From: Hymenobacter cellulosilyticus
GTDB lineage: Bacteria; Bacteroidota; Bacteroidia; Cytophagales; Hymenobacteraceae
Direction of reading: 5' to 3'
NCBI RefSeq assembly: GCF_022919215.1
Contig: NZ_CP095046.1
Location: 4,702,501-4,766,500 of the forward strand
DNA: 64,000 nt
Shown: positions 1 through 64,000 of the stretch, in pieces
How positions within the stretch are numbered: position 1 is the first letter of the stretch
How the letters are laid out: each line of letters starts with the position of its first letter
The notes under the pieces: model-generated
What the model was told of the DNA's origin: nothing
Seen by the model: the letters and a program-made list of their open reading frames with translations, nothing else
Database searches by the model: none
Translations under genes and position numbers: made by a program

Positions 1-75
1 CGCATCGGCCAGCCCGCGCCGGTATCCCTCGTATTCCTACCGAAGCAAAACCTCAACCCGCACTACTCTTTCACG

Positions 76-951
76 ATGAATACCGAGCAAAACGAACCCC
101 GGCCCACCAACAGCGAAATCAACCCCAAGCCTACCAGCTACCCCACTTCCGAGGAAAGCCTGGACGTGAAGCCCGACTGGGATATGTCGAGCTACCGGCC
201 CGCCGGCAAGCTCCAGGGCAAGGTAGCCCTCATCACCGGCGGCGACTCCGGCATTGGGCGGGCCGTGGCCCTGGCCTTCGCCATGGAAGGCGCCGACATA
301 GCTGTGGTGTACCACACCAACGCCGAGGATGCCGCCGTCGTGGGTCGCGCCGTGGAAGCCCAGGGCCGTAAGTTTCTGGCCATTCAGTGCGACGTGCGCT
401 CGGCTACGGCCTGCCGCGAGGCCGTGCGCCAGACCCACCGGGAACTGGGCGGTTTCAACATTCTGGTGAACAACGCTGCCTACCAGATGGGGTACGAGAA
501 CTTCGAAACCATTCCCGAGGAGAACATTCACCAGACCTTCGACACCAACATCAAGGGCTACATCTTTATGGCCCAGGCCGCCATTCCGTTCCTGAAGGAA
601 GGCGACGCCATCATCAACACGGGCAGCATTGTGGGGTTGGTGGGCCACCCCCACCAGATTGACTACGCCAGCACCAAGGGCGCCATTCATACCTTCACCA
701 AGAGCTTGGCCGGCTACCTGGGCGAGAAGAAAATCCGGGTAAACGCCGTGCTGCCCGGCCCCATCTGGACGCCCCTCATTCCCGGCACCATGCTCAAGGA
801 AGACCTCCAGCAGTTCGGCGACTCCACCATGCTCGGCCGCCCCGGTCAGCCCGAGGAGCTGGCCCCGGCCTACGTCTACTTCGCCTCCCAGGATGGGAGC
901 TATTCCACCGGCAGCCTGCTGGAAGTAACCGGCGGCATGCCCAAAAGCTAA
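76..951 (+). CDS. SDR family oxidoreductase (YghA/GSP39-like)
   Basis: 291-residue classical short-chain dehydrogenase, predicted cytosolic NAD(P)-dependent oxidoreductase of unknown substrate. The cofactor motif TGGDSGIG lies at residues 54-61, NNAAYQMG follows in the middle, and the catalytic YxxxK pair is Y197/K201 in YASTKGA. The 45-residue N-terminal extension before the Rossmann fold and the PGPIWTPLIP segment are typical of the YghA/general-stress-protein-39 branch. The first ATG is used. It converges on the MNIO gene across a strong shared terminator. A Tat-type paralogue lies at 6347-7354. The family assignment is sure; the substrate is unknown. Confidence 0.93.
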   Translation: MNTEQNEPRPTNSEINPKPTSYPTSEESLDVKPDWDMSSYRPAGKLQGKVALITGGDSGIGRAVALAFAMEGADIAVVYHTNAEDAAVVGRAVEAQGRKFLAIQCDVRSATACREAVRQTHRELGGFNILVNNAAYQMGYENFETIPEENIHQTFDTNIKGYIFMAQAAIPFLKEGDAIINTGSIVGLVGHPHQIDYASTKGAIHTFTKSLAGYLGEKKIRVNAVLPGPIWTPLIPGTMLKEDLQQFGDSTMLGRPGQPEELAPAYVYFASQDGSYSTGSLLEVTGGMPKS

Positions 952-985
952 GGTCGTACGCCCGCGGCGGAAAACCCAACATTCA

Positions 986-1022
986 AAAAGCCCCTGGTAT
1001 ACTGTACCAGGGGCTTTTTTTA
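986..1022. terminator. bidirectional intrinsic terminator
   Basis: Perfect hairpin with arms AGCCCCTGGTA and TACCAGGGGCT, an A-run on the left and a T-run on the right. It sits between the convergent SDR and MNIO genes and can serve both. Confidence 0.85.
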
Positions 1023-1084
1023 TGGTGGCGGGTAGCCGGGATTAGGGGCTGCTCCGAGGCGGTTTCGGCCCCAGCAGGCCGCAT

Positions 1085-2239
1085 TTACTGCCACTTCTGA
1101 GCAATGCGCAGGGCCGTTTCGAGCATGTGGGGCTCCCACTCCTCGATTTTCCAGGCGGAGTGAGCCAAATCAGAGGCCTGCAGCTGCCGGTGGGCCTGCT
1201 CAAACGAGGGGGCCGTTTCGAGGATGCGGGAAAGCTGCAGTTGCTGCTCATAGAGCCGGGCATCCTCGGCTACCGGGCCCGCCACCCAGGGCTGCAGGGG
1301 CAGAAACAGCTGGCTTATCCGCCCGACGGCCCGGCTGCGGTACTCGGCTACCAGGGCTTCCATGCGACCAAAGTCGTGGCGGAACTGGGCGCGGCTGGGC
1401 TCGGTCTGCAGGGCGTTGCCGAGCTGCTCGAGCACCACAAACTTCAGGTTGGGGCAGCGGGGCATGGTCAGCTTCAGCAGTTCAAATACCTCGTCGGGCA
1501 CGGCATCGTCGTGGGTATCGCGCCGGACCTGCCGGCCCGGCACCTGGCCCGATTCTTCCCAGCTGCCGCCCGAAATATGGATTTCCCGCACCCGGTCCAG
1601 TGGATAGAGCCGAATCAGCTCCTCGTAGGGCACCGCGAAGTTGTGGAGCTGGCAGAACAGGTTGTGCAAATCCAGAATCAGGAAGCCATTGACCGGCTCC
1701 ACGAGCTTGTCCAGAAACTCCCCGTGCCGCTGCACCTCGTCGAGGGAGTAGGCGAAGGCCAGATTCTCCAGCCCCACCGGGCACTGGCAGGCGTCCTGGA
1801 TGCGGCGCAGGCGGTCCTGGCCCAGGTGCAGGGCTGAGCTGGTGTAGGGAATGGGCAGCGGGGCGCCGGAGTGGAAGTTCTGCCCCGTGAAAAAGCCGAA
1901 GTGCTCGGTAATATGGTCGAAGGTGAACTGCCCGGCCAGGGCCCGCAGCTGCTGCAGCCACTGCTGCTGCTCGGGAGTCCAGCGGCCCGAAAGCAGGGAA
2001 AAGTACACCCCGTGGCCTACCAGCCGGTGCTGGGCGGCAAAGGCCTGCAGCAGCTCGGTAAACCAATCGGGAATTTGCTCAGCCCAGAACAGCGTATCAA
2101 ACGACCATTCCAGGGCTTCCACGCGGCCTTCCTCCAACAACGGAAAGGACGCCGACAGGATGTCGGCGTCCAGGTTGCAGGCAATGGCGGATAGAATGCC
2201 GGGCTCGGCGGCTCCGGCGGGCTGGCCTTGCGTGCTCAC
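1085..2239 (-). CDS. DUF692/MNIO family multinuclear iron enzyme
   Basis: 384 residues. Recognised as the DUF692 TIM-barrel family (multinuclear non-heme iron oxidases such as MbnB, TglH, ChrH and BufB) from the ordered set GHGVYFS, DHITEHFG, GLENLAF, LDLHNLF, EIHISGG, DTHDDAVPDEVF and VLEQLG, which supply the His/Asp/Glu metal ligands. Characterised members oxidise cysteines in a ribosomal precursor peptide, often to thiazole/oxazole-type or related products. The start is GTG, three bases after the stop of a 52-codon Cys-containing ORF, so the pair is probably translationally coupled. About 100 residues beyond the barrel form a helical C-terminal extension; no separate DUF2063-type partner gene is nearby, so this extension may replace it (inference). 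Confidence 0.9.
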   Translation of the reverse strand: MSTQGQPAGAAEPGILSAIACNLDADILSASFPLLEEGRVEALEWSFDTLFWAEQIPDWFTELLQAFAAQHRLVGHGVYFSLLSGRWTPEQQQWLQQLRALAGQFTFDHITEHFGFFTGQNFHSGAPLPIPYTSSALHLGQDRLRRIQDACQCPVGLENLAFAYSLDEVQRHGEFLDKLVEPVNGFLILDLHNLFCQLHNFAVPYEELIRLYPLDRVREIHISGGSWEESGQVPGRQVRRDTHDDAVPDEVFELLKLTMPRCPNLKFVVLEQLGNALQTEPSRAQFRHDFGRMEALVAEYRSRAVGRISQLFLPLQPWVAGPVAEDARLYEQQLQLSRILETAPSFEQAHRQLQASDLAHSAWKIEEWEPHMLETALRIAQKWQ

Positions 2240-2242
2240 GGC

Positions 2243-2401
2243 TCAGCCCATGCCGCAGGCGGGGCAGTTAATGGGCGCGGGCTTTTCTTTGCCGGACCCT
2301 TCTTCCTGCTTGGGGCTAGGAGCGTCTTTCTTGCAGCTGGTAGTGGCCTGGGCCACCACACCCATCAGGATGGCGCCGAGTAGTGCTTGGGGTAGTTTCA
2401 T
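2243..2401 (-). CDS. putative MNIO precursor peptide, lipoprotein-like
   Basis: 52-residue ORF starting with ATG. Residues 1-22 are a hydrophobic signal peptide; TTSCKKD at 20-26 resembles a Bacteroidota lipoprotein cleavage site with Cys23 as the lipidated residue. A charged Pro/Lys/Glu linker follows, and the protein ends INCPACGMG, a CxxC at residues 46 and 49 three residues before the C-terminus. It ends three bases before the MNIO start. A signal peptide plus a short Cys-bearing tail next to an MNIO enzyme is the arrangement of bufferin-type precursors. That the CPAC cysteines are the modified residues is inference; a copper-binding role would fit the CPxCGM motif. Confidence 0.75.
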   Translation of the reverse strand: MKLPQALLGAILMGVVAQATTSCKKDAPSPKQEEGSGKEKPAPINCPACGMG

Positions 2402-2573
2402 GGCGTACGGGTAATTTCAGAGTGGTATAACTGGATTGTGGAACAGTGGGGACAGGCTACGCGGGCAGTCGGTCCTACTGGTAAGAGGCACCGGCCCCGG
2501 GCGCGGTTGCATGAGCCCAGTAGAATGCCCAACTTTTCCAGCAAAACCCCAAAGCGGCCGTGAAATAGCGGCA

Positions 2574-4168
2574 TCACGAAGCCCCCTTCGGCGCCGGACT
2601 CGGGATGTAAACCGAAAAAGTGGAGCCCACGCCCGGCTCACTCTGCACCTGCACCCGCCCGCCCAGATTTTCCACGGTTTTCTTGACCGTGTACAGTCCC
2701 AGGCCCGAGCCTTCCACATGGTCGTGGAAACGGCGAAACAGCGCGAACAGGGAAGCCTGCTGGGTGGCGTCCAGGCCCAGGCCGTTGTCCTGCACCGACA
2801 AGTGCCAGAAGCCTTCCTCGGTGCGGCAGTTGAGGCGCACCAGCGGGGGCCGGTCGGGGTGGCGGTACTTAAGGGCGTTGTTGAGCAGGTTGTAGAGCAC
2901 CGAGCGCAGGCTTTTGGCCGGCATGGCTACCACCGGGCAGGCTTCCGCGTCGACTTCCAGGCGGCCGCCGGTTTGCGCCAGGGCCGGCAGCAGGTCCTGG
3001 CGGAGGTCGTCGACCACGGCGGCCAGCTCCACGGGCGGGGCTTCGGGGTCGGGGGTGTGGTGCAGCTGCAGCACGTCGCTGAGCTGGGCCAAAGTGCGCT
3101 GAAACCGCGCTACGGACCGCTGCATCATATCCAGCAGGGGCCGGCTTTCCGGGGGCAAGTCCTTATGCAGGGCCTGCACCAACCCTTCCAGGTTGTTGAT
3201 GGGCCCTTTCAAATCGTGGGCGGCCATGTACACGAAGCTGTCCAGGTCGGCGTTGACGCGGGTGAGCTGGTGGTTGGCTTGGTTCAGCTCCCGGTTGAGG
3301 GCCTGCACCTGCTGCCGGTCCCGCACCTGCTCGGTCACGTCAAAGAGAAATACGTACAGGCCATCGACTTGCTGCTGGGCGCTGTAGCGGGCCTGAATCG
3401 TGTGGGTGAAATAGCCTTGTTCGGCCCCCGAGTTGTTGGGTTGAATTAGGGAGATGGGCAGGTCGTAGGCCTGGTGGGTACGCCCAGTACGGTACACCTC
3501 CTGAAAGTATTCCCATACTTCCGTGTTGCGGAATTCGGGTAGAGCCTCGAGCAGGGGTTTGCCCAGCAGGTCCCGATCAGGAAACAGGGCCTGATAGCCC
3601 GGGTTTACCAGCTCAAAGACCATATCGGGCCCCTGCAGCAGGCAGATGGCCGCCGGAGCTTGCATCACTAAGTGGCTAAGCCGCTGCCGCTCGCGCTCGG
3701 CTTCGGCCAGGGCATCGTGCTCCCGGTGCTTACTTACTTGCAGCGCCCGGCGTGCCTGTACCTCCTTGGTGATATTTACACTGCTGTGAATGATATAGTG
3801 CAGGCGTCCCTCGGCGTCAAACACGGGCGTATTAAGCGGCTGCCAGTGGCGCTCCACGAACTGCCCGGCCGCTCGGGGTCGGGCACGTCGTAATGCTGCT
3901 GGGCCATCTGGTGCGGCTTGCCGGTGGCAATAACGCGCTCCAGCGAGGCGCGCCAGTTGCGCACGGCGTTAGCCTCGGGTGCGTCGGGATTATCGGGAAA
4001 GGCATCGAACAGGTAGCGGCCCACCAGCTGCTCGCGCCGGGTCAGCGTGTCGGCCAGGTAGGCGTTGCTGGCCGTGAGAATAATCAGTTCCGGCGACACC
4101 ACTATATACGAATCAGGCACCGTTTCAAGGGCCTGCAACTGCTGGGCGAGGGCCACATTAGGGTCCAT
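2574..4168 (-). CDS. PAS-domain sensor histidine kinase (frame broken once)
   Basis: About 531 residues once one base is restored near 3863-3870; the N-terminal 100 residues (from ATG at 4168) and the rest lie in different frames, joined at PDPERPG / FVERHWQPLN inside the first PAS domain. Two PAS domains are followed by a coiled linker, an H-box AAHDLKGPINN, an N-box NLLNNALKY, a G1 box DNGLGLDA and a G2 box GLGLYTVKK. No membrane segment is visible, so it is a predicted cytosolic kinase, and no receiver or response regulator is adjacent. It is 172 bases upstream of the MNIO precursor on the same strand and could be cotranscribed. The break is probably a sequence error. Confidence 0.85.
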
Positions 4169-4434
4169 AGCGACGAGGTAGAGAGGAAATAAAGAATACT
4201 TAACGTAGCCCGCGCAAAAGAAGCCAAGCCAAACCGGTGCGGCTGCCTGCTTGCCCTGCTAACCTTGGCAGCGGTTTTTCGGGCGCTGCTGCTCTCAGCC
4301 TAGCCCACTTCTACCAAAGAATCAGGAGTTTCGACCAACTTCTTTGGCGCTACAAGCACGGGAGCTGCTGGGCATCCGCCGCTTATCCCCTATATTAGAG
4401 CCGCTAAGTATTTACACCTAATTGTGCTTTGTTT

Positions 4435-6197
4435 ATGCGACACCTATTACCATTCCAGCTGACTGCCTTACTAGCGACCCTATGGGGCGGCGCAGCCCAG
4501 GCCCAACCTACGCTGACGGGTACTGCGCCCCGGGCCAACAGCCACAATGTCGCGCCCACGGCCCCGATTACCGTATCGTTTAGCCAGGCCCTGAGTGGGA
4601 ACAGCATCACCGCCCTGCGCGTGTTCAGCACCCAGCGCGGGGGCATGCGCTCCGGGCAAAGCGGGACAACCATCGTCGGCGGCAACCAGCTCTCGTTTAT
4701 TCCGCCAACCTCCTGGAAGCCCGGCGAAACCGTGCGCACCACCGTCACCACGGATGCGCGCAACACGGCGGGGCAGGCCCTGGCCAAAGGCCACGTGTTC
4801 GACTTCACGGCGGCCACGGGCGGCAACGGGCTCGGCACCCTGACCAACGTGGGTGGCAGCAGCTTTTCGATGGGCGCCTATCCTAACGCGCTACGCCTGG
4901 CCGATGTGGACGGCGACGGCGACCTGGACGTTCTTAGCTCCAACAGCAATTATTATGGTGGAACCCCGCTGAGCGTGCGCCTTAACAATGGCGCCGGCCA
5001 GTTTTCCGGCGGCAGCGAAATACCGGTAGCCAGCGACGCGCAAGGCTCCCGCAGTCTTACCGTAGGCGACATCGACAACGATGGAGACCTGGATGTGCTG
5101 GCTACGGACAATGTGTATAAGGTCAGCGTGTGCCTCAACAACGGCAGCGGGGTCTACACGGTAGCCAATATCATGGAGCTGGGCACTACCAAGCTAACCG
5201 ACTTGGAGCTGGCCGACATCGATGCCGACGGCGACCTAGACTGTCTGATGTATGGGGCGGCACTAACTTCGTCGGGGTGCTGAATGTGCGCTACAACAAC
5301 GGTAGCGGGCAGTTTTCCGGAGGCTATACGGATACCCGCGACTCATGGCAGGGTCATGGAGGGCAAATAGCAATGGCCGACATCGACAACGATGGCGACC
5401 TGGATTTGCTACGGGCTGGCCTTGACGCTCCAGTGTTTAAGCAGCTTAACGACGGTACGGGGCGCTTCGGAGCCCCGACTCAGTTAACGCCGGTCAATGT
5501 CGGCGAGTTGAAATTTGCTGACATTGACGCCGATGGCGACCTGGATCTGGTAGCACTATTTAGAGGGTATAGCGGTATTCCAGCAGAGGCAACTGTGCTG
5601 TTAAATGATGGAAGTGGCAACTTCAGCAAGGTTTCCGCTATAAACATCATGTACAATCAAACCGGAATGGAATTTGGCGACATGGATGCCGATGGTGACC
5701 TGGACCTGTTGATCATGAGCGGTTATAGCCTCTCGGTTTATTTCAACAACGGGCAGGGGCGTTTCTCTGGCTACTACCAGCTTACCGCCCCCGCCCTCGA
5801 CGCCTTTACGCTGGGTGACATTGATGGCGACAATGACCTGGATCTGGTAGCAGTCTTTCATCCTAACAGCCCGCCCTCCCCGCCCTGCCCGATGTACACC
5901 TATTTCAACCAGCCCATCTCCCCCGCTCTGGTCACTAGCGTCAGAGCTGGTCACACGGAGCTGGAAACGGCGGTGTATCCCAATCCGGCCCAGCAGCGCT
6001 GCACCCTTACGTTTGCCGCCCCCGTGCAGGAAGGCCGTTTGGTGCTCTACAACGCTATGGGTCAGGCAGTGCGCAGCCAGGACGTGCCAACCGTCCGCTC
6101 CCTTGAGCTTAGCCTGGCCGACCTGGCCCCGGGAGTGTACACACTGCATGTAAACAGCCATACCGGCAGCGCCATCCGCCGCATTGTCAAGCAGTAA
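4435..6197 (+). CDS. secreted FG-GAP/VCBS repeat protein with T9SS tail (frame broken once)
   Basis: About 587 residues after restoring one G in the run at 5254-5257. A signal peptide ending AQAQ is followed by an Ig-like Big_5/SbsA-type domain (residues about 25-130), then VCBS/FG-GAP repeats each carrying a calcium-loop-like DxDGDGDLD or DIDNDGDLD, and an 80-residue T9SS sorting domain beginning AVYPNPAQQ with GVYTLHV near the end. It is probably a surface or secreted beta-propeller adhesin-like protein; no enzymatic motif is visible. The start is the ATG at 4435; an in-frame TTG six bases earlier is less likely. Confidence 0.85.
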
Positions 6198-6282
6198 GTA
6201 ACCGGCGGGCGGCCGGTGGCATAGTCCAGGTTCGGTTCACGAAATGGTCTTCCTCCAGGCTGCCACCCGCTTTATCCGCAAA

Positions 6283-6320
6283 TAAAAAAAGCCCCGACAA
6301 TGCGCCGGGGCTTTTTTATT
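6283..6320. terminator. bidirectional intrinsic terminator
   Basis: Hairpin with arms AAGCCCCG and CGGGGCTT flanked by A- and T-runs, between convergent genes ending at 6197 and 6347. Confidence 0.85.
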
Positions 6321-6346
6321 TGAAGTTAGCCGTGAATCAACGCCGG

Positions 6347-7354
6347 TTACGGCATGCCGGCTCCGCCCGTGGAGCCGTACACCTGCCCAGTGGCGTAGCT
6401 GGCCAGCGGGTCGGCCAGCTGCACGTAGATGGAGGCTAGCTCGGCGGGTTGACCGGGGCGCTTCATGGGGGTGTCGCCGCCAAACTTGACGAGCTTTTCC
6501 TGGGTAGCCCCGCCGCTGACCTGCAGGGGCGTCCAGATGGGGCCGGGCGCCACGCCATTCACCCGAATGCCTTTTGGGGCCAGCTGCTTCGCTAAGGACC
6601 GGACGTAGTTTGAAGTGGCTGCCTTGGTTTGGGCGTAGTCGTAGAGGTTTTCCGACGGGTCGGTGGCCTGCTCAGACGTGGTACCAATGATGGCCGAGCC
6701 CGGCTTGAGGTGGGGCAAGGCGGCCTTAATAGTCCAGAACGGGGCGTAAATGTTGGTTTTCATCGTCGCGTCGAAGTCCTCAGTGGTCAGCTCCATAATG
6801 GACTGACGCTGCTGCTGCCGGGCCGCGTTGTTGACCAGAATATCCAGGCCACCCAGCTGCCGCACAGCTTCTTCCACCATGCGCTTGCAGAAAGCTTCCT
6901 CACGCAAGTCGCCGGGAATAGCTACGGCCTTGCGGCCCTCCGCTTTAATCAGGGCAATAACTTCCTTGGCATCGGCTTCCTCGGCGGGCAGGTAGTTGAT
7001 GGCCACGTCGGCGCCTTCGCGGGCGTAGGCTATGGCGGCCGCCCGGCCCATGCCCGAGTCGCCGCCCGTAATCAGGGCCTTGCGGCCTTTGAGGCGGCCC
7101 GAGCCCTTGTAGCTTTTCTCGCCGTGGTCAGGCTTGGGGTCCATCTGCGAGGCCAGTCCCGGCCAGGGCTGCGACTGGCTTTTGAACGGCGGCTTGGGGT
7201 AGGCAGTAGTGGGGTCTTTTAGCGGATCGGCGGCCGTTTCGGCCAGGGGGCTGAAGTCATCGGCGCCCAGCACGGGCGTGACGGCGGCCACGGCCAGACT
7301 GGCTCCCAGGCCGCTAATGACTTTACGGCGGCTAAGCATGGTATCTTCTTTCAT
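6347..7354 (-). CDS. exported (Tat-like) SDR family oxidoreductase
   Basis: 335 residues from the ATG at 7354 (MKEDTMLSRRK); upstream in-frame codons look non-coding. The N-terminus carries a twin-arginine-like SRRKVISGLGAS stretch and a hydrophobic segment ending VLGAD, so export by Tat with bound cofactor is likely. A proline-rich spacer is followed by a full SDR fold: TGGDSGMG, NNAARQQQ, catalytic YAQTK and PGPIWTPLQ. It resembles the YghA-type SDR at 76-951 but is extracytoplasmic. The substrate is unknown. Confidence 0.9.
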   Translation of the reverse strand: MKEDTMLSRRKVISGLGASLAVAAVTPVLGADDFSPLAETAADPLKDPTTAYPKPPFKSQSQPWPGLASQMDPKPDHGEKSYKGSGRLKGRKALITGGDSGMGRAAAIAYAREGADVAINYLPAEEADAKEVIALIKAEGRKAVAIPGDLREEAFCKRMVEEAVRQLGGLDILVNNAARQQQRQSIMELTTEDFDATMKTNIYAPFWTIKAALPHLKPGSAIIGTTSEQATDPSENLYDYAQTKAATSNYVRSLAKQLAPKGIRVNGVAPGPIWTPLQVSGGATQEKLVKFGGDTPMKRPGQPAELASIYVQLADPLASYATGQVYGSTGGAGMP

Positions 7355-7649
7355 AGCAATCAGGAAGGTTAGGTTCAAGCCTTCCTTTACGCACCGGCCG
7401 GGGCTTACAGTTACCCCAAGCTCCACGGCTGTCCTTATCTATTCGTTCGGGTGGCCTGGCGCTCGGCAAAAGTCGGCTGCTGCCCGTTCGCGCCGCTACC
7501 GCGCTGACGGCGCGGAGTTAGGCGGCATATTAGCAGAAAGAAGCTTTTCTATACTCAGATTCAATACTAACTCCCGATTCGGGCGCGTTACTGGGCTGCA
7601 TTGCTATCCTGCCTACTAGCTCTTCTATCACTCTTTTCGTTTCCACTAT

Positions 7650-10378
7650 TTGCTGCATTTCCTACTTTCCTCGCCTCGGCTGCTGGACTGGCTGCTACTG
7701 GTGTGCGCTAGCCTGATGCCTGAACTGGCCCGGGCCCAGGCGCCGCCCACCTTCGACATGGCCACGCGCGTGCTGGAGCCCACGGGCAGTGCCCGTCCCT
7801 ATTCCCATTCGGTGGCAGTGGATGCGGCAGGCAACAGCTATGTCTATGGCTTTATCACCGGCCCGATGCGCTTCGGCAGCCAAACTATTACGCCTGGCTC
7901 GAACGACACCTACATTGCGCGCTTCGATGCCGACGGCAGCCACCGCTGGATTGTACTGCTGCGCACGGGCGTCGGCACCGGGTACTCTTCCACTATGGCC
8001 GTTGATGCCAGCGGCAATCTGTATGTTGCCAGCGAATTTTTTTCGGCTTCCCTCACGCTGGGCAGCATTACGCTAACCAACCCTAGCGGCCGGAGAGCCT
8101 TGTTTGTGGCTAAGCTGGATGCCAATGGCAACTGGCTTTCGGCCGCGCAGGCCCGCGGACAGACTGTTAGCGGTATTGCCCTCGACACGGGCGGTAACGC
8201 CTATATTACCGGCCAGTTTTTCGAATCTGCCGCCTTTGGCAACACCACCCTGAACAGTATCGGACCTTCCGATTTGTATGTCGCCCGGCTCGATGCCAAT
8301 AACACCTGGCGCTGGGCGGTACAGGGAGGAGGCAGTGGCGACGACTGGACTGCCGGCATTGGTGTAGATGCCCAGGGCCATGCCTACATCGGGGGCAATA
8401 TGCTGGCGGCCGGCCGGTTGGGCTCATTCGACGTGGCAATGGGCTATTATGTTGCCCAGCTTGATGCGGCCACGGGCAGCTTTCAGCGGGTAACCACTGT
8501 CAACACGACCAATGTAGGCGCCACTCCCATGCTGCGCTTTGCTGCCGATGCCAAGGGCTGCTGCTACGTTACGGGCACTTATGTGGGGCGCCTCAGCTTT
8601 GGCAGCTACACGCTTACCAGCGTCGGCACCGGTATTCCCAACGAAGATGTGTACGTGGCGAAGCTTGATGCCGGGGGGAACTGGGAGTGGGCAGCCACGG
8701 CCGGGGGCGCTTCCCTTGAGTACAGCACCGGTATTACCTTTGACAGGCGCGGCAACACTTACGTCAGCGGCAGCTTCCAGGGCCCCCAAGGCACCCGGTT
8801 CGGGGCCGTGACCCTCATTCCCCGTAACCCAGCTTTGTATCTTGAAGACGTGTTCGTGGCCAAGCTTGATACCAATGGCAACTGGCTGTGGGCCGTGCCC
8901 GCCGGCGGCGAGCAAACTGACGTTAACATGAGTATGGCCCTTGGGCCTTTTGCCACGCCCTACATCGTGGGCGAATACCGTAGCTCCAGTATGGACTTCG
9001 GCTCCATCAACCTTCCCGGCGACGCCAAACTGGTGGCCTCCACCTACGTGGCCCGCATGCAGCCCAATGAGCTGCGTATCACCGGCGACTCCCTGGTTTG
9101 CAATGGCGCCGCCGTGCAGCTTACCGTTTCTACGCTGGCCCTGGGCGGCCCAATCAGCTACCGCTGGAGTAACGGGGCCACGACGGCCACCATCAGCGTG
9201 ACGCAAGCGGGCCTGTACTCCGTCACGGCCACATTCAAGGGCGGCTACAGCCTCACCGAGCAGTTTCAGGTGCGTAGTATCTCGCCCAGCCTGCAGATTA
9301 CAGGCAATACGGGCGTACTCTGCCCCGGCACGCCGCGCCAGCTCACGGCCGTGGCCCCGGGCGCGCAGCAAGTGCGCTGGAACACGGGTGCCACCACACC
9401 TAGCATCTCCGTGACGCAGCCGGGCACTTACACGGTGGTAGCTACCTATAGCACGGCCTGCTCGCTCACGAGCCAGGTAGTGGTGCAGGCCAACCGCGTC
9501 GGTATCAGCGGCCGGCTGCAGCTGTGCCCCGGCCAGAATACCACGCTCATGGCAACGGCCAGCGGCAGTGCCGTGACGGGCTACCGCTGGAGCAACGGCG
9601 AAACCACCCCGACGCTGCTGGTCAGCCAGGGCGGCACGTATTTCGTCACGGCTACATTTGCCGACGGCTGCACCCAAACGGCCACCCACACCGTGGGGCC
9701 GCCCACGGCCAAAGTAGCCTCGGTAAGCGGCGACACGCTGCTGTGCCCCGGTACTACACTCCGGCTCACCGCCCTGAACACCGACGCCATCAGCTACCAG
9801 TGGAATACCGGGGCCACCACGCCTACCATCACGGCTACTCAGCCCGGAACCTATGCTGTGCTGCTCACCTATACCGGTGGCTGCACCAGCCGTGACTCCC
9901 TGCGGGTACTACCGGCACCCGTAGCCCCGGCCTTCACCCTGGGCCCTGATACAACCTTATGCCTGGAGCGGCCGCTGCTACTGCGCGCCCCGGCGCTGAG
10001 TGGTCCCGGCGTAGCCTTCCGCTGGTCGGATGGCAGCAGCGGCCCGACGTTGCTGGTCCAGGATGCAGGCACGTATTCCCTGCAAGTCAACACGCTCTGC
10101 AACACGCGCACGGCCAGCGTCCGGGTGGGCTATACCAGCTGCCTGTTTATTCCCAACGTCATTACGCCCAACGACGACCAGCGCAACGACACCTTCGTCA
10201 TCAAGAACCTGACCCGCGGGATTGGGCCCTGACGCTCTATAACCGCTGGGGCCGCCAGGTGTACTACACCAGCGCCTACCACCACGACTGGGGCCCGGAT
10301 GCCGCGGCCGGCGTTTACTACTACCTACTCCGGCAAGGCAGCACTGTGTACAAAGGGCATTTGGAAGTTATCCGCTAG
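7650..10378 (+). CDS. SBBP-repeat / Ig-like protein with CHU_C gliding-motility C-terminal domain (frame broken once)
   Basis: About 909 residues after restoring one G near 10218-10220, which joins NLTRG to DWALTLYNRWGRQ. The start is a TTG giving a good signal peptide ending ARAQ. Residues about 35-470 hold repeated GNxYVxGxF...VAKLDANGNW units (SBBP-type beta-propeller). Residues about 470-790 hold four or more Ig/PKD-like repeats with RWxxGxTTxxxxVxxxGxYxV. The end has IPNVITPNDDQRNDTF and YNRWGRQVY, the gliding-motility-associated CHU_C domain used for T9SS type B export. A surface role is likely; no catalytic motif is seen. Confidence 0.87.
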
Positions 10379-10736
10379 CAAATCAGCCTAGTCGCAGGCC
10401 GCTCTTTACAGGTGCCGGCAACCTGCACTTGCATCGTCAGTGCCACTGCCTCAGCAGGGCGTTTATCGAGGTAGCTATTGCCTACAACCGGTTCGTCTAA
10501 ATAGCCGGCGTGGACTTCCCTCTTTTACTATAACCCAGCCCTGGCAGTGCTTTCCCAATACACTGCTCAGGGAGGATTTTGGCTGGTAACGAACCAACAG
10601 TCACCACCTGCGCGCAGATTTGGCAGCTCCCTCATCTGATTTTCGCTAAAATCTTTTAGCTACCGTTTCCACGAAATCAGACTACCTTTAGTCAAAGATT
10701 TCTTGCGTAGTTTTTTCCGTTTTTTCCCACCTGTTG
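10379..10736. other. intergenic, 358 bases
   Basis: No ORF, hairpin terminator or RNA gene was recognised. The distal part becomes A/T-rich and has TACCTTTA near 10683, a partial match to the Bacteroidota -7 element, which may belong to the amylase promoter, but no convincing -33 TTG is placed upstream. Confidence 0.3.
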
Positions 10737-13280
10737 ATGAAACACCTTTTACTACTCTTTCTGCTGTTTGGCAGCCTGGGCGCCCGGGCCGTGCAGCTTA
10801 CGCTCCGGGTCGATATGCGCCAGCAAACGGTATCCGCCAGCGGCGTACATGTAGCCGGCAACTTCCAGGCCGCCGCCGGTTTTGCCGGCGACTGGAACCC
10901 GGCCACTACCCTGCTCACCGACGCGGATAATGACAAAGTCTACGAGGTGACCGTGAACGTGCCCGCCGGCAACTACCTCTACAAGTTTGTGAACGGCAAC
11001 ACCTGGGCCGGGGCCGAGCTGCCGCCCGCTACCTGCGGCGCCACCGATGGCAGCGGCAACGTGAACCGCCAGGTACTGGTAGCCGGTAGCGCCGTGCGCC
11101 TCCCCGCCCCGGCTTTTGGCGACTGCAGCACCCAGGTGCGCTTTGCCGTGAACATGCGCGGCCAAACCGTGTCGCGCAATGGCGTGCACGTGGTGGGCAA
11201 CTTCCAGCCCCTGGCCGGCTACGGCCTCGAGGGTGACGCCACGGCCCTGCCGCTTTCCGACGACAACGGCGACGGTATCTACGAGGTACAGATTGCCCTG
11301 CCAGGCCCCATCCGGTTTATGTACCGCTTCGTGAATGGCTCGACGCTGGCCGAGGCCGAAACCGTGCCCGCCGCCTGCGGCACGGCCGACGCCAACGGCA
11401 CGCTCAACCGGGTATTTGACGCCACGGCGGCCGTAAATACCATGCCGGCCGTGTGCTTCAACACCTGCCAGACCTGCTCGCCTTCCCTGACCGACTACAC
11501 CACTCACTGGTGGAACGACGCGGTGTTCTACGAGGTGTTTGTACGCAGCTTCTACGACAGCAACGGCGACGGACAGGGCGACTTTGCTGGCCTCACCCAG
11601 AAGCTCGACTACCTCAACGACGGCAACCCCGCTACTACCACTGACCTAGGCGTTACCGGCATCTGGCTGATGCCCATGATGGAGTCGCCGAGCTACCACG
11701 GCTACGACGTGACCAACTACAAGGCCACCGAGCCCGACTACGGCACCATGGCTCAGTTCGAAGCCTTTTTGGCGGCGGCCCACGCCCGCGGCATTAAGGT
11801 TATCATCGACCTGGTGCTCAACCACACCTCCAGCCAGCACCCCTGGTTTCAGCAGTCGGCCGGCAGCGCCACCAGCTCCTACCGCGACTGGTACCGGTGG
11901 TCGGCCACCAGCCCGGGCCTGGGCTGGTACCAGCGCAACGGCAGCTACTACTACGGCTACTTCTGGAGCGAAATGCCCGACTTGAACTGGCGCAACCCGC
12001 AGATGAAAGCCGCCATGTGGGATGCTACCCGCTTCTGGTTGAAAAAAGGCGTGGACGGCTACCGCCTCGACGCGGTGAAGTTTCTGGTGGAAGACGGCAC
12101 GACCAACGAAAACACACCCGGCACGCTGAACGTGCTGGAAGAATTTCACGACTCGGTACGGGCCGTTAATCCCCAGGCCTTTACCGTGGGCGAAGCCTGG
12201 TCGAACACCCCGGCCGTGGTGCCCTACGTGCTCAACCAGCGCCTCGACGCTTGCTTTGAGTTTGATTTGTCGACGGCCATTATCAGCAGCCTGAGCGCGG
12301 GCAACCCCGCGGCCCTGCGCACCCAGCTGGAGCTGGTGGACCGTTCGTACCCCAAGCTGCAGTACGCCACTTTCCTGAGCAACCACGACCAGAACCGGGT
12401 AATGAATGCTTTCGGCGGCGACCAGGCCCGCATGAAGCAGGCCGCGGCGCTGTATCTGACCATGCCCGGGGTGCCGTTCCTGTACTACGGTGAGGAAATC
12501 GGCATGCTTGGCACCGGCTCCGACGAAGACAAGCGCAAGCCCATGCAGTGGACCAGCGGCACCAATGCCGGCTTCAGCACCGGTACGCCCTGGCGCGCCC
12601 TGAACTCCAACTACACGCAGTTCAACGTGGCCACCCAGCAGGCCGACCCTACTTCCCTGCTCAACCACTATAAGCAGCTCATCCGCCTGCGCAATACCCA
12701 CGAGGTGCTGCGCAAAGGCTACGTACTGCCCGTGGCGGCTTCGGCTACCTCGGTGCTCAGCTATGCCCGCGTGTACCAGCAGGAAGCCACCATTACGGTA
12801 ACTAACATGGGCGGCGCTACCAGCAGCACTACCCTGGCCGTGAATGTATCCACGCTGCCAGCCGGTAGCTACCAGGTTACGGAGCTGCTCTCGGGCCAGT
12901 CGGCCGGCACCGTGACGCTCAACGCCCAGGGTGGCGTCAGCAACTGGACGCCGAGCCTGGCGGCGCTGGGCGCCAACCAGACCTGGCTGCTGCGCCTGGT
13001 GCCCGCTCAGACCTTGTCCACTGCGGGAGCTCACACGGCCTTCGCGCCCCAGTTGTTCCCTAACCCCGCCGCCAGCCAGGTTCGTCTGGAGCTGGGCGCT
13101 TCCTTCGCGGCTACCAGCACGGTGCAGGTGTACGACTTGCAGGGCCGCCTGCTGCACACGGCTTCCTTCTCGGGCCCGAGCCGCACGCTGAATACCAGTG
13201 CCTGGGCCGAGGGCGTGTATTTCCTGCGCGTACAGTCAGGCGCCGGCGTTTCAACCCAGCGTCTGCTCATTGCCCGCTAG
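10737..13280 (+). CDS. secreted GH13 alpha-amylase with T9SS sorting domain
   Basis: 847 residues from ATG at 10737. A signal peptide (1-18, ending ARA) is followed by two homologous beta-sandwich modules (about 20-115 and 122-225, each VDMRxQTVSxxGVHVxGNFQ). The GH13 (beta/alpha)8 domain shows region I DLVLNHTSS (about 356), region II GYRLDAVKF with nucleophile D445, region III VGEAW with acid/base E486, and region IV FLSNHDQNR with D551. A C-terminal beta domain is followed by a T9SS tail starting LFPNPAASQ. Predicted extracellular starch or maltodextrin hydrolase. It converges on the GH85 gene. Confidence 0.95.
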   Translation: MKHLLLLFLLFGSLGARAVQLTLRVDMRQQTVSASGVHVAGNFQAAAGFAGDWNPATTLLTDADNDKVYEVTVNVPAGNYLYKFVNGNTWAGAELPPATCGATDGSGNVNRQVLVAGSAVRLPAPAFGDCSTQVRFAVNMRGQTVSRNGVHVVGNFQPLAGYGLEGDATALPLSDDNGDGIYEVQIALPGPIRFMYRFVNGSTLAEAETVPAACGTADANGTLNRVFDATAAVNTMPAVCFNTCQTCSPSLTDYTTHWWNDAVFYEVFVRSFYDSNGDGQGDFAGLTQKLDYLNDGNPATTTDLGVTGIWLMPMMESPSYHGYDVTNYKATEPDYGTMAQFEAFLAAAHARGIKVIIDLVLNHTSSQHPWFQQSAGSATSSYRDWYRWSATSPGLGWYQRNGSYYYGYFWSEMPDLNWRNPQMKAAMWDATRFWLKKGVDGYRLDAVKFLVEDGTTNENTPGTLNVLEEFHDSVRAVNPQAFTVGEAWSNTPAVVPYVLNQRLDACFEFDLSTAIISSLSAGNPAALRTQLELVDRSYPKLQYATFLSNHDQNRVMNAFGGDQARMKQAAALYLTMPGVPFLYYGEEIGMLGTGSDEDKRKPMQWTSGTNAGFSTGTPWRALNSNYTQFNVATQQADPTSLLNHYKQLIRLRNTHEVLRKGYVLPVAASATSVLSYARVYQQEATITVTNMGGATSSTTLAVNVSTLPAGSYQVTELLSGQSAGTVTLNAQGGVSNWTPSLAALGANQTWLLRLVPAQTLSTAGAHTAFAPQLFPNPAASQVRLELGASFAATSTVQVYDLQGRLLHTASFSGPSRTLNTSAWAEGVYFLRVQSGAGVSTQRLLIAR

Positions 13281-13331
13281 CCGGCCTGAGCTACCCAGCC
13301 TGTTGTAAATCAATAAGCTCGTTTAAAGACA

Positions 13332-13366
13332 AAGAGCCCGTTCTACTGGTGTAGGACGGGCTCTTC
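13332..13366. terminator. bidirectional intrinsic terminator
   Basis: Hairpin AAGAGCCCGTTCTA / TAGGACGGGCTCTT between the convergent amylase and GH85 genes; the T-run is short on both sides. Confidence 0.7.
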
Positions 13367-13412
13367 GCTGTTCAATGTAACCGAATGATATCCACTCGGA
13401 AGGGGCCGGGCG

Positions 13413-16343
13413 TTACTGCTTGAGCAGCTTCACCGTGGCCGTGCCGGTAGCATTGCTTACCCGCACCACGTAAAGGCCGGCCGCCTGGGTTACGGGCACC
13501 GACAGCCGCTCGGCGGCGGTAGCGGGCCGGATTTGCTGCTGCCAGACCACCGCGCCCAGCAGATTTACCAGCTGCACCAGCGTGGACTGACCCTGGGCCC
13601 CGCGAATTTCTACCTGGGCCACGTTGCCGTGAATGGGGTTGACCACGGCCGCAACGCCCAGCTCCGCAGTGGCCCGGGCCGGCTGCACGGCCATCGACAC
13701 GCAGGCCGACGGCACATTGGTCGACCAGTCAGTGGGCGTCATATTGACCAGCGCCCCCTGGTGGCCGTGCCCGGTTTGGTCGACGGTTACCAGGCCGCTA
13801 CCTTCGTTGAAGGTCCAGTAGCCCTCCAGGCCTGCCGCGGTGGAGGGCACCGCGCACCGGCCCGCCAGGATTTCGGCCGGGGTCAGGGCCCGGGTCCAGA
13901 CGCGCACTTCGTCGAGGGCCCCGTTGAGCACCCGGCTGTTGTCGAAGTTGCGGCCCATAAAGAAGTTGCTGTTGGCCACAAACGAACCCGTGGCGTTGAG
14001 CGAGGCATTGAGCTGCCCGTTGAGGTAAAGCCGCATTACGGAGCCGTCGAAGGTGGCCGCCACGTGGTACCAGGTGCCGGCCAACAGGTCCGTGGGCGAG
14101 TTGACCTTGCGGGCAATACCGTTGACCAGCATCACAAACTGCAGACGGTTGGCGGCCTGGTTGGCGTCGCCGAGGCGCACCAGGGCCGTATTGGCGCCGT
14201 CTTCCATGCCCATTACGCTGGAAATGAAGGGCGAAGTAGCCTTAAAGCCATTCGGCTTTAGCCAGCACTCCATGCTCAGGGCCGAGCCGGTCAGGTTGAT
14301 AGGACCGGCGTCTACGTACTTGGTGGCCCCGTCGAAGCTCAGGCTGGTGTTGCCGCCGGAGCTGCCGGGCGCCACCACGGTGATGTAGCCGGTGCGGGTG
14401 AGCGAATCGCGGCCGGCGGCGTTGGTGGCCCGCAGCTTCACGCTGTAGGTACCCGGCGCGGCATACTGCACCGTGGGAAACACGGCCGTGCTGGTCGCCG
14501 GAGTGCCGCCCTCAAACGTCCAGAAGTAGCTGCTGGCGTTGGTCGAGGCGTTGGAAAACGTGACAGTCTGATTGGGCACTACCACGGTGGCACTGGCGGT
14601 GAAGTCCACGGCTGGTTTGGTGGTCACGGCCGCACCGGTGTAGAGCTTCAGACGGCCCAGGTTCAGGCGGTAGTCGGTGACGGCCGCAGCCGCCGAAGCC
14701 TGCACCCCAATGAGGGCTATTTCCCGCCCGGCGTAGCCTGCCAGGCTGAGGGTGCGCGTGTTCCAGAGCGTGTCGGACACCGCGCCCAGATCGAGGGCGG
14801 CGGGGTTGGCCAGGTCGTCGGTGAAGTAGAGCAGCAGCTGGGTGTGGCTGGGTCCCGCGGCGGCCGTTTTGAAGGTTACGTCCAGATTGGCGGGCGTGGT
14901 GCTGGGCAAGGGCAGCTTGGTTTGGAAAAGCTTCACGGTGGCGCTGTTGCTACCGCTCAGGCTGCCCTGCAGCTTCACCGAATTGCCGCCGTAGTAGGCC
15001 CGGCTGAAATCGTAGCCCACGGTGATGGGCGCCGCGCCCGACTTGTTCCACTGCCAGCTGGGCAACAGGCTTTGCTTGCCCATGTCGGTCCAGCCCTTGG
15101 TTAGCTGCTCGCCGTTGTTGGCGAACAGCTTGCCCTGGCCCACGGAGAAGTAGGTGTCAAATGGCAACGAGTTGATGACGCTGCGCACGGGCACGTAGCT
15201 GCCGAAGCCTTTCCAGCCGCTGGCGTCCTCGGTGGTTACGTCCAGGTCGTTGCCGGCAAACAGGCGCTGCTCGGTTCGGTAAAAGCCCGCGTAGTCGGCC
15301 GCCGAGCTGTTAAACGAGTTCAGGCCGCCGTTGTAAGTCAGGTTGGTGGCAAACAAACCCAGGGACAAGCGGGGCTGGGCCGGGTTGCCGCCGGTGAAGT
15401 AGTTGTCAATCCAGGCCGTTTGGGTGAACAGGGCCTGGGGGTTGCGGCCGGGCCAGAGGTCGGCGCCCATGTACACGTCGAACGGGCTGCGGCCCAGGTT
15501 CTGGGCAGTGGTTACGGAGGTGTTGATGTTGTTGGGCCCCGACCAGAAGTAGTTGGTAAACATAGCGTCGCTGACCCGGGCCGAGCCGTCCTGCAGCAGG
15601 AGCTGGTTGTTGGCATTCAGCGCGTTCTGGTAAGAAATACTGCCGCTGGGTAGCATGGCGTCGTACCAGTGAATTTCCATGCCTGCGGGCCGCAGCTGCT
15701 GCAGGCGCTTGAGCAGGTTGCGCAGCTCGGTGGCCGTGGCCGTGGGCACCGACGACTCCTGGTTGAAAAACCACCCGTCGAAGCCGTAGTAGTTGGCTAC
15801 GTCCACCAGCTTCTGGGCCGCAGTGTACTCGCCGCTGCCGTCTTTCTGAATGAGCAGGTTTACGTCGGCGGCCGAAGTGAATACCGAGCCGATAACCTTC
15901 ACCCCGTTGCGGTGGGCCGCCTCCACCCAAGGGCGGGTGGGCAGGGCCACCGGCCCGTCAAACCAGGTCAGCACGTCAATGTACTGCCAGTGGGTGAAGT
16001 TGTAGAGGTTGAAGCGGTTCTGCTCGTTGAGGTAGCCCGCAAAGCCCGTCATGCCGTCGGGGATGTAGTTGACTTTGTGACTGAAGCTCTGGTTGGGGTT
16101 AAGCTGGGTGCTCAGCGAATTCTGGCGCGCCGCCAGCGCCACCCGGCTCACGTTGGCCGGTACGGCGGTGGGGCCGGTGGGCGTCCAGGCCAGCAGCTGG
16201 GCCACCGAAAGCTTGGTGTACTGCGCGGCGGGTTCCAGCTGGGCCAGGGCCGGCAGGGAGTTGAGCAGGAGCAGCACCAGAGCCCAGGCAAGGTGGCGGA
16301 GCCGGGCGGAGTTCAAACCAGAATAAGAGTAGCGTAGCAGCAT
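13413..16343 (-). CDS. secreted GH85 endo-beta-N-acetylglucosaminidase with PKD, LamG and T9SS domains
   Basis: 976 residues from the ATG at 16343 (MLLRYSYSG); the open frame continues upstream but without a signal-like N-terminus. The signal peptide ends PALAQ. The GH85 barrel (about 35-400) contains HWQYIDVLTWF, GVKVIGSVFT and the catalytic DGWFFNQES, with N194 and E196 as the substrate-assisting Asn and acid/base Glu, then EIHWYDAM. A beta-sandwich module, a PKD domain (about 565-645) and a LamG/ConA-like domain (about 655-860) precede a T9SS tail. The family acts on the chitobiose core of N-glycans, so glycoprotein or fungal glycan scavenging is likely. Confidence 0.92.
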   Translation of the reverse strand: MLLRYSYSGLNSARLRHLAWALVLLLLNSLPALAQLEPAAQYTKLSVAQLLAWTPTGPTAVPANVSRVALAARQNSLSTQLNPNQSFSHKVNYIPDGMTGFAGYLNEQNRFNLYNFTHWQYIDVLTWFDGPVALPTRPWVEAAHRNGVKVIGSVFTSAADVNLLIQKDGSGEYTAAQKLVDVANYYGFDGWFFNQESSVPTATATELRNLLKRLQQLRPAGMEIHWYDAMLPSGSISYQNALNANNQLLLQDGSARVSDAMFTNYFWSGPNNINTSVTTAQNLGRSPFDVYMGADLWPGRNPQALFTQTAWIDNYFTGGNPAQPRLSLGLFATNLTYNGGLNSFNSSAADYAGFYRTEQRLFAGNDLDVTTEDASGWKGFGSYVPVRSVINSLPFDTYFSVGQGKLFANNGEQLTKGWTDMGKQSLLPSWQWNKSGAAPITVGYDFSRAYYGGNSVKLQGSLSGSNSATVKLFQTKLPLPSTTPANLDVTFKTAAAGPSHTQLLLYFTDDLANPAALDLGAVSDTLWNTRTLSLAGYAGREIALIGVQASAAAAVTDYRLNLGRLKLYTGAAVTTKPAVDFTASATVVVPNQTVTFSNASTNASSYFWTFEGGTPATSTAVFPTVQYAAPGTYSVKLRATNAAGRDSLTRTGYITVVAPGSSGGNTSLSFDGATKYVDAGPINLTGSALSMECWLKPNGFKATSPFISSVMGMEDGANTALVRLGDANQAANRLQFVMLVNGIARKVNSPTDLLAGTWYHVAATFDGSVMRLYLNGQLNASLNATGSFVANSNFFMGRNFDNSRVLNGALDEVRVWTRALTPAEILAGRCAVPSTAAGLEGYWTFNEGSGLVTVDQTGHGHQGALVNMTPTDWSTNVPSACVSMAVQPARATAELGVAAVVNPIHGNVAQVEIRGAQGQSTLVQLVNLLGAVVWQQQIRPATAAERLSVPVTQAAGLYVVRVSNATGTATVKLLKQ

Positions 16344-16488
16344 CAGGCTTAGGGGTTTAGTAGACAATCCATTCACTCGCCGGTCAAGGTACAACTGAAT
16401 TCGGATTCTGCTATATCCTTTTAGCATTTGACTTAAGCCGACTCTTACCCACGAAGCATGACCAAGCAAAGTGTCTGTCAAAGCCTCG

Positions 16489-16648
16489 TGTCATGGCGAG
16501 GAGGTCCGACGACGCCATCCGTCCTCTGAAATGTGCTGAGCTGCCTTAACTGAAAAGCCCTAGCGTCTGCTATGATGTTAGGGCTTTCTGGTAAAAGGGT
16601 GTTGGTCACTAGCAGAGGACGGATTGCTTAGCGTTGCTCGCAATGACA
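16489..16648. repeat. REP/MITE-like palindromic element
   Basis: Two imperfect inverted arms, 16489-16527 (begins TGTCATGGCGAGGAGG) and 16614-16648 (reverse complement begins TGTCATTGCGAGCAACG), both ending CCGTCCTCT. They flank a hairpin with stem AAAGCCCTA/TAGGGCTTT at 16552-16589. The TGTCATTGCGAG start is a common repeat family in Bacteroidota and other genomes. It lies between divergent genes. No transposase is present. Confidence 0.7.
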
Positions 16649-16755
16649 ACATCAGCGTACTTCTCACCTTCTCCTTCCCAGCACATTACAAAACCCCACC
16701 CGGCGCGGGGCGTTAGAACAGGCTTACTTACCTGATCTGCTAACCTACCTTCGCT

Positions 16756-17736
16756 ATGAAAAAGAACTCCTTGAGCGGTGCCGTCGTGGTTATTACCGGC
16801 GCCAGCAGCGGCATTGGCCGCGCCACGGCCCTCACCTTTGCCCGGCACGGCGCCAAGCTGATCCTGGCCGCCCGGCGCTCCGGCGTGCTGGCCGAAGTGG
16901 CCCACGAGTGCGAGCAGCTGGGCGCCCACGTGCTGGCCGTGCCCACCGACGTTACTGACGCCCAGGCCGTAGCCCGCCTGGCCCAGACCGCCCAGCATTT
17001 CGGTGGCATCGATATCTGGGTGAATAACGCTGGCAGCGGAGCCGTGGGCAAGTTTGAGGAAGTACCGCTAGCTGCCCACGAGCAGGTCATCAAGCTCAAT
17101 CTGCTGGGCTACCTCTACGGGGCCCACGCCGTGCTGCCCTACTTCCGGGAGCAGGGCCACGGCACGCTCATCAACGTTATATCCCTGGGAGCCTGGCTGC
17201 CCGAGCCTTACACGGCCTCCTACAGCGCCAGCAAGTACGGGGCCCGAGGCTTGATGGATACGCTGCGGGCCGAGCTCAGCAATGAGCCCCACATTCACGT
17301 CTGCGACGTGCACCCCTCCTACATCGACACGCCGGGCTTTCAGCACGGGGCCAACTACGTGGGCAAGGTCATCAAGCCCGCCCCGCCGGTATTTCCCGCC
17401 CAGAAGGTGGCCGATACCATCCTGGCCGTAGCTTCCCGCCCCCGAGCTACTACTATGGTGGGCTGGCCGGCCCCGGTGCTGCGCTGGTCCTACGCCCTGG
17501 CCCCGGGCCTGATGGGCCGGGCCAGCCGCCGCCTGTTCGACACGTACTTTAAGCAGGCCCGCCCCGCTCCCACCGGTGAAAATAGCCTGTTTACGCCCAA
17601 TCCCGCCCCCCACGGCGCTGATACGTCCGGCGGCTGGCGCCAGCCCACCAAGCCCCGCAACGGCAAGTGGGTGGGCGCGGCTCTAGTCGCCGGCCTGGGT
17701 GCCGGGCTACTCATCTGGCCCCGCAATGCCCGGTAG
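16756..17736 (+). CDS. SDR family oxidoreductase with C-terminal membrane anchor
   Basis: 326 residues. The N-terminal Rossmann domain has TGASSGIGRA at about 11-20, NNAGSG, a serine in the INVISLGAW strand, and catalytic YSASKYG. After the roughly 250-residue SDR core a variable linker leads to a C-terminal hydrophobic helix (GAALVAGLGAGLLIW) with a short basic tail, predicting a tail-anchored membrane enzyme. Substrate unknown. It stands alone, transcribed away from the GH85 gene. Confidence 0.92.
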   Translation: MKKNSLSGAVVVITGASSGIGRATALTFARHGAKLILAARRSGVLAEVAHECEQLGAHVLAVPTDVTDAQAVARLAQTAQHFGGIDIWVNNAGSGAVGKFEEVPLAAHEQVIKLNLLGYLYGAHAVLPYFREQGHGTLINVISLGAWLPEPYTASYSASKYGARGLMDTLRAELSNEPHIHVCDVHPSYIDTPGFQHGANYVGKVIKPAPPVFPAQKVADTILAVASRPRATTMVGWPAPVLRWSYALAPGLMGRASRRLFDTYFKQARPAPTGENSLFTPNPAPHGADTSGGWRQPTKPRNGKWVGAALVAGLGAGLLIWPRNAR

Positions 17737-18081
17737 GCAATACTAGCACTGCACTCCGCGAATTAGTAAAAGTCTCACTAGCTCACCAAGCGGCCACTTG
17801 GCTACTTAGTGAGCTAGTGAGATACCACTAAACGGCGCGTAGGTTGGTGATAAAGAATGCTTTTTGCAAGCTCCTAGTTACCTCACAACATGTGCATTCA
17901 GTGGAGCCCCAACTGAGCGCATTAAGTCGCAGCGGCGGGGCGCTTATCGTAATTTTTCGCTTCGTTGTAGCGAGCCCCTTGCACAAAGGTCATTTCGTAG
18001 GCCGCTAGTCTCAGCAATACCAAACATTTGGTGTCCTGGAGAGGCTACCGTAGCTTTGAATCCTACAATCGACCCGCTCCC
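17737..18081. other. intergenic, 345 bases, with an inverted repeat
   Basis: Contains a near-perfect inverted repeat at 17773-17821 (arms TCTCACTAGCTCAC and GTGAGCTAGTGAGA). No T-run follows, so it is not a clear terminator. The rest is an AT-richer leader before the AraC regulator; no ORF is supported. Confidence 0.4.
17773..17821. repeat. 14-bp inverted repeat / hairpin
   Basis: Arms are exact complements over 14 bases separated by about 20 bases. It could be a weak terminator for the upstream SDR, a regulator site or a repeat remnant; the sequence does not decide. Confidence 0.5.
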
Positions 18082-19026
18082 ATGACTTCTACCGCGCTCC
18101 ATACGCTCTACCAGGAGTTAGCTCCCTGCACCAGCCTCGACCTGAGCACGCTGCTGCCCGGTGGCATTCAGCGCGAAGTCGGCCACTTCAATGTGTTCGA
18201 CATCGCCGACCTCTGGGAGCCCACCCAGATGCGGCCCGCCACTCCCTACACCTGCCGCTCGTTCTACAAAATCAGCCTGTTGCGCAGCCGTAGTCACGCC
18301 GAGTATGCCGAGCAAACTATCACTATTGAGCCGGATGCGCTGGTCTTTTCGACGCCCAAAGTGTCGTTTGAGTGGTGGCCTGCCGAGCCGCAGCAAGGAC
18401 AGTTCTGCCTGTTCACGGCCGAGTTTTTGCTGCCCGTACTTGGGGGTAGCACCCCCGACGAGCTGCCCCTGTTCCGGGCCGACGGCTACCCCGTATTTCA
18501 GCTGACGCCGGCCGAAGCGGCGCGGGCCACGGCTATTTTCAGCCAGATGCACGAGGAGCTAGCTTCCGACTACGCCCACAAATACGACCTGCTGCGGGCC
18601 TACGTGCTGGAGCTGCTGCACCTGGGCCAGAAGCGGCAGCCCACCACGACACTGCACCCGGCCCACTCGGCAGCGGCGCGGCTGAGTTCGCGCTTCGTGG
18701 AACTGCTCGAGCGGCAGTTTCCCTTAACCACGGCCCAGCAACGGGTACCGCTGCGCACGGCCAAGGACTTTGCCGACCAACTGGCCGTGCACGTCAACCA
18801 CCTCAATAAAGTACTCAAGGACAGCACCGGCCGCACTACCACCGACCTTATCGGCGGGCGACTGGTGCAGGAAGCCAAGGTGCTTCTGCAACAATCCGAC
18901 TGGACACTCTGGGAAATTGCCGATAGCCTGGGCTTCGTCGATGTCGCCCACTTCTCCCACTTCTTCCGCCGCTATGCCGCCGTGAGTCCCGGCGCATATC
19001 GGACCCTAAAGACGACGGCGGATTGA
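18082..19026 (+). CDS. AraC family transcriptional regulator
   Basis: 314 residues from ATG at 18082. The N-terminal half is a cupin-like effector domain; the C-terminal 100 residues hold a double helix-turn-helix AraC domain with FADQLAVHVNHLNKVLKD as the first and WEIADSLGFVDVAHFSHFFRRYAAVSPGAYR as the second, the latter the signature segment. It ends 94 bases before an SDR gene on the same strand, the usual layout for an AraC regulator controlling an adjacent SDR. Confidence 0.93.
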   Translation: MTSTALHTLYQELAPCTSLDLSTLLPGGIQREVGHFNVFDIADLWEPTQMRPATPYTCRSFYKISLLRSRSHAEYAEQTITIEPDALVFSTPKVSFEWWPAEPQQGQFCLFTAEFLLPVLGGSTPDELPLFRADGYPVFQLTPAEAARATAIFSQMHEELASDYAHKYDLLRAYVLELLHLGQKRQPTTTLHPAHSAAARLSSRFVELLERQFPLTTAQQRVPLRTAKDFADQLAVHVNHLNKVLKDSTGRTTTDLIGGRLVQEAKVLLQQSDWTLWEIADSLGFVDVAHFSHFFRRYAAVSPGAYRTLKTTAD

Positions 19027-19120
19027 TTTCTACAAAAAGCTGATTGGCGGATACAACGCCGCTGCCAACGTGCCCGGAGACCTTTGTCGTGTTCAAATCA
19101 ACACCACAAATGCACTTCGT

Positions 19121-19872
19121 ATGAGTACTTCCAAAATTGCCCTCGTGACCGGCGGCAGCCGGGGCCTGGGCAAAGATATGGCCCTGAAACTGGCCCAGCA
19201 GGGCATCGACGTTGTTCTGACGTACCGCAGCCAGCAGGCCGAAGCTGCCGCGGTGGTAGCCGACATCGAGGCCATGGGCCGGCGCGCCGTGGCCCTGCCG
19301 CTGAACGCCGCCGACCTGAGCACGTTTGCTACGTTCTTCGCCCAGCTCACCACGGCCCTCTCCGCCACCTTCGGCACCGACCGGTTCGACTTTCTCATCA
19401 ATAACGCCGGGACCAGCCTCACCGCCCCATTGTCGAGACGACCGAGGCCCAGTTTGATGAGATGCTCAACATTCATTTCAAGGGCGTGTACTTCCTTACG
19501 CAACAGGCGCTGCCCCTGCTGCGCGACGGCGGCCGGATTATTAATATTTCCTCCGGTACCACGCGGGTTGCTTTCGCCGGAAGCTCGGCCTATGCCAGTA
19601 TGAAAGGCGCAGTGGAAGTATTCACGCGCTATCTGGCCCTGGAGCTGGGCAGCCGGGGCATTGCCGCCAATGTGGTAGCACCCGGCGCGGTGTTTGGCGG
19701 CGGAGCCATGACGGACACGCCCGAAATCCGCGCCTACGTGGCCCAGATTACGGCCCTGGGCCGCGTGGCCGAGCCCGACGACATCGGCGGCATCGTCGCC
19801 TTCCTCTGCACCGATGCCGCCCGCTGGCTCAATGGCCAGCGCCTCGAAGCTACGGGTGGTATGATGCTGTAA
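19121..19872 (+). CDS. SDR family oxidoreductase (frame broken once)
   Basis: 250 residues after restoring one C in the run at 19425-19428; this turns LTAPLSRRP into LTAPIVETTEAQFDEMLNIHFKG, the expected family sequence. Motifs: TGGSRGLGKDMA at about 10-21, NNAGTS, SSGT, catalytic YASMKGA, and a C-terminal TGGMML, matching a 3-oxoacyl-ACP-reductase-like short SDR. The start is ATG at 19121. It is probably controlled by the AraC regulator just upstream. The break is most likely a sequence error. Confidence 0.88.
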
Positions 19873-19897
19873 TAACACCTTGCCCGTCAGCTGTTCA

Positions 19898-19950
19898 CGC
19901 AAATGAAAGGCCTTTACTGGGTTATACCAGTAAAGGCCTTTCGTTTGCGT
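19898..19950 (+). terminator. long hairpin terminator
   Basis: Extended hairpin: arms GAAAGGCCTTTACTGG and CCAGTAAAGGCCTTTC around a six-base loop, with ACGCAAA/TTTGCGT outer pairing. It follows the SDR gene by 25 bases. Confidence 0.75.
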
Positions 19951-20180
19951 CATTTTAGCCAGGGGCGCCCCATTAAGCGCTACTGCAAAACGTACGAGGC
20001 CCGCCGCACCCGTCGATGACAGCCGAATTGCGCTATCCTGGGCCCGGCTACTGAAAGTGTGGTTTAGCCGGGACCCGGGCAACGGCCATCGAAACCGACG
20101 CGGACGAAAACGGCAGCATCAGCTACCAGGTCACCACTACCGCATCCAATCCGCCGCTGCACGGGCAAGCAACCCCCACC
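19951..20180. other. intergenic, no feature seen
   Basis: 230 bases between the terminator and the convergent serine hydrolase. No ORF, hairpin or repeat was recognised. Confidence 0.3.
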
Positions 20181-21702
20181 CTAGCGCCGCCCTACCGACT
20201 TTCCCGCTTTGCCCGGCTTCGCGGCCGGAGTAGCTACCCGGTCCAGCTCCTGCTTCAGGTACTCCTCCATTTCCGTCACCCGGGTCTGGCTGATGGCCTC
20301 ATTCACCAGCACCACGAAGCCTGCCTGCTGCCCCGGATACATGACGCAGCGGGTGTTGAAGCCAATGGAATGCCCGTTGTGGAAGATGCGCCGCTGCCCG
20401 TCGGGGTCCGTGTCCAGCATCCAGCCCAGCCCGATGCTCGTGCCCCAGGCCGGCTGGTGGGCCAGCTTCACGGCCGGCTCTTTTTCGGCCAGGTTGGCCC
20501 GCACGTAGGTCAGCAGGTCGGCGGGCGTGGAGCACATCGTCGAGCCGCCCCAGTAGCCAGTGTAGTTGGCGTGGGTCTGGGCCCGCAGGGTTTCGTCGTA
20601 GCCGGTAGCAAAGCGGGCCTGCTCCTGGGCCGACAGTACCCGCTTGGTGTCCTTCATTCCGAAGCGGCTTTGCACAAACTGGGTGATAAGCTGCTCGTAG
20701 GGTTTCTGGTAAGCCCGCTCCAGCACCAGCTGCAAGATCAGCACGTCCAGGTTCTGGTAGCGGTAGGCGGCCCCGGGCTTGGTGCTGAGCGTAAAGGTGT
20801 GCATGTCCTGGAGCAGACTATCGGCCGTGTAGCGGTTATAATGCGCGATGCGCACCCCCAAATCAGCGTGCTCCTTCTCCAGCCGCGCCTTTTTCTCCTT
20901 GCTGTACTGCCGCGCCGTGCTGGGCAGGCCCGAGGTGTGGGTGGCCAGATCCACCAGCCGCACCGGCTGCCCCTCAAACTCCAGATTAGGATACGGCCCG
21001 GCAAATACTTCCGGATGTCGTCCGTGAGCTGCACCTTCTTGTCCAGCACGGCCTGGGCCAGCAGCGTGGTCACGAAGGTCTTGGCCACCGAGCCCAGGTC
21101 GTAGTAGGTGTTGGCCGTGGGCAGGCGGCCCGAGCCCTTGGTTACCTCCCCGTAGTTGTAGAAGTAGCTTTGCCCCTGCCAGTACAACCCAATGGACATG
21201 CCCGCCGCATCCGGGTGCTGCAAATACAGCGTGGCGGCCCGGTCCACGGCCTGGTCCAGGGCCGTGCGCTTGCGGTTGTCGGTTGCCAGCGGCGTAGCCC
21301 GGGCGGTGGGCTGGGCAATGAAGTCGGAAATAAAGTAGTCGTCAATCACGCCCGGGGCCGACGAAACCAGACTCACCCGCAGGTTCTGCTGCTCCCCACG
21401 CCAGGCAAAGTCGTGCCGGGTCTTGCGCTCCGGCAGCCCGCTGCTGCCCACGATGCGCCCCGTCTTGGCCTGCTGCTTTTGCAGGTACGCCGCCATAACG
21501 CCCACCGGCTCCACTTTCTTCAGGGCCTCACTCTTAAAAGCCTCAATGCCCTTGAAGTCGCCCCGGTTGAACTGCGCCACCAGCGTATCATTAAACTGGG
21601 CATACGAGGTAAACCGCGGCGCCTGAGCCCGCCCCTCCGCCGCCCAAAACAACCCCATCACCCCCACCAAGGGCCCGCGGCCTGAACATAACGACGCATC
21701 AT
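20181..21702 (-). CDS. secreted beta-lactamase-family serine hydrolase (frame broken twice)
   Basis: About 507 residues after restoring one base at about 20995-20999 and one at about 21671-21676; the second gives a proper start (MMRRYVQAAG at 21702) and a complete signal peptide ending GRAQ. A DUF3887-like N-terminal domain of about 120 residues is followed by a class C beta-lactamase/penicillin-binding fold with SxxK as SVAK in DLGSVAKTF, the YxN motif as YQN in YRYQNLDV, and HNGHSIGF as the third motif. Probably a periplasmic or surface esterase or peptidase; true beta-lactam hydrolysis is not implied. Both breaks lie in G/C runs. Confidence 0.85.
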
Positions 21703-21851
21703 AGCAATAAGTAAAAGTGAAACCAGACTACCGCCCGCCGCTTCTTCAGCCACCCGAGCAGCAGCAAGCTACGGAATGAGGCGAGTATGTAACCATCTTC
21801 CTCATAAACAAAACGCATATATGCTTTTGAGATACAGCAAGCAAACCAAAC

Positions 21852-24800
21852 TTATAGCCTAGCGCTCTTAGCTTTGTTTGAATTATATTTAATATAATCA
21901 ATTACAAATTTTTCAAGTCCCTCTTGTCCATAGTAATCATATGAGCAAACGTAGGGATTTGATTGTACACTATTTATACTCTTAAACCTAAACTCCATAT
22001 ATTGATACCTATATTCAACACAAAGATCAAGACCTTTTTGATATACTATATCAAATTCTGGATCAATCATCTTTTTCAAATATTTACAATAATAATACAA
22101 AGCTTCCAAATAATAATACTTAATGTGATACAGGTATTTGATTGCTTGGAGAAAATTATTCCTTTTCATCATGTTATCTTCTTCATTAAAAGCCATCATA
22201 AGTTCCTTAAGCCCTTTTGTATAAGGATTAGTAACCACTAATCTTTTTATTTTATCCATTGGTATACTCTTAATTTTTGATAGTACATACGTGCATTGCA
22301 CTACTTCTAAATGATATTCACTAAAAATATTTTCAATATATTTTTCCAAGACCTCAACATCAAGTTTTTTTGCAACATAATCACGTTCAAAAGAATAAAA
22401 TCTCCTAGGTAAATATTTGACTTCATCATGAATACCTAGATAGAAAAGATGATCGTTCAAGCTCCTATTAGCTTCACTTACATTGTAATTAATTTGATTA
22501 CTTATATATTTTAATGTATATCCTTCCATGCTATGAATCGCAGAAGCTGTATTCTTATAGAGCTTTTCAATATCATCTTCAGTATCAATTTTTCTATTTC
22601 CCATCTCTTCGACAGTAAGAAGGTTAACTATATCAACATAAGAAGTATCAAAGTTTTCTAAATAATATGTCATTTTTGCAATATTAGCATCAAGCAATTT
22701 ATCAGCATATTTTACATCACTGAAATAACCTTTTAGATTCACAATCTCCAATCTTATTTTATTAACCTGACTTTCACTAACTACATAATGACTAAGAAGA
22801 TTGACATAACTAAGCAGCTGCTTTTTATTAGTAACAACGCCGTTATCGGCCACTTCAATATATGGAATATACTCTAACACAAGAGAAAGATTATTTTTCA
22901 CCAGATTCTGCATTTTATACACAGCATTAATATCTCTCAAAGTATACACATCATTTAAATATTGAATTAGGTATACATTAAATTGGTATGCATTATTATA
23001 ATATTTACGCTTAACATCAGAGCTCTTTTTGGAGAATTGAAACTCAGCAAAGCGTCTTACAATAGGCTGCAGTTGCAAAACGCCATCATAATTCTCTACC
23101 AAGGATTTGTTTTGCAAACTCCTGAGTTCAGAATCACTAATTCTATTCGAACCACTGTTCTTCGCAAAACACTTCTTAAAATCACTCAACCCAATTCCGT
23201 CAGGAAACAGGTGAAGAAGCTCAAAAGCCAATTTTTCTTTTGAGGATAATTTGCTATATGAATAATTTATAGACTGATAAATAGATTTGGTCCTCTCAAT
23301 ATTTAGATCAGCATTTTTATTATATATTTTATCAAAATCAGTAGATGTTATTTCAAAAAACGAGTCAATTAATTGCTCTTTCAAATTCAATATACTCTGT
23401 TTAACAGTATTCCGAGTAACAAGCTTTATTGCAAGAGGGTTGTTGTTTAATATATTTTCAAGTACATCAGATCTTAAAATCAGCATTTCATCCTCATCTA
23501 TTTTCCCATAATATTTTTCAAAAAGGATTACTGCATCATCAGTTGTCATTGATGATAAATTAAAAACATCTTCGAAGTCAACACCTAATGTTTCTCTGGA
23601 AGTAATAATAATATTTGCATAATCGGTTGCAAACTCCAGTAAATTCAAAATTCTATTAAATTCATCTTTATTATCAATATTTACAACAGTTTCAAAGTTA
23701 TCTAGAATAATAAGCAAATCAAACTTAGTGTTTAAATCCAAAAGATACTCTTGGAAATTAATAATATTTTGAAGTTTAAACCCTTTAATTAATTGCTCCT
23801 CAAAATCAATATAATTCGTCACTTGTTCACAAGATATAAAAGACACACCGTTATCAAAGAATCCTCTGTTATATAACTCAAATGCAACTTTTTTTGCCAA
23901 GGTCGTTTTACCCGTTCCCCAGACCCTTTTATATTAAGAACCTTGCCAGAAGACACTATAGATCTAATTTTACCAGCAACAATGCCTTGCTCTTCAATTC
24001 TACCAACAATATCATCTACACTCTTATGTGTAAAATCTATAATATTTCTTTTGCCATATAAGCTTTTTTCGACAAAACTACCTTTGGTGATTTTATCAAC
24101 TGGCATAAAATTATTAACATTGATATTATCAATAGAACTCACATCTTCAAGATTACGCAACGACTTATACACAAACTTGTTGATAGCAGAGTTTTTATAG
24201 TTGAATATATTAACAGCATTACTAACAAGGCTAATATCAATCACATCATCAGATATAATTATCTTACAAATAGTTTCATCCATTAAATAAGAACTTAACT
24301 CATCAATAGAAACTAGCTGACTCTTCATATTATCATCTTCTATATAAAGCTTACCTTTATATACCTTGGCTATTATAATAATAAAATCATAGTCATCAAC
24401 TTTTTGAAGAGCACGAACATTAAGATAAGACTTTACAAACTCAATATTCAAATTCTCGAAACAATTTACAATTTGATGTATATCGTCAAAAATCTTAATA
24501 TCAACTGGTTTAGGATACAAAAATGCAAATTTTGGAAAGCGCTCAACTTTATTAAAGTTACTTAACAAGACAGGAGCAGATTCAATAACGTCTTTTTTGG
24601 AATCCAAACACTGATTAATAACTTGATCAATATCACTGTAATTTGATACAACAATTGGTTTTATAAAACTAAATTTTTTAAAATCATTTGGTGTACTTGT
24701 AACAACATAATGCACATTACTCCCATCAAACATTTGATCAATATATGTAAATAAATTATTCACGTATGGATCATTAAACCCAAATCCAATAAATAAAATT

Positions 24801-25363
24801 GTATTATTTATAAATAATTCCTTCATTTTTAATATTGCAGCATTTTCCCTAGCATACAATGCCTCGTAATCTTTTGTGAATACTACGCATCCTGACGGAT
24901 CAACGCTAGAACTACCGTGGATCTTAAATATGTAACTATCTTTACCTTTTAGTTGATTTATTTTAAAACTGGAATCATATACTGCACTGTAAGCTTCTGG
25001 ACATGCAAGCTCAAATGCATTGTCATAATTAGTAGTAACTACTTTGCCAGACAACTTCATTATATCATAATGACAATTCAATAATTCAACATTATTTATC
25101 TTAAAATTTTCCTCTATATATCTATATATATCATTTTTTTCTGGCAATAGCTTATCCAATACCTCTATTGGACTTAGTAATCCATCTTCTAATAATTGAA
25201 TAAACCCTTTTAATTTATTATCGTCAGATTTGTTAATAACATCGACCACCATTTGTTTCCAGTCTGGTAGACCAAACCTTCTTGACATACCAGCTCCCGC
25301 AAAAACCACCAATTTTTTTGCTTTTACTGCGCTCAAAACGTTATTAGGGATGACGAAAGACAT
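21852..25363 (-). CDS. SIR2-STAND (NB-ARC-like) NTPase, putative antiphage protein (frame broken once)
   Basis: 1170 residues after restoring one G in the run at 23917-23920, which converts IKGSGERVKRP into the perfect Walker A GSGGTGKTT (about residue 478). The N-terminal 270 residues are a SIR2-like NADase domain: FAGAGMSRRFG, TTNYDNAFE, FKIHGSS, FIGFGFNDPYV. The STAND core has Walker B LLIILDNFE, a sensor TSRE and NNPLAIKL (the GxP/GLPLAL position). The C-terminal 400 residues are helical, a likely sensor. This is the layout of Avs5-type SIR2-STAND defence proteins (NAD depletion upon phage sensing); the exact subfamily is not proven. The gene is about 30% GC against about 60% around it. 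The start could also be 25384. Confidence 0.87.
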
Positions 25364-25414
25364 AAAAAGTGTATTTAATTTCATTGAATAAGTCAAGCAC
25401 ATGACTTTGCAATT

Positions 25415-25445
25415 CAATATTACATCTTTGACCTCGCAATAACAA
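25415..25445 (-). promoter_or_regulatory. candidate Bacteroidota-type promoter for the SIR2-STAND gene
   Basis: On the minus strand TTG (25445-25443), a 20-base spacer, then TAATATTG (25422-25415), a 7/8 match to TAnnTTTG. The start would be about 40-50 bases upstream of the coding region. Pattern match only. Confidence 0.4.
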
Positions 25446-25446
25446 T

Positions 25447-25477
25447 CAAAAAAGGCCCCGGCTAACGCCGGGGCCTC
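25447..25477 (-). terminator. intrinsic terminator
   Basis: Hairpin AGGCCCCGGC / GCCGGGGCCT with a T-run on the minus strand, ending the upstream minus-strand gene (25502-26438) just before the SIR2-STAND promoter. Confidence 0.8.
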
Positions 25478-25501
25478 TCTCGTTCTAACCAAACCACCCC
25501 C

Positions 25502-26438
25502 TCACCTAACCAGCCACCGCCCCTCCCCGTCCACCTGCTCCAGCACCACCAGCAAATACGGCGCGTCCTCTGCCCCAGCCGGCTGTAATCCCCAAGGCCA
25601 CGTCCGTCTTGTGCTTCACCACCACGCCCTGCCCGGGGCCGGACCCGCCGACGCCGAAACCGCCGTGTAATACCGCAGCGTCAGCCCCTTGCCGCTGCGG
25701 TTGCCCAGCGTGGGGGCCACCACGCCCGCCTCCCGCCGGTCATACACCAGCACCGGCTTGCCGTAGCGCACCGGCCCCGATACTCAGCCTTGCGCGTAGC
25801 CGCCGTTTTTACCAGCGTCCGCGCCGCCTCATACTGCCGCACCAGCTCGGGCTGGGCCAGCTCCTGGGCCCGCACGAAGGGGTCCAGTTCCGTTTCCAGC
25901 GTTTCGCGGGCCGCCGCCAGCAGCTCCGGCAGCGTGGCCGTGGCCGTACTCGTGCCCACCTCAATCTGCCGCGTCAGACCCTGAGTCGCCGTCAGCTCCT
26001 GCACGTCCGATTGCAGCGTCTGCCGCACCCTGGGGTCGTAGCCCGCGTCGGCCAGGTCGGCCGGCAGCAGCGTGTCCACGGCCTCGTCCACCTTGCGCAG
26101 GTAGGCCAGCAGCTCATAGTCCTTGCCGGGCAGCATCTTGCTGAGCGGCTTCTTCAATTCCCCGCGCAGGGCCGCGTCCTTCGTCAGGGCCACCACCAGC
26201 AGCCGCAGCACTTCCGCCTTCTGCGCCGCCTCGGCTTTCACCGTCTGCCGGTCACGCGTTACCTCCGTCGTGGTGTGGTCCTGGGCCACTGTGGTTTGCC
26301 CAATGCGCCCCACCAGTCCGGCCAGCGCCGCCCGGCCCAGCTCAATGCGCTTGATAGTCACCAGCGGCTCGCCCGCCCCTGAAAGAAGCGCAGCACCGCC
26401 TCATACATTGTAATCTGATTCTGCTGTTTGGTATTCAT
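25502..26438 (-). CDS. hypothetical protein, frame broken about four times
   Basis: No recognised family. Start ATG at 26438 (MNTKQQNQITMYEAVLRFF), stop at 25502-25504. One continuous reading of about 312 residues appears only if one base is restored at about 26376, 25773 and 25650 and one G removed at about 25580, all in G/C runs. The middle (about 30-215) is predicted helical with many Ala, Leu, Glu and Thr; the C-terminal 80 residues look beta-rich (RYGKPVLVYDRREAG, GKGLTLRYYTAV, YLLVVLEQVDGEG). No signal peptide or membrane helix. It could be a real decayed gene, but the error pattern matches the rest of the window. Confidence 0.5.
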
Positions 26439-26901
26439 AACTCAACGCGTAAATAAATAAGAGTGAAGCAAATCCGGCCCGTCACGACCGGCCACAAAAG
26501 CTACCATTTATATATAGCAGCTCCACACTATTCACCCCCTGTTCCCCAGGTTTATTTTTCACCCAACACCTAGCCTCTGCCGCCCGCCACCAACCGCCTG
26601 CCAACCGCCACTCTTCCCCTGCTACCCGCCACTTTATTCCTGCCATCCGTCACCTACCTCCTACTACCCGCCACTCTACTCCTGCCACCCGCCACTTTAT
26701 TCCTGCCGTGCGCCACTCTTCTCCTGCCGTGCGCCATCCTTCTGCTGCCGTGGGTCAGATGCTTCCTGCCACCAGCCAGCTACTGGCTGCCAGGTGCCAC
26801 CCCTAATTTACCGCGTCCCCATTGCCCACCCCATCCAAACCCGCTACTTTTAGTCGGCTCCTACTCCCTCTTATTCGCTTAAGCATCCTTATTCATCCTC
26901 C
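26439..26901. other. intergenic, 463 bases, with tandem repeat
   Basis: C-rich, G-poor plus strand. Dominated by the 21-bp tandem repeat at 26576-26798; otherwise no ORF with a start, terminator or RNA seen. Confidence 0.5.
26576..26798. repeat. degenerate 21-bp tandem repeat, about 10 copies
   Basis: Units begin CCTGCCACCCGCCACT and recur at 26597, 26618, 26639, 26660, 26681, 26702, 26723, 26744 and 26765, with partial copies at both ends. The register is exact at 21 bases while the sequence drifts. It sits between a divergent hypothetical gene and a lipoprotein gene. Confidence 0.85.
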
Positions 26902-28223
26902 ATGCATCGTTTTTCCGCCCTATTCATTCTGTTACTACTCTGCCTTTCCGCCTGCGAATCCGCCCGGCAGGAAGACCCTCAGCCCGTTCCCCTCACCACC
27001 AGCATTGCCCTGCAAGTTCCCCAACTGCAGAACGACAGCACCGCCGTGCTTACTTGGTCGGCCCTGAACAACCCCGACGTCAAGGAATACCGCCTCAAGC
27101 GCTGGGAAGTAACCAACGCCCCCGTTACCACCTACTCCGTTCAGCCCACCAACCCCGCCGCGCCCACCGTCACTTACGCCGACGGCTCCATTCCCTACTC
27201 CGACGAAGTCCAGTACCAGGTCGTCGGCGTGCTGGCCTCGGGCAAGACCATCGAAAGCAATACCGTCATCTTCCGCCGCCCGGGCGTCCTCATGGCCCGC
27301 GCCCACCTCTACGACGTGCTCTTCGATGAGCCCAGCCGCACCCTCTACTTCTTCAGCCGCGGCGGCATCGTCAGCCAGTACAGCCTGGCCGCCCAGCAGA
27401 TTGTCAAAACCATTCAGGTAGGCCAAAGCGTCGAACACGGCAGCCTGGCTACCTTCCAGGGGCGGCGCGAGCTGTACCTCCCCACCGAAGACGGCCGCGT
27501 CTTTATCTACGACGCGGCCAGCCTCACCAAGCTCGATGAGGTGCGGGTAAACTACAGCCAGCCCACCCGCGGCCTGACTTCCGTGCTGTCTAGTAATGGC
27601 CTGCTCTACATCACCACCACTGACAACAACGGCCCCACCCTGCGCATCTACGACCGGGCCACCAAAGCCCCGCTGCCCTACCAGAACAACCGCGACTGGT
27701 ACGGCCAACGCCTCTACCAGGTGCCCGGCTCTGGCACCGAGTTGGTGGGCATGGCTCTGTACGTATTTCCCATGGTTTACACCTATTATAGCTTCACGCC
27801 CGCCGGCACCCTCATCGGCTCCCAGCAGAGCTTCTCCCAGCGCAACCACCAGCTGGACGGCCGCATCTTCGAGTTCCTCCCGACGGGCAGCGCTACATCA
27901 CCGGCGCCTATGGTACCATCTACGACAAAACCACCACCTACCAGTCGGCCCTGCCCGAGCTATTCACCACCTACACCTGCTACGGCCCCGACGCGGCCAC
28001 CCAAACTCTTTACGCCGGCACCAAGGACCGCAGCATCTACGCCTTTTCCCTGCAAGCGCCCCACGCCCTGAAGCGCCGCCTCAAAACCCGCTTCTACCCC
28101 TTCAAAATCCTGAAAGACCCCGCCGGCGGCTTCATCACCCTCAGCATCGAAACGCCCCTCGAAGCCTTCCTCAAGAACACCACCTTCTACGACGCCAAAA
28201 TCCTCATCGAGCACCTCGACTAG
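26902..28223 (+). CDS. lipoprotein with FnIII-like domain and beta-propeller (frame broken once)
   Basis: About 440 residues after restoring one G at 27885-27887, after which LPTGQRYITGAYGTIYDK continues to the stop at 28221. The lipoprotein signal is LLLCLSACES (Cys about 18). Residues about 35-120 look like a fibronectin-III fold (VLTWSALNNPDVKEYRLKRW...EVQYQVVGV). The rest has repeated strands such as GRVFIYDAASLTKLDEVRV and LRIYDRATKAPL, as in PQQ/WD-type propellers. Predicted outer-membrane or periplasmic surface protein; function unknown. Confidence 0.8.
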
Positions 28224-28301
28224 CGTCGTTTTTAGGCCGCTGCCCCGGCCGCTCACCTTGGTTGGTCTTCCTATCTTCCTTTTCCCCTTTCCACTGCCCC
28301 T

Positions 28302-28783
28302 ATGGACCTTTCTACCCGCCACCGCCTCGTTGAGGAACTCCGCTACCTGCTCGAAAAAGGCTTTGCCCACGGCGCCCTCGAAGACGCCTGCGCGGGTATT
28401 CCCGCCGATAAGCTCAACCAGCGCGTGCCCGAAGTACCCTACACCATCTGGGAGCTCGTCGAGCACATCCGCATCGCCCAGTACGACATCCTCGACTTCA
28501 GCCGCAACCCCGCCTACGAAACCCTCGACTGGCCCGCCGCCTACTGGCCCTCGCGCACCCAGCCCGTCGACGAGGCCACCTTCCAGCGCACCGTCGCCCA
28601 GATCACCCACGACCGGGAAGAGTTCTTGCGCCTGCTCCAAAACCCCGCCCTCGACCTGCTGGCCCCTTCCCCCACGGCACCGGCCAGAACCTGCTGCGCG
28701 AGGGCATGCTCATCGCCGACCACAACAGCTACCACCTGGGCCAGCTCATCTTGGTGCGCCGCCTGCTCGGCATCTGGGAATAG
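28302..28783 (+). CDS. DinB-like metal-binding four-helix protein (frame broken once)
   Basis: 160 residues after restoring one C at 28663-28666 ([17 protein letters not shown]). DinB/DUF1572-like helical bundle with the putative metal-ligand histidines in [11 protein letters not shown] and in the C-terminal [10 protein letters not shown]. DinB-superfamily proteins include thiol-dependent transferases and hydrolases; the substrate here is unknown. Cytosolic. Confidence 0.82.
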
Positions 28784-28866
28784 CTTCCACCTCCGGGAAT
28801 CCCCTTAGAAACCCGCTACATTTACCGCTTACTCTCTTTGTTTTTTCCAGCTTACTTTTTCATTTG

Positions 28867-29367
28867 ATGTCATTTTTACGCCGCAGCGCCCTGACCGCTG
28901 CTCTGGTGGGCAGCCTGGCCCTGGGTAGCTTTGCCCAAACCACCACTCCCACCGCGTCGGCTCCGGCCCCGCCTACCACCCCCTTGCTCGGACCCGGGCA
29001 GGTAACCACCGAGAAGTACAAGGACTACCTCAACAAGCGCTACGCCGACGACAAGGAAGCCCGGGCCGTCATTCACCTCTTCAATCGTAAGAAAACCGGC
29101 GGCATCATATGGCTGGCTACCGGCGTGGGCGTCATTGGCTTCGTCGCCTCCCAAACCGGCACCAAAACCACCAACTCGGGTACCACCACCGTTACCGTCA
29201 CGCCCCTGGGCTACGGCCTGATGCTGGGCCTCTTCGGCGGCGTCGGCATCGGCAAGCTGGCCCGCTTCAACAGCGAGAAGCTCTACCAAACCCTGGCCGA
29301 GTACGATAAGAGCCACTCCTTCCCCGGCTTCGTGATGGAAAAGCTGGACGACAAGGACTACCGCTAA
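28867..29367 (+). CDS. small exported membrane protein of unknown function
   Basis: 166 residues from ATG at 28867. Signal peptide (LRRSALTAALVGSLALGSFAQ), a Thr/Pro/Ala-rich linker, a basic amphipathic stretch (EKYKDYLNKRYADDKEARAVIHLF), then two hydrophobic segments (GIIWLATGVGVIGFVAS and LGYGLMLGLFGGVGIGKL). Codon use matches neighbours. No family recognised. Confidence 0.75.
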   Translation: MSFLRRSALTAALVGSLALGSFAQTTTPTASAPAPPTTPLLGPGQVTTEKYKDYLNKRYADDKEARAVIHLFNRKKTGGIIWLATGVGVIGFVASQTGTKTTNSGTTTVTVTPLGYGLMLGLFGGVGIGKLARFNSEKLYQTLAEYDKSHSFPGFVMEKLDDKDYR

Positions 29368-29392
29368 GCCCGGCCTCTAGTGTTACTCCCTG

Positions 29393-29420
29393 CAGCCCCG
29401 GCCCTGGTCGGGGCTTTTGC
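29393..29420 (+). terminator. intrinsic terminator
   Basis: Hairpin AGCCCCG...CGGGGCT followed by TTTTG, 26 bases after the preceding stop codon. Confidence 0.7.
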
Positions 29421-29545
29421 GTTAGCACTCCGGCTCCCTTCTCCAACCGCAGCCCCGGAATAGCCGGAATCCCTGCGCTTTTTGCGTACTTCGGAGCCAC
29501 CGGACCGCTAGCAACTCCCCACCGCCCGGCCTTATCTACTCCGCT

Positions 29546-30274
29546 ATGAAAAGCCTGTTCCTGCTCCTGTTGGCTACCCTTCTCAGCAGCGCCTTTACCC
29601 CGCCGCCCTCGCCGGCCCGCCGCGCTCCGGCCATCCTGGTGTTCTACCGCACGGCCGGCTTCCGTCACAAGTCTATCCCCGACGGCCTGCGGGCCCTGTT
29701 GAAGATGGGCCAGGAAAACAACTTCCGCGTTGATACCACCAACAGCAACACCCGCTTCACTTCCCGCCAGCTCAAGGCCTACCAGGCCGTCGTCTTCCTC
29801 AACACCACCGCCGACGTGCTCACCGAACCCCAGCAAACGGCCTTTGAGCGCTACATCCGCGCCGGCCACGGCTTCGTGGGCGTCCACGCCGCCACCGACA
29901 CCGAGTTCGACTGGCCCTGGTTCAACGGCCTGGTGGGCGCCTACTTCGTAAACCATCCCAAGGTGCAGCCCGCCACCGTGCGCGTCCTCAACCAGCAGCA
30001 CCCCGCCACCGCCCACCTGCCCGCCGAGTGGCCCCGCACCGACGAGTGGTACAACTTCAAAAGCATCACCTCCGGCCTTACCATCCTGGCTACCGTGGAT
30101 GAAACCACCTACTCGGGCGGCACCAACGGCCCGGCCCACCCCTTCGCCTGGTACCACGCCTACGACGGAGGCCGGGCCTTTTATACTGCCGGGGGCCACA
30201 CCCCGGAAAGCTACCAGGAGCCCCTGTTTCTGCAGCACCTGCTGGGCGGCATCCGCTACGCCATGGGCCAGTAG
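29546..30274 (+). CDS. ThuA-like domain protein, exported
   Basis: 242 residues. Signal peptide (1-about 20), then a ThuA/class-I-glutamine-amidotransferase-like fold: ILVFYRTAGFRHKSIPDG, YQAVVFLNTTADVLTEPQ, GHGFVGVHAATDTEFDWPWFNGLVGAYF, HPFAWYHAYDGGRAFYTAGGHT. This set is typical of bacterial ThuA-like proteins linked to sugar metabolism; no complete catalytic triad is claimed. Probably periplasmic. Confidence 0.9.
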   Translation: MKSLFLLLLATLLSSAFTPPPSPARRAPAILVFYRTAGFRHKSIPDGLRALLKMGQENNFRVDTTNSNTRFTSRQLKAYQAVVFLNTTADVLTEPQQTAFERYIRAGHGFVGVHAATDTEFDWPWFNGLVGAYFVNHPKVQPATVRVLNQQHPATAHLPAEWPRTDEWYNFKSITSGLTILATVDETTYSGGTNGPAHPFAWYHAYDGGRAFYTAGGHTPESYQEPLFLQHLLGGIRYAMGQ

Positions 30275-30428
30275 CCATGAGCACGGTGCCATTCCCCAGT
30301 CCGAAAACCAAGACCCATACCGCCTGCAACACCACCCAGCCCGCCACCTGAACCGTCCGAACCTGCCCGCTAGCCCCGGCCTACTACAGTGCAGACACCA
30401 AGCACCTTTCCCCAAACACCCGCACTAC

Positions 30429-31040
30429 ATGAGTCTTAGCCTAGTTTCCGTTGGCGCAATGGGCATGGGCGCCCTGATGCTTTACGACGCTCTGCGCAAC
30501 CAGCGCCACCGCCTGCGGATGCGGCGTATCGGCCGGCCCGCCACTGCCACCATCGTGGAGCGCCACTGGGACGAGAAGCACGAATACACCTACTCCCTGG
30601 TGCGCTTTTACTCGCCCACCCACGGCTGGATAACCGCCCGCCCCTCCCAAGCCCACGACGTTCACCACGCCAGCATCGGCGCGCAAGTGCCCATTCTCTA
30701 TCACCCCACCCAACCGCACCAGGTCATTATCGGGTCCCAGTCCCTGGCCTCAGGCACCGTAGCGCTGGTTCTGATTGGGCTGGGTATTATCGTCTACGGC
30801 CTCTGGCTCACCTTTTCTGACATCGGCCCCCGGCAGCCCACCGCCGAAGACGACGTTACGCCAGCCTGGCAGTCTGCTCCGGCAGTTCCCTGCGCAAGAA
30901 AAGGAGAAGCAGGTACTCTAGCCCGGCTTGCCGCCCACTCGAATGCCCGGCTCCCCAGGTCATTGCCCCACCACAAAAAAAAGCCCCGACCATACCGGCC
31001 GGGGCTTTTGTTAGCAAGTCTGCAATCCTCCTGCGCCTAG
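30429..31040 (+). CDS. DUF3592-like membrane protein; C-terminal end uncertain
   Basis: Starts at ATG 30429. Residues 1-20 hold a hydrophobic segment, followed by the DUF3592-like GRPATATIVERHW...SLVRFYSPTHGWITAR...GAQVPILYHPTQPHQVIIG block and a second membrane segment (VALVLIGLGIIVYGLWLTF). After about residue 135 the sequence is low-quality and runs through a terminator hairpin at 30982-31009, so the real stop is probably earlier, with the frame altered around 30860-30900. The N-terminal 135 residues are well supported. Confidence 0.6.
   Translation: MSLSLVSVGAMGMGALMLYDALRNQRHRLRMRRIGRPATATIVERHWDEKHEYTYSLVRFYSPTHGWITARPSQAHDVHHASIGAQVPILYHPTQPHQVIIGSQSLASGTVALVLIGLGIIVYGLWLTFSDIGPRQPTAEDDVTPAWQSAPAVPCARKGEAGTLARLAAHSNARLPRSLPHHKKKPRPYRPGLLLASLQSSCA
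30982..31009. terminator. bidirectional intrinsic terminator
   Basis: Hairpin AAGCCCCG / CGGGGCTT with A- and T-runs on either side; serves the convergent GH81 gene and the DUF3592 gene. Confidence 0.8.
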
Positions 31041-34000
31041 CGGCTGAGCACGAGGCGCTGGGTGAGCACCTGCTTGCCCGTCGTAAGGCGCAGCAAATAC
31101 ACGCCCGCCGGGTACTCCCCGGCCTGCACCGGAATTACCTGGGTCCCAGCCGCCATACCACTAGCCACCGTCTTGACCAGGCGGCCCTGCAAGTCATACA
31201 AGGCCAGCGTGTAGGCTTCCGACTGTCTCAGCGTGAACTGAACGGCCAGCTTGCCCGCACTGGGATTAGGCGTCACTAGCAGGTCGGTAACCTTGGAAGC
31301 CGACGTGGTAGCCAGAGCGGTCCGGGCCTGGGTGCAGGTGGTGCCTACCGTGTAGCTGAAGGGCGAGGCGGCCGTGTTGCGCTCGGGCCCACCGGCCCCA
31401 CCTGGTAGGTGAAGTACAGGCTGGTTACGGTACCGTTGGCAATAGTCTTGGTGAAAGTGAAGTCCCCGGCCGAGTTCTTGGTCATGGCGTAGCCCGGGTA
31501 GCCGCCGGCCGAGCCTTCCCGCAGATACAGGATGGCCAGGTTACCGCCAGCTGTAGCCCCGAGCGGGTGGAAGGTAAACGTAACATTGCCGCCGCTGGTC
31601 ACGGCGCCGTAGCTGAAGTCAGCGGTGGTAGCGCAGTAGCCGCCGGTACTGGTGCCGCCGGTTACGGTCACGTTTACGGCCGCCGAAGTCGTGGTGGCGC
31701 CGGCATTGTCGGTGGCTTTGGCCGTGAGACTGTAGGTGCCGGCCGCTACACCCGTCCAGCTGTAGCTATACGGCGCCGTCAGGTCTTCGCCTAGTTTGGT
31801 GGTGCCCCGGAAGAACTCGACTTTGCTCACCGTGCCGTTGGCGTCGGCCGCGTTGGCGGTAATGGTGATGCTGCCCGGAGCCGTGAAGCTGGCATTGTTG
31901 GCTGGTGAAGTCAGGCTAACCGTAGGCGGGGTGTTGGTAGTGCCCGTGCCGCAGTTGCCGACTACCACGCTATGGGGCGTGCTGCTAGTGTTCCGTTCCC
32001 CGCCCTCGGGCACGCTGTAGGTGTAGTAGAAATACACGGTCTGGCCGGCGCTGGCCGTCAGCGTAAAGGGCGTGTTGGGCTGGGCCGTGTAGCCCGGGAA
32101 GGGCCCATTGGCATTAGTGCCGTAGTACAGCAGCAGCGTGGGGCTGCCTACGCCGCTGCGGCCGGGCACGAAGGTCAGCGTGGGGTTGCTGCTGGCCCCG
32201 GATACCGAGTAGGTATAGTCGCCGTTGGTGGGTCCGCCGGTGCAGGTTCCGCCCGTTGAGCCGCCGGTTACCACCACGCTCACGGCGCTGGAAACCGTGC
32301 TGGCGTTGGCATTGTCGGTAGCCTTGGCCGTAATAGAGTAGGTACCCGCGGCCACACCGGTCCAGCTGAAGCTGTACGGTGCCGTGAGGTCTTCGGCGAG
32401 TTTAGTTGTGCCCTGGAAGAACTCCACTTTGCTCACTGTGCCGTTTGCATCGGCCGCGTTGGCGGTAATGGTGATGCTGGCCGGAGCGGCAAAGCTGGCA
32501 TTGTTGGCCGGCGAAGTCAGGCTAACCGTGGGCGGCGTGTTGCTGGTACCCGTGCCGGTGTAGGTAAAGGTCATCCGACCGATGTTCAGCCCGCCCTGGG
32601 TGAAGGTCAGGCGCAGCACATGCTCCCCGGCCGGCAGGTTGAGGCCGGTAATGGTTTTGGTGGCCCAGGTTCCCCAGTTGCTGGTCGTCGTCACGGTCTG
32701 GTCGCCGCCCACCGGAGTGCCATCTACCGAGAGGAAGAACGGCCCGCCGCCGGTGGCGTTGCCGGCCGCGTAGCGCAAAGCCAAGGTGTGGGTGCCCGCC
32801 GCCGACACGTTGACGGTGTACTCCAGCCATTCGCCGGCATCCACCCAGCCCACGGTAGCGCCTTCGGCCGGGTCGGTTACGGCATCCACGTTTTCGTTGG
32901 TACGGAAGGCAACGGTTGGCGCGGGCTCGTACGTGGCTTGGTTGCCTTCCGAAGCGTCATTGTAAGAGATTCCCTGGCCCTTACCGCCGGGGTAAGAATC
33001 GTACTTGCCGGCCTCAATGGTGCCGGGCACGGCCTGGGGTGAGCCGGTAAACGACACTTGCTTACCCACCTGCACCGTGGCAATATTGGTTACTTTGAAC
33101 GAGGTGCCGGCGTAGACCTTGGCGTAGAAGTTATGAATGGCGACGGGCAAATTGGCAGCCGTTCTGGTGTAGGGTGCACCCGTTACGGTGCCCAGCGAGG
33201 TGGCCCCGTCGAAGAACTCTACGCCCGTAATGCCGCTGCCGGTGGTAGCCACGCTCAGCGTCACGCTACCGTTGGCGGCTACTTCCGTGGCGCTGGCGGT
33301 CAGGGTGCCGGCCACGGCCACATCCCGACTGGTAGCCAGCTTGCGGGCCGGCACGTTCAGCACGTAGCCGTCAGAGAAGGTCACGGTGATGGGCGTGCTG
33401 CCGTAGTTCTGGGCCACGTAGGTTTTCTGGCCGTTCTTGTTGAATACCGCCGCCTCGGGGTTGTTGGCCGTCACGGTGGCGTCCACCTGGCCCAGGGCAT
33501 TCATGCCGTGCAGCCAGTAGTAGGTCTGGGCATCCGAAACGCCGAACTTGATGGCGCGGTCGGGGTAGGAATCGTAGAGCTGAATGGCTTTCACCGGATC
33601 AATAAAGGCCAGGTATTCCCACAGCAAGTCGTGCCAGGTGTTGGGGTTGGCCTCGTTCTGCAGGATGCCGGTGTTCTGGGTAATTTCGGTCCAAAGCTTT
33701 TGCACGAAGGGCTTGTTCAGCCCCAGATAAAGCGAGCCGCCGTGCATGGGATAAAGCTGAATGCCGTAAACGGCCCGGATGTCGGAGGTCCAGAAAGTGC
33801 CGGCGTCGTAGCCTGCGCCCCACACCCGGCCAGTGGCGTTGTAAGCGTAGTCGGGCCGGAAGTTGCGGTCATTCACGTCAAACCAGTACTCTTCAATGGC
33901 CGTCTGCTCGGTCACGTAGAGGTAGATACCCAGGTCGCGCGTAGCCTTGTCGTTGGTGATGGCGCCCCAGTGAATCAACGACGAGTTGAATTGCATGCTT

Positions 34001-35658
34001 TCCGAGGTCGACTCCTGGTTGTTGCCCATCGGCGAGCTGGCGAAGCCATCGGCCCAGGCGTGGCCAGCGTAGGGGTCAAAGTTGCGCAGGAAGGGAAACT
34101 TGGTGTCGGTCCGGCTCGGGTTGGCCGCGTCGCGGATGAGCATGTTCACCATCTCGCTCCACTGGCTGGCCCATCCGGGCTGGTACTGCTCCACGAAGGC
34201 CGCCGCGTGAATAAAGTAGCCCCAGTGAAAGTGGTGGTCGTTCAGGTTGTCGTCCTGGTGGTGGCCAGCCGGGTAGCCCAGCAGCGTCGACCACTTGGTG
34301 TCGTAGTAAAACAGAAACGCCTTTTCGCCGCCTTCCACCGACAGCCAGTCTTCCAGCCGGGTCTTGATGGTAGCCAGAATCTTGTTGCGGGCTTCCACGT
34401 TGCCGGCCTCATCCGCAATGCGGGCCGTCTGGATCAGCTTGTTCATTTCCTGCCCCTCGTTGTAGGAGTCGGTCCACTCGGCCAGGCCGTTGTTTTGCAG
34501 GGACTTCACCTTGTCGTTGAGCTTTACCGGACTGAAACCGGCGCTGTAGTTGCTCAGATAAGGCAGCGTAGGCAGCACGCCGTGGAAAGTATAGGACGTC
34601 GAAAACGTGTTGGCAGCCAGCATTTTCAGCTGCCCCCGCACCGACGGATACACCTGCCCCGCGGGCTGGGCCGAGCCGCTGGCCAGGTAGCCCCACTGGT
34701 GGGGCAGCAGGCCCTGTAGCACGGTGTTGGCGGTACCTTCTTTCACGGAAGGCGTCACGGTGAAGGTCGTTTTGACCACGGCGGTGCTTTCCGTGTACTG
34801 CCAGCTTACGGTGGTGCTGGCCGGGAAAACGTAGGCGTACTTCTTATAATCGTTGGCGGCGGCCAGCGCGTCGGCGGCCGTCGGGTTCAGGAAGGCCATC
34901 GACCAGTAGGTCTTCCCGTTCAGCGTCGAGGTATAGGTGCCTGCATTGTTGGTCCAGGTGGAACCTACGGGGGCGTATACGGCGTAGTCGGCCCCGTTGT
35001 AGGAGTCCCGGATCAGCAGCATTTCGTTGTTAATCGTCACCGTGCCCACCGTCACTTTCACCACGGCCACGTCGGCGGCGCCTTTGGTGAAATACACGAA
35101 GGGCATGCCCATGCCCACGGTGGCGTTGAAGTCGTTTGAGTTGCTGCGCCAGTTCATAGTCACGGTCCAGTCCGAAAAGTCCGATACGGTGGCGCGCACG
35201 GCGTTCAGGCCCTGCACGCCCACGGTTACGGCCATGACGTCGCTGTTGGGCTGCCGGTATTCCTTGGGGCCGGAAGGCGGAATGATGTAGTTGACCACCA
35301 GCCCGGTTTCGTGGGTGCGCAGGGCCAGCGGGTAGTTGAAGATGTTGCTAACGTGGTCCTTTTGCAGCTTGGCCGACCAGAACTCGTTGGTGGGCACGGG
35401 CTTGGTGGCGGCCACGCCGCTTACCAGCGGGGAGCCGGGCGGCACGGCGTTGCGCCCAGCGGCGTCGGTACCCGGAAACTGGGTGGTGTAGCTGCCCGCG
35501 CCCACGGGCACAATTTGGCTTAGGGCCGGGGCGGCGCTCAGAGCCAGACTCAGGCCGGCCAGGGCCAGGGTTTTCCAGGTGCGGCCCCGGGACTTGCGCG
35601 GGGGCACCAGCTGCGCCGGCCCACTGCCGGGCAGGCGGTTAGGTAGGGATATACCCAT
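31037..35658 (-). CDS. secreted GH81 endo-1,3-beta-glucanase with CBM6, repeated Ig/CBM-like modules and T9SS tail (frame broken once)
   Basis: About 1540 residues after restoring one base at 31396-31399 (YFTYQVGAGGPERNT), which connects to the T9SS tail starting VTPNPSAGK. Signal peptide ends PALSQ. The GH81 catalytic region (about 60-770) has DDNLNDHHFHWGYF with D474 as likely acid and NNQESTSES with E549/E553. Then an Ig-like domain (about 790-870), a CBM6 (YDSYPGGKGQGISYNDASEG...GWVDAGEWLEYTV), and two near-identical copies of Ig-like PPTVSLTSPANNASF plus a roughly 90-residue beta module resembling CBM56. Predicted degradation of laminarin, curdlan or fungal wall glucan. Confidence 0.92.
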
Positions 35659-36174
35659 AATCAGAAAGGTTTGGTGGGATTATGAAAAGAGAATAGAGCG
35701 GCGGGCAAAGGACTGTCGGCAGCGACAGTAAGGCAGCTCAAACCGCACGGGGCACGGGAGCTGAGGGGCATTCTTATCCAGATATTCCGGGTGCAATTTC
35801 CGCCCTAAGCTGATCAAGCTTCTGTAGCGAAGCAGTGTGATATCAGCAATGCCTTTAACGGGCACTATTTGCAAGAAAATGCAGCTCTACAAAGCTAAAT
35901 TTTTATCCATTTAGCCCTACTATTCGCTCAAAATAAACTCTTTAGGCACAATTCAGCACCCGTAACCTAACTAACCAGCGCTGCTTGCCGCTCACTTTGT
36001 CCGTGTTACGCAAGCGTATATTCTGTCGAGCTTCTGCAGCCCAGCAACAGGCACTAAAAGTTACAGCAACCAGCTATTATGCAAAAAGGCCGTGAGTAAT
36101 AGATGCTATTACCCACGGCCTCTGCCTTAATTATTGTGCGCACACGCATTGCGCTTACGGCACACTTGCGGAAT
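35659..36174. other. intergenic, 516 bases
   Basis: AT-richer upstream region of the GH81 gene. TAGCTTTG at 35890-35897 (minus strand) is an exact match to TAnnTTTG, but no well-spaced TTG lies upstream and the leader would be about 230 bases. A terminator for the SelO gene is at 36083-36121. The short ORF at 35680-35874 is not supported. Confidence 0.35.
36083..36121 (-). terminator. intrinsic terminator
   Basis: Hairpin AGGCCGTGAGTAATAG / CTATTACCCACGGCCT with TTTTTGC after it on the minus strand, 54 bases beyond the SelO stop. Confidence 0.8.
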
Positions 36175-37776
36175 TTACGAGCTGCACGACAAGGTGGCGC
36201 AGCCGGGCTTCTCGCGGGCCCAGTCGGGGCGCTTGGCGGCCAGTTCCTCGTGCTCCGGCTGCTCGGCGAAGGGGGTTTTGAGCACCTCCATCAGCCGGTT
36301 CAGCACCGACAGGTCGCCGGCTTCGGCAGCCTCAATGGCTTGCTGGGCCAGGTAGTTGCGCAGTACGTATTTAGGGTTGGCGCCGAGCATCATTTCCCGA
36401 ATGGCTTCGGGCGCGGCGGTTTCCTGCTGTAGGCGCACCAGGTAGCGGCCCAGCCATTGGCGCAGTTGGGTTTCCTCCTCCGCCGAGGCCGAGTACGTGG
36501 CCGCCGCCAGCACTTCCCCCCACGCGGCCTCGGCCGAATCCGGATTCGCCAGCACGGCCGGAACCGTGTGTGAAAGGCGGCGGAAGAACAGCGTCATATC
36601 CACTTCCGACTCGCCCAAAGCCTCATGCAAAGCTTCAAACAGGGCCTTGTCTTCCTCCGGCTGCAGGTTGGTCAGGCCCAGCTTGCGGAGCATCATCTCG
36701 TGGCGGGTTTGTTCAAACGTGGCCGAGTACAAGTCCAGGCCAGGGCGCAGCAGTTCGGGGTCGGGAATGAGGTGGGCCAGGGCCCGGGCCAGCTGCCACA
36801 GGTTCCAGAGGCCCACGTTGGGCTGTTGCCCGTAGGCGTAGCGGCGCGAGCCAAAGTCGGTGGTGTTGGGCGTCCAGTCGGGGTCGTAGGGCTCCAGCCA
36901 GCCGTAAGGGCCGTAGTCGATGGTTAAGCCCAGGATGCTCATGTTGTCGGTGTTCATCACCCCGTGCACGAAGCCTACTGACATCCAGTGCGCAATCATG
37001 ACGGCCGTGCGGCGGCAGATTTCCTCAAACCAACGCACATATACTTCCTCCGACGGCTCGCCCAGCTCGTGGTAATAGCGCCGGATGACGTAGGCGGCCA
37101 AGTCCCGCAGGTTGTCCAGCTCGGCGGCCGAGGCCATCATCTGAAAGTTGCCGAAACGCACAAACGTGGGCGCCACTCGGGCCACAATGGCGCCGGGCTC
37201 GGCTTGGGGGTTGCCGTTGTAGAACATGTCGCGCACAACTTTGTCGCCGGTGCTTACCAGGCTCAGGGCCCGGGTGGTGGGCACGCCCAGGTAGTGCATG
37301 GCCTCGCTGCACAGAAATTCGCGCAGGGAGGAGCGCAGCACGGCCCGCCCATCGGCGCGGCGCGAGTAAGGCGTGGGGCCGGCACCTTTGAGTTGGATTT
37401 CCCAGGGCGTACCGTCGGTGGCCGTTACTTCGCCCAGGGAAATGGCCCGGCCGTCGCCGAGCTGCCCGGCCCAGGAGCCAAACTGGTGGCCGCCGTAGCG
37501 GGCCGCGAAGGGCTTCATGCTGCCCGTCACGAGGTTGCCGGCCAGGGCATCCACGGCGGGGCCGCGCTCAGCGGGCCGGGCCAGACCCAGGTAGGCGGCC
37601 AGGTCGTCGGACCAGGCCAGCAGGCGCGGGTCGGCCACGGGCGTGGGCGTTACGCGGGAATACAGGTAGCCGGGCACCGCTCGCGGCCGTTTGTCGAAGG
37701 ACGCTTCGCCGCGCATTTCCTCCACGAAGGAATTCTGAAACGGGGCTTGATCTATGGTCAGAGAATTGATTGACAT
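36175..37776 (-). CDS. selO: protein adenylyltransferase SelO (YdiU family)
   Basis: 533 residues, typical for YdiU/SelO pseudokinases that AMPylate proteins in redox stress. Seen: YGGHQFGSWAGQLGDGRAISLGE, QLKGAGPTPYSRRADGRAVLRSSLREFLCSEAM, FVHGVMNTDNMSILGLTIDYGPYGW and YGQQPNVGLWNL, which form the ATP and metal site. The C-terminus LSCSS has the conserved Cys near the end where some homologues carry selenocysteine. Single gene, divergent from the WYL regulator. Confidence 0.95.
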   Translation of the reverse strand: MSINSLTIDQAPFQNSFVEEMRGEASFDKRPRAVPGYLYSRVTPTPVADPRLLAWSDDLAAYLGLARPAERGPAVDALAGNLVTGSMKPFAARYGGHQFGSWAGQLGDGRAISLGEVTATDGTPWEIQLKGAGPTPYSRRADGRAVLRSSLREFLCSEAMHYLGVPTTRALSLVSTGDKVVRDMFYNGNPQAEPGAIVARVAPTFVRFGNFQMMASAAELDNLRDLAAYVIRRYYHELGEPSEEVYVRWFEEICRRTAVMIAHWMSVGFVHGVMNTDNMSILGLTIDYGPYGWLEPYDPDWTPNTTDFGSRRYAYGQQPNVGLWNLWQLARALAHLIPDPELLRPGLDLYSATFEQTRHEMMLRKLGLTNLQPEEDKALFEALHEALGESEVDMTLFFRRLSHTVPAVLANPDSAEAAWGEVLAAATYSASAEEETQLRQWLGRYLVRLQQETAAPEAIREMMLGANPKYVLRNYLAQQAIEAAEAGDLSVLNRLMEVLKTPFAEQPEHEELAAKRPDWAREKPGCATLSCSS

Positions 37777-37993
37777 ACTTCAGGAGTAGTAAGTACTGGG
37801 TGGGCAAAAACGACTTTTCCGGGCCGTAATTCGCCTTGACGAGCCTGCCGCAGCATTGCTGTAGAGTGTTAAACGTGTAAACGACGGCCGCAAGTTCGCC
37901 AACCTGGTTTCGACCCGTATGTTTACCGGCTACTGCCATACTCCCATGGTTCAGGTAGCACGGCCCACTGATAATGGCTATTTTAGGGGCACT

Positions 37994-38970
37994 ATGAACC
38001 GCTTCGACCGTATTACTGCCCTGCTGATTCAGCTCCAGGCCAAACGCGTGGTGAAAGGGCCCGAGCTGGCCCAGCGCTACGGCGTGAGTTTGCGCACCAT
38101 TTACCGCGACCTGCGCACCCTGGAAGAAGCCGGCGTGCCGCTCAGCGGGGAAGCGGGCCTGGGCTATTCCCTGGCCGAGGGCTACCGTTTGCCGCCGGTC
38201 ATGTTTACGCGCGAAGAAGCCACGGCCCTGCTCACGGCCGAAAAGCTGGCCGCCCAGCTCACCGATGCGCACACGGCCCAGCTCAGCCAGACGGCCATGG
38301 ACAAGTTGCGCGCCGTGCTCCGCCGCCCCGACCGCGACTATGTGGAAACCCTGAGCTCCCGCATCCGCATCTTTGGCGGCGCCCGTCGCTCCGCGGCCGC
38401 GGCTCCAGCCCTGGCTTTTGGCACCCAGCAGCCCTTGCTCGACGCCATTGCCCGCCAGCGGGTGGTGCGCCTGGAGTACCGCGCCGGGCATCAGGGCACG
38501 CCTTCCCGCCGCGACGTAGAGCCCATTGGCGTCTATTTTGGCCAGCACTGGCACGTAGTGGCTTTTTGTCGCCTGCGCCAGGAGTTCCGCGACTTCCGCC
38601 TCGACCGGATTGCGGGCCTGCAGGTGCTCGACGAAGCGTTTGAGCCCCGCCCCGACACCCTGCAGTCGTACTGGGCCTCGCTGGCCGAGGAGCGCCAGAC
38701 CCAGGTAGCCGTGGTGCGCTTCGGGCCCCAGGTGCTCGGGCAGGTACACGAATACAAGCATTATTACGGCTGGAAGCAAGACCAGGCCCCGATGCCGACG
38801 GTTGGGTGGAAATGACGTTGGTGCCCGGCTGCCTGGAGCACTTCAGCCGGTGGCTGCTGCTCTTTGCCGGGCACGTGCGCGTGCAGGCCCCAGCCGAGCT
38901 ACAGACGAAAGTGCAGGAGTTGGCCCGGGCCGCCCACGATTTTTTTTGCGTACCCGCCGAAGCCTACTGA
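37994..38970 (+). CDS. YafY-like HTH/WYL transcriptional regulator (frame broken once)
   Basis: 325 residues after restoring one C in the run at 38787-38790, giving DQAPDADGWVEMTLVPGCLEHFSRWLL and a stop at 38968. The N-terminal HTH_11 (MNRFDRITALLIQLQAKR...YGVSLRTIYRDLRTLEEAGVPL) is followed by a WYL domain (VVRLEYR, RDVEPIGVYFGQHWHVVAFCRLRQEFRDFRLDRI) and a WCX-like C-terminal part. It directly precedes a DinB gene on the same strand, a common pairing, so local regulation is plausible. Confidence 0.88.
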
Positions 38971-39033
38971 CATAGGGTTGTCACCAGGGGCCGCGAAGTT
39001 TGGGTATTCATCAACCCAAACCCCTGTAAGCTC

Positions 39034-39557
39034 ATGGAAACTACCCTGGTAGCCCCCCTCGCCCACGCCTTCAGCACCGAGCTGCTCGAAGAAGCCAAGC
39101 TCACCCGCCGCGTTCTGGAGCGTGTGCCCGTGGCGCAGTTCGACTGGCAGCCCCACGTGAAGTCGATGACGCTGGGTACCCTGGCCCGCCACACCGCCGA
39201 CCTCATCGGCTGGATTAAGGACACGCTCGACACCACCGACTTGGATGTTGCCGTGTTCGACGATGCGCCGGTAGCGCCCATTACGAGCACCGAGGAACTG
39301 CTGGCCTACTTCACGCAGCGCGTGGAGGCCGCCCACACCGGCCTGCTGCATGCCACCCCGAGGACCTGCAGCAGCAATGGACCATGCGCAGCGGCGACTA
39401 CGTGATTGTAAACCAGCCACGAGCCGAGGTGGTGCGCCACCTCATCAGCCACATGATTCATCACCGCGGGCAGCTGAGCGTCTACCTGCGCCTGCTCGAC
39501 GTGCCGGTACCCTACATCTACGGCCCCACCGCCGACGAAACCTCCCAGCCCGAATAA
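39034..39557 (+). CDS. DinB family protein (frame broken once)
   Basis: 174 residues after restoring one C in the run at 39356-39359 (LLHATPEDLQQQWTMRSGD). DinB bundle with the metal-ligand triad visible in TLGTLARHTADLIGW and HLISHMIHHRGQLSVYLRLL. The C-terminal YLRLLDVPVPYIYGPTADE is typical of the family. Starts 63 bases after the WYL regulator stop. Confidence 0.87.
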
Positions 39558-39582
39558 GCTCGTCAATCGGCCTATGAAAGCT

Positions 39583-39617
39583 GCAAACCCCGACCAGGCT
39601 GGCTGGTCGGGGTTTGC
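39583..39617. terminator. hairpin terminator between convergent genes
   Basis: Hairpin GCAAACCCCGACCA / TGGTCGGGGTTTGC, 14-bp perfect stem; T-runs are weak. Confidence 0.7.
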
Positions 39618-39650
39618 TTGGTATTGAACACTTTGTAAGCCTGAATGCCG

Positions 39651-40049
39651 CTACGAAATTGCGCTGGGGCTGTGCAGCAGCGGTAGCTCCAGGCGCTCCA
39701 CGGTTTGTTTTTCGAAGTCGAACTCGATGAGCACGGCCGGCTCCTCGCCTACTACCCAGCCGTCGTGACCCGGCTCGATGGCCACGGCCTGGGGCGCCAC
39801 AAAATCCTCGGTTACGCCGTCGGCATACTGAATGCTGATGCGGCCGGCGGCCAGAAACCCCACGTGGGCGTGCATGCACAGCGGCGTACCCATAATCTCC
39901 TTCAGATTCCGGGACCACCGAAACCCGACTGGATACACGATGCGCTTTACCCGGGCGGCCCCGGTTTGCACCACATCAACCTGAACCCCGCCAACTTCGC
40001 GGTGAGTAGCGCCCTTCATCGGGCCGAGCAAGGAATCGGGAGTAGACAT
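39651..40049 (-). CDS. small cupin-fold protein
   Basis: 132 residues. One cupin domain: VYPVGFRWSRNLKE, MHAHVGFLAAGRISIQYADGVTEDFVAPQAVAIEPGHDGWVVGEEPAVLIEFDF. The HAH and later EPGHD positions could bind a metal. No catalytic assignment. Stand-alone, followed by its own hairpin. Confidence 0.8.
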   Translation of the reverse strand: MSTPDSLLGPMKGATHREVGGVQVDVVQTGAARVKRIVYPVGFRWSRNLKEIMGTPLCMHAHVGFLAAGRISIQYADGVTEDFVAPQAVAIEPGHDGWVVGEEPAVLIEFDFEKQTVERLELPLLHSPSAIS

Positions 40050-40186
40050 GGACGTTGGATTACAAGTAGAACAAATTGAACTGTCAGGCTGAGCACCCTG
40101 CCCTAACCCCGTAATAACGAGAGTAATATAGGACTTTTCAATTAATCATCAAGCCGAACACCCAAATTATGAGGGTCGTGCCAACA

Positions 40187-40222
40187 CAAAAAAAGCCGGA
40201 CCTGAGCAGGTCCGGCTTTTTC
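40187..40222. terminator. bidirectional intrinsic terminator
   Basis: Hairpin AAGCCGGACCT / AGGTCCGGCTT with long A-run and T-run; positioned for the minus-strand SDR at 40248. Confidence 0.85.
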
Positions 40223-40247
40223 GTTGAGCCACAAAAAACGTGCGCGG

Positions 40248-41051
40248 CTACTTGCTTTCGTCGTCTACGGGTTTGCCCTGCTGGTGCATGTTGGCCGCCA
40301 CCAGGTCGTCGGGAATAACGTTGCTGATGGCTACCTGCACCTTGTTTTTCAGGCCCGACACAATTTTGTCCTTGCCAGCCAGCAGGGCTTCGTAGCCGTC
40401 CTTGGCCACATCGGCAGGGTCGGCTTTGCTGCCCTCGGCCACCAGCTTGGAGCGTTCCATATCGGCCTTGCGGAAAAAGTCGGTATCCGTTACGCCGGGC
40501 AGCAGAGCCGTGATGGTCACGCCGCTGTCCTTAGTTTCTTCGCGAATGGCCTCGGTGAAGGACGTGACAAAGGCCTTGGTGCCGTGGTAGACCGACTGCA
40601 GCGGACCGGGCAGCTCGCCGCCGATAGACGAAACCTGCAGAATCTTGCCCGAGCCCCGGGCTACCATTTCCTTCAAAAAGCACTTGGTTAGCACCACGTA
40701 GGCCCCAATGTTGAGCTGAATGATATCCAGTTCCCGGTTGATGTCGGTTTCCACGAACTCGCCGTACTGGCCCTGTCCGGCGTCATTCACCAGCACTTCC
40801 ACCTCAATGCCCTGGGCCCGCACCGCTTCGTAGACCTCAAACGGCGCTTCGCGGTTAAACAAGTCCTTGGCCAGGGGTACCACCCGAATGCCGTATTGCT
40901 GCTGGAACTCGGCAGCCGTGTTCTCCAACTCCTGCTGGTTACGGGCCACAATCACCAGGTTGTACTTATCCTGCGCCAGCAGCTTAGCCAGCTCATAGCC
41001 AATGCCGCTGGTAGCCCCCGTGATGAGGGCAAATTTCTGTTCGTTAGCCAT
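40248..41051 (-). CDS. SDR family oxidoreductase (DltE/YqjQ-like)
   Basis: 267 residues. TGATSGIGYELAKLL at about 11-25, VNDAGQGQYGEF in the middle, SSIGGELPGP and catalytic YHGTKAFV. This is the short SDR group often annotated as DltE or SDR family NAD(P)-dependent oxidoreductase. Cytosolic, substrate unknown. Confidence 0.93.
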   Translation of the reverse strand: MANEQKFALITGATSGIGYELAKLLAQDKYNLVIVARNQQELENTAAEFQQQYGIRVVPLAKDLFNREAPFEVYEAVRAQGIEVEVLVNDAGQGQYGEFVETDINRELDIIQLNIGAYVVLTKCFLKEMVARGSGKILQVSSIGGELPGPLQSVYHGTKAFVTSFTEAIREETKDSGVTITALLPGVTDTDFFRKADMERSKLVAEGSKADPADVAKDGYEALLAGKDKIVSGLKNKVQVAISNVIPDDLVAANMHQQGKPVDDESK

Positions 41052-41195
41052 AGTAGTTTAGGTTGGATTGGTAGTAGAGTGAAGCTTTTCTTACGCCCTG
41101 GCGGCGGTATCGTTTCCGTTAAAACCAGTATTATCTTTTTATTAACCGCTTACAGATCAGCTTAAACCAAGTATTTCCCGAATTGAAGGAGATAT

Positions 41196-41230
41196 AAAAA
41201 AAGCCCTGACCACCACGGCGGTCAGGGCTT
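41196..41230 (-). terminator. intrinsic terminator
   Basis: Hairpin AAGCCCTGACC / GGTCAGGGCTT followed by TTTTTTTATAT on the minus strand, downstream of the lipoprotein gene. Confidence 0.8.
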
Positions 41231-41263
41231 GCTGCTGGCTAAACAAAGCCAGCCAAAGAGAAG

Positions 41264-41853
41264 CTACTTTTTGGCGGGTGCTACCTGCACCACGGAGTTG
41301 GCGGGCAGCGGAACCTCGCGCGAGGTCTGGAACTCGGGAGTCTTGTCGGCCGACTCTTCCACCTTGCGCTGCACAATGCGCAGCGTGTTGCCGCCCACGT
41401 TCATCACGGCCAGGTCGTAGCTGGTGCCCGAGCCGGGGTCGTAGCTACGGAAACCCATGAGCATGTCGCCGGGGAAGCCGGCCAGCTTGGCCTTTTCCTT
41501 GGTAACCACGTCGGGCTTGCCGCTAAACTGACCCAGGTCAATATCCTGACCCTTGCCGCCCTTTACGACCAGATGGGCGGCCGTTTTACGGTCGGGACCC
41601 GCCGGGCCGGGCTTAAAGGAAAAGCTGACGGTCAGGTTTTGGGTGGCGCTGGCAGCCGGAGCCGCGGCCGGAGCCGGAGTTGTGGCGGCAGCTACCGTAT
41701 CGGGGCAGCAGCAGCGGCGGGGGCCGCCTCTGGTGTGGCGGGCGTAGCAGCAGCCGTTTCGGGAGTCGACTGCTCGGTAGCGGGCGGAGTCTGGTTGCAG
41801 CCAGCCAGCACAAGCAGGGAAGCGGCCAGCGTCAGGTAGGAGAATTTCATCAT
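41264..41853 (-). CDS. lipoprotein of unknown function (frame broken once)
   Basis: 196 residues after restoring one base at the G run 41702-41705. The correct N-terminus (MMKFSYLTLAASLLVLAGC) is then a clear lipoprotein signal, followed by an Ala/Pro/Thr-rich linker of about 55 residues and a folded domain (NLTVSFSFKPGPAGPDRKT...DIDLGQFSG...MLMGFRSYDPGSGTSYDLAVMNVGGNTLRIVQRKVEE). No family recognised. Probably envelope-anchored. Confidence 0.7.
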
Positions 41854-42019
41854 GCGGGAGAAATGGCAGGAAACGGAAAATCAATTTTGAGCGGGCAAAA
41901 ATATGGATTATTGCCCGCTCCTACACCCTCCGTTGGCAAAGCAATTTGTATTTTTTGTATCCAGCGCCCTGCCTCTCGCTATAACCTGCCCGCCGGTGCC
42001 GGTAACGCCGCTGCTGACT

Positions 42020-42235
42020 TTACAGCGGGTGGGCGTCGCCGTTGCGGCTGGCGCCGGGGTCGGTGAGCTCGTCGGGCAGGGCCTGGGCGTTTTCGGGCGT
42101 GGGGTCTGAGTCGGTTTCTTCCCGCTCCGAAGCGGGCAAGGGAGCTGCCTCGGCTGGTTCGGACGGGGGCTGGGGCTTTTGCTTCGGGTCGGCGGATGGA
42201 ACGGCCGGGTCCGATTTGGCACGGAAGTATTTCAT
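42020..42235 (-). CDS. small acidic, proline-rich hypothetical protein
   Basis: 71 residues from the ATG at 42235 (MKYFRAKSDPAV). Low-complexity Pro/Glu/Ala/Asp composition, no domain. Codon use is plausible but the ORF is short; could be non-coding. Confidence 0.4.
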   Translation of the reverse strand: MKYFRAKSDPAVPSADPKQKPQPPSEPAEAAPLPASEREETDSDPTPENAQALPDELTDPGASRNGDAHPL

Positions 42236-42358
42236 GGCGACTACGGAAAACAGAAGACAAAAGAACTGCTCAGCTTTCAACGCAAGACGTACTGCCAGGT
42301 TGGAAGAAAATCCACCTACCGGATTTACCCGCCGCCTGGGTTGCGCGGCCCTATTTGG

Positions 42359-43318
42359 CTAGGCGGCAGCCATCTGCTGAAGGGCCGGGGCGCGGTCCGG
42401 TGCTACCACCTTTCGTTTGGCCAGAGCCTGCGCAATTTTACCCTCTATCTTTTTGGTAGACAGGAACAAGAGCAAACCACCCGTCATAGCAAAGAAAAAG
42501 CTTACCAGGCCGAAGGCCACGGCAATGAAACAATGAAATCCAATAGCGGGCAGCAGCAGCTTTGCGCGGAGTTTGGGGCGCATAAAGATGGCCCCGGCCA
42601 GAATAATCTCGAATAGGATAGTGCCCCAAGACAACCCCGACACGACGTAGGCATTGGTCAGCAGGGGCGCCATCAACTGCTCCAGCCAGTCGGGATAGCC
42701 GAATACCGGGTCATTGAGGAAATAGTAAATGGCGGTACCGTTTTTCCACTCCTGCAGCTTATAAACTTTTTCGACGCTGGCCTGCAGATACAAAACAGCC
42801 ATCTGCAGCCGGATAACTGCCCAGGATACATTGGCAACGAAGTAGTTGGCCTGCTGCGCGACCTGAGCAGTCAACAGCTGCCAGTGGTTGGTACGCGAAT
42901 CGGCTAAGGTTATCGGAATCAGAAGCAAGGTCATAATTACCGTAATCTGGTCGCCGCCCTCCAGAATCTGGGCCGACCGGAAAATGCTAAAGGAGACCAA
43001 CCAGTGCAGAATGCCAGTTACCCGCGGGTAAAATCCGGATACAACCGCCAACAGCACGATAATGCACACGCCGTAGTAGGCCGTCATGTGTGCAAAGCCG
43101 AAATAGGTGAAAATGTTGAGGTATTCTAGGGCCGGGTTAAAGCTGGTTTTGCCGAAGGTAAGCTCATCAAAGAGAATATCCGGGCTGCTCAACAGCAGCG
43201 TAATCAACGTACCGATGGCCAGGCTGGTACGCGCCAGACTTGCAAAAAGGAAGAAGGGCTTCCGGGTAGCCATGCCATCCAGGAAGGCGATATAGGAGGA
43301 AACAAGGCCGTTTTTCAT
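42359..43318 (-). CDS. SdpB-like HTTM-domain membrane protein
   Basis: 319 residues with about seven hydrophobic segments and an HTTM-type core (MAVLYLQASVEKVYKLQEWKNGTAIYYFLNDP, then WGTILFEIILAGAIF and PAIGFHCFIAVAFGLVSFF). This matches the SdpB family, which with SdpA is needed to process and export the SDP toxin in Bacillus subtilis. Its ATG overlaps the stop of the upstream SdpA-like gene by four bases (ATGA), so translation is coupled. Confidence 0.83.
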   Translation of the reverse strand: MKNGLVSSYIAFLDGMATRKPFFLFASLARTSLAIGTLITLLLSSPDILFDELTFGKTSFNPALEYLNIFTYFGFAHMTAYYGVCIIVLLAVVSGFYPRVTGILHWLVSFSIFRSAQILEGGDQITVIMTLLLIPITLADSRTNHWQLLTAQVAQQANYFVANVSWAVIRLQMAVLYLQASVEKVYKLQEWKNGTAIYYFLNDPVFGYPDWLEQLMAPLLTNAYVVSGLSWGTILFEIILAGAIFMRPKLRAKLLLPAIGFHCFIAVAFGLVSFFFAMTGGLLLFLSTKKIEGKIAQALAKRKVVAPDRAPALQQMAAA

Positions 43319-43866
43319 TGCAGTATAATGGTCGTTACGTAGGCAGACTTCTTGAAATTATCAGGATACTTTGCCCAGGACCAGGGCGCTATTTTGTATT
43401 TCTTCAGGATGTAAGTACCCGGTGCGATAAACCGGAATTGTTTCTGATTGAACGCCGAACGTGCTATTTCGCGCCCATGGAATTTGACGGCCGCAATAAT
43501 CTGGTCATTGTCTTCTACTCTGACCCAACTGCTATCCATTTTGACCAGGGAGGCCACCCGCCCTATCTCCATATTCACCCGCCGGCTTTTGCGGGAAAAG
43601 CCATAAAGACTTTCCGCGGAAGCGTTCTTGAAATGCACCGGCGTCAGGGACTGGGCCGACTCTACTTTGTATAAGACGTATTTGTCACCCCGGGGACTAC
43701 GCGTGAAGAACCCCCAGCCTTCCGGGAAAAAGGAAAAGATATCGTAATTGTCCTTAAAGGAAGATTCGGTCACATTAGGCCCAGCCGCCGCATATACGAC
43801 TTTGAGCAGCAGAAAGGCAAAGCCCAGGAGGACACTGTTATAGAGAAGTATATTTTTAGTTTTCAT
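43315..43866 (-). CDS. SdpA-like protein
   Basis: 183 residues with one N-terminal membrane segment (NILLYNSVLLGFAFLLLKVVYAA) and a soluble domain. FFPEGWGFFTRSPRGDKYVLYK at about 46-67 is the hallmark stretch of the SdpA family (toxin-maturation partner of SdpB); the rest is less conserved. Middle gene of a three-gene minus-strand operon; ends overlapping SdpB. Confidence 0.82.
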   Translation of the reverse strand: MKTKNILLYNSVLLGFAFLLLKVVYAAAGPNVTESSFKDNYDIFSFFPEGWGFFTRSPRGDKYVLYKVESAQSLTPVHFKNASAESLYGFSRKSRRVNMEIGRVASLVKMDSSWVRVEDNDQIIAAVKFHGREIARSAFNQKQFRFIAPGTYILKKYKIAPWSWAKYPDNFKKSAYVTTIILQ

Positions 43867-43892
43867 AATATATCTAGCTAGCTAAAAGCCTT

Positions 43893-43933
43893 AAGGGCCT
43901 TGGCACTCTAGTAAAAGAATACCAAGGCCCTTG
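43893..43933 (-). terminator. hairpin between sdpC-like and sdpA-like genes
   Basis: Arms AAGGGCCTTGG and CCAAGGCCCTT, 11 perfect pairs with a 19-base loop. On the minus strand it is followed only by AAGGCTTTTAGC, a weak T-run, so partial termination or an mRNA-end-stabilising stem is more likely than full termination. Confidence 0.55.
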
Positions 43934-43961
43934 CAACGAATCCCCCCCGGAATTATGCTAC

Positions 43962-44729
43962 TTACTGCGCCAATTTAAAGGCAATGTCCTTCACCAGGGT
44001 TTCCTGCTCAAATGAGGCAGCGGGAGAAGACCCTTCCTGATCGGCACCGAGTACCACTACAAAAGCCAGAGCAATAACCCAGGCCAATTCGATGGCCACG
44101 GCAATGTCCCACACGTAGGCCACACTGACTTCGTCCTGAACCGCCTGCAGGCTCTCTGCTCCGGTGTCATTTATGCCAGCCTTGGCTTTGGCATCCTGCA
44201 TGAAGCGAGCTACGCCATCCTGATTTGAAAAATCATATTTTTTCAAGTCGAGCGACTTCAGACTCTTTTGCAGCTTGGCTACTTTCGAGGCGTCACCTTT
44301 TCCGGCCAACTTTACGGCCTGAATCAGGGAGCCACCTTTGCGCAGGGCCGCATTGATCTGGTCAAAGCTCTTGGAGTTAACGGCTTTCTGCAGTTCGGCA
44401 AAGTACGTTGGATCTAGGGTACGAACTGCGGCTACCAACTGCGCATTGTGCTCGGCCCGGGCTTTGGCAAAAGTTGGGTTCTGGGCCTGCTCCTTCTCCA
44501 GGGCCAGACGGAACGACTGTAGAGTGGGCAGCTGCTTGGCGACTTCGCCTTCCAGCAGAAGAATGCCTTTGAACAATGCCTCTCCCGAATAGCCTTTAGC
44601 AGCTACTTCAGAAAGTGAATTTTGGGGAGCAGCCAGCTCATCTTTGGAGCAGCTCACCGTGAGAAAAGACGTGGCCAGAATAGCGCTTAGACCTTTGGTA
44701 AAAACGGCGTTACGAAAATAATTAATCAT
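43962..44729 (-). CDS. SdpC-like antimicrobial peptide precursor
   Basis: 255 residues. Lipoprotein-like signal FLTVSCSKDEL (Cys27), then AAKGYSGEALFKGILLLEGEVAKQLP, the YSGEExFxG-type signature of the SdpC family. A charged helical middle region precedes a strongly hydrophobic stretch at 203-227 (VAYVWDIAVAIELAWVIALAF), the position of the mature SDP peptide. The hydrophobic region and tail contain no Cys, unlike the disulfide-bearing Bacillus SDP. First gene of the operon; no SdpI/SdpR immunity pair is visible in the window. Confidence 0.78.
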   Translation of the reverse strand: MINYFRNAVFTKGLSAILATSFLTVSCSKDELAAPQNSLSEVAAKGYSGEALFKGILLLEGEVAKQLPTLQSFRLALEKEQAQNPTFAKARAEHNAQLVAAVRTLDPTYFAELQKAVNSKSFDQINAALRKGGSLIQAVKLAGKGDASKVAKLQKSLKSLDLKKYDFSNQDGVARFMQDAKAKAGINDTGAESLQAVQDEVSVAYVWDIAVAIELAWVIALAFVVVLGADQEGSSPAASFEQETLVKDIAFKLAQ

Positions 44730-45610
44730 GATAAAATGTGTTAATGATGAAAAAGATGAAATAATAAAAGAAATGAAGAAAGATGTCTGCTCAAGGCACC
44801 GGGGAATACCTTTCGCTCACCAGTAAAAAAATAATTTTTGATATAAAGCTGACAGATATTCTGCCTTTTGCCTGTAACATTTTGGCTTGAAATAGCCAAA
44901 CTAAATGCGCTTAGTTGTTGGGCAATTTTAATTACTTTATCATAAACGCGGCCGGCACCAAGTTTCTGAACCAAGCTACATTGCCCTGTAAGTCAGCACC
45001 TAGCCCTCCAGAAAGCAACTACGCAGCGTAGGTCTACCTTTCCGGCAAAACCTTGACGGAAACGGCGCGCAGTAGAACTCATGGCTCATGCGGGTGCTGC
45101 ACAGCTAATACAGCGCAAGCAGCAATGCAAGGCAGCTTCAGCCAGTCAGCAAATTCAACAGGATTGCTTGGGGATGCTTAGCGGAGATTACTTCAGGCCG
45201 CCGAGGATTTTCAGGATAAAACAGGTAGTGAATAATTGTAAGCTAATGATAGTTGTTAACAGGTAATGCGTAGTTGCTTGTACTTATATCTGTCACAAAC
45301 ATACATCTATAAATTAGAACAGCAAGTGTTTTTTAGTTTTTTAGAAAGTTTTTTATTTTCGTCCGCTATCCGGTAGCATTCTTGGGCTGAACGCATCGCA
45401 GTACTACTCTTGTATGAGAGGCCAACCAGCGCTTGGTATTTCTGTCTAGTCAGCAGTAATCTGCCTATAGCGGCCGGTAATTCTTATCTTGGGATATTTG
45501 CGGGCTGTGGCGGATGGTTGACTGAGTGTAGCTAATCCCGGCAGCATGCGTATATCAGGTGATTCTGGTCTTGCAGGAAGCTGTCGTACCTGGACCTAGC
45601 GGCCTCCTCT
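44730..45610. other. intergenic, about 880 bases, AT-rich
   Basis: Divergent upstream region between the sdp-like operon and the AsmA-like gene, distinctly poorer in GC than its surroundings (T-runs around 45320-45360). It holds the candidate sdp promoter. Short ORFs at 44741-44974 and 45081-45266 have no ribosome site, family or codon support. Confidence 0.4.
44896..44925 (-). promoter_or_regulatory. candidate promoter of the sdp-like operon
   Basis: Minus strand TTG (44925-44923), 19-base spacer, TAGTTTGG (44903-44896), close to the Bacteroidota -33/-7 pattern. It implies a leader of about 160 bases before the SdpC-like gene. Pattern match only. Confidence 0.4.
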
Positions 45611-48600
45611 ATGAAATTGTTGCTTTTCCGGCGCTTTCTGCTGGCCGGACTATTCTTGTTGCTGCTTGCGCTAGGCGGGGTCGGGTGGCTGCTGGGCACG
45701 GGCTACGGCCGGCACTACCTGGAACGCTGGGTGCGGGAGCAGATTGCGCGCAGCTCGGAGTTGGCCCTGGCCCCGTTCGAGGTGAGCTTTTCCCTGTGGC
45801 ACGACTTTCCCCACCTCACTGCCTCGGTGCACCACATCAGTTTAAGCGACACCTCCTTTCAGCAGCAGCACGAGGTGTTGCGTGTGGGCCGGGCCGATAT
45901 GCGCCTGGATTTGCGCAGCCTCTGGCACAAGCAGATTCAAATCACGCGGCTCACCGTGCGCGACGTGTCTTTCCGGGAGCGGGTCGACTCGCTGGGTCGC
46001 AGTTGGGGCCTGCACGGCAAGCAGCGCCACACCAGCAAAGGCGCCGGTCCGCCCCTGGACCTGAACTTAGACTCCCTGCTGGTTTACAACTTTCGCATTC
46101 AGACCCGCAACGACTTTGCTCACAGCGCCTTCGGGCCGAGGTGCGCCAGGCCCGGCTGGCGGCTTCCATTCGCCGGGGCGTGCTGCGGGCCAGCGGTACT
46201 TTGCTCGGGGAGCTGAACTACCTGCGCAACAGCCGCGGCACCCGGTTTCAGCAGGAGCCGGTGTGGGCTTCCGTGAATTACCGCCTGGAGTTTAAGAAGC
46301 GCCTAGGCACCCTGCATCACACCCGGGCTACGCTCAACGGCGACACGATCCGCATCCGGGGCACTCACACCACGGTAGCCAACCAGCCCGGCACCCTGCT
46401 GAACTTTACCTTTGAGGGCCAGCAGCCGCTGATGGAAGTACTGCACGCGGCCCTGCCGGCCAACTTGGAACCCTACATTGCCGGGGCAACCAGCCCGAGC
46501 AAAGCTCACATCCGCTACACCATCTCGGGCCTGACTGGCCCCACCGTGCGGCCCCGCAACGTGCTGACCTTCGGGCTGCGCCGGGCCCGCCTGCTCTGGC
46601 CCGACCCTAAACGCCGCATCGACCACTGGGACCTGCAGGCCACCTACGACAACGGCGAAGCGCACAGCCTCAAAACTACTTCGCTCACGGTGCAGCACTG
46701 CCGCGTGTATTCGTCGGCGGGCCGGCTCAACGTGGCCCTGACCCTGCGCGACTTTACCCGGCCCTTCGTGAGTGGGCGGCTGCGCGGGCGCACCGAGCTG
46801 CCCCAGCTGGCGGTGGTGGTGGCCCCGGGCCAGTGGCGGGCCCGGCACGGCACGGCCGAAATGGACATTCGTCTGCACGGCCTGCTGCCGCCCACTGACG
46901 ACGGCAGCGCTGCCGCTATGATCGGGCAGCCCAGCTTGTCGGTACAGGGCCAGGTGACTCTGCAAAACGCCTCCTTTGTGGTGCTGGACCGCAACGTGGA
47001 CTTCTCGGAGCTGAATGTGCGCGTGGGTCTGCGCGACAGTATCTGGACGCTTTCCCACGCCTCGGGCGTGCTGGACCACATGCGGTTTCAGGCCTCGGCC
47101 ACCACCACCAACCTGTTGGACTACCTGACCGGGCAGCGCCTCAACATGCAGGTTGCCGGCAACTTCGCCGTGGACGAGCTGCGTGTGCAGCGGCTGCGGG
47201 AGCTGCTGCGGCCCTCGGCCGCGGCCACCCGCCTGCTGGCCCGGCAGCGGGCCGCGGCGGCATCTACCAAGATGGCCACGCTGGGCGGCAGCCTTATTCC
47301 GCCCGGGGTGCGCCTGCACGTGGGCCTGCGCTGCAACCGTCTGGTGCTGGCCGCCGATACCCTGGAGCAGGTGGGCCTGACGGTGCTACACGATGGGCAG
47401 CGGGTGGAGGTGCAAAACCTGGCCGCCCGGGTGTGGGGCGCCCAGATGCGGGGCAACGTGTCGTGGCCCACAGATACGCTGCAGCAGGTGGCCCCCATTC
47501 AGTTTGCTTTGAATATGCACTATGATACGGTAAACTACCGCCGGCTCATGGCGCGCATAGCCCGGCCCCGCGCCGCTCGGCCCAGGCTCCGGCCAGCCCG
47601 GCCCTGCGCGAGCTGCTGCTGGCCGCCAACGGCACGCTGACCTGCGACATGACCACGGTGCAGCTCGAAGCCGGCGAAAACCTGCAGAATCTGCACCTGC
47701 AGCTCATTAAAACCGGTCCGGAGCTGAGTTTGCCGGCCCTGGACTTTTCCACCACCCGCGGGGGCTCAGGCCATGCCTCAGCCTTGGTGCGCGTCAAAGG
47801 AGTGCATGTGACGGCGGCCGACGTGGACCTGAACCTGCACTATAAAGATTTGGACGTGCAGCGCCTGCTACTGCTGCTGGCCAGCCTCAACCCCGAGGAT
47901 AAATCTGTGCCCCTGCCCGTGCTGCGCCTGGCCCGGCGGGCCGAGCGCCGCGCCCGCCGGCAGCAGCTGGCCCCGGGCTCCATTCTGACCAACGGGGTGC
48001 TGCGGGCCGTGGTGCACGTGCAGGCCGACCGGGTAAACTACGGCGCCGTGCGGGGCCGCAGCTTCGAGCTCCTCTCCCACCTGCGCGACGGAGTGGCGCG
48101 GGTCGACAAATGCTCGATGCGGGCATTTCGGGGCCAGATTGACGTGCAGGGCCACATGCTGCTCAACGTGAACCGCCAGCACCACCCGCTGCAGCTACAG
48201 ATGCGCCTGCAGGACGTGGAGCTGCCTGACCTGTTTGCCGCCGGCCTGGCCATCGGCCTGACCCTGCCCGACCAGGACAACATCCGGGGCAGTATGCGCT
48301 GCGCCGTCGACCTGCGCACCGACCTGGACTCTACCTATCTGCCCCGGCTCGAACAAACCGTGGGCTACGTGCAGGCCGATATGCGCGACCTGGAGCTGCA
48401 CAATGTGGAAGCCCTGACCCAGACCCTGAAATTCATGCGCGAGCAGCGCACCAGCCATTTGTACTTCGAGCCCTTCAGCAGTGAGTTTATCCTCAACCGC
48501 ACCCAGGTCCTGATTCCGAGCCTGAACCTGAATAGCAACCTGAGCAACATGCAAATCAGCGGCAGCTACTTTCTGGACGGGCGGGCTAATCTGTACATTG

Positions 48601-48854
48601 GCCTCAACCCCATGCAGGCCCTGTTTGGCGACAACGAGAAGCGCATCGAGCGAATTCAGCAGAGTGAGCCCCTACGCCGCCCCAACCACCGCCTGACCTA
48701 CGTAAACCTGCAGCGCCTGACGCCCGCTACCCGCTACTCGGTGCGCCTGTTCAAGGGCAATGAGCAGCGCCAGCAGCAGGCCATCCTGCGCCAGCAGTTC
48801 CGGCAGCTGCTCATCACCCAGGGCCTCGACAGCACCGTAAACCTGCAGCGCTGA
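45611..48854 (+). CDS. AsmA-like large envelope protein (frame broken twice)
   Basis: About 1081 residues after restoring one base at about 46128-46131 (HSAFRAEVRQARLA) and one C at 47566-47569 (RIARPRRSAQAPASPALREL). N-terminal membrane helix LLLFRRFLLAGLFLLLLALGGVGWLL, then the AsmA-type start APFEVSFSLWHDFPHLTASVHHISLSD, long beta-rich repeats, and an AsmA_2-like C-terminus (LELHNVEALTQTLKFMREQRTSHLYFEPF...NMQISGSYFLDGRANLYIGLNP). AsmA-like proteins bridge inner and outer membranes for lipid transport. The three reading frames tile the gene with no gap. Confidence 0.85.
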
Positions 48855-48867
48855 AGCCGGCTGGCGC

Positions 48868-49311
48868 TTACCGTATCCGGTAGAACTTGTTTTCGTCGAT
48901 GGTCAGAACCTCCGTACTCAGGAATTTTATTTCCAGGACCTCCGTAACTGGTTTTGCCAGCTTGCGCTTTTCCAGCTTGCCGCCTTCCAGGGTCCAGGAG
49001 TCGTTGCTTACATTGATATGACTACGCTCTAGCGTTCCGCCGACAATTTCGGTGGTATAGGCAACCCGAAGCTCAATGTAGCCGCGCCCGGTGGTATACG
49101 TGCCGCCGATAGCGCGAATTCGCTGCAAGCCGTCATCCGTGTTTACCTGGTATTCAAACGTCTTGTCGGCCTTGAATACATCGCTGGCCTGCGGGCCATT
49201 ACTGACGACTTTCGTCCCTACCTGCCACGTGCCAACAACAGACTGCCCGTAGCTACGAGAGGCCAAGAAAAGCAGGAAAAGGAGTACAAAAACAGGCTTC
49301 GTACTGTTCAT
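48868..49311 (-). CDS. exported lipocalin-like small protein
   Basis: 147 residues from ATG at 49311. Signal peptide VFVLLFLLFLASRSYGQ, then a beta-rich domain starting SVVGTWQVGTKVV and DVFKADKTFEYQV, as in lipocalin-like domains of Bacteroidota. Function unknown. It ends 14 bases from the convergent AsmA-like gene. Confidence 0.75.
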   Translation of the reverse strand: MNSTKPVFVLLFLLFLASRSYGQSVVGTWQVGTKVVSNGPQASDVFKADKTFEYQVNTDDGLQRIRAIGGTYTTGRGYIELRVAYTTEIVGGTLERSHINVSNDSWTLEGGKLEKRKLAKPVTEVLEIKFLSTEVLTIDENKFYRIR

Positions 49312-49441
49312 GTTGTTATCAAGGTTAATGAATGCGGGCAATAGCCGTTCAAGCAGTATAGCTGTTTCACCCTGAATTCCTGGCGCTACTTACCAACACC
49401 TATAAAAGGAGCCTGTACGAAAGGCTCTTCCGTTTTACTGA

Positions 49442-50749
49442 ATGACTGACCCCGAAATTATCATCATCGGCGCGGGCGCGGCGGGTTTGCTGGCCGCCCG
49501 GGAGCTAACCCAGGCTGGCCGCCGCGTACTCGTGCTCGAGGCCCGTAACCGCATTGGCGGCCGTATCCATACTTTTTCGGACGGGGGCGTTTCCGGCCCT
49601 ACTGAGGCCGGGGCCGAGTTCCTGCACGGCGAGGTGGCCCTCACCCGCCAGCTGCTCGAAGCCACCGGTACGCCCTGCCATGACACCGAGGGCCTCACTT
49701 ACGAGGTGCGCCACGGCCAGCTTTCCACCGCCGAAACCTTCCTGGAAGACATGCCCCTGCTGCTGGAAAAGCTCCACCAGCTGCCCCAGGATATGCCCCT
49801 GGCTGAGTTTCTGACCCAGTACTTTCCCGGCAACCAGTACCAGGAGCTGCGCAGCATGGTCACCAGCTTTGCCGAGGGCTACGATGCCGCCGACGCCCGA
49901 CGCGTCAGCTCTTTTGCCCTGCGCGACGAATGGTCGGAAGGCGGGGCCGAAGACTCGCCCCGACCCCAGGGCGGCTACGGTTTGCTGCTGGCCTACCTGG
50001 CCCGGGAAGTGGAAGCCGCCGGCGGGCAGATTCAGCTCAGCACGGTGGTAGAGCAAATCAGCTGGCGGCGCGGGCACGTTACGGTCGGCTGCAACCAGGA
50101 CCGCCGCTACCAGGCGGCCAAGCTGCTCGTAACCCTGCCCCTGGGCGTGCTGCAGGCCGAGGCCGATACGCCCGGCCACGTGGCCTTGGTGCCCGAGCTT
50201 CCCGCCTACCGCCGGGCCGTGGCCACCCTGGGGTTTGGGCCCGTCATCAAGATTATGCTCGAATTCGGCACGGCCTTCTGGGAACAGGAATCGGCCGCAG
50301 TCGGGCACGCCATGCCGGAGCTGGAATTCCTGTTTTCGGATGCCCCCGTGCCCACCTGGTGGACACAGCGGCCCGACCCGCGCCCCCTGCTCACGGGCTG
50401 GCTGGCCGGCCCCGCCGCCGACCTTCTCCGTGCCGCCTCCGACGAAGAAATCCTGGAGCAAGCCCTGAGTGCCCTGGCCTACCTGTTTGCCACTTCGCCG
50501 GAGTTTCTCCGCGCCCAGCTGGTGGCTCAACGCGTCGTCAATTGGGGTGCTGACCCGCAGGCCCGCGGCGCCTACGCCTACGCCACGGTTGACTCGGAGC
50601 AGGCCCAGCAAGTATTGACCACACCGGTAGAGGACACGCTGTTTTTTGCCGGCGAGGCGCTGTACTCCGGGCCGGCCATGGGCACGGTGGAAGCCGCCTT
50701 CAGCAGCGGACAGCAGGCAGCTCGGCGCTTACTCGCCTCCTTGGCTTAA
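49442..50749 (+). CDS. flavin-containing amine oxidase
   Basis: 435 residues. FAD-binding dinucleotide motif IIIIGAGAAGLLAARELTQAGRRVLVLEARNRIGGR at the N-terminus, substrate-domain segments TEAGAEFLHGE and ALRDEWSEGG, and the C-terminal FAD motif DTLFFAGEALYSGPAMGTVEAAFSSGQQAA. Typical of monoamine oxidase/FAD-dependent oxidoreductases; the amine substrate is unknown. Confidence 0.93.
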   Translation: MTDPEIIIIGAGAAGLLAARELTQAGRRVLVLEARNRIGGRIHTFSDGGVSGPTEAGAEFLHGEVALTRQLLEATGTPCHDTEGLTYEVRHGQLSTAETFLEDMPLLLEKLHQLPQDMPLAEFLTQYFPGNQYQELRSMVTSFAEGYDAADARRVSSFALRDEWSEGGAEDSPRPQGGYGLLLAYLAREVEAAGGQIQLSTVVEQISWRRGHVTVGCNQDRRYQAAKLLVTLPLGVLQAEADTPGHVALVPELPAYRRAVATLGFGPVIKIMLEFGTAFWEQESAAVGHAMPELEFLFSDAPVPTWWTQRPDPRPLLTGWLAGPAADLLRAASDEEILEQALSALAYLFATSPEFLRAQLVAQRVVNWGADPQARGAYAYATVDSEQAQQVLTTPVEDTLFFAGEALYSGPAMGTVEAAFSSGQQAARRLLASLA

Positions 50750-51056
50750 CAGGTAAGCAGGTGTCACACTTTTGTGTGTGCGCGGCGAAAGTGTGACAAG
50801 ACCTGTCACACTTTTTCTTTTTAAGCAGAAACATGTGACAACCCCTTCGGAAGAAGGTGCGGGCCTCCCTGGCAACGGTGAATACAGTACCTTAAGCCAC
50901 GCCTACGACACCAGCGGATTAAGCCTTTCTGCTGCCGCAACGGGCCTTGCTGACCCCATGCTTAGCACCCGGCGAAAATATTTTTCGCCCAGGTGTGATT
51001 TTTAGCTGGCTTTCGGCGACTAATATTTCTGTCCGCCTTTCTCATTCCTATTTTCC
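50750..51056. other. intergenic, 307 bases, with three copies of an 11-bp motif
   Basis: Holds the TGTCACACTTT motif set at 50762-50820 and a perfect GGCGAAAA/TTTTCGCC palindrome at 50971-50989 upstream of the sigma-factor gene. No ORF supported. Confidence 0.5.
50762..50820 (+). promoter_or_regulatory. alternative-hairpin element with terminator
   Basis: TGTCACACTTT occurs at 50762-50772, its exact reverse complement AAAGTGTGACA at 50788-50798, and the direct motif again at 50804-50814 followed by TTCTTTTT. The middle copy can pair with either neighbour: with the right copy it makes a terminator with T-run, with the left copy it would prevent it. This could simply be the amine-oxidase terminator with a duplicated arm. 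Confidence 0.6.
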
Positions 51057-51563
51057 GTGTCGTCCGCCGCGCTCCAGCAGGAATTCCTTCACCTCTTATC
51101 GACGCAGCAGCGGCGCCTGCACAGCCTGTGCCGTTTCTACTACGCGGGAGTGGAAGACCGGCAGGATGCCTTTCAGGAAATCGTGCTGCAGCTCTGGAAG
51201 TCCTACCCCTCGTTCCAGGGTGCGGCCCACGCTTCGACCTGGATGTACCGGGTGGCGCTCAACACCATCTTCTCGCGCGTCCGGCGCGAGAAGGCCCAGC
51301 CGGAATGGGTGCGCTGGACCGAGCAGCTGCAGCAGCTGCCCAACCCCGAAGACCTTGTGGACCCGGCTGCCGCGGGCCACCTGCTGGAGGAAGCCATTCA
51401 CCAGCTTTCAGCCGAGGACAAAGCCCTGGTGTTGCTGCACCTGGAAGGATATTCCTACCCGGAAATAGCCGCTCTGGTCGAGATGAGCGCCACGAACGTC
51501 AGCACCCGGCTGCACCGCATCAAAGGCAAGCTGGGAAAGTACCTGAAGCTGCAATTATTATGA
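51057..51563 (+). CDS. ECF-type RNA polymerase sigma factor
   Basis: 168 residues from a GTG start. Region 2: YYAGVEDRQDAFQEIVLQLWKSYPSFQGAAHASTWMYRVALNTIFSRVRRE; region 4: LSAEDKALVLLHLEGYSYPEIAALVEMSATNVSTRLHRIKGKLGKYL with the expected HTH. Stop TGA overlaps the ATG of a small downstream ORF by four bases. It resembles sigma-70-family ECFs of Bacteroidota that regulate through adjacent membrane proteins. Confidence 0.93.
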   Translation: MSSAALQQEFLHLLSTQQRRLHSLCRFYYAGVEDRQDAFQEIVLQLWKSYPSFQGAAHASTWMYRVALNTIFSRVRREKAQPEWVRWTEQLQQLPNPEDLVDPAAAGHLLEEAIHQLSAEDKALVLLHLEGYSYPEIAALVEMSATNVSTRLHRIKGKLGKYLKLQLL

Positions 51564-51754
51564 ACCTGGAAGAACTCAAACCCTTGTGGGAAGCCCATAA
51601 GCAAGACGTGGAGCAGCACGACCTGTGGAGCGAAGCCCAGCTTGCTGCCCTGCTGCCTCAGCCCCTCCCCAAGCCGCGCTGGGCGCTGCGCCCCCGGCGG
51701 GTACTGCTCCAGCTAAGCCTCGCGCTTTTGTCCTTCGGCTTTAGCAGCTGCTAA
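51560..51754 (+). CDS. small protein coupled to the ECF sigma factor, anti-sigma-like
   Basis: 64 residues, ATGA-coupled to the sigma-factor gene. Starts MNLEELKPLWEAHKQDVEQHDLWSEAQLAALL, like the N-terminal cytosolic part of Bacteroidota anti-sigma partners, and ends with a basic stretch and a short hydrophobic tail LLQLSLALLSFGFSSC. It could be a complete small partner or a truncated anti-sigma factor. Function is inference from position. Confidence 0.6.
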   Translation: MNLEELKPLWEAHKQDVEQHDLWSEAQLAALLPQPLPKPRWALRPRRVLLQLSLALLSFGFSSC

Positions 51755-51885
51755 AACGCGCGGCCTTCTTTTTCCCCTCTGCCAGCCCGACACGCTTACC
51801 CCGGCCACAAAAGAGCTGGGATGGACCTTCATTGCCCAAAAAATGGCCCCACGGGCCTGCTACCATCACCTTATTTCTTCTCACC

Positions 51886-52878
51886 ATGAACCTGCTTGCG
51901 GCATTGACGTGGACGGCCAGCCCGGTCATCTACGATTTTGGTTTCGTTCAGCTCACCTGGTACGGGCTGCTTTTCGCCGGCGGCTTTGTGCTGGGCAGCT
52001 TTATTCTAACCCACATCTACCAAGCCGAAAAGGTGGCGCCCAAATGGGTTGATGTCCTCACTATCTACGTGCTGCTGGGCACGGTGCTGGGGGCCCGCCT
52101 GGGCCATTGCCTCTTCTACGACTGGGCCTACTACTCGCGGCACCCGCTGGAAATCTTTCTTGTCTTTCCCTGGGCGGGCCTGGCCAGTCACGGCGCCACT
52201 ATCGGCATTTTGCTGGCTACCTGGCTGTTCAGCCGCCGCCACCACTTCGACTACCTCTGGGTTCTGGATCGCCTCGTGCTGGTGGTAGCCGTGGGTGGGG
52301 CCTGCATCCGGCTGGGCAATTTGCTGAACTCAGAAATTGTGGGCCGCCCCACGCAGGTGCCCTGGGCCCTGGTGTTCCCCGGGATACCGAACACCTGCAG
52401 GTTCCCACGTTTCCGGTACCGGCCGGTGCGGTGCTGGTGCAGCCCGGCCCCCGCGGCCAAAGCCTGAACCTGCTTCCGGCGGACCAGCCGCCCCCGCTGC
52501 CGCGCAGATGGCCGTGCCCCGCCACCCTACTCAGGTGTACGAGTCGCTGTTCTGCGTTTTTCTGTTTTTGCTGCTCTACCGGTTGTGGAAAAAGCACCAG
52601 GACAAAACGCCGCGGGCCTACTCTTTGGCTGGTTTACAACCCTGCTGTTCTCGTTTCGCTTTGGCGTGGAGTTTTTGAAGGAAGACCAGGTAGCCTTCGA
52701 GCAGGGCCTGGCCCTCAACATGGGCCAGTTGCTTAGCTTGCCCCTGCTAGCCCTGGGTTTGTGGGTGCTGCTGCGGGTCGGCAAGTGGCCGAATAACTCC
52801 TCGGGGCAGCACCGGAGGGAAGAGGATTCGGCCGTAGGCAATGCTCTTAACTTGGAGGCCAAGCCGACCCGGCAATAG
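51886..52878 (+). CDS. lgt: prolipoprotein diacylglyceryl transferase Lgt (frame broken three times)
   Basis: 331 residues after restoring one base at 52377-52380, about 52500 and 52614-52616. Integral membrane enzyme that transfers diacylglycerol to lipobox Cys. All landmarks are present across frames: GARLGHCLFY, HPLEIF, ASHGATIGI, RLGNLLNSEIVGRPT, RHPTQVYES and FRFGVEFLKEDQ. Without the three repairs the gene would be a pseudogene, but Lgt is essential in most Gram-negative bacteria, which supports sequence error. Confidence 0.87.
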
Positions 52879-53008
52879 TAGCCAAGCCAGCCGCAATAGG
52901 ACATTTAAGACGACTTCCGGAGTTCGGCGGCTTTTCCCGGAAGAAGGCTTTTTTCTTGGCCGCAAAGCTCTGACATTTGCCGTCTTGTCTGTTCTTTATT
53001 CCACCGCA

Positions 53009-54017
53009 ATGCAACATTTTTACCGTCGTGCCCGCCGCTGGCTTTCCGTCACGGCACTGCTGCTGATTACGCCCTCCATCCTCTTTGCCTGGGGTACCTG
53101 GGGCATGAGCGCATCAACCGCGCCGCCGTGCTGGCCCTGCCCCGGCCATGCGCACTTTCTTCTACAACCACGTCGATTTCATGGTGCAGGAGTCGGTAGT
53201 GCCGGACTTGCGCAAGTACACGCTCAGCGACAAAGCCGAGGGCCCGCGCCACTTCGTGGATCTGGAGCACTACGGGGAGCCGGGCCAGGTGCCCCACACC
53301 TCCCAGGAAGCCTACGCCAAGTACGAGCCGGCGTTTCTGGACAAGAACGGCCGTCTGCCCTGGTTTATCCAGGACATGCTGGGCAAGCTGACTCAGGCCA
53401 TGAAAAACGGCCGCAAGGAAGACATCCTCTTCATTGCCGCCGACCTGGGCCACTACCTCGGCGACGCCACCCAGCCCCTGCACACCTCCTCCAACCACGA
53501 TGGGCAGCTTACCGGCCAGAAGGGCATTCATGCGTTTTACGAGTCGCAGATGGTGGAGAAGTTTGGCAAAACCTACAATTTCAAGCTCAAGGAGCCCCAG
53601 CTGATTCAGGACCCGGTGGCCGAAACCTGGCGCATCATCACCCAGAGCCACGCCGCGGCCGACACGCTGCTCAGCATCGAGAAAAAGCTGCAGACCGAGG
53701 TGGGCGCTACCAATATGTATGAGCTGGACCCTCAGGGCCAACCCAAAAAGAACGTGTTCAACAGCAACGTGCGCACGGCCGCCTACACCGAAAGCTTCCA
53801 CAACTCGCTCAAGCGCATGGAAGAGCGGCAGCTGCGCACGGCCGCACAGGCCGCCGCCAACTTCTGGTATACAGCCTGGGTAAACGCCGGCAAGCCCGAC
53901 CTGACCAAGCTCGACACTGAGTACACGACCAAGAGCAGCCAAAGCAACCTGAAGGAAGAGCTCAAGCTAATTCAATCGGGCAAGCTGGTGGACTTCTCCT
54001 CGTTTATGGAATTCTAA
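53009..54017 (+). CDS. zinc-dependent phospholipase C / S1-P1 nuclease-type protein (frame broken twice)
   Basis: 336 residues after restoring one base near 53100-53103 and one near 53146-53147. Signal peptide ends SILFA, so the mature protein starts WGTWGHERINRAA, whose Trp1 and His bind zinc. Other ligands: FVDLEHY, ADLGHYLGDATQPLHTSSNHDGQ, GIHAFYES. This ordered W/H/D/H/H/D/H/H/E set is shared by zinc PLC and S1-P1 nucleases; the family cannot be split from motifs alone. Predicted secreted. Confidence 0.87.
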
Positions 54018-54044
54018 GCTTCCGGAGCTAAAAAGTCCGGCTAG

Positions 54045-54088
54045 AAGCCTGTTTCTGCCGCGTAAGCCGGTGGGAACAGGCTTTTTTG
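54045..54088 (+). terminator. intrinsic terminator
   Basis: Hairpin AAGCCTGTT / AACAGGCTT followed by TTTTTGCG, 28 bases after the stop of the phospholipase-type gene. Confidence 0.75.
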
Positions 54089-54137
54089 CGTCCGCAATAA
54101 TCTGCAACGCAGCCTAACGGAGCCGCAGCCTCCACAT

Positions 54138-54171
54138 CTGTCATCCTGAGGCGCAGCCGAAAGTCCTTCCC
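54138..54171. repeat. REP-like half element
   Basis: Begins TGTCATCCTGAGGCGCAGC and ends GTCCTTCC, resembling the widely scattered TGTCATCCTGAG repeat of Bacteroidota genomes. Only one arm is visible. Confidence 0.55.
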
Positions 54172-54533
54172 GCCTACCCCACCACCGCTTCTACCAACGT
54201 GCCAAATCCATTCATCAGCCGCTGACAATGCGCTTTGACCGTGAGTTCAGTACTCCGAGAAAATGCTCCGCTTCTCCCTGAGTATTCCGCCGCCCAATCC
54301 AGGTGAGTGGGTGCTTACTATCCACGTTAAGAAATTATTTTACCGGGCTCAACTATCACAACCGATACCGATTCACTATCACAAACGGTTGCATAGTTTT
54401 TCTGGTAATCAGGGGCTTTTCAGCTCATTGCTGAAGCTCTATCCTACTCTATTTTTAGCACCGCAGAGGGTTAAATAGCACTTTAGCGCCTCTCCTACTC
54501 CGTTCCTATCCCACCAATTTCATTCCCATTTTC

Positions 54534-56378
54534 ATGAGTACACCCCGACCCTACCTACTCTCGGCCGCATTGTTCCTGGCGGGCCTAACCGGCGCTTCGG
54601 CCCAGAATGCGCCGGTGCCCCTGCAGGCCGAATCCGGCACACTTGGCGCTGACTGGACCTCGCCCACGGCGGCCGGCGTAACCTACGTGACGGTAGTACC
54701 CACGGCCACCATTGCCGCCCAGAACCCCGGCACGGCCGCCCGCGTGATTACCTACAGCGTCACTTTCCCCGGTCCCGGCACCTATGACCTCTACGCCCGG
54801 GTGCGGGTGGGAGCCGCTACCGCCAACGACGACAGCTTTTACTACGGCAACGGCTTTGGCACCAAGTCGCCCACCAACGACAACGACTGGATTACCATCA
54901 ACCAGGTGGCTGGCGTGGGCTATACCACCGGCACCCAGGTCGTGGACGGGGCCGGCTCGGCCCAGAGCAACGTCTGGAAATGGGTAAACATGTCTAAGAT
55001 TGGCGGCGCCGAAACCCCGATTTCCTTTACCGTAGCAGCCGGCAGCCTCACCCAGACGTTCCAGGTCGGGGCCCGGGAAGACGGCTTCGATATTGACAAA
55101 ATCGTGTTTGGGCAAACGGGCCTGTATTTCACCGTCAACAACCTCGACAACGGGCAGCAGGGCTCGGTGAATCCGCCACCCCCGCCCTTCACGCCGGTTG
55201 GCCCGCCCATGGCCACGGGCAAGCCTAAGTTTCTGGGCGGCGTACACAGCGCCCCGCAGCTGGCCAACTTCTCGGCCTACTGGAATCAGGTGGTACCCGA
55301 AAACGCCGGCAAGTGGGGCAGCGTGGAAGCTACCCGGGACGTGATGAACTGGACCGAGCTGGACGCAGCCTACAAGCTGGCCAAGGACAACGGCTACCCC
55401 TTCCGCATGCACGTGCTGACCTGGGGCAGTCAGCAGCCCACCTGGATTGCCACGCTGCCCGCGGCCGAGCAGCTGGCCGAAATCAACCAGTGGTATGCCG
55501 CCGTGGCCCAGCGCTACCCCGCCATCGACTTTCTGGAAGTGGTGAATGAGCCCCTCCACCAACCCCCGGGACCCAACAGCGGCGGTGGCAACTACCTTGA
55601 AGCCCTGGGCGGCAGCGGCACCACCGGCTGGGACTGGGTGATTACCTCCTTCCAGCTGGCCCGGCAGTATTTCCCGACTACCAAGCTGATGCTCAACGAC
55701 TACAGCGTCGAAAACACGGCTACCAGCGCCCAGCGCTACCTGGGCATCGTGAACCTGCTCAAGGCCCGCAACCTGATTGATGCCGTGGGCATTCAGGGGC
55801 ACGCCTTCTCGACCCGCGGCCTGCCTGCCGCCGACCTGAACACCAACCTGAACACTCTGGCTTCGGCCGGCCTGCCACTCTACATCACCGAGCTCGATAT
55901 CGACGGCGTGAATGCCCAGAACCAGCTGGATGATGCCGTGCAGCTGGCCGAATACCAGCGCGTATTTCCCGTATTCTGGCTGCACCCGGCCGTGAAGGGC
56001 GTAACCATGTGGGGTTACCGCCCCGGCCACTGGCGCACAGCCCAGGGCGCCTTCCTGGTGAATGATGACAATTCGGAACGCTCGGCCATGGTGTGGCTCA
56101 AGAATTACGTGAAGTCCACCGTGCTGGGGGTATCAAAAGCCGACGACGCGACGGTGAGCCTCTCGCCTAACCCAGCTGTAAACGGGCAGTTCACGCTGCG
56201 GAGCACCGAAACCCTGAGCGCCGTGCGCGTGCTCGACGTGCGCGGGCAGCTGGTGCAGGAAGTCGCTCTGCGCAATCAGTCGTTTGTGAACATGCAGCTA
56301 AATGTGCGCCCTGGCCTCTACGTGGTGCAGCTAATTAATGGGCAGACGGTATCCTCGAAAAAGCTGCTCGTACAATAA
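54534..56378 (+). CDS. secreted GH10 endo-1,4-beta-xylanase with N-terminal CBM-like domain and T9SS tail
   Basis: 614 residues. Signal peptide ends ASAQ, then a beta-sandwich domain (about 25-205: VPLQAESGTLG...DLYARVRVG...DGFDIDKIVFGQ), a Pro-rich linker, and a GH10 barrel (about 225-525). Catalytic residues: acid/base E339 in EVVNEPLH and nucleophile E453 in LYITELDID; MWGYRPGHW is the conserved GH10 end. T9SS tail starts SLSPNPAVN. Extracellular xylan degradation. Confidence 0.95.
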   Translation: MSTPRPYLLSAALFLAGLTGASAQNAPVPLQAESGTLGADWTSPTAAGVTYVTVVPTATIAAQNPGTAARVITYSVTFPGPGTYDLYARVRVGAATANDDSFYYGNGFGTKSPTNDNDWITINQVAGVGYTTGTQVVDGAGSAQSNVWKWVNMSKIGGAETPISFTVAAGSLTQTFQVGAREDGFDIDKIVFGQTGLYFTVNNLDNGQQGSVNPPPPPFTPVGPPMATGKPKFLGGVHSAPQLANFSAYWNQVVPENAGKWGSVEATRDVMNWTELDAAYKLAKDNGYPFRMHVLTWGSQQPTWIATLPAAEQLAEINQWYAAVAQRYPAIDFLEVVNEPLHQPPGPNSGGGNYLEALGGSGTTGWDWVITSFQLARQYFPTTKLMLNDYSVENTATSAQRYLGIVNLLKARNLIDAVGIQGHAFSTRGLPAADLNTNLNTLASAGLPLYITELDIDGVNAQNQLDDAVQLAEYQRVFPVFWLHPAVKGVTMWGYRPGHWRTAQGAFLVNDDNSERSAMVWLKNYVKSTVLGVSKADDATVSLSPNPAVNGQFTLRSTETLSAVRVLDVRGQLVQEVALRNQSFVNMQLNVRPGLYVVQLINGQTVSSKKLLVQ

Positions 56379-56470
56379 GCATTGGACCGTTACCTAAATT
56401 ATCGGTGAGCAATTCATTAATTAATTCAAACCTGATTAATTAAATTCAACGATACTTATTCCGCAACAGG

Positions 56471-56512
56471 AATAGCCGTGTAAGTTAATTACACGGCTAT
56501 TATTTTTTATTT
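56471..56512. terminator. bidirectional intrinsic terminator
   Basis: Hairpin AATAGCCGTGTAA / TTACACGGCTATT with T-run; placed between the convergent GH10 and asnA genes. Confidence 0.85.
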
Positions 56513-56523
56513 AAGCAGACAAA

Positions 56524-57561
56524 TTACAGCAGCTCAATTCCGTTGGCAGCCAACTCCCGGCGCACGGGTTCGGGCCATATGCTCACTTGTACTTCGCCGA
56601 TGTGGGCTTTGCGCAGCATAAACATGCACACCCGCGACTGACCGATGCCCCCGCCGATGCTCTGGGGCAGCGCGCCCTGGAGCAGCAGGCTGTGGAAGTG
56701 CAGGTCCTTGCGCTCGGGGCAGCCGCGCAGCTCCAACTGCCGCGTAAGAGCCGCCTTGTCGACCCGAATACCCATTGACGACACTTCGAAAGCCGTTTCC
56801 AAGACCGGGTGCCAGAGTACGATGTCGCCGTTGAGGCCGTAGTGACCGGCTTCGTTCGGGGTGCTCCAGTCGTCGTAGTCGGGGGCGCGGCCGTCGTGGA
56901 TTTCGCCGTGGCTCAGTTCCCCACCGATGCCCATCAGGAAGATGGCGCCGTACTCCTTGGCGGCTTCGTGCTCGCGCTGCTTGGGCGTCAGGTCGGGGTA
57001 GCGCTGCAGCAGCTCCTCGGCGTAGAGGAAGGTAATGGCTTCGGGCAGCACGGGCTCAATTTCGGGGTACTGCTCACTCACTTGCTGCTCCACGGCTTTC
57101 AGGGCCGCATAGATCTTCTCAACCGTGGCTTTGAGGTAGGAAATCGTGCGCTGCTCGGCTGTAATGTGCTTTTCCCAGTCCCATTGGTCCACATAAATTG
57201 AGTGAATGGGCGAGTAGTCCTCGTCGGGGCGCAGGGCGCGCATGTCCGTCAGCAGGCCCTTACCGGCCTCGATGCCCAGCTCCTGCAGGCGCAGGCGTTT
57301 CCACTTGGCCAGGGAGTGCACCACCACGGCGCGTCGCTCATCCAGGGCCCTGATGGGAAAGTGGACGGGCCGCTCAATGCCGTTCAGATCGTCGTTGATG
57401 CCGGTGCCATCGAGCACGGCAATGGGCGAGGATACTTTCACCAAGTGCAGCTGCCGGCTCAGCTCCCGGGAAAAGGAGTCTTTGACGAAGCTGATGGCCT
57501 CTTCGGTTTTGAGCAGCTCGGCGGGCGCCAGGGTGAGGGAAGTGGTCAGAACGGTTTCCAT
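56524..57561 (-). CDS. asnA: aspartate-ammonia ligase (asparagine synthetase A)
   Basis: 345 residues, normal length for AsnA, which makes asparagine from aspartate and ammonia with ATP. Seen: SSPIAVLDGTGINDDLNGIERPV, ALDERRAVVVHSLAKWKRLRLQELG, HSIYVDQWDWEK, TFLYAEELLQRYPDLTPKQRE, LMGIGGELSHGEIHDGRAPDYDDW and GGGIGQSRVCMFML. It is preceded by an Asn-codon-rich leader ORF and terminator, so attenuation by asparaginyl-tRNA supply is likely. Confidence 0.96.
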   Translation of the reverse strand: METVLTTSLTLAPAELLKTEEAISFVKDSFSRELSRQLHLVKVSSPIAVLDGTGINDDLNGIERPVHFPIRALDERRAVVVHSLAKWKRLRLQELGIEAGKGLLTDMRALRPDEDYSPIHSIYVDQWDWEKHITAEQRTISYLKATVEKIYAALKAVEQQVSEQYPEIEPVLPEAITFLYAEELLQRYPDLTPKQREHEAAKEYGAIFLMGIGGELSHGEIHDGRAPDYDDWSTPNEAGHYGLNGDIVLWHPVLETAFEVSSMGIRVDKAALTRQLELRGCPERKDLHFHSLLLQGALPQSIGGGIGQSRVCMFMLRKAHIGEVQVSIWPEPVRRELAANGIELL

Positions 57562-57686
57562 AGGGGTAGAAGGGTTATGAAGTGAAGGTTTTGCGGGGTA
57601 AGCCGGGACGGGAAAGGCAATAAGAAGCCGTCCGCCCCGAAGGCAGTTTTTTAAATCCGAGAAATTCCCTGACGGGTGGTGAAGGC

Positions 57687-57718
57687 AAAAAAAAAGCCTT
57701 CCGTTATTCGGAAGGCTT
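57687..57718 (-). terminator. attenuator terminator upstream of asnA
   Basis: Hairpin AAGCCTTCCG / CGGAAGGCTT with loop AATAA, followed by nine T on the minus strand. GGAAGGC inside the leader ORF (57763-57757) can pair with GCCTTCC of the 5' arm, giving a mutually exclusive antiterminator. Confidence 0.8.
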
Positions 57719-57742
57719 ACTTACTGAGTTGTTCTTTTTCCT

Positions 57743-57823
57743 TTATATGAACAACGGCCTTCCAGTCTCAAACAAATTATTGTTCGAGTTATTATTAGAA
57801 AGCACGTTATTGAAAAGTTGCAT
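57743..57823 (-). CDS. asparagine-rich leader peptide of asnA
   Basis: 26-codon ORF ATG to TAA with 8 Asn codons, seven of them in the first 15 residues, ending with LSNNNSNNN at residues 8-16. Its last 10 codons hold the segment able to pair with the terminator 5' arm. It stops 25 bases before the terminator stem and lies 180 bases upstream of asnA. The codon bias toward the product of the downstream enzyme is the mark of trp/his/leu-type attenuation leaders. Too short for homology; identified by codons and structure. Confidence 0.8.
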   Translation of the reverse strand: MQLFNNVLSNNNSNNNLFETGRPLFI

Positions 57824-57955
57824 GGCTTGCGCTATTGTCTTTGCATTGCTAAGTAAGAAATAAAATTTTAGACTTCCAACTACTTGCTAAAAAATAAGCA
57901 CAATATTTTTCCAGCACTTAATTACGTACAAACGTGTGTTAGCCGATTAAAACAT

Positions 57956-58666
57956 CTATTCAGCATCGTTGGTCAGACCGTCGCGCACGTCGCGCACGGC
58001 CGCGCTGAGGTAGCTGGGAACCTCGGCTCCGGGCTGTAGCAGCTGCAGCAGGCGCAGGTATTTGGCCCGCCCCTCTTCCAGCATATAGGTTGGCACTTCC
58101 ACTGTGAAGAGGCTAAACGGCTCGACCTTTTGCACCCCAACCAGCAAAAACTGGTCGGCCTGCAGGGCATCGAGGTAAAAGGCTGCCTGCCGGTCGTAGT
58201 CGTAGCCGCTGCACTGGGCCAGAAAGTGGTTGTAGTCGCGGGCCATGGTCGTCTTGAAGTCGATGATGGTGTAGCCCCGGTCGGTTTCGGGCGCTACCAG
58301 ATCGGCGCGCAGCTTGCAGACGGTGTCGGTGGTGGGCTCGGTAAAGATGCAGCTGGGCTCGGGCGTGCCGCGCAGCAGTAAATCATTCAGGTAGGGGTCC
58401 AGCTTCACGCCTTCTACCATCCACCAGATCAGCGAATCGTTGATGCCGGGCTGGCCCGCCTCGTAGAGCTCCGGTTCCAGCAGCGCCGTATGAAACGCCG
58501 TGCCCAGGCCCAGCGCCCCGTTCATGGCCGAGGGCTTCTGGTAACGCCCATTCAGCGCATCACGCAGACGCGAGAGGTCGGAGTTGGCAATGGCGGGCAG
58601 GGCTCGGTAATCGTCGTAGGGCAGGCGCAGCAGATCGGGGCGGCGGAAGGAGTCGGTTGTTGGCAT
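57956..58666 (-). CDS. PD-(D/E)XK nuclease-like protein (RecE/exodeoxyribonuclease VIII-like)
   Basis: 236 residues from ATG at 58666. Nuclease-fold marks: GTAFHTALLEPE with the conserved His, CKLRADLVAPE with the metal-binding Asp, YTIIDFKTT giving the DxK pair, and YDRQAAFYLDAL as the QxxxY motif. This is the DUF3799/putative exodeoxyribonuclease 8 family. No phage recombination partner (RecT) is nearby, so its cellular role is unclear. Confidence 0.82.
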   Translation of the reverse strand: MPTTDSFRRPDLLRLPYDDYRALPAIANSDLSRLRDALNGRYQKPSAMNGALGLGTAFHTALLEPELYEAGQPGINDSLIWWMVEGVKLDPYLNDLLLRGTPEPSCIFTEPTTDTVCKLRADLVAPETDRGYTIIDFKTTMARDYNHFLAQCSGYDYDRQAAFYLDALQADQFLLVGVQKVEPFSLFTVEVPTYMLEEGRAKYLRLLQLLQPGAEVPSYLSAAVRDVRDGLTNDAE

Positions 58667-58972
58667 AGAGAACTGATAACAGCGAGAAGCCGGACAATGT
58701 CCCGGCATTTCTACGATATTTTAGACAAAGCAGTGCTTACTCCGCCCCGCAGGCTTCTATATACAGCTTCGGCAACTCTGCAGCGCCAAGGACTACACAA
58801 CCTATAAGCCACGCGCTTAGCCAGCCCTAATCAACACTAGCCCTGTGTCCGGCTAAAGCAGCACTGCCGCCGCAGTAATTGCCCTTACTTTGGCAGTCAC
58901 GGTGCGTCGGCAAGCTCAGCACGGCGTCCTTTGACTTCGACTTTCCTTTCCGGTTAAGTATTCCTTTGCTCT
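58667..58972. other. intergenic, 306 bases, no feature seen
   Basis: Divergent upstream region of the nuclease-like and GH2 genes. No hairpin, ORF or clear promoter pair was recognised. Confidence 0.3.
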
Positions 58973-61900
58973 ATGACCATTCCCGCCTTCTTTCGCCAGT
59001 TGCTGCTTGCCATTCTGTGCAGCCTGGGCTTACCCACTCAGGCCCAGCCGGATAAAGGCCGCTTCGTGCGGGATTTATCCGGCCAGGACTGGCGGCTGTG
59101 GCTGGACCCGGCCGCGCCCTGGGTGCAAGACCGGCTGTATGCCCCGCCCGTGGAGGTGGCAACGCTGCCGGTGCACCTGCCGACCGGCGGCTGGGCCGCG
59201 CTGACCAAGGCGGAGGGCAAAACCGTGCATTTGCCCGCAACCGTGGAACAGTACCACTGGGGGCAAAATGGTAACCTGTTTGGACTGAGCGGCAATTACC
59301 TGGGCGTGTCCTGGTTTACGACCAAGCTGGCGGTGCCGGCCGCCCTGCAGGGGCAGCGGGTGGTGCTGCGCTTCGAGAGCGTGCGGTTCCGGGCCGAGGT
59401 GTTTGTGAACCAGCAGCTGGCCGGCTACGACTTGGTCAGCGGTACGCCCTTCGAAGTTGACGTGACCAAGCTGGTGCGCTACGGGCAGGACAACGAGCTG
59501 GCCGTGCGCATCACCGACCCCAACGGCAATTTCGACTGGCGCGACTCCCAGAACTTTATGTGGGGCAGCTACCGCACCCAGCCCACCCACGGCTTCGGCG
59601 GCATCACGGGCAAGGTGGAGCTGGTGGCCACGCCGCCGGTATTTGTGCAGGACGTGTTCGTGCAAAACAAGCCCAGCCTGCGCGAGGTAGATGTGCAGGT
59701 AACTACCGCCAACTACGCTGGCCAGCCCAGCAGTGGCACGCTCCGGCTGGAAGTGAAAGAGCACGGTGGCACGCAGAAAACGGTGTTCAGCCAGAACGTG
59801 GCCCTGGCCCAAATACCGGCCGGCCTGAGTACCAAAACGGTGACAGTAAAGGTGCCCGAGGCCAAGCTTTGGAGCATGGAAAGCCCGAATCTGTATGAGG
59901 TAACGGCCACCTGGACCGGTGCTGACCGCAAGACCGACACTTACCGGCAGCGCTTCGGGTTTCGCTGGTTTGAGGCCCGGGACGTAGCCGGCGGCGACCA
60001 GCAGTTTTTCCTCAACGGCAAGCGCATTGTGCTGCGCACCGCCATTTCCTGGGGCTTCTGGCCAGTGAACGGCATTGCGCCTAGCGACGCGCTAGCCCGC
60101 AAGCAGGTGGAAACCGCCAAGGCCCTGGGTCTGAACATGCTCAACTTCCACCGCACCATCGGCCAGACCAACGTGCTCGACTATGCCGACGAGCTGGGGC
60201 TGCTCTACTTCGAGGAGCCCGGCGGCAACCAGTACCCGGCCAACCTGATGAACGCCACCGATTCGCTGGGCAAAAAGCAGGCGGACTTCTACCTGGCGGC
60301 CCGCACCGAGAAAGTGCTGCGCATGGTGCGCCGCGACCGAAACCATCCCTCGCTTATCATCTACAACTTCCACAACGAGCGGGGTGCCCCGCCCGAGCCC
60401 CAGGACCGCACCGAGATGAGCGCCGCCCACCAGCTCGACCCCACGCGCCTGCTCACCTACAACTCCTCCAACGGCGACCCGACGCTCAAGCCCAACCCCG
60501 CTTCAAGCTCCACCTGCGGCCCTACGACCAGCAGTTTTACGACTACGGCTGGTTTGACCAGCACCACGCCGGTGGCCCTGGGGTGTACAACAACGCCTTG
60601 TACTCGGGGCCCAACAAGTACCTGCGCTACACCGACCACAAGGACGAAATCATTTACTGGGGCGAGGATGGGGCCATTGGCACGCCGCCCCGCCTGCAGC
60701 TGATCCGGGACGAAATTCTGAAAACCGGCAAGGATATCGGCTGGGAAAGCGCCAGCTACCTGCAGTGGTACGATGCCTATGACCAGTTTCTGACCAACAC
60801 GCCCGGCTTCCGCCAGGCCTTCCCCACCGTGGATGCCCTAACCACGGCCATGGGCAACACGGCCTACTATTACCAGGGCCGCACCATTGAGAATATCCGC
60901 CTTAACAACATCACCGACGGCTACGCCGTGAACGGCTGGGAAAGCATGATGCTGGAAAACCACTCCGGCATCGTCGACAACTACCGCAACCCCAAGGGCG
61001 ACGTGCAGCTCATTGCCCGCTACAACCGCCCCGTGTACGTGGCCGTGAAGCTGCCCCGCAAAGTGCTGGGCGTGGGCGACACCTGCCGGGCCGACTTCCA
61101 CCTCATCAATGAAGTTGACCTGAAAGGCAAGTACCAGCTGCGCGTGCAGGCCACCGACGAGCAGGGCCGGGTGGTCTACGCTAAAACTGTAGCGGTGAAG
61201 GTCAGCGGCGGCACCCGCTACGGGGAGCTTCTCACGGCCGGGCTGCCCATCGTGCCCATCAGCAGTGGCTATACCACCGTGCGGGCCGAGTTGCTGCGCG
61301 GCAGCACGGTCGTTGCCTCGGGCGACGACCAGCTCTACGCTGTGCGCCTGAACACGGCCGGCATTCCTGCTACTGGCATGGTGGCCGATACCAGCGGGGT
61401 GCTCAGCGGCTACCTCAAGTCCGTCGGCGTCAATTCCTTTAAGGAATTCAAGTCGGGGCGGCCGGTGGGCGACTATTTGCTGGTTGGGGCCTTCAATCCG
61501 CAGCAAACCGGCAACCCGCTGGTCACCGACATTCTGGAGTGGGTGAACGAGGGCCACACGCTGATTGTGGTGGGCAACATCGACAAGTGGACCACGCATC
61601 TGGGCCGTAAGGAAGTGGTGGATTACCGCGGCTTCAAGGAGCTGGGCACCAGCTGGTACGGCGGTAATTACTTCGTCAAAAGCCACCCGCTGTTTGCGGG
61701 CCTGCCCCAGAGCTGCGTGTTTAACTGGGAATATCAGTGCTTTGCCACCTACGACCGGACCCGCCTGGGCCTGCGTCTGTTCAACGGCGAAACCATCGTA
61801 GGCTGCGTTTCCGACCACAAGAAAGAAGTATACTCGGCCCTGAGCGTGGTGCCCCACGGCCGGGGCCGCATCATCCTCTGCGCCCTGGATATGTTCTCAA

Positions 61901-62052
61901 CTCTGCGCGGGGTGAAAGCCGGCAAAAAAGCCGAGGGCGACGGGGAAAACGCCGCCCTGACCTCCCTGGACACTTCGCGCGGCAACCGGGCCAACTTGGT
62001 CGGCCAACAGCTGCTGCTGAACATGCTGCGCTGGTCGGCAACGCAACCTTAA
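58973..62052 (+). CDS. secreted GH2-family glycoside hydrolase (frame broken once)
   Basis: About 1026 residues after restoring one C at 60496-60499, which gives KPNPRFKLHLRPYDQQFYDYGWFDQHH. Signal peptide ends TQAQ. GH2 order: sugar-binding jelly roll (about 30-215, LGVSWFTTKLAVP, RAEVFVNQQLAGYD), Ig-like domain, barrel starting FGFRWFEARD. Catalytic acid E469 in NFHNERG and likely nucleophile E565 in YWGEDGAIG. The C-terminal 270 residues add a second beta domain and a glutamine-amidotransferase-like fold (LLVGAFNPQ...LIVVGNIDKW). Beta-galactosidase/glucuronidase-like; exact specificity unknown. Confidence 0.9.
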
Positions 62053-62156
62053 CCGGCAGAGAGGCTGGGTGGCGGGCGCGGCCACGTCCCATGCGGGCCA
62101 CAGTTACAAGCTTAACGCAATCAAGAAATGGATTTCAGCGGCTTGCTGGCCGTTCG

Positions 62157-64000
62157 TTATGCGCTACCAAACCGGATGCGGAACGTAGCGCCTTCGCCCG
62201 GCTGGCTGTCTACCTCGATGGAGCCGCCGTTGGCTTCCACAATACGGTTGACCAGGTAAAGGCCCACACCGGTTCCGGCCGTGTGCGTGTGCAGCCGACG
62301 GAACAAGCGAAACAGTTCGGCCCCGTGTTTGGTGGCATCGAAGCCCAGGCCGTTATCTTCCACCACCAGCACGGGCTGCCCGTGCTCCACCCACACCGAC
62401 ACGTGGATGCGGGCCGGCCGCTCGGGGTCGGCGTACTTGAGCGAGTTGCCCAGCAGGTTGAGCAGAATCGTGCGCAGGTTGGCCCGGGCAAAAGACAGGG
62501 CCGGGCGGGCAGCAAAGTCGGTGGTGATGCGGGCCCGGGCCGCGCGTACCTGCGGCTCCAGGGTGTTGACGACCTCCTCCGTCAGCTCGGCCAGGGAAAT
62601 CAGTTCGGCCGGCGCCTCGCTCAGCTGCTGAGCCTGGCCCAGGGCTGCCAAATCGTCGATGGTGATGCTGAGCTGCAACAGGGCATCTTGGATCATAGGC
62701 ACAAGGACCTGCTCCTCAGCCGGGTCGGTAAACGTGACGCTGCGGCGGACCTCCTCAAAGAGGCCCGCCAGGTTGTTGACCGGCTGCTTCAGGTCGTGGG
62801 AAGCGGCGTAGACGAAGTTGTCGAGGTCCACGTTCATGCGCTGCAGCTGGGCATTGAAGGCTTGGAGCTGCTGCTGGGACTCGCGCAAGGCGGCTTCGGC
62901 CTGTTTGGCTTCGGTGATGTCGAGCACAAACTTAACGCACTCGGTTTCGCTCAGGCGCTTGCCAGCCGACAGTCCCCACCAGCTGGAGCCATCCGGGCGC
63001 AGGTACTGCTTTTCCAAGGGCGTGCTTTCCCCCACGGTGCGCAGCTCCTGCAGGGCCCGGTGCGTGGCCGGCAGAAACGCGGGGGCGGTTATCGTGTCCA
63101 AGTCTACTCCGCCGCGGGCCAGCTCGGCGCGGCTGTAGCCACTCATGCGCTGAAAAGCGGAGTTGGCGTCGTGAATGCCGCCTTCCAAGTCAAAGAACAA
63201 CACGCCTACCGTGTCGATGGACAAGGCCTGCTGGAGCCGCTCTTCGCTTTGCCGCATGGCTTGCTCCGCCTGCTTGCGGTCGTGAATGTCGACGGATGAG
63301 CCGAACCAACGGGTAATCTGGCCGCTGAGCGGGTCGTGGTAGGGCTCGGCGCGCACCAGAAACCAGCGGTAACTGCCGTCGGCGGCCTGAATGCGGTGCT
63401 CAACCTGAAATACGCTTTCGGTTTGCCGCGCCTGCTCAAACGCCTCCATCGTGCGGGCTCCATCCTCCGGGTGCACAAAGGAGCCCGCCACCGCGGCGGC
63501 TGTGCCCGTTTTATACGGCACGCCAGTATAGCGGCTCCACTGCCGGTTGAAGAACTCCGTATTGCCTTCCGCGTCCGTAATCCAGACAATTTGCGGCACG
63601 GAATCGGCCATCACCCGAAACCGCTCCTCCGATTCGCGCAGGGCAGCTTCGGTGCGGGCACGCACCACGGCGGCCCAGGTACGCTCGGCTGTTTCTTCCA
63701 GCAGCGTCAGCTCGTCGGTAGTCCAGGCGTGGGCCTGCGGGTAATGCATAAAGAGCACGGCAACCAGCTGCCCGTCTTTGAGCAGGGGCACGTTGACGGT
63801 AGCGCCGAGCTGCAAGGTGGCGTGGGCAGCTTTTTCCTCAGCCGTCAGCCACGGGTCGTTGGCAATATCGGGGCGCACTACGGTACGTCCCTCTCGAAAG
63901 GCGCGCAACAGCTCGGGGCCGTAATCGTCGTAGTGGTAGCGTCCCTCGAGGCCAGGCACACCGGGCTGGGTGTAGTTGCGCGTGACGACGATGTGCTGGT
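62157..64000 (-). CDS. GAF/PAS sensor histidine kinase, 5' end beyond the window
   Basis: Open frame runs to the right edge; GTG at 63959 is internal because QHIVVTRNYTQPG continues upstream. Visible part: a GAF domain (ANDPWLTAEEKAAHATLQLGATVNVPLLKDGQLVAVLFMHYP), two PAS domains (FRVMADSVPQIVWITD..., LQQALSIDTVGVLFFD...), H-box AASHDLKQPVNN, N-box NLLGNSLKYADPE, G1 DNGLGFDA and G2 GVGLYLVNR. Similar in style to the kinase at 2574-4168. Cytosolic as far as seen. Confidence 0.9.
   Translation of the reverse strand, partial: QHIVVTRNYTQPGVPGLEGRYHYDDYGPELLRAFREGRTVVRPDIANDPWLTAEEKAAHATLQLGATVNVPLLKDGQLVAVLFMHYPQAHAWTTDELTLLEETAERTWAAVVRARTEAALRESEERFRVMADSVPQIVWITDAEGNTEFFNRQWSRYTGVPYKTGTAAAVAGSFVHPEDGARTMEAFEQARQTESVFQVEHRIQAADGSYRWFLVRAEPYHDPLSGQITRWFGSSVDIHDRKQAEQAMRQSEERLQQALSIDTVGVLFFDLEGGIHDANSAFQRMSGYSRAELARGGVDLDTITAPAFLPATHRALQELRTVGESTPLEKQYLRPDGSSWWGLSAGKRLSETECVKFVLDITEAKQAEAALRESQQQLQAFNAQLQRMNVDLDNFVYAASHDLKQPVNNLAGLFEEVRRSVTFTDPAEEQVLVPMIQDALLQLSITIDDLAALGQAQQLSEAPAELISLAELTEEVVNTLEPQVRAARARITTDFAARPALSFARANLRTILLNLLGNSLKYADPERPARIHVSVWVEHGQPVLVVEDNGLGFDATKHGAELFRLFRRLHTHTAGTGVGLYLVNRIVEANGGSIEVDSQPGEGATFRIRFGSA

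Follow-up and report, generated by a model that had tools for sequence, protein, structure and literature searches.

The 64,000-nucleotide stretch of Hymenobacter cellulosilyticus DNA analyzed here (the window) carries asnA on its minus strand and, upstream of this gene, a short Asn-rich leader ORF followed by an intrinsic terminator (Table 1). Converging on asnA is a plus-strand gene (54534-56378) whose protein has a T9SS type A sorting domain and weakly matches xylanase/feruloyl esterase, while the gene upstream of the leader (57956-58708, minus strand) bears a partial likeness to exodeoxyribonuclease VIII (29.5 bits, far below the cut-off of 1269). The Asn residues of the leader peptide lie at codons 5, 6, 10, 11, 12, 14, 15, and 16, and the translation contains the LSNNNSNNN that the sequence-only reading had placed at codons 8 to 16. 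That reading had further described the 26-codon ORF itself, a terminator with 10 stem pairs and nine T, and complementarity between the GGAAGGC within the ORF and the GCCTTCC of the following terminator arm, and all three are present at the places it gave. Segment 1 is supported by the minimum free energy fold of the window sequence and by duplex energies compared with those of shuffles, and its outer part is also backed by pair counts in relatives. The promoter match ahead of the leader is weak in the window.

Table 1. Features of the asnA leader region, in window coordinates
Feature	Position	Strand	Basis or remark
asnA, aspartate-ammonia ligase, 345 aa, presumed controlled gene	56524..57561	(-)	TIGR00669, 415 bits (cut-off 292.8)
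Leader peptide ORF, MQLFNNVLSNNNSNNNLFETGRPLFI	57743..57823	(-)	ATG ORF list; 26 codons, 8 Asn
Segment 1, AATAACGTGCTTTCTA, codon 5 to first base of codon 10	57796..57811	(-)	Pairs with segment 2
P1 hairpin within Asn codons, CTCGAACAA / TTGTTTGAG	57767..57788	(-)	Local folds
Segment 2, TGGAAGGCCGTTGTT	57750..57764	(-)	Pairs with segment 3 across 59 sequences
GGAAGGC, antiterminator half of segment 2	57757..57763	(-)	12 nt past last Asn codon
GAACAAC, could lengthen antiterminator via GTTGTTC (57749-57755)	57728..57734	(-)	Window sequence only
Segment 3, GCCTTCC, in terminator 5' arm, alternative partner of segment 2	57710..57716	(-)	
Intrinsic terminator stem-loop, segments 3 and 4	57694..57718	(-)	10 pairs, loop 5
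Nine-T run closing terminator	57687..57695	(-)	Read from sequence

Among the 378 ATG ORFs of 15 to 45 amino acids on both strands of the window, only the leader ORF has more than five Asn residues, and the codon pattern NNNSNNN, with up to two mismatches allowed, occurs once in the window where none is expected. The 399-nt upstream region is A+T-rich, and an ORF with eight Asn codons arose in 3 of 5,000 dinucleotide shuffles of it; taken alone, such a count is rare but not impossible as a product of chance. Terminator-like sites by themselves are not above chance either, with 3 found and 3.5 expected. Since chance can produce both elements, conservation must decide between accident and function.

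Conservation is indeed the decisive evidence, and the comparison of 59 of 59 Hymenobacteraceae leaders argues that the leader is no chance product. In the genus, asnA is found in 50 of 120 genomes, and all 50 have an Asn-rich ATG ORF, located about 260 to 310 nt before the gene, together with a terminator based on GCCTTCC/GGAAGGC or a near variant. ORF and terminator likewise stand at nine of nine loci of the sister genus g5, mostly with an NNQNRNNN variant of the cluster on the same plan; this set comprises the eight asnA genomes of g5 in our family sample and Hymenobacter gummosus, which we assigned to g5 by its leader and AsnA. The resulting alignment of 59 leaders (A1) holds 350 AAT and 111 AAC codons, with 5 to 11 Asn residues per leader (median, 8). 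Comparing upstream regions, as the sequence-only reading had proposed, we thus found the Asn codons and the hairpin kept at every asnA locus of the genus and sister genus, and saw no decay of the ORF under a kept stem, the frame being open up to and within the Asn cluster in 59 of 59; both outcomes favor the interpretation given by that reading.

Past the Asn codons, the constraint on the frame changes. Two frames are used through the antiterminator segment, one in 48 leaders and the other in 11, a difference that arises after the Asn codons and alters the downstream peptide, whereas the segment itself is intact. The stop codon lies 13 to 82 nt past the start of GAAGGC. On sequence grounds, a frame that is open to the Asn cluster and then free over a kept RNA is a fit for an attenuator and not for a functional peptide. 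In two leaders (L006 and L008), the early pair of Asn codons is gone and the helical pairing is retained. The 56-codon ORF of L044 reads through its own terminator, which the other 58 Hymenobacteraceae leaders do not do.

The core of the leader is also highly conserved as DNA within the genus, as would be expected if AATAATAACTCGAATAATAAT were a DNA or protein-binding site and the ORF incidental. We regard this explanation as very improbable. An in-frame ATG without an internal stop is present in 59 of 59 leaders, the length of the cluster varies by whole codons across A1, and the P1 pairing described below survives base changes. Moreover, the distant leaders of L125, L171, and L117 keep their Asn codons and little of the DNA sequence, scoring 34 to 42 bits with a covariance model (R1) built from A1.

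Between the attenuator and asnA of one relative (L016), a stem GGCACGC...GCGTGCC followed by TTTTTT forms a second terminator-like element, and a similar stem can be seen by eye in other main-clade loci. A test of the asnA 5' untranslated region, from terminator to start codon, for a second strong structure showed folding that is not out of the ordinary at most loci (mean z, -0.8; 12 of 59 under -2).

The pairing segments were then judged across the 59 sequences. For the terminator (3:4), 99.2% of cells are paired, and for the antiterminator (2:3), 98.9%, with slid controls of the latter reaching at most 68.0%; as both helices are nearly invariant, covariation is weak for both. The 1:2 helix joins the codons before the Asn cluster to GGAAGGC and the bases after it. 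Over seven column pairs, 88.6% of cells are paired, 29 cells are changed on both sides, and the covariation score is 0.288; for each of these three measures, 0 of 500 shuffles were as high. Slid controls reach at most 57.6% paired, 5 two-sided cells, and a score of 0.116, a comparison that leans in favor of the helix because it was derived from some of the sequences on which it was tested. Column pair 19-86, for example, is GC in 30 leaders, GU in 10, AU in 9, CG in 8, and unpaired in 2. Two of the five covariation measures are not above shuffles, namely, the number of pairs with a two-sided change (4, versus 2.6 in shuffles; 62 of 500 as high) and the number of further pair types (10 versus 9.4; 223 of 500 as high), and pairs 18-87 and 27-82 are unformed in 27 and 14 of the 59 leaders, respectively. 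In energy, the 1:2 duplex averages -15.2 kcal/mol, versus -8.4 for shuffles. In 48 of 59 leaders, no more than 5 of 100 shuffles reached so low an energy, and 0 of 2,000 cross-species permutations were as low as the real set; the shuffles and permutations ignore kinship. RNAalifold alone, run on the 59 sequences, found the terminator and not the 1:2 helix; the helix was taken from single-sequence folds and then tested by pair counts.

All 59 local folds also place a hairpin, P1, within the Asn codons. By eye, it reads CUCGAA..UUCGAG in most of the genus and UCGGAA..UUCCGA in most of the sister genus, changes that we judged to be compensatory from this visual comparison.

The position of segment 2 relative to the Asn cluster is nearly constant. 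In 50 of 59 leaders, GGAAGGC begins 12 or 13 nt past the last Asn codon that precedes it; the remaining leaders have spacers of 16 nt (three leaders), 10 nt (three), 9 nt (one), or 1 nt (two, L028 and L046, which have gained an extra Asn codon there). When the last Asn codon occupies the A site, the ribosome edge, going by toeprints, should lie about 10 to 11 nt beyond that codon, so that a stall would leave segment 2 barely exposed and an advance of one codon would cover it. Judging from position, the edge of the stalled ribosome should therefore fall about where segment 2 begins. Among the distant leaders considered below, segment 2 begins 10 to 15 nt past the last Asn codon in 15 of the 17 scored, the exceptions being the second leader of L245 (23 nt) and L125, in which we found no good segment.

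From this arrangement we infer a mechanism, including its transcription start, translation, stalling, and asparagine response. Transcription would begin just upstream of the leader ORF. With Asn-tRNA plentiful, the ribosome would pass the Asn cluster and at once cover segment 2, and at the stop codon it would rest either on that segment or in the interval before segment 3. Pairing of segment 3 with segment 4 would follow, and transcription would end before asnA. With Asn-tRNA scarce, a ribosome stalled at an Asn codon would occupy segment 1 and melt P1, and would leave segment 2 free to capture segment 3 as an antiterminator; no terminator would form, and asnA would be transcribed. In 58 of 59 leaders (L044 being the exception), the stop codon falls between segment 2 and the end of the terminator 5' arm, which would put the terminating ribosome on segment 2 or between segments 2 and 3, where we assume that it keeps the two apart. 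Family f28 differs in that most of its single leaders have the stop a few nucleotides ahead of segment 2, and the terminating ribosome would cover that segment.

We modeled these states by masking 33 nt for the ribosome on a transcript ending after segment 3. For the window, P(2:3) was 0.46 in the free RNA, 0.99 on average with the ribosome at the Asn codons, and 0.00 with the ribosome at the stop. Averaged over leaders, P(2:3) was 0.66 free and 0.90 stalled (59 leaders) and 0.46 at the stop (58 scored). The stalled value exceeded the free one in only 48 of 59 leaders, and the value at the stop was below the stalled one in 42 of 58; with the ribosome masked at the stop, P(2:3) was at least 0.5 in 28 of 58, mostly where the stop lies about 25 nt on. 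Given the free mean of 0.66 and a 1:2 helix that does not always win, the untranslated state is not clearly predicted to terminate. Within the terms of this model, a free RNA that often favors 2:3, together with the high values at the stop, speaks against the simplest attenuation story. Nevertheless, the attenuation logic of the trp/his type that the sequence-only reading had proposed gains support from the 1:2 covariation, the P1 hairpin, and the 12- to 13-nt spacer, and we consider it very probable that the element works by ribosome-mediated transcription attenuation, with charged tRNA-Asn as its signal and asnA as its predicted target.

To follow the leader beyond these genera, we defined it by rule as an intrinsic terminator preceded by an ORF that has four or more Asn within 10 codons. 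The rule was passed by 71 of 177 asnA upstream regions and by 0 of 885 shuffles of them, 25 loci having been excluded as repeats of genomes already sampled. The passes comprise 48 of 50 loci in the genus, 9 of 9 in g5, 11 of 16 in family f28, and 3 of 102 others, these last belonging to Myroides (L125), Vaginella (L171), and a Bacteroidales genome (L117). In both of the loci missed in the genus, the leader is visible by eye, with a stem mismatch in L011 and an ORF that overlaps the terminator in L044; in family f28, visual inspection leaves the leader of L249 in doubt. Within the family of Hymenobacter, genera g3 and g4 contribute nine AsnA (L051 to L059, 58 to 61% identical), none with a leader before it.

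The Asn-rich leaders of Myroides, Vaginella, family f28, and Bacteroidales are strongly diverged, with R1 scores of 41.6 bits for L117, 36.9 for L171, and 34.0 for L125, and of 26.5 for L114, from Sphingobacteriaceae. Pairing of segment 2 with the terminator arm beat shuffles in 13 of the 17 distant leaders scored, failing in L125, both leaders of L247, and the second of L245. The starts for this test were picked by hand in 18 leaders of 14 loci; L246, with no terminator by the rule, went unscored, and L249 was not entered. An NNF-x-NNN-L/F-like codon pattern, sought in 395 genomes of the class, was matched once in each of five. Two of these (L233 and L234) were rejected as leaders, the former reading as signal-peptide-like in another frame and the latter lying inside a longer frame.

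Most f28 leaders (L238 to L248) are rich in Phe as well as Asn, for example MIINNNFFFFFNHFKF. It is conceivable on this basis that the signal is general translation stress or some other amino acid, such as Phe, and not Asn specifically, and starvation for the residues encoded before segment 2 could also stall the ribosome. Asn, however, is the clustered residue in every leader group, the gene makes asparagine, and the residues between the Asn cluster and segment 2 vary by clade in Hymenobacteraceae. We therefore rate such a broader specificity as quite improbable and retain charged tRNA-Asn as the likely signal.

In a tree built from 176 AsnA, a branch with 98% SH-aLRT support has every one of the 73 leader rows on one side. 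The clade so defined has 83 AsnA, ten of them without a leader by the rule, and the remaining 93 rows of the tree have none. The leader label needs six changes on the tree, versus a shuffled mean of 56.2, and the starred branches force at least two changes, which could be one gain and one loss. For this analysis, L011 and L044 were set by hand as leader-bearing, L246 was kept as lacking a leader despite a visible Asn-rich ORF, and L142 (duplicate protein) and L118 (too little upstream DNA) were left out. A single origin of the leader is favored, not proven, by this quick tree, which has several long branches. As the leader rows come from several orders, asnA and its leader have probably been transferred together.

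Four loci (L117, L241, L245, and L247) have two Asn-containing ORFs before asnA, with a terminator after each. The first leader of L241, which has a GTG start (VKTLNNNFFNTNSNSIRTGRMLF), is similar by eye to the Hymenobacter type, and the AsnA of this locus is 69% identical to that of the window. Pairing is weak in some of these tandem leaders, with 26 and 18 of 300 shuffles as low for the two of L247 and 16 of 300 for the second of L245.

The leader is also found without the gene. R1 gives 55 strong matches, of at least 88 bits, in the 120 genus genomes, the next best scoring 35.7 bits; these include the 50 asnA leaders that went into the model, plus five in genomes without asnA (G118, G116, G100, G112, and G049; loci L196 to L200). 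All five of these orphans have an open leader ORF, a promoter-like TATACTTG, and the terminator, and they are preceded by a gene that matches the window's upstream gene at 67 to 71%. The best tblastn hit to asnA in the orphan stretches examined had an E value of 0.26, and we found no remnant of the gene there. Among the five, identity is 0.86 in the leader ORF, 0.85 in the upstream gene, and 0.44 in the intergenic stretch. Two have lost two of the six core Asn codons, and P1 still folds. A conserved 112-nt stretch begins 56 to 77 nt after the orphan leaders. Its 5' half has no strong match outside the five genomes, and its 3' half matches, in twelve genomes that have asnA, a region about 30 to 40 nt beyond the point where the asnA match stops. 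We rejected this stretch as a new noncoding RNA on account of the latter match, which makes its 3' half probably the old asnA terminator.

That five genomes keep an intact leader unit without asnA, with a leader ORF far better conserved than the intergenic DNA upstream, raises the alternative that the leader-terminator unit mainly encodes a trans-acting short RNA or peptide, cis control of asnA being secondary. There is precedent in attenuator products with a trans role, since the trp attenuator of Sinorhizobium meliloti is reported to yield the rnTrpL RNA and the peTrpL peptide, both acting in trans (PMC7298713). Nonetheless, we find this account improbable for the asnA leader. Of the 55 strong R1 matches in the genus, 50 stand before asnA (with the reservation that R1 was built from those 50 and nine others), the peptide past the Asn cluster shifts in frame and sequence, unlike a conserved trans-acting peptide, and the loss of core Asn codons from two of five orphans is as expected without asnA. 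Cis control of asnA thus remains our preferred reading. Because the five genomes keep the leader, the terminator, and a second conserved stem, an Asn-gated transcript may now act alone there. Speculatively, and with a low likelihood in our own estimate, the Asn attenuator could be a self-contained module that was carried on one AsnA lineage across Bacteroidota orders, became tandem in some, and outlived asnA in a Hymenobacter subgroup, perhaps as a regulatory RNA or controlling the downstream noncoding stem.

All five orphan genomes have asnB. As a second target of the switch, asnB found no support, with at most 2 Asn per 10 codons in the ORFs before 16 asnB-type loci of 13 other genus genomes. 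The asnB profile is matched over its whole length in these 13 genomes; in H. cellulosilyticus itself, the match (G000:C1:2331907-2333591) is split over two frames (profile positions 1 to 154 and 144 to 517), reflecting either a broken gene or a sequence error.

Ribosome-mediated attenuators of amino acid operons are known in trp, his, leu, thr, phe, and ilv classes. With these, the asnA leader shares a leader peptide rich in the product residue, an intrinsic terminator before a biosynthetic gene, and alternative 2:3 and 3:4 helices, to which a candidate 1:2 helix may be added. It differs from them in its Asn codons and its gene, asnA, in the extra hairpin within these codons, and, in Hymenobacteraceae, in having segment 2 inside the coding region. 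Within the phylum, attenuation by leader peptides has been indicated for amino acid biosynthesis operons of Flavobacterium psychrophilum (PMC9723704); these leaders are of the same kind as the asnA leader, but the main text of that report contains neither asnA nor asparagin. Short ORFs reminiscent of leader peptides have also been noted in Bacteroides thetaiotaomicron (PMC7366714). The tandem arrangement recalls the Salmonella mgtCBR leader, which is reported to have two short ORFs (PMC3641672), as do four asnA leaders. In the asnA tandems, unlike mgtCBR, both ORFs hold several Asn codons and a terminator follows each, before an asparagine gene; the window's own leader is single.

Among RNA families, the closest likeness is a weak match of the terminator region to the Rfam Phe_leader (RF01859), at 27.3 bits far below the gathering score of 55, and that family has Phe codons and a Phe gene where the present leader has Asn codons and asnA. 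No Rfam family reached its cut-off in the window stretch or the other loci scanned, and cmscan of 56400-58200 listed no T-box family at E values up to 5. Our searches of open-access literature found no asparagine leader attenuator. This agrees with the sequence-only reading, which had known of no described asparagine attenuator of this form in the genus. With leader-peptide attenuation already indicated in Flavobacterium and leader-like ORFs noted in Bacteroides, and with no asparagine case found in these searches and no Rfam cut-off reached, the kind of attenuator is known, and its amino acid, gene, and RNA family appear to be new.

If our interpretation is correct, asparagine joins the amino acids that are read by leader-peptide attenuators, and Bacteroidota gain a well-defined, testable attenuator with a nearly constant ruler of 12 to 13 nt, which directly predicts where a stalled ribosome ends. 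Leaders of the tandem and orphan types would, in addition, provide tests of how such a switch is duplicated and of its fate after gene loss.
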